A stretch of 33,051 nucleotides of DNA from Pseudomonadota bacterium (GTDB taxonomy: Bacteria > Pseudomonadota > Gammaproteobacteria > UBA5335). The notes under the pieces were generated by a model. It searched no databases. It was not told the DNA's origin and saw nothing but the letters and a program-made list of their open reading frames with translations. Numbering within the stretch: position 1 is the stretch's first letter; every line of letters begins with the position of its first letter. The position numbers and the translations under genes were made by a program. This document shows positions 1-33,051 of this stretch, one piece after another. The DNA is taken from assembly GCA_021767745.1 (NCBI GenBank), contig JAASSS010000007.1, positions 1 to 33,051 of the forward strand, given 5' to 3'.

Positions 1-2
1 CG

Positions 3-1268
3 GGTTTCGAGATCTATGTGGTACACGGCATTCCGGGCGAGGACGTCGACGCGGCTCCGATGCTGCCGGTGGACGTCTCCGTCCAGCCTGACGGCGGCGA
101 GGCGATATGCGCCGTGGAGAACCTCATGTTCGGTGACATCACCGGGCCCCTGTCGCTGCCGGCCGGCAGCTACAACGTGATGGTGTGGCCGGCGAACGTC
201 GATGAGCCGTGCAGCGGTAGCACGCTGATCGAGGCGGATATCGACTTCGAGGCGGGCGAGAGCTATTCGGTGGTGGCGCACCTCGAGGCGGACGGCGACA
301 TCACCGCCAGCAGCTTCGAGAACACCTTCACCACCGAGGCCCTGGGCGATAAGGAGGTGCTCACGACAGTGCGTCACCTTGCCGCCGCACCGGCCGTCGA
401 CGTGCGGCTCGAGCGCCTCGGTACCGAAGCGCTGCTCGAAGGGCTGGAAAATGGCGATGAGGTCAGCGCGCCGTTGCGGCGTGGGCGCTGGGATGCGGCC
501 GTGCTGCCGGCCGGTGGCGATGCGGCCGTGTTCGCGGCGGAACTTCCGCTAGCGGCCCAGACCGCGCAGTTCGTCTACGCCGTCGGCTCGCTGACCAACG
601 ACACCTTCACGCTCCTGACCCAGACGCTGCCCGTGCCGATGGCCCAGGCGGCCGATGTTTACGTGGTGCACGGCATTGCCGGGCTCGATCTGGATGCCGA
701 TGCCGCCCTGCCGGTCGATGTGGCGGTCAACGGAGAATGCGCGATCGAGGCGCTCGCCTTCACCGAGATCGTCGGCCCGCTGCCGCTGCCGGCGGGGCAC
801 TATGACATCGACGTCTCGCTCGCCGATGCCGATGCACCCTGCAGCAATGCGAGCGTGATCGACGTCGACGGGCTGGCCATCGAGGCTGGCGCCAGCCTGT
901 CGATCGCCGCTCACCTCGACGCGGCAGGTAACCCGGTAGCCACCGCCTTCGACAATCCGCAGGGGGGCACGCTGTCGCCGGTGCCCGTGGTGGATGTGCG
1001 CCACGCCGCGGCCTTCGGCGCCGTTGATGTGGGGTTGCAGCGCATCTTCCTGCCGGTGCCGCGCACGGTGGCGGGGTTGACCAACGGTGAGGCGGCCGAG
1101 GTCAGCGTGTTGCCGGGGCTGTTCGCGGCCACCCTGGCGCCGGCGGATGCGGCGCCGGTACTCGTTGCCGGATTGCCGGTGCGGGCGCTGTTCGACTATG
1201 CGGTGTACGCGGTCGGTACACCGGGTAACGACACCCTGCAGTTCCTGGTGCAGCGTCTGCCGCGCTAA
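3..1268 (+). CDS. DUF4397-domain protein, 5' end cut off by the window edge
   Basis: The reading frame is open from the left edge, and codons before the GTG at 18 continue the domain (GFEIYVVHG), so the true start lies outside the window. The visible 421 residues form two tandem copies of about 210 residues. Copy 1 covers 3-640 and copy 2 covers about 651-1265. Each begins YVVHGI-G-D-DA-LPVDV, continues with a GPL-LPAG-Y motif and a DEPC or DAPC cysteine, and ends with VYAVG---NDT. This pattern is typical of DUF4397, a beta-rich domain found in exported and cell-surface proteins. The function is unknown; an envelope or extracellular location is inferred from the family. A signal peptide cannot be checked because the N-terminus is missing. 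A GC-rich hairpin follows the stop, and the next gene is convergent. Confidence 0.8.
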   Translation, partial: GFEIYVVHGIPGEDVDAAPMLPVDVSVQPDGGEAICAVENLMFGDITGPLSLPAGSYNVMVWPANVDEPCSGSTLIEADIDFEAGESYSVVAHLEADGDITASSFENTFTTEALGDKEVLTTVRHLAAAPAVDVRLERLGTEALLEGLENGDEVSAPLRRGRWDAAVLPAGGDAAVFAAELPLAAQTAQFVYAVGSLTNDTFTLLTQTLPVPMAQAADVYVVHGIAGLDLDADAALPVDVAVNGECAIEALAFTEIVGPLPLPAGHYDIDVSLADADAPCSNASVIDVDGLAIEAGASLSIAAHLDAAGNPVATAFDNPQGGTLSPVPVVDVRHAAAFGAVDVGLQRIFLPVPRTVAGLTNGEAAEVSVLPGLFAATLAPADAAPVLVAGLPVRALFDYAVYAVGTPGNDTLQFLVQRLPR

Positions 1269-1278
1269 GCCCCTTACG

Positions 1279-1297
1279 GAGCCGGCGCGACCGGCTC
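1279..1297. terminator. Hairpin between convergent DUF4397 and smr genes
   Basis: The 7-bp stem GAGCCGG/CCGGCTC has a 5-base loop and is followed on the plus strand by TCTCACTT. It fills the 31-base gap between two convergent genes, so it could end transcription from either side. The U-tract is poor, so this is a weak intrinsic-terminator call. Confidence 0.4.
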
Positions 1298-1299
1298 TC

Positions 1300-1863
1300 T
1301 CACTTCAACCGGCGGCACCGGCGCAGCAGCACGTAGAGCGCGCCGGTGCCGCCATCGTGTGGTGGCGCCGAACAGAAGGCCAGTACGGCCTCGGCATGCG
1401 TCAGCCACCGATCCAGATGCGGCTTGATCACCGGCCGGCCCTGGCGGCTGCGCAGGCCCTTGCCGTGCACGATGCGCACGACGCGCGGCCGATGGTCACC
1501 CGGCTGGCGCAGCAGCGCATTCACCTGCGCATGGGCCTGCGGCACCGTCAGTCCGTGCAGGTCCAGTTCACCGTCGATTCGGTACTGGCCGCGGCCCAGC
1601 CGGCGCAGCAGCCGGCGTTGCACGCCCGGGCGGGCGAACACGAGCTCATCGCCCCGGCCGTGATCGGGCAGCGCGAACTCCTCCATTCGGCCGCTGCAGG
1701 CCTCGGCGAGTGCCTCGGCCTCGTCGGCGGCGCGGAACGCGGGCCTTGCGGCCGGAGCGGGGTGGCGAAAGTGATGCGTGGCCGGTGGTGGCAGCGGCGC
1801 GGCATCGGCAGTCGCGGCGCGAAACAGAATGCGATCCTCGTCGGGCAGATCCTGGCGGGCCAT
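1300..1863 (-). CDS. Smr-domain protein (SmrA-like putative endonuclease)
   Basis: This 187-residue protein has a basic, Pro/Ala-rich N-terminal half and a C-terminal Smr domain. The domain starts at [11 protein letters not shown] (about residue 100) and contains [13 protein letters not shown] and a C-terminal [14 protein letters not shown]. LDxHG and HGxG are the signature motifs of the Smr family, which takes its name from the MutS2 C-terminus and has been linked to DNA or RNA nicking. Size and layout match the proteobacterial YdaL/SmrA group. The ATG at 1863 follows a purine-rich GAGGGTGA. It is divergent from surE, 121 bases away, so the two promoters share that gap. The family is clear; the cellular role is not established. 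Confidence 0.87.
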
Positions 1864-1937
1864 GGGTCACCCTCGGTGCGAAGCAGGCGATGTCCGTCAG
1901 TGTAGCGCGACTGCTGCGGCGACGGCCGTGCGCGCAG

Positions 1938-1943
1938 TACAAT
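1938..1943 (+). promoter_or_regulatory. Candidate -10 box for the surE operon
   Basis: TACAAT matches the sigma-70 -10 consensus at 5 of 6 positions. It lies about 42 bases before the surE start, in the smr/surE divergent gap. No convincing -35 lies 16-18 bases upstream, so the call rests on the hexamer and its position. Confidence 0.35.
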
Positions 1944-1984
1944 CCCCGCCGCATGCGCGCGCAGCCAACCGCCTGGAGAGGATC

Positions 1985-2737
1985 TTGCGCATCCTGCTGA
2001 GTAACGATGACGGGTACCGCGCGCCGGGGCTGCAGGCGCTGCGGGCGGCGCTGGCGCCGCTGGCGGAGCTGACGGTGGTCGCGCCGGACCGCGATCGCAG
2101 CGGGGCCAGCAATTCGCTCACCCTCACCCAGCCACTGCGCGTGCATGAGGCCGAGGACGGCGTGCTCTACGTCGACGGCACGCCCACCGACTGTGTGCAC
2201 CTGGCGATCACGGGCCTGCTGGACGACGAGCCGGACATGGTGATCTCCGGCATCAACAACGGCGCCAACATGGGCGACGATGTGCTCTACTCCGGCACCG
2301 TGGCGGCGGCGGTGGAAGGGCGCTTCCTCGGCCTGCCGGCGCTGGCGATCTCCCTGTGTGGCGAGGCGCCGTCGCATTACGAGACCGCCGGCCGGGTCGT
2401 CTGCCGACTGATCGAGAACCTGCGGCTCTCGCCACTGCCGGCGGACACCATCCTGAACGTCAACGTGCCGGATCTGCCGTTCGAGCAACTACAGGGCGTG
2501 CAGGCCACGCGCCTGGGGCGGCGCCATCGCGCCGAGCGGGTGGTGCGGGCGAGCGATCCGCGCGGGCGGCCGATCTACTGGGTGGGCCCGGCCGGCTCGG
2601 AGGAGGATGCCGGGCCCGGTACGGACTTTCACGCCGTGCGGCGTGGCTTCGTCTCGGTGTCGCCGGTGCAGGTCGATCTCACCGAATACCGCGGGCTGGA
2701 GCGCGTCGGCCAGTGGCTGAAAGATCTGCCGCTGTGA
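1985..2737 (+). CDS. surE: 5'/3'-nucleotidase SurE
   Basis: SurE is a metal-dependent nucleoside 5'/3'-monophosphatase active on nucleotides and short polyphosphate, made in stationary phase. The start is the TTG at 1985, preceded by GGAGAGGATC, because it puts the family N-terminus [10 protein letters not shown] exactly at residue 1. The frame stays open further upstream, but that part has no SurE homology. Expected metal ligands are present: D8, D9, S39 (in [11 protein letters not shown]) and N91 (in [12 protein letters not shown]). The 250-residue length is normal. It is the first gene of a surE-pcm-yqaA-nlpD-rpoS block, a conserved gammaproteobacterial order. Its stop codon overlaps the proposed GTG start of pcm, indicating translational coupling. 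Confidence 0.96.
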
Positions 2738-3399
2738 GCGAGGCCGCGCTGGCGGGCATCGGCATGACCTCGCGGCGTACGCGGCTGCGGCTGCAGGCAC
2801 AGCTGCAGGCCGCGGGCATCGATCATCCCAAGGTGCTGGGACTGCTGCGCGACATGCCGCGGCACCTGTTCGTCGACACCGCCCTGGCCAGCCGTGCCTA
2901 CGACGACGTGGCCCTGCCGATCGGCTACGGCCAGACCATCTCCCGGCCCTCGGTCGTGGCGCGCATGAGTCAGGCGCTGCTGGCGGACGGGGAGCCGGCG
3001 CGGGTACTGGAGATCGGCACCGGCTGTGGCTATCAGACCGCTATCCTCTCCCAGCTCGCAGGCGAGGTTTGCAGCATCGAGCGCATCGAGCCGCTCTACC
3101 GGCAGGCGCGTGACCGGCTGGTGCGCATGCGCTTCGCCGGGATTCGCCTGCACCATGGCGACGGCACCCTGGGATGGCCGCAGGCGCTGGACTTCGATGC
3201 GATCCTGCTCACGGCCGCGCCGGTCGAGGTGCCGCCGGCGCTGCTGGCCCAACTGGCCCCCGGTGGCCGGCTGATTGCACCGGTTCACGAGGGCGGTGCC
3301 GCGCAGCGCCTGCGCAAGCTGGTGCGGACACCGCAGGGCTATGAGTATCACGACCTGGGCGAGGTGAATTTCGTGCCGCTGCTGGAAGGAACCCAATGA
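2734..3399 (+). CDS. pcm: Protein-L-isoaspartate O-methyltransferase
   Basis: Pcm uses S-adenosylmethionine to methylate isoaspartyl residues in aged proteins so that they can revert to aspartate. The 221-residue protein has the Rossmann methyltransferase motif I ([15 protein letters not shown]), the family signature around [18 protein letters not shown], and the C-terminal VNFVPLLEG. Two starts are plausible. GTG 2734 overlaps the surE stop (GTGA) and gives [19 protein letters not shown] 2764 gives MTSRRTR, matching the E. coli N-terminus. I chose the coupled GTG but cannot exclude the ATG. The stop overlaps the ATG of the next gene (ATGA). Confidence 0.95.
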
Positions 3400-3968
3400 A
3401 GCTGTTTACCGGCCTCTACGATGGCACGCTGCGTGCCGCATCCCACCGTCATGCACCGTTCTACCTCGGCGGTGTCAGTGCCGCGGAGGCCGTCTTCTTC
3501 CCTATCCCGCCCGATGTGATGCTGATCCCGCTGTCGCTGGCACGGCCGCAGCGGGCGCTGTGGCTGGCATTGCTGACCACCTTCTGCTCGGTTGCCGGCG
3601 GTCTGCTCGGCTACCTGCTCGGCTGGTGGGCGTTCGACGGCGTGGCGCCGCTGCTGGAGCGGGCAGGGTACGGCACACAGTTCGCCAATGTGCAGGCGAT
3701 GTTCGACCGCTGGGGCGTGTGGATCGTGCTGGTGGCGGGCTTCTCGCCGGTGCCCTACAAGCTGTTCACGCTGGCCAGCGGCTTCATGGGCCTGGCGCTG
3801 TTGCCGTTCCTGCTGGCCTCGTTCGTCGGCCGCGGCGCGCGCTTTTTCCTGGTGGCCTGGCTGGTCGGCCGGTTTGGCCCGGCCGTACAGGACTACATCC
3901 GCGACTATGTCGAGATCATCGGCTGGGGCACCGTGTTGGCACTGATTCTCGCCTTCATCCTGCTGTAG
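3396..3968 (+). CDS. yqaA: YqaA-family membrane protein (DedA/VTT-like)
   Basis: This 190-residue integral membrane protein has hydrophobic segments at roughly residues 25-45, 48-75, 108-130, 133-155 and 172-190. Motifs of the SNARE-associated/VTT (DedA-like) group are visible: EAVFFPIPPDVMLIPLSLA near the start, and FSPVPYKLFTLASG in the middle. YqaA proteins usually sit between pcm and nlpD in gammaproteobacteria, as here. DedA-type proteins act in membrane homeostasis and lipid-carrier or proton-dependent transport; this subfamily has no settled substrate. The ATG overlaps the pcm stop (ATGA). Confidence 0.9.
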   Translation: MKLFTGLYDGTLRAASHRHAPFYLGGVSAAEAVFFPIPPDVMLIPLSLARPQRALWLALLTTFCSVAGGLLGYLLGWWAFDGVAPLLERAGYGTQFANVQAMFDRWGVWIVLVAGFSPVPYKLFTLASGFMGLALLPFLLASFVGRGARFFLVAWLVGRFGPAVQDYIRDYVEIIGWGTVLALILAFILL

Positions 3969-3974
3969 TTGCCC

Positions 3975-4691
3975 ATGCCCCGACGTTCGCTCACGAGTGC
4001 GCTGCTGGCGCTGTGTTGCGCCTCGCTGCTGGTGGCGTGCGGCGGCAACGCCGTGCGCTGGCAGGACCGCGTGCATAGGGTGCAGCCGGGCGAGACACTG
4101 CTGCTGATCGCCGACCGCTACGATCTCTCGCCGGCTCAGCTGGCGCGCTGGAACGGCCTCGCCAACCCGAATCGCATCTACGTCGGCCAGGTGCTGCGCC
4201 TGTCGCCGCCGCCGAAGGGCACCCGGCCTGCGCCCGTCGGCGGTACGCCACCGGTTGCCGGTCGCCCGGCCGGCGATGTGCCGCCGGCGGTGTCCGAGCG
4301 GCCGACGCAACGGCGGGTCGACGGTGGCCCGTCGGCCTGGTTTTGGCCCACGGACGGGCGGCTGGTGGGTAATTTCGCCACCGGCCGCAAGGGGATCGAT
4401 ATCGTGGGCGAGGAGGCCCAGCCGGTCCGTGCCGCGGCCGGTGGTCGCGTGATGTACAGCGGCAGTGGACTGTCCGGATTTGGCAGGCTTATTATCGTCA
4501 AGCACAGCGAGGCGTTCTTGAGCGCCTACGCCTACAACAAAGAACTCTTCGTCAGGGAAGGCGACGAAGTCGAAGCCGGGCAGGCGATTGCATCGATGGG
4601 ATCGGGCCGGGATGGCCAGCCCACGCTGCACTTCCAGATCCGGGTGGACGGTAACCCCGTCGACCCGCTGGCCTATCTGCCCGCTCGCTGA
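3975..4691 (+). CDS. nlpD: Lipoprotein NlpD, LysM and LytM domains (amidase activator)
   Basis: NlpD activates the cell-wall amidase AmiC at the septum from the outer membrane. The ATG at 3975 gives a lipoprotein signal peptide with lipobox LVAC and lipidated Cys22. The following Gly-Gly carries no inner-membrane retention signal. LysM spans about residues 34-76 (HRVQPGETLLLIADRY to RIYVGQVLRL), then comes a Pro-rich linker, then an M23/LytM domain at about 125-236 (KGIDI, GGRVMYSGSGL, LHFQIRVDGNPVDPLAYLP). The first metal-ligand His of active M23 peptidases is replaced (GRKGIDI) and AYAHN is AYAYN. The domain is therefore catalytically degenerate, as expected for NlpD. At 238 residues it is shorter than E. 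coli NlpD because the linker is short. rpoS follows directly, and its main promoter commonly lies inside nlpD. Confidence 0.94.
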   Translation: MPRRSLTSALLALCCASLLVACGGNAVRWQDRVHRVQPGETLLLIADRYDLSPAQLARWNGLANPNRIYVGQVLRLSPPPKGTRPAPVGGTPPVAGRPAGDVPPAVSERPTQRRVDGGPSAWFWPTDGRLVGNFATGRKGIDIVGEEAQPVRAAAGGRVMYSGSGLSGFGRLIIVKHSEAFLSAYAYNKELFVREGDEVEAGQAIASMGSGRDGQPTLHFQIRVDGNPVDPLAYLPAR

Positions 4692-4759
4692 TCGTCTCCC
4701 GATGAAGCGTCTGCACAGCAGACTACGACAGAGCCGCAAAGGCCGATCAGGAGGAGACT

Positions 4760-5737
4760 ATGGCTGTCGCCGCAGCGGAGGTGATGGGTCGCCCGTCGTC
4801 TGACGGAACCCTGGAATGGCGGGATGACTTCGAGCGCCTGGATGAGCAGCGCGACGAGGAGGAAGTCCTGGAGGTGCAGTCGGTACTCGACGGGGCAAGC
4901 GCGCCGCGAGTCGATGCCACCCGCTTGTATCTGAACGACATCGGGCATTCGCCGCTGCTGACGGCGGAAGAGGAGGTCCACTTCACCCGCCTGGCCCAGC
5001 GGGGTTGCGGGCGCTCCCGCGCGCGCATGATCGAGAGCAACCTGCGCCTGGTCGTCGCCATCGCGCGGCGCTACAACGGCCGTGGCCTGCCGCTGCTCGA
5101 TCTGATCGAGGAAGGCAATCTCGGGCTCATCCACGCCGTCGGCAAGTTTGACCCCGAACTCGGCTACCGTTTCTCCACCTATGCCACGTGGTGGATCCGC
5201 CAGTCCATCGAGCGCGCGCTGATGAACCAGGTGCGCACGGTGCGCCTGCCGATCCACGTGCTCAAGGAGATCAACGGTTACCTGCGGGCGTCGCGGCGCC
5301 TGGCGCAGCGGCTCAACCGGCCACCGACGATCGACGAGATCGCCGAGCTCGTCGAGCGGCCGCGCGAGGTGGTGGCGCGGGCGCTGTCGCTGCACGAGAG
5401 TCATACCCTGACCGAAACGGCCTTCGCCGGCGATGACGAGCGCACGCCGCTGGATGCGGTCGCCGACGACGCCGCCTCCGATCCGATCGGTTCGATCGAG
5501 GATGCTGATCTGTGCGCCGTGCTGGGGCGTTGGATCGATCGCCTGTCCGGGCGTCAGCGCGAGGTGATCGAGCGCCGCTTCGGCCTCGGCGGCTATGAGC
5601 GTGAGACGCTCGAACAGGTAGGCGGACGCATCGGCCTCACCCGCGAGCGGGTGCGACAGATTCAAGTTGATGCGTTGCGCCGCTTGCGGGCGTGCCTGGA
5701 GGCCGAGGGCGTCAGCGGCGAGATGCTGCAGGACTAG
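4760..5737 (+). CDS. rpoS: RNA polymerase sigma factor RpoS
   Basis: This is the general stress and stationary-phase sigma factor. The start ATG 4760 has a strong AGGAGGAG ribosome site, and the 325-residue length matches the family. Region 1.2 is at about 52-80 ([20 protein letters not shown]). Region 2 is at about 88-160 and includes [20 protein letters not shown] and [17 protein letters not shown]. Region 4 with its helix-turn-helix is at the C-terminus ([20 protein letters not shown]). [12 protein letters not shown] contains Lys169, aligned with E. coli Lys173, the residue recognised by the RssB adaptor. Regulated turnover is therefore possible; that is family knowledge plus alignment by eye. 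The short acidic N-terminus and the position after nlpD support RpoS over RpoD or RpoH. Confidence 0.97.
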
Positions 5738-6120
5738 CCGGCGGCCTGCTCGGCGATCAGCAGGGCTGCCAGCACCCGGCGGCCCTCGCCGCTGAGGATG
5801 TTGTAGGTGCGACAGGCCGCGTCGGTGCTCATGATTTCCACGCCGATGCCGGCATGGTGCAAGGGCGCGAGCGTGGCCCGCGGCGGGAAGCACAGGCGGG
5901 CGCCGGTGCCCAGCAGCACCACTTCGGGGGCCAGCGCCGCCACCTGTTCGAGGTGCTCGGCGCGCAGGTCCGCCAGCGTCGCCGGTGGCCAGTCCGCGAC
6001 GATCTCTTCCGGCATCAGCAGCAGGCTGCGCCGGTAGGTGGTCTCGTTGATGCGCACGCTGGTCCGGTCGTAGCCGCGTACGCGGTTCTCGCCCGTCCGG
6101 GCGTCCAGATGCAGCTTCAT
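5734..6120 (-). CDS. Mth938-like (DUF498) domain protein
   Basis: This 128-residue single-domain protein matches the Mth938/DUF498 family. It opens MKLHLD, has the [14 protein letters not shown] segment, a core [15 protein letters not shown], and the C-terminal [28 protein letters not shown]. Human NDUFAF3 belongs to the same superfamily, but bacterial members have no defined activity. The gene converges on rpoS, and the stop codons of the two share bases (5734-5736 against 5735-5737). There is no room for a terminator between them, so transcripts must run into each other or stop inside the neighbour. Confidence 0.88.
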
Positions 6121-6173
6121 GGCGTCAGATTACGAGCCGCGCCTGCCCCCGGCAACCGGGTCGGGGCGCTGCG

Positions 6174-6202
6174 TTGACAGGCCTCTGAGTGGCCGCTAAC
6201 GT
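6174..6202 (+). promoter_or_regulatory. Candidate sigma-70 promoter for alaC-hom-thrC
   Basis: A perfect -35 TTGACA (6174-6179) is followed after 17 bases by TAACGT (6197-6202), a weak -10 matching 3 of 6. Transcription would begin near 6209, which supports the downstream TTG at 6259 as the alaC start. It lies in the 138-base gap divergent from the Mth938-like gene. Confidence 0.4.
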
Positions 6203-6258
6203 TGCCGCTTTTCCCTCGCGCGCAGTGCGCGAGCCCTTCCCGTGGCGGAACCCGTCCG

Positions 6259-7437
6259 TTGATCGATCGATTCCAGCGCATCCAGCGGCTGCCGCCGTAC
6301 GTCTTCAACATCGTCAATGAGCTGAAGGCCGCCGCCCGTGCGCGCGGCGAGGATATCGTCGACTTTGGCATGGGCAATCCGGACCAGCCGACGCCGCAGC
6401 ACATCGTCGACAAGCTGACCGAGGCCGTGCAGCGCGGCGATACCCATCGCTACTCGCAATCGCGCGGCATTCCGCGTCTGCGCCGGGCCATCTGCAACTG
6501 GTACGCGCGCCGCTATGCGGTGGAGCTCGATCCGAACGAGGAAGCCATCGTCACGATCGGCTCCAAGGAAGGCCTGGCGCACCTGGCGCTGGCGACGCTG
6601 GGGCCGGGTGATGCGGTGCTGGTGCCCAATCCGGCCTACCCGATCCATCCCTATGGCTTCGTGATCGCCGGCGCGGACATCCGCCATGTGCCGATGCGCG
6701 AGGACGTCGACTTCTTCGCCGAGCTCGAGCGGGCGATCCGCGACAGTTGGCCCCAGCCGAAGATGCTGGTGCTGAACTTCCCGGGCAATCCGACCGCCGC
6801 CTGCGTCGAACTCGACTTCTTCGAGCGCGTGGTCGAGATGGCGAAGGAATACGGCTTTTGGATCGTGCACGACCTGGCCTATGGCGACCTGTGCTTCGAC
6901 GGCTACGAGGCGCCCTCGATCCTGCAGGTGCCGGGCGCCAAGGATGTGGCGGTCGAGTCCTACACGCTGTCCAAGAGCTACAACATGCCCGGCTGGCGCG
7001 TGGGTTTTCTGTGCGGCAACCGCACGCTGATCGCGGCGCTGGCACGGCTGAAGTCGTACATGGACTACGGCATCTTCACGCCCGTGCAGATCGCCGCCAT
7101 CGCCGCGCTGGAGGGGCCGCAGGACTGCGTTGCCAGCATTCGCGAGACCTACCGCTCGCGGCGCGATACCCTTTGCGAGGGCCTGAATCGGCTCGGCTGG
7201 CAGGTGGAGACGCCGAAGGCGACGATGTTCGTCTGGGCGCCGATCCCCGCCCCGTTCGCCGCGCAGGGTTCGCTGGAATTCAGCAAATGGCTGCTGCGCG
7301 AGGCCAAGGTCGCCGTCTCGCCGGGGATCGGCTTTGGCCAGTATGGCGACGATCACGTGCGCTTCAGCCTCATCGAGAACGAGCACCGTACCCGGCAGGC
7401 GGTGCGCGAAATACGCCGGGCGTTCAGCCGGATCTGA
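6259..7437 (+). CDS. alaC: Alanine transaminase AlaC-type (class I/II PLP aminotransferase)
   Basis: AlaC makes alanine from pyruvate and glutamate. The protein strongly resembles E. coli AlaC (YfdZ): [62 protein letters not shown], and the PLP-lysine motif [15 protein letters not shown] (Lys239). The C-terminal [22 protein letters not shown] completes the fold. The frame is open to 6202, but family homology begins just after the TTG at 6259, which gives 392 residues. No ATG in frame lies near this point, so the start is the least certain part. The gene leads straight into hom-thrC with about 29 bases between, consistent with one amino-acid operon. Confidence 0.93.
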
Positions 7438-7466
7438 ACGCCCCTCGCGCGTCACGGACCACAGCT

Positions 7467-8801
7467 ATGACACAGACAACGCAGGACGCCGACGGACGGG
7501 TGGCCGTCGGCCTGCTCGGCCTCGGCACCGTCGGCAGCGGGACCATCACGCTGTTGCGGCGCAGTGCGGCGGAGATCGAGCGCCGCTGCGGCGCCCGGAT
7601 CGAGGTGCGCCGCGCGCTGGTGCGGGACCTGCGGCGGGCACGCTCGGCGGATGCCGAGGCGGTGCCGCTGACGCTTGAGCCGAAGGACATCCTCGAGGAC
7701 CCGCAGATCCAGATCGTCGTCGAGCTGATGGGCGGACTGGAGCCGGCGCGGACGTACGTGGAAGCGGCGCTGTGCGCCGGCAAGCACGTCGTCACGGCGA
7801 ACAAGGCGCTGATCGCCAAGCACGGCTCGGCGCTGTTCCGGGTGGCCGACGAGCATGGCGTCACGCTCTCGTTCGAAGCGGCGGTCGGCGGCGGCATCCC
7901 GATCATCAAGACGCTGCGGGAGAGCCTGGCCAGCAACCGCATCGATCAGGTGATCGGCATCGTCAACGGCACCTCCAACTACATCCTCACCGAGATGGCC
8001 CAGGGCGATGCTTCGTTCGAGACGGCGCTGGCACAGGCCCAGGCGCTCGGCTATGCCGAGGCCGATCCGACCTTCGACGTCGAGGGCATCGACGCCGCGC
8101 ACAAGCTGTCGATCCTGGCGGCGATCGCCTTCGGCGCACCGATTACCTTCGATGCCGTCTACACCGAAGGCATCTCGCACCTCACGGCGGTGGATATCCG
8201 CTTCGCGCACGAGCTTGGCTATCGCATCAAACATCTGGCGATCGCCATCCGTCACCATGAGGGCATTGAGCTGCGGGTGCATCCGACGCTGGTGCCGGCC
8301 CATCGTCTGATGGCAAACGTCGCTGGCGTGATGAATGCCGTGTTCGTGCGCGGCGACGCCATCGGCGAGGCCCTGCTCTACGGCGCCGGCGCCGGCGCCG
8401 CGGCAACCGCCTCGGCCGTGGTGGCAGACATCACCGACGTGATGCGTGTGATCGAGGCCGAGCCGCGCTACCGCGTGCCGCACCTGGGGTTCCGCGCCGG
8501 CGCGATCGAGCCGCAGCCGCTGCTGCCGGTTTCCGAGGTGGTCACCGCCTACTACCTGCGCCTGGCGGTGATCGATCATCCCGGTGCGCTGGCGGAGATC
8601 ACGCGGGCGCTGGCCGATGCCGGCGTCAGCATCGAAAGCCTGCGCCAGCTGCCGCCGAGCGAGGAGGGCGTGGCGACGCTGGTGCTGCTCACGCACGGGG
8701 TCAAGGAGGCACAGCTCGACGCGGCGCTGGCGCGGATCGGCCAGCTCGACGTGGTGCGCGAGCGGATCACGCGTCTGCGGCTGCATCAGTTCGACGAATA
8801 G
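7467..8801 (+). CDS. hom: Homoserine dehydrogenase
   Basis: It reduces aspartate semialdehyde to homoserine with NAD(P)H, the branch step to threonine and methionine. The 444-residue protein starts at ATG 7467, just before the Rossmann motif VGLLGLGTVGSGT. The central signature is VTANKALIAKHG, VSLxxEAAVGGGIPIIK-like, and IVNGTSNYILTEM. The ALGYAEADPTFDVEGIDAAHKL motif contains the catalytic acidic and lysine residues. A C-terminal ACT domain begins at AYYLRLAVIDHPGALAEITRAL, so feedback control by an amino acid (usually threonine) is expected. It is a monofunctional enzyme with no aspartokinase fused. thrC follows after 9 bases. Confidence 0.97.
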   Translation: MTQTTQDADGRVAVGLLGLGTVGSGTITLLRRSAAEIERRCGARIEVRRALVRDLRRARSADAEAVPLTLEPKDILEDPQIQIVVELMGGLEPARTYVEAALCAGKHVVTANKALIAKHGSALFRVADEHGVTLSFEAAVGGGIPIIKTLRESLASNRIDQVIGIVNGTSNYILTEMAQGDASFETALAQAQALGYAEADPTFDVEGIDAAHKLSILAAIAFGAPITFDAVYTEGISHLTAVDIRFAHELGYRIKHLAIAIRHHEGIELRVHPTLVPAHRLMANVAGVMNAVFVRGDAIGEALLYGAGAGAAATASAVVADITDVMRVIEAEPRYRVPHLGFRAGAIEPQPLLPVSEVVTAYYLRLAVIDHPGALAEITRALADAGVSIESLRQLPPSEEGVATLVLLTHGVKEAQLDAALARIGQLDVVRERITRLRLHQFDE

Positions 8802-8810
8802 GCGGGTCAG

Positions 8811-9938
8811 ATGAGCGACGAACAACGATACACGGGCCTGATCGAGCGCTACCGGCAGTGGCTGCCACTGGCAGCGACCACGCGGGCGATCAGCCTCGGC
8901 GAGGGCGCCACGCCGCTGATCCGGCTGCACAACATCGAGCAGGACCTCGGCGGCGAGCATGTGCTCTACGTCAAGTTCGAGGGCCTCAATCCCACCGGCT
9001 CGTTCAAGGACCGCGGGATGACCGTGGCCGTGACGCAGGCCGTGGCGGAAGGCAGCCGCGCCATCATCTGCGCCTCCACCGGCAACACCTCGGCGGCCGC
9101 GGCGGCCTATGCCGCGCGGGCCGGGATCACGGCCTTCGTCATCATCCCCGAGGGCAAGATTGCGCTCGGCAAGCTGGCGCAGGCGATGGCGCACGGCGCG
9201 GTGGTGATGCAGATCCAGGGCAACTTCGACCTGGGCATGCGCCTGGTGCGCGAGGTGGCCGAGCACGCGCCGGTCGCCATCGTCAACTCCATCAACCCCT
9301 ACCGCCTGCAGGGTCAGAAGACCGCCGCCTTCGAAATCGTCGAGGCGCTCGGCCGGGCACCGGACTATCACTGCCTGCCGGTCGGCAATGCCGGCAACAT
9401 CACCGCGCATTGGCTGGGCTACAGCGAACTGGCCGGCGAGCAGCTGCCGGCACTGATTCCGCCCGGGGTCGACTACCCCGCACCGCGGCGGCTGATCACC
9501 AAGCGACCGCACATGCTGGGTTTCCAGGCCGCCGGCAGTGCGCCGTTCGTGGCGCGCGAGATGGTGGACGAGCCCGAAACGGTGGCCACCGCCATCCGCA
9601 TCGGTCATCCACAGAGCTGGCAGTACGCCTGGTCGGCGCAGCAGGAGTCGGAAGGCTGGTTCGGCGCGTTCGAGGATGCCCAGATCCTGGAGACGCAGCG
9701 TTATCTTGCCGCCCGCGAGGGAGTGTTCTGCGAGCCGGCCTCTGCGGCCTCGCTGTGCGGTGCGCTGGCGGAGATCCGCGACGGGCGTATCCGGCCCGGC
9801 AGCACGGTGGTCTGCACACTGACCGGGCACGGGCTCAAGGATCCGGACATCGCCATCCGCGAGCTGAGTGAGCCGGTACTGAACGTGCCCGCCCAGCTCG
9901 ACGCCATCGCCCACGCCATCCAGACGCGGCTCGCCTGA
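8811..9938 (+). CDS. thrC: Threonine synthase
   Basis: This PLP enzyme converts O-phosphohomoserine to threonine. The 375-residue size is the short (Bacillus/Pseudomonas-like) form, not the longer E. coli form. The PLP lysine is Lys66 in [28 protein letters not shown] is the substrate and phosphate-binding Asn-containing loop, and VGNAGNITAHWLGY is the glycine-rich PLP-phosphate loop. It is coupled to hom with a gap of 9 bases, completing the two-step route from homoserine apart from the kinase (thrB), which is not in this window. Confidence 0.96.
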   Translation: MSDEQRYTGLIERYRQWLPLAATTRAISLGEGATPLIRLHNIEQDLGGEHVLYVKFEGLNPTGSFKDRGMTVAVTQAVAEGSRAIICASTGNTSAAAAAYAARAGITAFVIIPEGKIALGKLAQAMAHGAVVMQIQGNFDLGMRLVREVAEHAPVAIVNSINPYRLQGQKTAAFEIVEALGRAPDYHCLPVGNAGNITAHWLGYSELAGEQLPALIPPGVDYPAPRRLITKRPHMLGFQAAGSAPFVAREMVDEPETVATAIRIGHPQSWQYAWSAQQESEGWFGAFEDAQILETQRYLAAREGVFCEPASAASLCGALAEIRDGRIRPGSTVVCTLTGHGLKDPDIAIRELSEPVLNVPAQLDAIAHAIQTRLA

Positions 9939-9966
9939 GCCGCCGCCCGGTGGACGGGCCGCGCGC

Positions 9967-10968
9967 ATGAGCCGCCGGGCCATCCTGCTTGCGCCGGGCC
10001 TGCTCGGCCCTTTGCGGGGCCTCGGCGCGCCCTCGTTGCCGCCGCTGCCTGCGCCGACGCTCGTCCGCTGGCGCGCGCGGGCGCGGATCCGGCGCGGGCC
10101 GACCGGCGATCTGGCCGCGCTGGCGGGCGCGCTCTTCGGGACGTCGGCGGCGGGGCAGGCAGTGGCCGCACAGCACGCGGCGGGCGCCGCGCGCGGGCCC
10201 GTATTGCTGGCCGAACCGCTGCATTTGCCGCTCGTTGGCGAGGCGCCGCTGGTGCTGCGGCGCCAGGCGCTGGCGCTGGATGCGGCCGCGGCCGGCGAGC
10301 TGCGGGATGCGCTGGCCGATCATCTGCGGGCCGAGGGGCTGTGCCTCACGCTGCCGACGTCGGATCAGTGGCTGCTGCAGCCCATCGATCAGCCGCCGCC
10401 GCTGTTGCAGGTCCTTGCCGGGCCATCCCCCACCACGTTGCAGGCGCCGCTGCCCTGGCCGCCGGATGCCGCGGCCCGGCGGCTGCTGACCGAGCTGCAG
10501 ATGCTGCTACACGAGCTGCCGGCCAATCAGCGGCGCGAGGCACAGGGTCTGGCACCGGTGAACACGCTGTGGTGCTACGGCGCCGGGCCGCTCGATACCC
10601 CGACGGGCCCGCGCGGTATCGACCGGGTCTGCGCCGATGAGCTCGTGGTGCGCGGGCTCGCGCATGCAGCGGCCCTGCCGGTGACCTCGCTGGCAGACGC
10701 CGAGGCGGGCGCCGGTGTGCTGCTGGCCACCGATGCGCCGCAGAACTGGGCCCTGGCCGGCGACTGGGGCGGCTATGAAGCGGCGGTGGCGGCGCTGGAG
10801 TCCACGGTGCTCGCCCCGCTGGAGCGGGCGTTGCAGCAGGGTGATATCGATCGTCTCGAACTCTACACCGGCGCGGATCGCTGGCACATTCGGCGGCGGG
10901 CACGCTGGTGGCGCCGGCGTCATGACGGGCCGGTGCGGCCCAAAGCCTGGTCCGTGGACGATGCCTGA
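9967..10968 (+). CDS. RpfE-like protein (COG4255-type, phosphoglycerate-mutase-like fold)
   Basis: This is a 333-residue protein rich in Ala, Leu and Arg. It begins MSRRAILLAPGLLGPL and has a central segment LLTELQMLLHELPANQRRE, followed by a segment with GLAPVNTLWCYGAGPL. The R---G--PVN-LW-(F/Y)G-G pattern is the hallmark of the uncharacterised RpfE/regulatory family related to alkaline-phosphatase-type phosphoglycerate mutases. In Xanthomonas, rpfE lies by recJ, prfB and lysS in the rpf (regulation of pathogenicity factors) region. Here it is next to prfB-lysS, but recJ is absent. The metal-binding Asp/Ser set of true phosphoglycerate mutases is not evident, so an enzyme activity should not be assumed. 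Family assignment is by motif and context, not by search. Confidence 0.65.
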   Translation: MSRRAILLAPGLLGPLRGLGAPSLPPLPAPTLVRWRARARIRRGPTGDLAALAGALFGTSAAGQAVAAQHAAGAARGPVLLAEPLHLPLVGEAPLVLRRQALALDAAAAGELRDALADHLRAEGLCLTLPTSDQWLLQPIDQPPPLLQVLAGPSPTTLQAPLPWPPDAAARRLLTELQMLLHELPANQRREAQGLAPVNTLWCYGAGPLDTPTGPRGIDRVCADELVVRGLAHAAALPVTSLADAEAGAGVLLATDAPQNWALAGDWGGYEAAVAALESTVLAPLERALQQGDIDRLELYTGADRWHIRRRARWWRRRHDGPVRPKAWSVDDA

Positions 10969-11032
10969 GCCGGCCCAGTCATACCGGCAGATGCGCTAGA
11001 CTGGCCGGCTTGCAATCGCGGGAGTCAGCTCC

Positions 11033-12140
11033 ATGTCCGCCGCCATCGAACGCAATGCCATCGCCCAGCAGATCCGGGATCTGACCGCCCGGACCCAGGA
11101 TCTGCGGAGGTATCTTTGACTACGAAGGTGCAGCCGAACAGCTAGCGGAAGTCGAGCGCGAGCTCGAGGATCCCGACGTCTGGAACGACGCCGAGAAGGC
11201 GCAGGCGCTCGGCCAGGAGCGCGTCCGGCTGGCGCGCATCGTCGAAACGCTCGATGAGCTGACCGGCGCGTTGGCCGATGCCGACGAGCTCTGGCAACTG
11301 GCCGAGGCGGAAGACGACGCCGACACCATGGGCGCGCTGGCCACCGATCTCGCCGCGGCCGAGCGTCGCGTCGCCGACCTCGAGTTCCGCCGCATGTTCG
11401 CCGGCGAGCACGATGCGGCCAACGCGTTCGTCGACATCCAGGCCGGTTCCGGCGGTACCGAGGCGCAGGACTGGGCAGAGATGCTGCTGCGCATGTACCT
11501 GCGCTGGTGCGAGCGCCATGGCTTCACCACCGAGCTCCTCGAGGTCTCGGCCGGCGAGGTGGCCGGCATCAAGAGCGCCACGCTGAGCGTGAGTGGCGAC
11601 TACGCCTACGGCTGGCTTCGTACCGAGACCGGCGTGCACCGGCTGGTGCGCAAGTCGCCGTTCGACGCCGGGGCGCGGCGCCATACCTCCTTCGCCGCCG
11701 TGTTCGTCTCCCCGGAAATCGATGACAACATCGATATCCAGATCGATCCGAGCGATCTGCGGGTGGATGTCTACCGTGCCAGCGGTGCGGGCGGCCAGCA
11801 CGTCAACCGTACCGAGTCGGCGGTGCGCATCACGCACCAGCCGAGCGGCATCGTGGTGCAGTGCCAGAACAACCGGTCGCAGCATCAGAACCGTGACACG
11901 GCGATGAAGCAGCTGCGCGCCAAGCTCTACGAGCTGGAGCTGCAGCAGCGCCGCGAGCAGGCCCAGGCCCAGGAGGATGCCAAGGCCGATATCGGCTGGG
12001 GCAGCCAGATCCGTTCCTACGTGCTCGACCAGTCGCGGATCAAGGATCTGCGCACAGGGGTGGAGATCGGCAATACCCAGGCGGTGCTGGACGGCGAGCT
12101 CGACCCATTCATCGAGGCGAGCCTCAAGCAGGGGCTGTAG
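11033..12140 (+). CDS. prfB: Peptide chain release factor 2, with programmed +1 frameshift
   Basis: RF2 terminates translation at UGA and UAA. The ATG at 11033 follows GGGAG. Twenty-eight codons are read to CTT (11114-11116), then an in-frame TGA (11117-11119). Translation continues in the +1 frame at GAC (11118), giving 368 residues against 365 in E. coli. The shift site CTTTGAC is preceded by GGAGG at the conserved three-base spacing, the classical RF2 autoregulatory signal: low RF2 slows reading of UGA and promotes the shift. The UGA-recognition tripeptide SPF is at residues 208-210 and the hydrolysis motif GGQ at 253-255, both offset by +3 from E. coli. lysS follows, as is usual. Confidence 0.97.
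11105..11120 (+). promoter_or_regulatory. prfB: RF2 programmed +1 frameshift signal
   Basis: The internal Shine-Dalgarno-like CGGAGG is followed by TAT, the slippery CTT, the TGA stop and C. This matches the conserved RF2 recoding element (AGGGGGTATCTTTGAC) except within the SD-like part, which here pairs well with the anti-SD. The C after TGA weakens termination. It is an autoregulatory element, not a disabling mutation. Confidence 0.95.
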
Positions 12141-12152
12141 CGCCGCGTCACC

Positions 12153-12173
12153 GGCCGCCGGGCAGGGGCGGCC
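12153..12173 (+). other. Hairpin between prfB and lysS
   Basis: The stem is GGCCGCC/GGCGGCC (7 bp) with a 7-base loop, in the 56-base prfB-lysS gap. There is no T-tract, so it is more likely a partial attenuator or mRNA-stability element than a full terminator. Confidence 0.25.
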
Positions 12174-12196
12174 TCACCCATCGCAGGATCCAAGGC

Positions 12197-13747
12197 ATGA
12201 CGCCTGAAGCAGAGCACAACGAGCAGTCAGCCGGCCCGGCCGGCCACGACCCGGGGGCCGGCGAGTCCACCGAGCAGATGCTGATCGCGCAGCGCCGCGA
12301 GAAACTGGCGCAACTGCGGGCAGCCGGTCAGGCCTATCCCAACGATTTCCGCCGCGATGCGTTGGCCGCCGAGCTGCACGCGGCTCACGATGCGCATGAC
12401 TCCGACTGGCTGGAGGCCAATCCGCAGCCGGTCAGCGTGGCCGGGCGGATGCTGGCCAAGCGGGTCATGGGCAAGGCCAGCTTCGCCCAGCTGCAGGATA
12501 TGAGCGGGCGCATCCAGCTCTTTCTGCAGCGTGATGCCCTCGGCGAGGCCTATCAAGCCTTCAAGGGCTGGGATGTCGGCGACATCCTCGGCGCCACCGG
12601 CACCTTGTTTCGCACGCGCACCGGCGAGCTGTCGGTGCGCGTGGAGCGGCTGCGCCTGCTGACCAAGTCGCTGCGTCCGCTGCCGGAGAAGTACCACGGC
12701 CTGACCGATCAGGAGCAGCGTTATCGCCAGCGCTACGTCGACCTGATCATGAACCCGCAGTCGGCCGAGGTCTTTCGCGTCCGCAGCCGGATGATCCGCC
12801 AGATCCGCAGCTTCTTCGATGCCCGTGGCTTCCTGGAGGTGGAGACACCGATGATGCAGCCGCTCGCCGGCGGCGCCGCGGCCCGGCCGTTCATCACGCA
12901 TCACAACGCGCTGGACATGCCGCTGTACCTGCGGATCGCGCCGGAGCTCTACCTCAAGCGGCTGGTCGTGGGCGGCTTCGAGCAGGTCTACGAGATCAAC
13001 CGCAATTTCCGCAACGAAGGGCTGTCCACGCGGCACAACCCCGAATTCACCATGCTGGAGTTCTATCAGGCCTACGTGGACCACCACGCGCTGATGGACC
13101 TGACCGAGGGCCTGCTGCGCGAGTTGGCGCAATCGGTACTCGGTACCTCGACCCTGACCTATCAGGGCGAGCATTACGATCTGGCCCGGCCGTTCGCCCG
13201 CCTGACGGTGAACCAGGCAATCCTGGCGCACAATCCACAGATCGACGCCGCGGCGCTCGACGATCCCGCCGCGGCGCGGACGCTGGCCGAAGGGCTCGGC
13301 ATCGCGCCGCAGGCCGTCTGGGGCCTGGGCAAGTTGCAGGTGGAAATCTTCGAGAAGACCGTGGAGCACCGTCTGCGCCAGCCGACCTTCATCACCGCCT
13401 ATCCGCTCGAGGTCTCGCCGCTCGCCCGGCCGAGCGACGCCGAGCCGACGCTCACGGACCGGTTCGAGCTGTTCATCGGCGGCCGCGAGATCGCCAACGG
13501 CTTCTCCGAGCTGAACGATGCGGAGGATCAGGCGGCGCGGTTCCGGCGCCAGGCCGAGCAGAAGGCGGCTGGCGACGAGGAGGCGATGCACTACGACGCC
13601 GACTACGTGCGGGCACTCGAATACGGCCTGCCGCCCACGGCAGGCGAGGGGATCGGCATCGACCGGCTGGTGATGCTGTTCACCGACCAGCCCTCGATTC
13701 GCGACGTGCTGCTGTTCCCGCTGTTGCGCCAGCGCGACGGCGGCTGA
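12197..13747 (+). CDS. lysS: Lysyl-tRNA synthetase, class II
   Basis: It charges tRNA-Lys with lysine. The 516-residue protein has an N-terminal OB-fold anticodon-binding domain at about 70-165 ([29 protein letters not shown]). The class II catalytic core follows, with motif 1 near [21 protein letters not shown], motif 2 [23 protein letters not shown] and motif 3 [22 protein letters not shown]. The Ala/Glu-rich first 30 residues are variable, as in relatives. It is the last gene of the plus-strand run from alaC and converges on ygfZ. Confidence 0.97.
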
Positions 13748-13748
13748 A

Positions 13749-13767
13749 GCCGCGCCGATCGCGCGGC
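13749..13767. terminator. Hairpin between convergent lysS and ygfZ
   Basis: The stem GCCGCGC/GCGCGGC (7 bp) has a CGATC loop and starts two bases after the lysS stop. It lies between convergent genes and has no T-run, so its ability to terminate is uncertain. Confidence 0.35.
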
Positions 13768-13774
13768 GTCGGCC

Positions 13775-14827
13775 TCAGTCGGCCGCAGTCCGGCGCGGCG
13801 GTGGCAGCGGGTAGGGCGGCGGCGCCAGCGTGATCGTCTCTCCCTGCGGCTGACCGAGATGCACCGGCGCGTCGGCCGCCTGCAGCCGCGCGACCACGAG
13901 CAATTCGTTGCCGCCGTCCGGATGCGGCTCGGCGTCGAGCACTTCGCCGATCGGCTGGCCGGCGCCGTCGTAGACCGGCGTCAGCCGGGCGGGCGTCTCC
14001 TGCAGCCGGACCAGCGCGCGGAACATCCGCCGCTTGAGCGTGCCGCGAAAATGCATGCGGGCCACGATCTCCTGGCCCGGGTAGCATCCCTTCTCCACGC
14101 TGATCGCGCCCAGGGCATCGAGGTTCAGGCTCTGTGGCAGGAACTGCTCGCTCGTGTCCGGATAGATCGTCGGGATGCCGCCGAGGATGTCCAGCAGCCG
14201 CCAGGGAGAGGGGCCGATCGGCGCGCAGCGCACATTGAGCTGCTCCCATACCGACTGCAGCCGCGCGAGTTCGCCCAGCAGCTGGAAGCGCGGATGCGGG
14301 CCGGGCAGGCGCAGCACGAGCAACTGCCCGGCGCTGGCAACCTCATCCGCTGCGCCCGGGACGGGCACGCCCGCCTGCTGCAGCTCCTGCGCCATCCCCG
14401 GGCCACTGGCGCCGATGCGGACGAAGCGATCGGACGCATCCGACAGCCGCACCCGATCACGCAGCACGAAGCGCCGCAGCCGCTGCATCGCCGGCTCCAG
14501 ATTCTCCCGCGGCAGCGCCAGATAGTAGGCTTGGGCATCCCGGAAGACGCGGAAGCTGGAGATGACCCGCCCCTGCGGATTGAGATGGCAGCTCAGCCGG
14601 CTTTGCCCGGCCGATAGCGCGCGAACTTCGCCGGCGAGCTGGCGGTGCAGGAAGTCCGCCGCATCCTCGCCCTCCAGGGCGATCAGTCCCAGGTGGGACA
14701 GGTCGCAGATGATGTTGCCGCTCATCACCATGCGCCGTTCCCGTTCGGGATTGCCGTAGTGGAGGATGCGTGCGTCGTCGAATTCCGCGCCGTTGTCGAT
14801 GAGAAATCGCTGCCAGTCCGGCTTCAT
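13775..14827 (-). CDS. ygfZ: Folate-binding protein YgfZ (Fe-S cluster maintenance)
   Basis: YgfZ is a tetrahydrofolate-binding GcvT-like protein needed for activity of some iron-sulfur enzymes. The ATG at 14827 gives 350 residues; open frame further upstream is a non-coding extension. The signature K-G-C-Y-P-G-Q-E at 246-253 is present, with the critical Cys in the usual K-G-C-Y motif. The N-terminal GNIICDLSHLGLIALEGEDAADFLHRQL is characteristic of the GcvT fold. The C-terminus ends in a Pro-rich tail. The start is only 21 bases from the divergent next gene, so promoters must overlap the coding ends. Confidence 0.93.
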   Translation of the reverse strand: MKPDWQRFLIDNGAEFDDARILHYGNPERERRMVMSGNIICDLSHLGLIALEGEDAADFLHRQLAGEVRALSAGQSRLSCHLNPQGRVISSFRVFRDAQAYYLALPRENLEPAMQRLRRFVLRDRVRLSDASDRFVRIGASGPGMAQELQQAGVPVPGAADEVASAGQLLVLRLPGPHPRFQLLGELARLQSVWEQLNVRCAPIGPSPWRLLDILGGIPTIYPDTSEQFLPQSLNLDALGAISVEKGCYPGQEIVARMHFRGTLKRRMFRALVRLQETPARLTPVYDGAGQPIGEVLDAEPHPDGGNELLVVARLQAADAPVHLGQPQGETITLAPPPYPLPPPRRTAAD

Positions 14828-14848
14828 GGGCGTCGGTTCCTGCGTGGG

Positions 14849-15712
14849 ATGGGCCTCGGCATGGTAGGCAATCGGCGCAGTGGTGTCAGCCGGCCGGGCG
14901 CGCGGCGAGGACTGCGCTGGCTGGCGCTGGGCCTGCTGCAGCTGGCGCCGGTGCTTGCCCTGGCCCAGCCGGTCCACACGCTGTACTGGCAGGACGATGA
15001 GGGACCGGTGCGGATCGTGTTGCCCCGGGCATCGGCGCCAGTGCCGCTGATCCTGCTCTCCCCGCCGCTGCTCACCGATGAGCGCTGGTGGGCGTCGATC
15101 GCCGCGGCCTGGGCCGCGCGCGGCTATGTGGTGGTGACGCCACGTCATCGCGATGCCGGCAACGCGCCGCTGCCGAATCCGTTCGCCCTGCGCCATCGTG
15201 ACTTGCGAGGGGAACGGCTGTGGCAACTGCTCTGGGCACTGCCCGAGCGTGTGCCGGCGATCGCCGCACGCTGGGATGGCGAGCGGCTGGGGCTGCTCGG
15301 CGCCGGCGCTGGCGCGGCCGACATGGCAGCGCTCGCCGCCCGACTGCAGAGCGCACCGCTGCCGGTCGTCGCAATAGATCGGCCGCGGCTGGCGCTGGTG
15401 CTGGTCAATCCACCGGCAGTGCTTGCCGCGCCGGATGTGCCGACGCTGTGGGCCAGTGATCGTCGTGGCTGCCGCTGGCGTTGCGAGGCGCGACGCCGAG
15501 CCGCCCTGACCTCCTTCGCGGGCGACGCCCCGGGCGATGCGTTCGTGCTGTCGCTGTCGCCTGACCTCAGCGGGGGCGGCGCCATCTGGGGCCGTGTCGG
15601 CGGCGGGTTCTGGGATGCCTATCTCAAGGATGCGCCAGCGGGTCTGGCGGTGTTCGAGCAGGATGGCCTTGGGCGGCAGACGGCTCAGCGGGCGCAGGCG
15701 AGCGCCCGCTGA
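14849..15712 (+). CDS. Exported alpha/beta-hydrolase-like protein lacking the nucleophile
   Basis: This 288-residue protein has a basic N-terminus and a hydrophobic stretch at about 21-40 (LALGLLQLAPVLALAQ), a likely secretion signal ending AxA or AQ. The rest reads like the dienelactone-hydrolase/PAF-acetylhydrolase group. It has PLILLSPPLL where PLVVFSHG is usual, an AAAWAARGYVVVTPRHRDAG strand-helix, and RLGLLGAGAGAADMAALAA in place of GVxGHSxGG. The nucleophile elbow G-x-S-x-G is G-A-G-A-G (Gly153), and the oxyanion HG is also missing. The protein is therefore probably not a hydrolase, or uses another mechanism. Four cysteines or nearby residues at DRRGCRWRCEARRRA are notable: the two Cys could form a disulfide. 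ATG 14861 is an alternative start. Role unknown. Confidence 0.7.
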   Translation: MGLGMVGNRRSGVSRPGARRGLRWLALGLLQLAPVLALAQPVHTLYWQDDEGPVRIVLPRASAPVPLILLSPPLLTDERWWASIAAAWAARGYVVVTPRHRDAGNAPLPNPFALRHRDLRGERLWQLLWALPERVPAIAARWDGERLGLLGAGAGAADMAALAARLQSAPLPVVAIDRPRLALVLVNPPAVLAAPDVPTLWASDRRGCRWRCEARRRAALTSFAGDAPGDAFVLSLSPDLSGGGAIWGRVGGGFWDAYLKDAPAGLAVFEQDGLGRQTAQRAQASAR

Positions 15713-15714
15713 GC
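15683..15714. terminator. Strong 13-bp hairpin spanning a stop codon, between convergent genes
   Basis: GCTCAGCGGGCGC and GCGCCCGCTGAGC pair perfectly around a six-base loop, and the 3' arm contains the TGA of the hydrolase-like gene. A 12-base palindrome GAGCACGTGCTC (15711-15722) overlaps its end. There is no T-tract. Its position before the convergent stop at 15741 suits a two-way terminator or 3'-end stabiliser. Confidence 0.5.
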
Positions 15715-15740
15715 ACGTGCTCCGCTCCCGGCCGACGGCC

Positions 15741-17180
15741 TCAGAGCTCGCGTACCTGCACGGTCGGGGTCTGCTCGGAGGCCCGGGCGAAGCCATCGGG
15801 ACCCAGTGCGCCCACCGTGGCCGGGAACCAGAGGATCGCCGACAGATCGATGTTCAGCTTGCCCTTGGGCAGCTCGTTCACGCGGGCGCCGAAGCGAGGC
15901 AGGGCCCCGGGGAAGTCCTCCACATCGAAGGTGACCTCCGGATCCGCCGCGTCGACGTAGAGCAGGTCCGCCTGCACCGGCCAGTCGGGCGGGATGTCGA
16001 CCTTCAGCATCACGTCCCAGCCGCGACCGCTCTCCAGCCACATCCAGGCCGCTTCCGGGATGTCGATGTTCATCTTCTGCTCGACGCTGCTGATCTTGCC
16101 GTCGACCTTGCCCATCTGCCCGGTCGGATTCACCGCCGCGGCGAAACGGCCGCCCTGCAGGTCGTGCATGTCCAGGCCGAGGTCGATGACCGGCCGGTTC
16201 AGCACCCGGGTCAGGATTTCGCCGCCCGGGATGTTCAGCCGCACCGGCAGAGAAATACCCTGGTCGTAGAGCATCATGTCGGTGCGGATGAAGAACACCG
16301 GGATGTTCGCCACCACCACGCGGATCTGCATCAGCAGTACGTCGCGGATCGGACCATGCTTGACGCCGAGCAGGCGCGCCTCGAGGTTCTCCACGCCGAC
16401 CGACAACCGCGGCCAGCGCGTCACCACTCCGGTGGACAGGTCCAGGATCAGCGCGTCCAGCACACGGTGATCCGGTGTCGGCCCGGCGTTGGCGCGGAAG
16501 GTGTCGAAGATCAGCAGGTTGTCCTGCGACTGCACGAAGTTGTAGAACGTGGACTCGAACTGGCGGCGGTTCTCGTCGTAGCGCACATAGCGGGCCGGAC
16601 TGCGGACCGGACCGCCGGTGACCACATACGCGTAGCGATCGCCCCGCTCGGTCGCCACCCGGATTTCCTGCACCAGTTTCCCACTGGGCGGCTGCTGGTC
16701 CGCCGGCAGGGTTTCGGTGCCGGCATCGCGCAGCATGAAGACGATCTCGTCCTCGGCGTCGAGCGTGCCGGCCCGGCCGGCGACGCCTGCGTCCGAGACG
16801 CCTTCGACATAGACCCAGCCATCCTCGTCCTTCTCGTCGATCTGGAACGGGATCGGCACCAGTTTGCCGGCGCGGACCGCCATCAGGCCGAGGTCCTCGA
16901 TCGGCGTGCCGAGCACGGCACTGGCCTTGTTGCCTTTCACGACCACCGGGTGCACCCAGGTGTAGGGATTCAGGCCGAGGTCGCCGACCAGCCGGTCCCA
17001 CTGCTCGGTCGTGAGCCGGCGCGGGATGTCGCGGTGGTGGGCGAGATAGTCGGGCTCCGACTCGATCGTGCGAAGCAGTTGCTGGTATTCGGCCTCGTCG
17101 ATCGAGCCGTAATCGGCCGCGAGTACAGGCGCTCCGAACAGGCACCAGCCCAGTATCAGGACGACGATCACATGGCGCAT
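15741..17180 (-). CDS. Exported protein of unrecognised family, paralog A
   Basis: This protein has 479 residues. The ATG at 17180 has a good GGAGG site, and it gives a clean signal peptide (MRHVIVVLILGWCLFGAPVLA, cleavage near 21/22). I do not recognise the family. Visible features are a short helical N-terminal domain (SIDEAEYQQLLRTIESEP), KLVPIPFQIDEKDEDGWVYVEG, an acidic DAEDEIVFMLRDAG, FRANAGPTPDHRVLD, RVVVANIPVF, YDQGISLPV, IPGGEILTRVLNRP, DLQGG, and a C-terminal half rich in beta strands and aromatics. It ends VQVREL. The upstream neighbour on the same strand (paralog B) matches it along its whole length. No membrane segment after the signal is seen, so a periplasmic or secreted location is inferred. 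It resembles no enzyme with an obvious active site. Confidence 0.85.
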   Translation of the reverse strand: MRHVIVVLILGWCLFGAPVLAADYGSIDEAEYQQLLRTIESEPDYLAHHRDIPRRLTTEQWDRLVGDLGLNPYTWVHPVVVKGNKASAVLGTPIEDLGLMAVRAGKLVPIPFQIDEKDEDGWVYVEGVSDAGVAGRAGTLDAEDEIVFMLRDAGTETLPADQQPPSGKLVQEIRVATERGDRYAYVVTGGPVRSPARYVRYDENRRQFESTFYNFVQSQDNLLIFDTFRANAGPTPDHRVLDALILDLSTGVVTRWPRLSVGVENLEARLLGVKHGPIRDVLLMQIRVVVANIPVFFIRTDMMLYDQGISLPVRLNIPGGEILTRVLNRPVIDLGLDMHDLQGGRFAAAVNPTGQMGKVDGKISSVEQKMNIDIPEAAWMWLESGRGWDVMLKVDIPPDWPVQADLLYVDAADPEVTFDVEDFPGALPRFGARVNELPKGKLNIDLSAILWFPATVGALGPDGFARASEQTPTVQVREL

Positions 17181-17282
17181 GCTGACCTCCTTGTCGGCAT
17201 CGTTGACGAGCGGCACTCCCTGGCCGCCCCGACTCCAGTGCTAGTACAAGGCGGCGGCGAGCGCCAGCCACCGGCATTGTGA

Positions 17283-17323
17283 CGGCAGCCGGGGCAGGCG
17301 GGACCCGCTCACCCCGGCTGCCG
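17283..17323 (-). terminator. 12-bp-stem hairpin between the two exported paralogs
   Basis: CGGCAGCCGGGG pairs perfectly with CCCCGGCTGCCG across a 17-base loop that itself contains GCGG/CCGC. It begins six bases after the paralog B stop and lies about 100 bases before the paralog A start. It lacks a T-tract. It could reduce read-through or protect the paralog B message, giving unequal amounts of the two proteins. Confidence 0.5.
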
Positions 17324-17328
17324 CCGAA

Positions 17329-18807
17329 TCAGCCGCCTGGCGCCGCCCGGACCTGCAGCGCCGGTGGATTGCGCACCTCCTGTGCGAAGCCCAGAGGGCC
17401 GCCGGCTCCCACCGTATCGGGAAACCAGAGCATGGCGTCGAGGGAAATATCGAGCTTGCCGACCGGGAAGCCGCGCGCATCGACGCCCACCCGCGGCGTC
17501 GCGCCGGGGAAGTTCTCCCAGTCCGTGGTGGCGCCCGGGTCGTCCTCGTAGCGCAGGTCGAGCTGCTCGGGCCAGTCCGGCGGCAGATCGAAGCGGGCCC
17601 ACAGGTCCCAGCCGCGCTGGCTGGCCAGCCACAGCCAGTTCTTCTCGTGCGAGATCGTCACGGTCTTCTCCAGCGCGCTGAGCTTGCCGTCGACCACGGC
17701 GTAACTGGCAGGATCGGCGCTGCCGGCCGCGTTCACGTGCCCGCCCTGGATGTCCTTGAAGTCCAGTGCGAGGTAGAAGCGCGGCTTGTTCAGGACGCGG
17801 GTGAGCACTTCGCCGCCGGGGATTCGGATCGACACCGGCAGCACGATGCCCTGATCGTAGACCGTGACCTCGCTCCAGATGTTGAACACCGGTATGTTGG
17901 CGACCACGATGCGCAGCTTCAGCAGCGTCAGCGCCCGGACCGGGCCATCCTTCACCCGCACCAGCTCGGCCTTGATGTTGTCGACGCTGTCGAACGAGAG
18001 CCGCGGCCAAGGCGAGATGACGCCGGTGGCCAGTTCGACGTAGATCGTGTCGAGCACGCGCGCATCCTGCGTCGGGCCGACATTCGCGCGGAAGTCCTTG
18101 AAGTCCAGGAAGTTCTGCGGCGAGACCGCGAACTGGTAGTAGGTGTTGCGCGACTGGCCGGTCGTGGCATCGAACGAGACGTAATCCGCCGTGCTGCGCC
18201 GGTCGTCGCCCTGCAGTAGATAGGCATAGCGCGTGCGGCCCTCGTGCGTGAATCGCAGCTCATGCAGGATCTGCCCGGCCGGCGCCCCGTGGTGCGCCGC
18301 ATCGTAGGCGTCCTCACCCGTGTCGCGGTACATGAAGACCAGCTCGTCCTGTGCGTCGAAGACGCCGGGGGTGCCGACGGGCGGCGCCTCGCTGGCCCCC
18401 TCGATATAGGCCCAGCCCTCGGTGTCGCGCTCGTCGATCTGGAAGGGGATCGGTACCAGTTCGCCGCCGCGCACGGCGGCAACCGACAGCGTATCGATTG
18501 CCTTGCCCGCGGCCGTCGGCAGGGTGTCGGCCTCGGCGATCACCGGATGCAGATAGCTGTAGTGGGTGAGTTCCAGCGCCTCGATCGCCTGCGCCAGCTG
18601 CGGCGGGGTCAGGTTCCTCAGTACCTGCGGATGATCGTGCAGGTAGGTCGGCTGGTCGCGATAGGCCTCGATGTGCCGGTTCAGTTCGGCGGCGGTGATA
18701 TCGCCGTAGCCGGCGCTGGCCGTGCCGGCCCATGCCAGGGCCAGCAGTCCGGCCGGCCGCAGCGCCTGCCAGCTGCCGCGGCGTAGCCTCGTGATCGTTC
18801 CATCCAT
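17329..18807 (-). CDS. Exported protein of unrecognised family, paralog B
   Basis: This protein has 492 residues, starting at ATG 18807 after AGGGAGA. The signal peptide has a basic n-region (RLRRG), a hydrophobic core (LLALAWAGTASA) and cleavage after Ala32, leaving GYGDI. The mature protein aligns with paralog A throughout: HYSYLHPVI, ELVPIPFQIDERDTEGWAYIEG, DAQDELVFMYRDTG, FRANVGPTQDARVLD, WPRLSFD, RIVVANIPVF, YDQGIVLPVSIRIPGGE, LTRVLNKP, DIQGG, and FPGATPRVG near the end. Tandem duplication is the simplest origin. The conserved acidic DxxDE(I/L)VFM site could bind a cation, but that is only a guess. It is transcribed away from the amidohydrolase at 18991 across a 183-base shared regulatory gap. 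Function unknown. Confidence 0.85.
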   Translation of the reverse strand: MDGTITRLRRGSWQALRPAGLLALAWAGTASAGYGDITAAELNRHIEAYRDQPTYLHDHPQVLRNLTPPQLAQAIEALELTHYSYLHPVIAEADTLPTAAGKAIDTLSVAAVRGGELVPIPFQIDERDTEGWAYIEGASEAPPVGTPGVFDAQDELVFMYRDTGEDAYDAAHHGAPAGQILHELRFTHEGRTRYAYLLQGDDRRSTADYVSFDATTGQSRNTYYQFAVSPQNFLDFKDFRANVGPTQDARVLDTIYVELATGVISPWPRLSFDSVDNIKAELVRVKDGPVRALTLLKLRIVVANIPVFNIWSEVTVYDQGIVLPVSIRIPGGEVLTRVLNKPRFYLALDFKDIQGGHVNAAGSADPASYAVVDGKLSALEKTVTISHEKNWLWLASQRGWDLWARFDLPPDWPEQLDLRYEDDPGATTDWENFPGATPRVGVDARGFPVGKLDISLDAMLWFPDTVGAGGPLGFAQEVRNPPALQVRAAPGG

Positions 18808-18890
18808 GGCGGGTCTCCCTTATTGCTTGTCATTCCTTGCGCGCCGCCCTGCCGGCCGCGCCTGGCGAGCATAGGTGAGCCGCATCTATA

Positions 18891-18906
18891 TTGCGTATTG
18901 ACACAA
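18891..18906. promoter_or_regulatory. Imperfect dyad, possible operator in the divergent gap
   Basis: TTGCGT-ATTG-ACACAA is a near-palindrome (TTGYGT-N4-ACRCAA) overlapping the proposed -35 of the amidohydrolase gene. It lies about 85 bases upstream of the divergent paralog B gene. A dyad here could let one regulator control both directions. Short dyads also arise by chance. Confidence 0.3.
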
Positions 18907-18926
18907 CGCGGGCTGAGGTCTGTAGT
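18898..18926 (+). promoter_or_regulatory. Candidate sigma-70 promoter of the amidohydrolase gene
   Basis: A perfect -35 TTGACA (18898-18903), a 17-base spacer and TGTAGT (18921-18926, 4 of 6 matches) form a good promoter. The start site would be near 18933, leaving a leader of about 58 bases. Confidence 0.5.
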
Positions 18927-18990
18927 TGCAGGTCAGCAATCAGAACAGTTGACCGGACGCCACACGCGACCGGTCGGGGGGAAGGACGAC

Positions 18991-20997
18991 ATGGCCAAGC
19001 GAACGTCCGAGGCCGCGGGGACGGGTTGGGACCTGCTGATTCACGACGCGCTCGTCTACGATGGCAGCGGCCGGCTGCCGCGCCGGCTGGATGTGGCAGT
19101 GCGCGAGGGACGAGTCGCCGCGCTGGGCGAGGGGCTGGACCGCCATCAGGCGGCCCACACGCTCGATGGCGCCGGCCAGTGGCTGCTGCCCGGTCTGCTC
19201 GACATCCACACCCACTTCGATCTGGAGGTGGAGGTCGAGCCCGGGCTGCCGGAAGCCGTGCGCCACGGCACGACCACGGTGGTCATGAGCAATTGCAGCC
19301 TTGGCCTGGCCTATGGCCTGCTGCCCGACGAAGCTGGTGGGCGTGACGACAATGCCATCGTCAACTGCTTCGCCCGGGTGGAAAACATGCCGAAGTCGGT
19401 GCTCGCCGCTGCCCTCGGCGAACGGGTCGACTGGGACGAGCCCGGTGCCTATCTCCAGCATCTGGACACCTTGCCGTTGGGCGCCAACGTGGTGCCGATG
19501 ATCCCGCACAGCATGCTGCGAATCGCCGTGATGGGCATGGAGGCGGCGGTGCGCCGGGCGCCGACCGACGAGGAAGTCGCGCGGATGTGCGAATCGCTGG
19601 AGCGGGCGATGCAACGCGGCTACGTCGGTATGTCCACCGACGGGCTGCCGCTGCACTTCCTGGCGAACGATCCCTACCGGGAGGTGGCCATTCCCGCCCA
19701 GCACGCCAGCCGCGCCGAACTGGCCGCGCTGTGCGAGATCGTGCGCCGGCACGAGGGCATCGTGCAGTTCACGCCGAATGCAGAGAATCGCCTGGCGACG
19801 GCGCAGCTGCTGTTCATGAGCTGTGGGCGCCTGCATGGCAAGCCGCTGCGCATGACGGCCACCGCCGCCATGGACCTCAACAGTGCGCCACGTGCCTACA
19901 AGGCACTGCTTGGCCTGTCGAAGCTGATCAACAGCGATTTCATGCGCGGCCATTTCCGCTTTCAGGCGCTGTCGGCCCCGTTTGTCATGTACGGCGACGG
20001 TGCCACGGCGCCGGTGATGGAGGAAAAGCCGTCCTTCCGCCAGCTGGCGGCAATCGATCTGGACGATCGACAGGCTCGCCAGCAGTTGCTCAATGATCCG
20101 GCTTTCTGCGAGCAGTTCCGGCAGGACTGGATGGCTGGAAAATTCGGCTGGACGCTCGCGCATCTGCGCCGGCGGCTGCAGATCGAGCCGGAGCTGTTCG
20201 CGCGCAAGCTCGAAGAGATGACGATGGTCAGCTGCCCAGAGTCGCGGTGGAATGGCGAGAACCTGCAGTCACTCTACGAGCGCCTGCGCCAGTTCCAGCA
20301 TACCGGCGGCCGGGAGGGCGCGCGTGATGGCGCCGAGGCGGAAGCCTTCCGCCGCTTCCCGGATCCGGCCGACGAGGCCGACTTCCTGCTGCATCTGCTG
20401 CGCAGCTACGACCGGGAGTTCCGCTGGTCGGTGATCACGGCGAACCAGCGGCCGGAGGTGCTGAAGGAGCTGGTCTTCCACCCGCAGACACTGCCCGGGT
20501 TCAACGACAGCGGTGCCCATCTGACCAACATGGCATTCTTCGACGGCAATCTGCGCACGCTGCAGCTGGCGCAGCAGGACGGGTCGCCGACACTGATGGC
20601 CCGCGCCGTGCGCCGGCTCACGGCCGACGCGGCGGATCTGTTCGGCCTGGACGTGGGGCGCATCGAGATCGGCGCGCGCGCCGATCTGGTGATGATCGAC
20701 CCGCAGGCGCTGGCCAGCTACGATTCGGAGGCCTGCACCCGGCTGATCCATCGGGAGATCTTCGATCATCCGCAGATGGTCAACCGCTCGGACGGCGTGG
20801 TGCGCAGCGTGATCATCGGCGGGCAAATCGCCTGGGATGGCGAGGCATTCACCCCCGAGTTCGGCCAGCAGGCGATGGGCAGGCCCCTGACCCGCCGCGG
20901 CACCTCGACAGCGGCCGGCGGCGAGACCCCTGCCGGTGAGGCAGCCGCAGCCGATGCCGAGCACGCAGCGACGTTGCCGGCTGCCGCCTCCGCCTAG
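18991..20997 (+). CDS. Amidohydrolase of the N-acyl-D-amino-acid deacylase group
   Basis: Members of this metal-dependent amidohydrolase family remove acyl groups from N-acyl-D-amino acids. The ATG at 18991 follows GGGGGAAGGA. The 668 residues begin with a beta-sandwich (LLIHDALVYDGSGRLPRRLDVAV) and then the HxH metal motif DIHTHFD (His73, His75). Next comes VVMSNCS, with Cys102 matching the metal-bridging Cys of D-aminoacylase, and later GFNDSGAHL with Asp506 as probable catalytic acid. The C-terminal ADLVMIDP is typical. It is longer than classical D-aminoacylase (about 480): there are extra helical segments around 330-480, and a 40-residue Ala/Gly/Thr-rich low-complexity tail. No signal peptide is visible, so it is cytoplasmic. 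The substrate cannot be told from sequence. Confidence 0.82.
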   Translation: MAKRTSEAAGTGWDLLIHDALVYDGSGRLPRRLDVAVREGRVAALGEGLDRHQAAHTLDGAGQWLLPGLLDIHTHFDLEVEVEPGLPEAVRHGTTTVVMSNCSLGLAYGLLPDEAGGRDDNAIVNCFARVENMPKSVLAAALGERVDWDEPGAYLQHLDTLPLGANVVPMIPHSMLRIAVMGMEAAVRRAPTDEEVARMCESLERAMQRGYVGMSTDGLPLHFLANDPYREVAIPAQHASRAELAALCEIVRRHEGIVQFTPNAENRLATAQLLFMSCGRLHGKPLRMTATAAMDLNSAPRAYKALLGLSKLINSDFMRGHFRFQALSAPFVMYGDGATAPVMEEKPSFRQLAAIDLDDRQARQQLLNDPAFCEQFRQDWMAGKFGWTLAHLRRRLQIEPELFARKLEEMTMVSCPESRWNGENLQSLYERLRQFQHTGGREGARDGAEAEAFRRFPDPADEADFLLHLLRSYDREFRWSVITANQRPEVLKELVFHPQTLPGFNDSGAHLTNMAFFDGNLRTLQLAQQDGSPTLMARAVRRLTADAADLFGLDVGRIEIGARADLVMIDPQALASYDSEACTRLIHREIFDHPQMVNRSDGVVRSVIIGGQIAWDGEAFTPEFGQQAMGRPLTRRGTSTAAGGETPAGEAAAADAEHAATLPAAASA

Positions 20998-21067
20998 CCG
21001 AGCCTGCCGTCGGACCGCCTCCACGCCCGCGGCAGCGAGGCAGTGAGCGGTTTCAGGGGCTGAACGG

Positions 21068-21093
21068 AACAGGGGCGCATCAGCGCCCCTGTT
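21068..21093 (+). terminator. Intrinsic terminator after the amidohydrolase gene
   Basis: An 11-bp perfect stem (AACAGGGGCGC/GCGCCCCTGTT) with an ATCA tetraloop is followed by TTGCTTACG. It lies 70 bases past the stop and about 95 bases beyond the convergent alkB-like stop, so it may serve both directions. It is the best terminator in the window. Confidence 0.7.
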
Positions 21094-21186
21094 TGCTTAC
21101 GCGGCTCCGGGCGAAGTCGCCAGCCGGCCTCTCGCGGCCGGTACCGGCGACCGTCGCGTCCAAAGACGCCTGTTGCGGCTCGGTCC

Positions 21187-22440
21187 CTAGGCCAGCGCCG
21201 CCCCGGTCGGCGACACGCGATCTGCCGCCACGGCCATGCGCGCGGCCTGCGCCACCAGCGCCGGCTGTCCGCTGCGCAGGTTCGCCTCACGTGCCAGTGC
21301 CCGCTCTTCCGGGCTTGCGTACTGCTCGTCCCACTCGATCAGCTTCGGGTTCATCAGCCGGTGCCACAACGGCGGGATCACGGTGAAGCCCATCGTCTTC
21401 AGATAGCCGTGGGCGTAGGTCGGCGCTTCCGGCACGTGCTCGAGTGCCCAGAACGGCCGCAGCGGTTCCAGATGATGCTGTGAATGCCGGCCGATACCGT
21501 CCACGAACCAGTTGGTGAACCGGTTGTAGCAGTCCCACGAATGATGGGCGCGGATCTCCGAGTCCGGCACCCGCACGATGCCATAGTGCTGCCCGTACGT
21601 GCCGAGCTTGTAGGTGAAATGCGCGTTCAGCGCCGAGACCAGGAACCAGAACAGGCCGAGCAGGCCGCTCACCGCCGTGATCAGCACCATCAGCGTCAGC
21701 TCGGCGGCCCAACCGCGCAGCAGGCGGTTGCGCCAGTGCAGCGCCGGCAGGCCAAGCTTGGCGAGGCGGTCGCGTTCGATGGCCCAGGCGGTGGTGTAGT
21801 CCTGCGGCGTGGTGCGCAGTGAATAGCGGTAGATGTTTTCGCCGCGCAGGGCGGTCGAGGAGTCGACCGGCGTGCCGACGGTCAGGTGGTGACCGTGCGG
21901 ATGTTCGATCGCGTAGTAGGTGAACAGGCCGAACAGCGAGCAGGTGCGGGCGGCAAAGATCGAGAGCGGCTCCCAGGTGCGATGCGCCAGTTCGTGGCCG
22001 ATCGACACCGAGCCGATGCCGGTGATGGTCGAAAACAGCACCGCCGAGAGCAGGTAGGTCAGCACGCCGTCGTCGGCGTGCGCCGCCAGCATGTCGAAGC
22101 CGGTCGTCGCCTGTAGCAGGCCAGCCAGCCCCAGCAGGTCGCCGCCGCTGTGGCCGTGCGCCAGCGTCCAGACGAAACCGAGAAAGGCGAGCAGGGTCAC
22201 CGGCAGGAACGCCCACATCATCCAGACGAATACGCGCGGCTGCGTGAAGGGCTTGGTCTCGTAGTCGTCGCTGCTCATCCGCTCGGCGGCCGAGAGCGCG
22301 ATCAGCACGGTCAGCAGGGCGGCCCAGCCGCTGTCGGCGCCGATCCAGATCAGGTAGGTGGCGCCCAGCGCCAGCAGCAGCGGCAGCGCGTAGGCGCCAT
22401 AGCGCCAGACGCTCGCCGCGCCTTGGGTCAGTGTGGTCAT
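21187..22440 (-). CDS. AlkB-like membrane di-iron hydroxylase (alkane 1-monooxygenase family)
   Basis: Family members hydroxylate terminal methyl groups of alkanes or related compounds at a membrane-embedded di-iron centre, with electrons from rubredoxin. ATG 22440 has the strong site GGAGGAG; open frame further upstream is not needed. The 417 residues show transmembrane pairs at about 15-50, 72-95, 125-145 and 245-275. Histidine boxes: HELAH (149-153), EHPHGHH (179-185) followed by VGTPVDSS---RGENIYRYSLR, and RHSQHHLEPLRPF (318-330). The HYG motif is TYGQHYGI rather than NYxEHYGL. Those changes put it away from typical AlkB, so the substrate is uncertain. No rubredoxin gene is adjacent. It is convergent with the amidohydrolase and upstream of nothing on its strand. 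Confidence 0.85.
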   Translation of the reverse strand: MTTLTQGAASVWRYGAYALPLLLALGATYLIWIGADSGWAALLTVLIALSAAERMSSDDYETKPFTQPRVFVWMMWAFLPVTLLAFLGFVWTLAHGHSGGDLLGLAGLLQATTGFDMLAAHADDGVLTYLLSAVLFSTITGIGSVSIGHELAHRTWEPLSIFAARTCSLFGLFTYYAIEHPHGHHLTVGTPVDSSTALRGENIYRYSLRTTPQDYTTAWAIERDRLAKLGLPALHWRNRLLRGWAAELTLMVLITAVSGLLGLFWFLVSALNAHFTYKLGTYGQHYGIVRVPDSEIRAHHSWDCYNRFTNWFVDGIGRHSQHHLEPLRPFWALEHVPEAPTYAHGYLKTMGFTVIPPLWHRLMNPKLIEWDEQYASPEERALAREANLRSGQPALVAQAARMAVAADRVSPTGAALA

Positions 22441-22523
22441 CTCTCCTCCGGCCGCTGTGCCGCGGCTCATTGATATTTCTAATAGTTTTTTGGCTTCGCC
22501 GTCAGCCGGTGCCTGGCGGCCGG

Positions 22524-22539
22524 TTGAACGGTCAGTCAA
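22524..22539. promoter_or_regulatory. Possible operator upstream of the alkB-like gene
   Basis: TTGAACGGTCAGTCAA has TTGA/TCAA ends eight bases apart and a core (ACGGTCAGTC) similar in style to TetR-family sites. It lies 84 bases before the start codon, with an A/T-rich stretch (22468-22492) between. No regulator gene is adjacent, and no clear -35/-10 pair was found. Confidence 0.25.
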
Positions 22540-22581
22540 ACTCCGAGCTTGCGGCAGCGATGGACGTCGGTCAAGCGCCGT

Positions 22582-25296
22582 TCACCCGGTGTTCTGCAGG
22601 CCTTGGGCAATGCCGTTGACGCTCAGCAGCAGCGGCCGGAAGAGGGCTTCATCCTCGCGCTCGCCGGCCCGCCAGCGCGCGAGCAGTTCCACCTGCAGGA
22701 AATTCAACGGATCGAGGTAGGGGTTACGCAGGCGGATGTTGCGCTGCAGCGTGGGATCGCCCGCCAGCAGGGTGTCGGTGCCGCGTATGCGCAGCACCGC
22801 GGCCACAGTGCGCTCGTACTCCGCGCGCAGCAGCTCGAAGATGGGCTGCGCCTCGGTGGGTGCCAGCGCCGCGTATAGCCCCGCGATCCCCAGGTCGGTC
22901 TTGGCCAGCACCATCTCGGCATCGGCCAGCAGGTTGCCGAAGAAGCGCCAGCGCCCGGCCAGCTCCCGCAGCGTCTGTTCGCCGGCCTGCTCGAGCGCCG
23001 CTTCCAGGCCGGTGCCGAGGCCATACCAGCCGGTCATCAGCGCGCGAGACTGTGACCAGGAGAACACCCAGGGAATGGCGCGCAGGTCCTGTACGCCCCG
23101 CTGCTGTCGCCGCGAGGCGGGCCGCGAGCCGATCTGCATGCGCTCGATCACGTCGATCGGCGTCGCGTGACGGAAGAAGGGCATGAAGCGCTCGTCCTCG
23201 TAGACGAGGTCGCGATAAACCGCGCGGCTGCGGGCCGCCAGCCCGTCCATGAGCCGCTGTTCGGCCTCCCCGTGATCGGCGGTGGGCAGGGCGATCACGG
23301 TGCAGACGGCGCTCAGGGTCTGCTCGAAGCTGCGCGTGGCGATGCCGCGCAGGCCGTACTTCTCGTTGATCATCTCGCCCTGCTCGGTGACACGCAGGCC
23401 GCCGTCGGTCGCGCCGCGGGGCGTGGCGAGCACCGCACCCGGGGTCTTGCCGCCGCCGCGGCTGATGGTGCCGCCACGGCCGTGAAAGATCACCAGTTCC
23501 ACGCCGGTGCCGGCCGTGGCGGCCACGAGCTGGCGTTGGCCCTCGTGCACCGCCCAGCGTGAGGCGGCAAAGCCGCCATCCTTGTTGCTGTCCGAATAGC
23601 CGACCATGATTACCTGCCGCTCGCCGCGTGCCTGCAGGTGGTCGCGGTAGTGCGGATGCTCGAGCAGGCGCGCGGTCACACCCGGGCCGTTGGCGAGGTC
23701 GGTGACGGTCTCGAACAGCGGCGCCACATCCAGCGGCACGATGCCGTGCTCGTCCTGCAGGCCGGCCCAGCGGGCGAGCAGCAGCACGGAGAGCACGTCG
23801 TCCTCGGCCTGCGCCATGCTGATGATGTAGGGGCCGATCGCCTGGCGGCCGTGGCGGGCATGGGCCTCGCGTATGGCCTCGAACACCGCCAATGTCTGCC
23901 GGCATTCCGCATCGTCCACGGCTATCGGCTCCTGATGCTCGGCCAGCGCCTGCTCGAGCCGCTCGCGGCGTGCCGTGGCGCTGCGCTCGAGCCAGTCGGG
24001 GATGTCGAGCAGCCGTCCGATCACCCGCCGGTGCACCAGCGAATCCTGCCGTACGTCCACGGTCGCGAGATGGAAACCGAAGGTCTGCACGCGACGCAGC
24101 AGGCGGTGGACGAAGAAGGCGCCGGCCCATTCGCCACGATGGGCGCGCAGGCTGTCGTGGATCGCCGCCACGTCGGCGGCGAAGGTCTCCGCATCCGGAT
24201 AGCCGCCGTCCCGGTCCGCCAGCGTCGCCGCCAGGCGTGCGCCCATCAGATGCAGCAGCACCCGATAGGGCATGTCGCGGTGGCGTGCCGGCAGGCTCGC
24301 CAGCCGCTTCGGGAACTGCTCGCCGTAGCTGGCGATGCGCGCCTCGATCGCCTCGCTGACACCGATGCGGCTGCGTGTCTGGCTCAGCTCGCGGTACAGC
24401 GGGCGCAGTTCCTGCTGATAGGCGAGCAGGATCTCGCGCCGCTGCTGCTCCAGCGTCGCCCGCAGGGTGTCGGCCCCGACGTTCGGATTGCCGTCCATGT
24501 CGCCGCCCACCCACGAGGCGAAGCGCAGCAGGTTCGGCAGCGGATGGGCGCGGGCCTGCTCACCCCAGACGGCGACCAGCGCCTCCTCGATGCCCTCGTA
24601 GAACGGCGGAATCACCCGGTAGATGACTGTCAGCAGGAAGAAGAGCACGTGTTCGAGCTCATCGTTCACCGTCGGGCGCGAATCGGGCTCGCTCTCGGTC
24701 TGCCAGGCGGCCGTGATGTGGGTGCGGATGTTCGCCAGCAGCGCCCGTTCTTCCCGTGGTGTGTGCTGCGGGTCGAGGCGTTCGACCAGGCGCTGCGCGA
24801 TCCACTGCTGCTTGATCAGCAGCGTGCGCCGGCGCGCCTCGGTCGGATGAGCGGTGAATACCGGCTCCAGCCGCGTCCGGGCAAGCAGCGCCAGCGTCTG
24901 CTCCAGGCTCCAGCCTGCCTCGCGCAGTTGGCGGAAGGTCGCCTCCAGGCCGAACGGCTGCGCCGCGCCGGGCGTGCGGGCGTAGGCGCGCCCGCGGCGG
25001 ATGCGGTGCACCTTCTCCGCGGTGTTGACGGTCTGGAAGTAGGTGGAGAAGGCGTAGGTGATATCGACCGCTTCCTGCGCGGTCAGCTCGCCGACCCGCC
25101 GCTGCAGCGTGTCCTGCGCCTGGGCATCGCCGGATCGTCTGGCTGTCGCCGCGGCATGGGCCTGATCGACCACCGTCTGCAGCGCCTCGCCGACCTGGTC
25201 GACGACCACCGCGTCGACCAGCTCACTGAGCACATGGACATCGTCCCAAAGCGGGGCGTCTTTCTCGGCAGGACGGGAATCGGCCTGTTGGCTCAT
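22582..25296 (-). CDS. ppc: Phosphoenolpyruvate carboxylase
   Basis: It carboxylates PEP to oxaloacetate, refilling the TCA cycle and feeding aspartate-family synthesis. The ATG at 25296 follows GGAGG. At 904 residues it is slightly longer than the E. coli enzyme (883). Signature one is VFTAHPTEARRRTLL with catalytic His150. Signature two is VGYSDSNKDGGFAASRW. The mobile loop FHGRGGTISRGGGKT and the invariant C-terminus QNTG are intact. It lies 35 bases downstream of mlaB on the same strand, so it may be partly co-transcribed with the mla operon. Confidence 0.97.
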   Translation of the reverse strand: MSQQADSRPAEKDAPLWDDVHVLSELVDAVVVDQVGEALQTVVDQAHAAATARRSGDAQAQDTLQRRVGELTAQEAVDITYAFSTYFQTVNTAEKVHRIRRGRAYARTPGAAQPFGLEATFRQLREAGWSLEQTLALLARTRLEPVFTAHPTEARRRTLLIKQQWIAQRLVERLDPQHTPREERALLANIRTHITAAWQTESEPDSRPTVNDELEHVLFFLLTVIYRVIPPFYEGIEEALVAVWGEQARAHPLPNLLRFASWVGGDMDGNPNVGADTLRATLEQQRREILLAYQQELRPLYRELSQTRSRIGVSEAIEARIASYGEQFPKRLASLPARHRDMPYRVLLHLMGARLAATLADRDGGYPDAETFAADVAAIHDSLRAHRGEWAGAFFVHRLLRRVQTFGFHLATVDVRQDSLVHRRVIGRLLDIPDWLERSATARRERLEQALAEHQEPIAVDDAECRQTLAVFEAIREAHARHGRQAIGPYIISMAQAEDDVLSVLLLARWAGLQDEHGIVPLDVAPLFETVTDLANGPGVTARLLEHPHYRDHLQARGERQVIMVGYSDSNKDGGFAASRWAVHEGQRQLVAATAGTGVELVIFHGRGGTISRGGGKTPGAVLATPRGATDGGLRVTEQGEMINEKYGLRGIATRSFEQTLSAVCTVIALPTADHGEAEQRLMDGLAARSRAVYRDLVYEDERFMPFFRHATPIDVIERMQIGSRPASRRQQRGVQDLRAIPWVFSWSQSRALMTGWYGLGTGLEAALEQAGEQTLRELAGRWRFFGNLLADAEMVLAKTDLGIAGLYAALAPTEAQPIFELLRAEYERTVAAVLRIRGTDTLLAGDPTLQRNIRLRNPYLDPLNFLQVELLARWRAGEREDEALFRPLLLSVNGIAQGLQNTG

Positions 25297-25331
25297 CGTT
25301 GCCTCCGGCAGGGCCGCCGGGGGCGGCGGCA

Positions 25332-25646
25332 TCAGTCGATGGAGAGGACCGACTCGACGCCACTGACGCGCGCGATCTCGTGCATGCGGAAGGGCATGTT
25401 GACGAAACGGATGGAGCCGCCGTCCCGCCGCGCCAGCCGATACCACTCGATCAATAACGCCACGGCGGCCGAATCGCTCCGACCGACGCCCGCCAGATCC
25501 ACTGTCAGGGCGCGGGTGGCGGACAACCGGTCCGCCACCGCGTCTATAGCATCAGGAACGGTTTCGAACGTCAAATCGCCCGAAATACGCACAGTGTTGG
25601 CGCCATCGTGCACCACTTTGGGTGCTTCTGCCTCAGGAGGCGACAT
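25332..25646 (-). CDS. mlaB: STAS-domain protein MlaB
   Basis: MlaB binds the ATPase MlaF and stabilises the MlaFEDB phospholipid transporter at the inner membrane. This 104-residue protein is a single STAS domain: VRISGDLTFETVPDAI, a beta strand ALTVDLAGV, then GRSDSAAVALLIEWYRLA with the conserved phosphorylation-type Ser after Asp, and SIRFVNMP. The ATG overlaps the 3' end of mlaC by 14 bases. Gene order and domain make the assignment secure. Confidence 0.93.
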   Translation of the reverse strand: MSPPEAEAPKVVHDGANTVRISGDLTFETVPDAIDAVADRLSATRALTVDLAGVGRSDSAAVALLIEWYRLARRDGGSIRFVNMPFRMHEIARVSGVESVLSID

Positions 25647-26268
25647 CCTGCAGGGCCGCCGGCGGTTCGTGGTTCTTGAGGTTCGCGATCAGCGAGTCGA
25701 GGCCATCCTGCTCGATCTCGCGGGCGAAGGTATCGCGGTAGCTGGTGACCAGGCTCACACCCTCGACCACCACGTCGAATACCTTCCACTCGCCGGCATC
25801 GGTGCGATACAGCCGGTAGTTGACGGCGATCGGATCCTGGCCGCGCGGCACGACCTGGGTGCGCACCCGGGCATCACGCCGGCTCTCGTCGCGCCGGCTC
25901 GGCAGATAGCGGATCTCCTGGTCGTCGTAGGCCAACAGCGCATCGGCGTAGGTGCGCAGCAGCAGCCGCTGGAACTCGCGCATGAACCGCTGCCGCTGAG
26001 CCTCGTCCGCCGTGCGCCAGTACTTGCCGAGCACCAGCTGGGAGACGTACGGGAAGTCGACGTGCGGCAGGATCCCGTCGATCACCAGCGCGCGCAGCTT
26101 CTCGGGCTGCGACTTCAGCTCGGTGCGCCGCGCCTCGACGTCGGTCAGGACGTCCTCGACGATGGTCTCCACGAACGCCTCCGGCGACTGCGCCGGCATC
26201 TGTTGTGCCGGCAGGGCAGCGCTGGCTGCCAGCATCAGGAAAGCCAGTAGGGCTGTGATCATTCGCAT
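25633..26268 (-). CDS. mlaC: Periplasmic phospholipid-binding protein MlaC
   Basis: MlaC ferries phospholipids between the outer-membrane MlaA complex and inner-membrane MlaFEDB. The start is ATG 26268 (MRMITALL). This gives a signal peptide ending SAALPAQQ; an upstream in-frame start would add six residues. The 211-residue protein has the family pattern SPEAFVETIVEDVL, a segment with ILPHVDFPYVSQLVLGKYWR, FMREFQRLLLRTYADALLAY, and WKVFDVVVEGVSLVTSYRDTF. It lies 14 bases from mlaD. Confidence 0.95.
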   Translation of the reverse strand: MRMITALLAFLMLAASAALPAQQMPAQSPEAFVETIVEDVLTDVEARRTELKSQPEKLRALVIDGILPHVDFPYVSQLVLGKYWRTADEAQRQRFMREFQRLLLRTYADALLAYDDQEIRYLPSRRDESRRDARVRTQVVPRGQDPIAVNYRLYRTDAGEWKVFDVVVEGVSLVTSYRDTFAREIEQDGLDSLIANLKNHEPPAALQDVAS

Positions 26269-26282
26269 AGTCCGGTGCTCCC

Positions 26283-26747
26283 TCATTCCTCTCGCTGCAT
26301 GTTGGTCACGAACTGGCCGATCAGGTTCTCCAGGACCAGCGCGCCCTGGGTGAACGTGATTTCGTCACCGGGCTGCAGGTTGTCCAGCGAGCCACCCGGC
26401 ACGATGCCGATGTACTGCTCGCCGAGCAGTCCGGCGGTGAGGATCTTCGCGCTGCTGTCGGCCGGCAGCTCGTCGTAGCGCGTGTCGAGCGCCAGCGTGA
26501 CGACGGCCTCGAAGCTCTTCTCGTCCAGCGCGATCGACTCGACCCTGCCGATATCAACGCCCGCCATGGCCACCGGTGCACGTGTGGAGAGTCCGCCGAT
26601 GTTGGCGAAGCGGGCGGTCACCCGGTAGGTGTCGCCACCGCTGAGGCCGTTGGCGGTACTGACCTGCAGGGTCAGCAGGAACAGTGCCGCCAGCCCCAGG
26701 CAGACGAACAGGCCGACGACGAGTTCGAGCAGGCGTGTCTGCGCCAT
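26283..26747 (-). CDS. mlaD: MCE-domain protein MlaD
   Basis: MlaD forms a hexameric ring on the periplasmic face of the transporter and passes lipid to or from MlaC. This 154-residue protein has one N-terminal transmembrane helix (LLELVVGLFVCLGLAALFLL) and one MCE domain: YRVTARFANIGGLSTRAPVAMAGV, DIGRVESIAL, and LLGEQYIGI. A hydrophobic pore-helix-like segment follows (GALVLENLIGQFV). The length is near the usual size. It is four bases from mlaE. Confidence 0.95.
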   Translation of the reverse strand: MAQTRLLELVVGLFVCLGLAALFLLTLQVSTANGLSGGDTYRVTARFANIGGLSTRAPVAMAGVDIGRVESIALDEKSFEAVVTLALDTRYDELPADSSAKILTAGLLGEQYIGIVPGGSLDNLQPGDEITFTQGALVLENLIGQFVTNMQREE

Positions 26748-26751
26748 CTTT

Positions 26752-27534
26752 TCAGTCTCCGGAAAACATCAGGCCGGTCAGCACGAAGTCCAGTGCCAGC
26801 ACGGCGAGCGAGGAAATGACGACGGTCTGCGTGGTGGCCCGGCTGACACCTTCGGCCGTCGCCGTCGCCGTGTAGCCCTGGAAGACCGCGATCCAGCTGA
26901 TCAGCAGGCCGAAGACGATGCTCTTGATGATGCCGCTGAGCACGTCTTCGCGAAAGCTCGCGGCCGATTCGATCTGCCCCCAGTAGCTGCCGGCGTCCAC
27001 GCCGAGCAGCTGCACGCCGATCACGTAGCCGCCGAAGATGCCCAGCGTGGTGAAGATCGCCACCAGCAGCGGCAGCGAGATCAGCCCGGCGAGGAAGCGC
27101 GGGCCGACCACCCGGTGGATGGGATCGACCGCCATCATCTCCATTGCCGAGAGCTGGTCGGTGGCCTTCATCAGGCCGATCTCCGCCGCGACTGCAGAGC
27201 CAGAGCGGCCGGCGAACAGCAGCGCCGCCACCACCGGGCCGAGCTCACGCATCAGCGAGAGCGCCACGATCACGCCGAGCGATTCCTCGGCGCCGAAGCG
27301 CACCAGGTTGTTGTAGCCCTGCAGCGCCAGCACCATGCCGACGAACAGCCCGGAGATCATGATGATCACCAGCGAGAGCACGCCGACCAGATAGACCTGC
27401 CGCACCACCAGCCCGGGGCGCAGGGCCACCAGCGGCAGGCTGCGCAGCACGCGCAGCAGGAAGATCGTGGCGCTGCCGATGCCCGCCAGCAGGCCGGCGA
27501 GCACCCCATGTTGCAGGCCGATCGGCAGCTTCAT
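26752..27534 (-). CDS. mlaE: Phospholipid ABC transporter permease MlaE
   Basis: MlaE is the membrane permease of the Mla system. The 260 residues include several long hydrophobic helices and the MlaE core: VLSLVIIMISGLFVGMVLALQGYNNL, SLMRELGPVVAALLFAGRSG, ATDQLSAMEMMAVDPI, and RFLAGLISLPLLVAIF. The E-L-GP-----L-AGR-G motif is diagnostic. ATG 27534 overlaps the mlaF stop (ATGA). Confidence 0.96.
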   Translation of the reverse strand: MKLPIGLQHGVLAGLLAGIGSATIFLLRVLRSLPLVALRPGLVVRQVYLVGVLSLVIIMISGLFVGMVLALQGYNNLVRFGAEESLGVIVALSLMRELGPVVAALLFAGRSGSAVAAEIGLMKATDQLSAMEMMAVDPIHRVVGPRFLAGLISLPLLVAIFTTLGIFGGYVIGVQLLGVDAGSYWGQIESAASFREDVLSGIIKSIVFGLLISWIAVFQGYTATATAEGVSRATTQTVVISSLAVLALDFVLTGLMFSGD

Positions 27535-28340
27535 CGGCGCTCTCCGAGCAGATCCTCGGCGTAGGTCGAGGCCGGATAATGGAACTGTACTGGCCCGTCG
27601 GGCTCGCCTCGCATGAACTGGCGCACCCAGGGCGAGTCGTCCGCCCGCAGCGCCTCGGGCGTGCCGTGCGCCATCACCTTGCCCTGGGAGATCAGGTAGC
27701 AGTAGTCGGCCACCTGCAGCACGTCCTCCAGATCGTGCGTCACCACGATCGAGGTGAGGCCGAGCGCATCGTTCACCAGCCGGACCAGCCGCACGATCAT
27801 GCCCTTGGAGATCGGATCCAGGCCCACGAACGGCTCGTCGTACATGATCATTGCCGGATCGAGCGCCAGCGCCCTGGCCAGTGCCACCCGGCGGGCCATG
27901 CCGCCGGAGAGTTCGTCGGGCATCAGCGCGCGGGCGCCGCGCAGCCCGACCAGCTCGAGCTTCATCAGCACGAGGTGGCGAATCAGCGACTCGGGCAGAT
28001 CCGTGTGCTCGCGCAGCGGGAAGGCGATGTTCTCGAACACGTTGTAGTCGGTCAGCAGCGCGCCGCTCTGGAACAGCATGCCCATCTGCCGGCGCAGCGC
28101 GTACAGCGCCTTGCGCCGCAGCTGCGGCACTTCCTGGCCGTCTACCCGCACGCTGCCCGAGGCCGGCCTCAGCTGGCCGCTGATCAGTCGCAGCAGTGTG
28201 GTCTTGCCCGTGCCGCTGGGGCCGAGGAAGGCGGTGACGCTGCCGGCCGCGACGTTCAGGTCGATCCCGTCGAAGATCGGCCGGTCGCCGCGCAGGAAGC
28301 GCACGCGGGAGAGTTCGACGAGGTTGTCGTGCTGCGTCAT
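27531..28340 (-). CDS. mlaF: Phospholipid ABC transporter ATPase MlaF
   Basis: MlaF is the energy-coupling ATPase of the Mla transporter, which keeps phospholipid out of the outer leaflet. The ATG at 28340 gives 269 residues. The frame is open further, but the N-terminal family start (ELSRVRFLRGDRPIFDGIDL) lies just inside. Walker A is GPSGTGKTT at 40-48. The ABC signature is LSGGMARRVALARAL at about 144-158. Walker B is MIMYDEPFVGLD at about 164-175, and VVTHD is the switch. A perfect TATAAT lies 43 bases upstream, just past the argF stop. Confidence 0.96.
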   Translation of the reverse strand: MTQHDNLVELSRVRFLRGDRPIFDGIDLNVAAGSVTAFLGPSGTGKTTLLRLISGQLRPASGSVRVDGQEVPQLRRKALYALRRQMGMLFQSGALLTDYNVFENIAFPLREHTDLPESLIRHLVLMKLELVGLRGARALMPDELSGGMARRVALARALALDPAMIMYDEPFVGLDPISKGMIVRLVRLVNDALGLTSIVVTHDLEDVLQVADYCYLISQGKVMAHGTPEALRADDSPWVRQFMRGEPDGPVQFHYPASTYAEDLLGERR

Positions 28341-28382
28341 GTCGGCCCGGAAGCTGCGGGAAGTCGGCCCAAAAAGGTCCTG

Positions 28383-28388
28383 ATTATA
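28383..28388 (-). promoter_or_regulatory. Candidate -10 box of the mla operon
   Basis: A perfect TATAAT on the minus strand lies in the 73-base argF-mlaF gap, 43 bases from the mlaF start. The -35 region at 15-18 bases distance is GC-rich and poor, so an activator or extended contacts may be needed. It suggests the mla genes start their own transcript. Confidence 0.45.
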
Positions 28389-28413
28389 GGGTGCCGGCGC
28401 GGCATCGCCCGGC

Positions 28414-29316
28414 TCAGGCGCCGAGCAGGGTCGCGAGCAGCGCCTTCTGGGCATGGAGGCGGTTCTCGGCCTCGTCCCAGACCACGCTCTGCGGGCCGTC
28501 GATGACCTCGGCGCTCACCTCCTCGCCGCGATGGGCGGGCAGGCAGTGCATGAACAGCGCATCCCCGGCGGCCCGCCGCATCCGCGCGGCGTTCACCTGA
28601 TAGTCGGCGAGATCGGCCAGCCGGCGCCCGGCGTCGGCTTCCTGCCCCATGCTAGCCCACACGTCGGTGACCACCAGGTCCGCGCCGTGGACGGCCTCGT
28701 CCGGATCGTCGGTCAGCGTCAGCTCGGCCTCGGCCAGCCCGTCCAGCGGCGGCGCATAGCCCGCTGGCGTCGCGACCCGCAGGGCGAAGCCGAAGCGGGC
28801 CGCGGCGTTGACGAACGAGCGGCAGACGTTGTTGCCATCGCCGAGCCACGCCACCGTTCTGCCGTGAATGCTGCCGCGGTGTTCCTGATAGGTCATCACG
28901 TCCGCCAGCAGCTGGCAGGGGTGCAGCAGGTCGGTCAGCCCGTTGATCACCGGCACGCGCGAGTGGGCGGCGAAGTTCTCGACCATCGCGTGGGCATCGG
29001 CGCGGATCATGACGATATCCACCATCCGCGACAGCACCCGCGCGGTGTCTTCCACGGGCTCGCCGCGGCCGAGCTGGGTGTCGCGCGGCGACAGGAACAG
29101 CGCCTGCCCGCCGAGCTGGGCCATGCCCGCCTCGAACGAGACCCGCGTGCGCGTCGAGGCCTTCTCGAACACCATCGCCAGCGTCCGCCGGGCCAGCAGC
29201 GGCTGGGCGGTGCCGGCGCGGTGGGTGGCCTTCATGGCCTGGGCGCGATCGAGCAGCGCGGTGAGCTCCTCGCCGCTGAAGTCCAGCAGACTGAGGAAGT
29301 GTCGTGGCGCGCTCAT
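28414..29316 (-). CDS. argF: Ornithine carbamoyltransferase
   Basis: It joins carbamoyl phosphate and ornithine into citrulline in arginine synthesis. The 300-residue protein has the carbamoyl-phosphate site STRTR at about 54-58, HPCQ at 132-135 and the ornithine-site motif [13 protein letters not shown] near residue 255. ATG 29316 overlaps the argD stop (ATGA), so translation of the two is coupled. At 300 residues it is a compact, typical bacterial form. Confidence 0.97.
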
Positions 29317-30545
29317 CGGGCCACTCCCGGCACGGCCGTCGGCGCCGCCCCTGCCGCAGTCGGCGCCAGTACGCCTTCGATGCTGCGGATGACGCGATGG
29401 GCGAGCTCGTCGGCCTCGGCGTCGGTCAGCGTCAGCGGTGGCAGCAGGCGGACGACGCGTTCGGCCGTCACGTTCAGCAGCACCCGCTCAGCCAGTGCCC
29501 GTGTCGGCAGGCTCGGCGCCGGGTGTGCCAGCTCGACGCCGATCAGCAGGCCGAGATGGCGAATCTCCACCACACCTGGATGGTCAGCGAACGCCGCATG
29601 CAGATGGCCGGCGATACGCCCGCCCAGCACGGCGGCGCGCGCGGTCAGCTCCTGCGCCTCGATCTGCTCCAGCACCGTGAGGGCGGCACGGCAGGCCAGC
29701 GGGTTGCCGCCGAACGTGCTGCCGTGGCTGCCCGGTCCGAGCGTCTCGGCGGCAGCGCCGGCGGCCAGGCAGGCGCCGATCGGCACGCCGTTGCCCAGCG
29801 CCTTGGCCAGTGTCACCACGTCCGGCACGATGCCGCCGTGCTGGCTGGCGAGCCAGCGGCCGCTGCGGCCCATGCCGGTCTGGATCTCATCGCACATCAG
29901 CAGCCAGCCGTGGGCGTCGCACAGGCGGCGCAAGGCCGGCAGGAAGCCGGCGTCGGGGATGCGGATGCCGCCCTCGCCCTGGACCGGCTCGACCAGCACG
30001 GCCACCACGTCCTGGCGGGTCGCGGCCAGTGTTGCCACGGCCTCGGCATCGCCGAAGGGTACGCGCAGGAAGCCCGTCGGCAGGGGCTCGAAGCCCGCCT
30101 GCGCCGCTGCGTTGCCGGTGGCGGCAAGGGCGGCCAGCGTGCGGCCATGGAAGGCACCCTCGAAGACCACGATTTGCGGCTCTGCCACGCCGCGGGCATG
30201 TCCGTGGCGGCGTGCCAGCTTGATCGCGGCTTCGTTGGCCTCGGTACCGGAGTTGCAGAAGAACGCACGCCGCATGCCGGTCAGCTCGCACAGGCGCGCG
30301 GCGAGGGTTTCGGCCAGGGGGATGCCGTAGAGGTTCGAGCAGTGCAGCAGCGTGCGTGCCTGGGCCGCGAGCGCCTGCGCGAGCGCCGGCGGCGCATGAC
30401 CCAGCCCGCAGACGGCGATGCCGCTCAGGCCGTCCAGATAGCGTTCGCCGGCGGCGTCGAACAGCCAGGCGCCCTCGCCGCGCTCGAAGGCCACGGGCAG
30501 GCGGCGGTAGGTGGGCATCAGGCTGCTGTGGGCGGTGTCGGACAT
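29313..30545 (-). CDS. argD: Acetylornithine aminotransferase (class III PLP)
   Basis: It exchanges the amino group between N-acetylornithine and 2-oxoglutarate in arginine synthesis. It can also serve succinyl-diaminopimelate in lysine synthesis. The 410-residue protein has [19 protein letters not shown], the [17 protein letters not shown] loop, [22 protein letters not shown], and the PLP-lysine motif [14 protein letters not shown] (Lys248). [11 protein letters not shown] is typical. Overlap with argF supports the arginine role over other class III aminotransferases. Confidence 0.95.
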
Positions 30546-30582
30546 GGCGGTCGGTTATTGGGTGGCGAACCACGAAACGACG

Positions 30583-30608
30583 CCGGGGCTGCCGGCAGGC
30601 AGCCCCGG
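30583..30608 (-). terminator. Hairpin between sodB and argD
   Basis: A perfect 11-bp stem (CCGGGGCTGCC/GGCAGCCCCGG) with a four-base loop lies 27 bases after the sodB stop. It is followed on the minus strand by CGTCGTTTCG. It likely ends the sodB message before argD, though the T-run is short. Confidence 0.6.
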
Positions 30609-30634
30609 GCCGTCGAGGGTCGTGTTCGCGAACC

Positions 30635-31213
30635 TTACAGGTTCTTGGCCACGAAGTCCCAGTTCACGATGTTCCAGAACGCCTCGAGGTACTTCGGCCG
30701 CGCATTGCGGTAGTCGATGTAGTAGGCGTGCTCCCAGACATCGCAGGTCAGCAGCGGCTTCAGCCCCGGCTTGGTGAGCGGGTTGTCGGCATCATCGGTC
30801 TGCACGATCTCCAGCCCGCCGTCGGCCTTGCGCACCAGCCAGCCCCAGCCGGAGGCGAAGTTCGCGGCGCTCGAATCGGTGAACTGCTTCTTGAAGTCGC
30901 CGAAGCTGCCGAAGCTGTTCTTGATCGCCTCGGCCAGCTGGCCTTCCGGCTCACCGCCGCCGTTCGGGCTCATGCAGTTCCAGTAGAAGGTATGGTTCCA
31001 GACCTGCGCGGCCTGGTTGAACAGCTTGCCGGAGGCCTTGCCGATGATGTCCTCGAGCGGCATGTCCGCGTATTCGGTGCCTTCGATCAGCTCGTTGAGC
31101 GTGTCGACGTACTTCTGATGATGCTTGCCGTGGTGATACTCCAGCGTCTCGGCCGAAATATACGGCTCCAGCGCATCCTTGGCGTAGGGCAGATCAGGTA
31201 GCTTGAAGGGCAT
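30635..31213 (-). CDS. sodB: Iron superoxide dismutase
   Basis: It converts superoxide to oxygen and hydrogen peroxide. The ATG at 31213 follows CAGGAGA, and the protein has 192 residues, as in E. coli SodB. Metal ligands are His27 (EYHHGKHH), His74 (QVWNHTFYW), Asp158 and His162 (DVWEHAYYIDY). AAQVWNHTFYWNCM and FGSFGDFKKQF are iron-type features rather than manganese-type. No signal peptide is present, so it is cytoplasmic. It is set divergently from the hyuB-like gene, with grxD beyond; sodB and grxD lie together in several gammaproteobacteria. Confidence 0.97.
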   Translation of the reverse strand: MPFKLPDLPYAKDALEPYISAETLEYHHGKHHQKYVDTLNELIEGTEYADMPLEDIIGKASGKLFNQAAQVWNHTFYWNCMSPNGGGEPEGQLAEAIKNSFGSFGDFKKQFTDSSAANFASGWGWLVRKADGGLEIVQTDDADNPLTKPGLKPLLTCDVWEHAYYIDYRNARPKYLEAFWNIVNWDFVAKNL

Positions 31214-31386
31214 GGTCGTCTCCTGACGTTGAGCGTGAAACGAGCGGCGGCGTGTGCGCGCCGTGCTGGCTGGGACCGTCGCCTGCGGACACAATTCCGC
31301 GGGCCCATCGCTGCGGCGAGTGCCCATGGTAAGACGCCGCGGCTACGTTCACCAAAATCAGCGGCAGCAAGCGAGGGAGCGCAGCG

Positions 31387-32937
31387 GTGACCGACGGAAT
31401 TTCCCTGGCCCTGTTCAGCCATCGGATGGAGGCGATCTGCGCCCAGATGGGCGCGGCGCTGCAGCGCGCGGCGCTCTCGCCCAACATCCGCGACCGACTG
31501 GATTTCTCCTGCGCGCTGTTCGATGGCGCCGGCCGGCTGATCGCGCAGGCCGCGCACATCCCCGTGCACCTCGGCAGCATGGGCTTCGCCATGCAGGGGC
31601 TGGTGCGCGGCATCGACTGGCGCGACGGCGATCAGGTCGTGGTCAACGATCCCTACAGCGGCGGCACCCACCTGCCGGACGTGACGGTGATCGCGCCCCT
31701 GTTCCACGAGGGGCGCTGCCTCGCCTTCGTCGCCAACCGCGCCCACCATGCCGACGTCGGCGCCGAGGCGCCCGGTTCGATGCCGCTCAGCCGCCGGCTG
31801 GACGAGGAGGGGCTGGTGCTGGCGCCGACGGTGCTGTGGCGCGACGGGCAGTGGTGCGCGCCGGTGCTCGCGCGCATTCGTGCGGCCTGTGCCGATGCCG
31901 ACGGCCTGCTGGCGGACCTCGCTGCCCAGGCGAGCGCCAACCGCCGCGGCCTGCAGCGCCTGGCGGCCACGGTGAACGCCATGGGGGCCGCGGCCTTGGG
32001 CGAGGCGCTGGCACAGCGGGATGCCTATGGCCGGCAGCTGGCGCAGGCTGCGCTGGCGCAACTGCCGACGGGGCGGTACCGCTTCGTCGACTACCTGGAG
32101 GATCCGGCCGGGCCGGACGGGCGGCTGGCGATCCGTGTGGCCCTGCAGCGGGACGGCGATCGGGTGCGGGTCGATTTCGCCGGCACCGCGGCGCAGGCTC
32201 CCAACAACCTCAACTGCCCGCTGCCGGTCACCGCGGCCGCGGTGCACTACGTGCTGCGCTGCCTGATGCCGCCGCAGACGCCCGCCTGCGCCGGCACCTT
32301 CGAGGCGATCGACATCGCCGCGCCGCCCGGCTCGCTGGTCAACGCGCGGGCGCCGGCGGCGGTGGCAGCCGGCAACGTCGAGACCAGCAGCCGCATCGTC
32401 GACGTCGTGCTCGGCGCGTTGGCCGAGGCCATGCCCGACCGCATCCCGGCGGCCAGCCACGGCAGCATGAACAACCTCGCCATGGGCGGCCGGCACCCGC
32501 GTGCGTGGAGCTACTACGAGACCATGGGGGGCGGCATGGGCGCTGGCGCCACCGGTGGGGGCCTGGCCGGCGTGCAGACGCACATGACCAATACCCGCAA
32601 CACGCCGGTGGAACTGCTCGAGAGCGTGTATCCGCTGCGCGTGGAGCGCTACGCCCTGCGGCGCGGCACCGGCGGGGCGGGCCAGCGTCGTGGCGGTGAC
32701 GGCCTGTACCGGTGCCTGCGCCTGCTCGCCCCCGCCGAGGCCACCCTGCTGACCGAGCGGCGGGCGCTTGCCCCCTGGGGGCTCGCCGGCGGCGAGCCTG
32801 GCGCCGCCGGCTACAACCGCCTCAACGGGCAACCACTGCCGGCTAAGGCCGCGCTGCGGCTGGCACCCGGCGATGTACTGGAGCTCGCCAGCGCCGGCGG
32901 CGGCGGTTTCGGCCCGCCGCCGCCGGCGGAGGACTGA
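31387..32937 (+). CDS. Hydantoinase B/oxoprolinase-family protein
   Basis: HyuB-type proteins form the second half of ATP-dependent hydantoinases, 5-oxoprolinases and acetone carboxylases. GTG 31387 follows GAGGGAGCG. The 516 residues show the family N-terminus (ISLALFSHRMEAICAQMGAAL, RAALSPNIRDRLDFSCALFD), HIPVHLGSMG, the VVNDPYSGGTHLPDVTVIAP metal-site region, FVANRAHHADVG, and the C-terminal LASAGGGGFGPPPP. The partner HyuA-type subunit, normally adjacent, is not in this window: the left neighbour is divergent sodB and the right one is grxD. The reaction therefore cannot be named. The last coding bases form a 15-bp inverted repeat. Confidence 0.88.
   Translation: MTDGISLALFSHRMEAICAQMGAALQRAALSPNIRDRLDFSCALFDGAGRLIAQAAHIPVHLGSMGFAMQGLVRGIDWRDGDQVVVNDPYSGGTHLPDVTVIAPLFHEGRCLAFVANRAHHADVGAEAPGSMPLSRRLDEEGLVLAPTVLWRDGQWCAPVLARIRAACADADGLLADLAAQASANRRGLQRLAATVNAMGAAALGEALAQRDAYGRQLAQAALAQLPTGRYRFVDYLEDPAGPDGRLAIRVALQRDGDRVRVDFAGTAAQAPNNLNCPLPVTAAAVHYVLRCLMPPQTPACAGTFEAIDIAAPPGSLVNARAPAAVAAGNVETSSRIVDVVLGALAEAMPDRIPAASHGSMNNLAMGGRHPRAWSYYETMGGGMGAGATGGGLAGVQTHMTNTRNTPVELLESVYPLRVERYALRRGTGGAGQRRGGDGLYRCLRLLAPAEATLLTERRALAPWGLAGGEPGAAGYNRLNGQPLPAKAALRLAPGDVLELASAGGGGFGPPPPAED
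32892..32928 (+). repeat. 15-bp perfect inverted repeat at the end of the hyuB-like gene
   Basis: The arms CGCCGGCGGCGGCGG and CCGCCGCCGCCGGCG are exact complements around a seven-base TTTCGGC loop, ending seven bases before the stop codon. They encode Gly-Gly-Gly-Gly and Pro-Pro-Pro-Pro around Phe-Gly. The very stable RNA hairpin could act as a terminator-like or protective 3' structure upstream of grxD. Confidence 0.75.
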
Positions 32938-32959
32938 ACGATGGCGCCCGGCAGCCTGC

Positions 32960-32968
32960 TGATATACT
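32960..32968 (+). promoter_or_regulatory. Extended -10 promoter of grxD
   Basis: TGATATACT is an extended -10 (TGnTATACT; 5 of 6 matches to TATAAT) placed 35 bases before the grxD ATG. No good -35 is visible, which extended -10 promoters tolerate. Confidence 0.55.
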
Positions 32969-33003
32969 GCGCCATTGCCTGATTGCGCCTGCAGGAGGAC
33001 GCC

Positions 33004-33051
33004 ATGGACATCGACGATCGCATCCGCGAACAACTCGGCAGCCACCGCGTC
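33004..33051 (+). CDS. grxD: Monothiol glutaredoxin Grx4-type, first 16 codons only
   Basis: ATG 33004 follows a strong GCAGGAGGA site. Only MDIDDRIREQLGSHRV is in the window. The opening MD(V/I)-(D/E)RI--Q(I/L)----V is that of bacterial monothiol glutaredoxins (GrxD), which carry Fe-S clusters with BolA partners. The sodB neighbourhood supports this, as sodB and grxD are close in several gammaproteobacteria. The CGFS active site lies outside the window, so the call is not proven. Confidence 0.65.
   Translation, partial: MDIDDRIREQLGSHRV

Follow-up and report, generated by a model that had tools for sequence, protein, structure and literature searches.

This locus raises the question of what two large, similar exported proteins encoded side by side are doing, and whether they do it as a pair. 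The window, the whole stretch of 33,051 nucleotides analysed here, comes from a gammaproteobacterium of the UBA5335 lineage. The genes concerned are listed below.

15741..17180, minus strand: P0001, exported supersandwich-family protein, "B" type, 479 residues (open reading frame; 46% identical to P0002)
17329..18807, minus strand: P0002, exported supersandwich-family protein, "A" type, 492 residues (open reading frame)
18991..20997, plus strand: amidohydrolase (Pfam PF07969/PF01979), divergent neighbour of P0002
21187..22539, minus strand: AlkB-like alkane 1-monooxygenase (FA_desaturase, PF00487), 2.4 kb from the pair

The genes for P0001 and P0002, both on the minus strand, are separated by 148 bp, and scans of the pair region for promoters and terminators found nothing. 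BLASTP aligns 474 residues of the two proteins, of which 46% are identical and 62% positive (E = 4e-143), a resemblance well above chance, and both contain the blocks LVPIPFQIDE, DAxDE(I/L)VFM, FRAN.GPT.D.RVLD, IPGGE.LTRVLN and FPGA.PR.G. Each begins with an N-terminal signal sequence of the ordinary kind (APVLA-A and GTASA-G, judged by eye). Since these signals are ordinary and the mature parts contain no lipobox and no cysteine, neither protein resembles a lipoprotein. Both carry export-type leaders and are probably soluble proteins exported by Sec.

Searches of P0001 and P0002 against Pfam and NCBIfam, and of P0001 against PDB sequences, gave no significant match, and a Pfam scan of 22 family members and a comparison of an 85-member family profile with the PDB likewise returned nothing significant. 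AlphaFold models were obtained for P0001 with 85 relatives (pLDDT 90.5, pTM 0.90) and for P0002 with 22 relatives (pLDDT 82, pTM 0.83), and the predicted architecture of P0001 is a helical N-terminal segment followed by a long run of beta strands. Foldseek matched the model to LacZ, a GH38 mannosidase, a PL26 lyase and GalM in the PDB (E 1e-7 to 1e-5, probability 1.00). The TM-score on the whole query was at most 0.46, which indicates a resemblance of fold only and not membership, and this search found no solved structure matching the family model along its full length. The fold predicted is that of a galactose-mutarotase-like beta-supersandwich, preceded by a helical N-terminal segment. Column identity averages 25% in an alignment of 85 homologs, in which Q113, D115, G135, D144, E172, Y185, Y198, R279 and G431 (P0001 numbering) are invariant. 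The charged or polar residues Q113, D115, D144, E172 and R279 would fit a lipid carrier, but equally a catalytic site or one for sugars.

DUF4861 (PF16153) is like the family in a short motif (xQ-ID-D...D-L-F), and one of the 22 scanned members matched it weakly in Pfam (E 0.053, below the curated cut-off). Kinship with DUF4861 is not supported, as comparisons of the family with four DUF4861 proteins found nothing by HMM search or by profile-profile alignment (hhalign probability 0.3%); a search of this genome for DUF4861 also gave no match. The proteins belong to an undescribed exported family, a new family of known fold. In this respect the original prediction, made from the letters alone, held up well: the open reading frames and BLASTP confirm its two adjacent same-strand paralogs of 479 and 492 residues that match over their whole length, the Pfam, NCBIfam and PDB sequence searches agree with its reading of an unrecognised exported family, and the models bear out the richness in beta segments that it had noted. 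The DxxDE block that it had called conserved is indeed kept across the family, with D144 invariant in the 85 homologs. It had also proposed structural and profile searches; of these, Foldseek brought a likeness of fold to supersandwich proteins, with no sequence homology to a known family.

Relatives of the two genes bear on whether the pair is a unit. The assembly (1.9 Mb, 82% complete) holds a third, distant family copy on another contig, and five genomes of the same taxonomic family (G001-G005) have 4-7 matching stretches each, fragments included. P0001 has orthologs in G001, G002, G004 and G005 (57-64% identity), and P0002 in G001, G003, G004 and G005 (60-65%), with a frame-disrupted copy in G002. 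There the A-type gene is broken across several reading frames (L026:8207-9665) and is either a pseudogene or the product of an assembly error. In the tree, P0002 and its orthologs form the A type (support 100/100), P0001 and its orthologs form the B type (97/88), and a C type is sister to B, placing P0001 with the C type and not with P0002. The C type, the closest paralog of P0001, was not found in this 82% complete assembly. Because the A and B types are separate in the tree, the pair diverged before the split of their taxonomic family, and P0001 and P0002 are ancient paralogs; a recent tandem duplication as the origin of the pair is rejected by the tree.

The A, B and C types lie on separate contigs in G001-G005, and five tandem pairs were found among ~90 further loci (L066, L085, L088, L096 and L119), most homologs being single. 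The tandem pair is not the functional unit; its arrangement is incidental, and the result of interest is the family, so that the earlier interpretation is supported in part. The idea that two kept copies imply two ligands or a heteromer does not fit orthologs on separate contigs or the grouping of P0001 with the C type, and the low number of tandem pairs does not support an obligate heteromer. Homologs are usually single, and they are only half unlinked from the neighbours seen here, because the P0002 type retains the divergent amidohydrolase in several relatives.

The family is confined to few gammaproteobacteria and is concentrated in alkane- and lipid-degrading ones (Alcanivorax, HdN1 and oil-associated MAGs). 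Carriers numbered 7 of 369 genomes in the class survey. A phylum-wide sample of 299 genomes gave a single carrier apart from this genome, and that carrier is of the same class. When 84,980 species genomes were scanned, 222 related loci were confirmed. The 80 best are gammaproteobacterial or carry only the label Proteobacteria; Alcanivorax, HdN1 and MAGs predominate among them, and the names of several of the MAGs mention oil or crude. A published account treats strain HdN1 as an alkane degrader (PMC3653055). Genomes carry between 1 and 13 copies (27 genomes of the 84,980-species scan), and the viral contigs and plasmids searched contained no relatives.

The main signal, which the original prediction missed, is the link to alkane degradation. 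The AlkB-like protein of the window matches the solved alkane 1-monooxygenases 8f6t and 8sbb (E about 1e-31), and its gene (21187-22539) served as the query for a survey of AlkB. With shared ancestry only partly corrected and lineages non-independent in all these tests, AlkB was present in 24 of 27 carriers from the genome scan, a non-random sample, compared to 36 of 362 non-carriers from the class sample (Fisher p 7e-19); in the class survey alone it was present in 5 of 7 carriers against 36 of 362 non-carriers (p 2e-4), and in 3 of 5 carriers when the window's own taxonomic family was collapsed to one lineage (p 0.01). When only strong matches (at least 200 bits) were counted, AlkB occurred in 4 of 7 carriers and 2 of 362 non-carriers (p 7e-7), and copy numbers of the family and of AlkB were correlated across genomes (Spearman 0.56, p 0.003). 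The family is thus associated with alkane oxidation genes. Carriers without AlkB are G393, G398, G399, G070 and G088. The window's own assembly contains at least four AlkB-like genes (contigs C103, C145, C14 and C166).

The neighbourhoods are varied, and we regard them as supportive and not decisive. The divergent amidohydrolase accompanies an A-type gene in four relatives as well (L007/L044, L026, L042 and L043), at 59-62% identity where measured; the same amidohydrolase adjoins two tandem alkB genes in G001 (L158). Elsewhere AlkB lies 0.5 kb downstream of a family gene on the same strand (L122), and family genes adjoin a P450 (L137, L150), a flavin monooxygenase (FMO; L053, L072), acyl-CoA dehydrogenases (L132, L119) or a GMC oxidoreductase (L147), while FadL is two genes away in L135. 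Other copies stand beside ABC transporter permease or molybdopterin oxidoreductase genes, and no constant partner gene was found across the loci examined. When near and far genes were compared without selection, there was a mild excess of lipid-type genes near the family; in this Pfam tally, where counts are low, the near families were hydrolases, CoA-transferase, AMP-binding, SDR, P450, acyl-CoA dehydrogenase and T2SS. A near/far count with hand-picked queries gave odds of 4.2 (p 3e-5), but it is circular, its queries having been chosen from those very neighbours; it also includes some duplicate loci and is not used as proof. An exported START/polyketide-cyclase lipid-transport protein is encoded directly upstream of family genes in L083, L085, L088 and L096, and in the last three it stands before a tandem pair. 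In the window itself, genes at 25633-28454, ~7 kb from the pair, are, as read by sequence, presumably mlaC, D, E and F of an Mla-type cluster for lipid transport, and a DUF4397 protein with two matched repeats lies at the window edge (18-1268).

One branch of the family is linked to type II secretion. In five Alcanivoracaceae genomes (L121, L142, L144, L146 and L148) a family copy stands at the end of the T2SS operon, behind gspL and gspM, and overlaps gspM or lies at most 2 nt from it; gspL and gspM were called by family match in L142, whereas in the other four the basis was similar sequence and gene order. GspL was present in all nine carriers tested, this genome included, and the T2SS is common in the class. 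GspN is encoded elsewhere in 4 of the 5 Alcanivoracaceae genomes searched, so the family copy is no simple substitute for it, and we rejected replacement of GspN as its role.

The explanation that we favour, tentatively and with a little less than even confidence, is that the family acts outside the inner membrane in the binding of alkanes or their long-chain products and in their hand-over to membrane oxidation. P0001 and P0002, exported by Sec as soluble proteins, would work in the periplasm or, by type II secretion, at the cell surface. There they may bind alkanes or their long-chain oxidised products and pass them on for membrane-bound oxidation by AlkB, P450, FMO and alcohol dehydrogenases. 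Different copies might serve different substrates or conditions, which would account for the 1-13 copies per genome. We infer binding and hand-over from the distribution, the export signals and the neighbours. Points against this explanation are the lack of a constant partner, the merely mild excess of lipid-type genes in the unselected comparison, the carriers without AlkB, the non-independence of the lineages, the many charged or polar residues among the invariant ones and the fact that the nearest structural matches are carbohydrate-active proteins.

This last point leads to a serious rival, which we consider fairly unlikely: the family could be carbohydrate-active or carbohydrate-binding exported proteins that act on glycolipid, exopolysaccharide or biosurfactant made by the cell itself, materials that hydrocarbon degraders need for emulsification and biofilm, so that the alkane link would be indirect. 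It has to be taken seriously because of the fold, with its Foldseek matches to LacZ, GH38 mannosidase, PL26 lyase and GalM supersandwich proteins, and because of the invariant polar residues; the weak DUF4861 match of one member points the same way. However, the matches do not exceed a whole-query TM-score of 0.46, the profile comparison with four DUF4861 proteins fails, and glycan genes are not prominent among the near-neighbour families. The operon position in Alcanivoracaceae and the presence of GspL in every carrier tested suggest instead a cargo or accessory protein of the T2SS, folded in the periplasm and secreted to the surface, where it would act between oil and water as an adhesin, an emulsifier or an alkane-capture protein. 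A T2SS-secreted protein essential for growth on alkanes in Marinobacter has been reported as unidentified (PMC5989066), and the family would fit this factor. We judge this reading unlikely, as the linkage is found in only one distant subfamily and does not extend to P0001 and P0002, GspN is present elsewhere in most of the Alcanivoracaceae genomes searched, and a T2SS is widespread in the class. The diverse neighbours, some of them ABC transporter permease or molybdopterin oxidoreductase genes, and the carriers without AlkB could also be explained if these were general envelope or lipid-homeostasis proteins, concerned with storage lipid, wax ester or membrane upkeep, that do not act on alkanes and are merely frequent in marine lipid specialists. 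This is very unlikely in view of the strong co-occurrence with AlkB and the correlation of copy numbers.

A role in alkane binding and hand-over would bear on a gap in the understanding of hydrocarbon degradation. How nearly insoluble alkanes pass through the periplasm to inner-membrane hydroxylases is poorly understood, and models of this passage rest on passive desorption and diffusion (PMC5989066). The near-restriction of the family to oil- and alkane-degrading marine bacteria, with up to 13 copies, recommends it as a candidate for some part of oil uptake or processing that is still missing. In the boldest form of this idea, which we regard as doubtful, the family would supply a soluble step still missing from the picture of how marine hydrocarbon degraders assimilate alkanes: a dedicated set of repeatedly duplicated supersandwich proteins would capture alkanes or their oxidation products, in the periplasm or on the cell surface, and deliver them to AlkB, P450 or FMO, with one branch wired into the T2SS operon. 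An unannotated exported family that tracks alkane hydroxylases and reaches 13 copies per genome offers concrete genes to test in culturable Alcanivorax, and its recognition would aid the annotation of oil-spill metagenomes.

The family can be compared with several known systems. With the galactose-mutarotase-like domains (GalM, domain 5 of LacZ, the C-terminal domain of GH38 and PL26 lyase) it has in common a large antiparallel beta-supersandwich, predicted in its case, but it differs from them in having no detectable sequence similarity, no attached catalytic barrel and an extra N-terminal helical segment. GspN (PF01203) is the final gene of some T2SS operons, and only the Alcanivoracaceae family members share its position after gspM; none of the scanned family members has a Pfam match to PF01203. 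A further comparison is with the alkane uptake proteins AupA and AupB of Marinobacter (PMC5989066). AupA is an outer-membrane protein of the FadL type, and AupB is recovered with the inner membrane on fractionation (PMC5989066); the genes of the family form no FadL operon in the loci examined and come nearest to FadL in L135, two genes off. Like the family, AupA and AupB are envelope proteins of marine alkane degraders that occur in multiple copies in Alcanivorax, and one of the two partners was previously of unknown function (PMC5989066).
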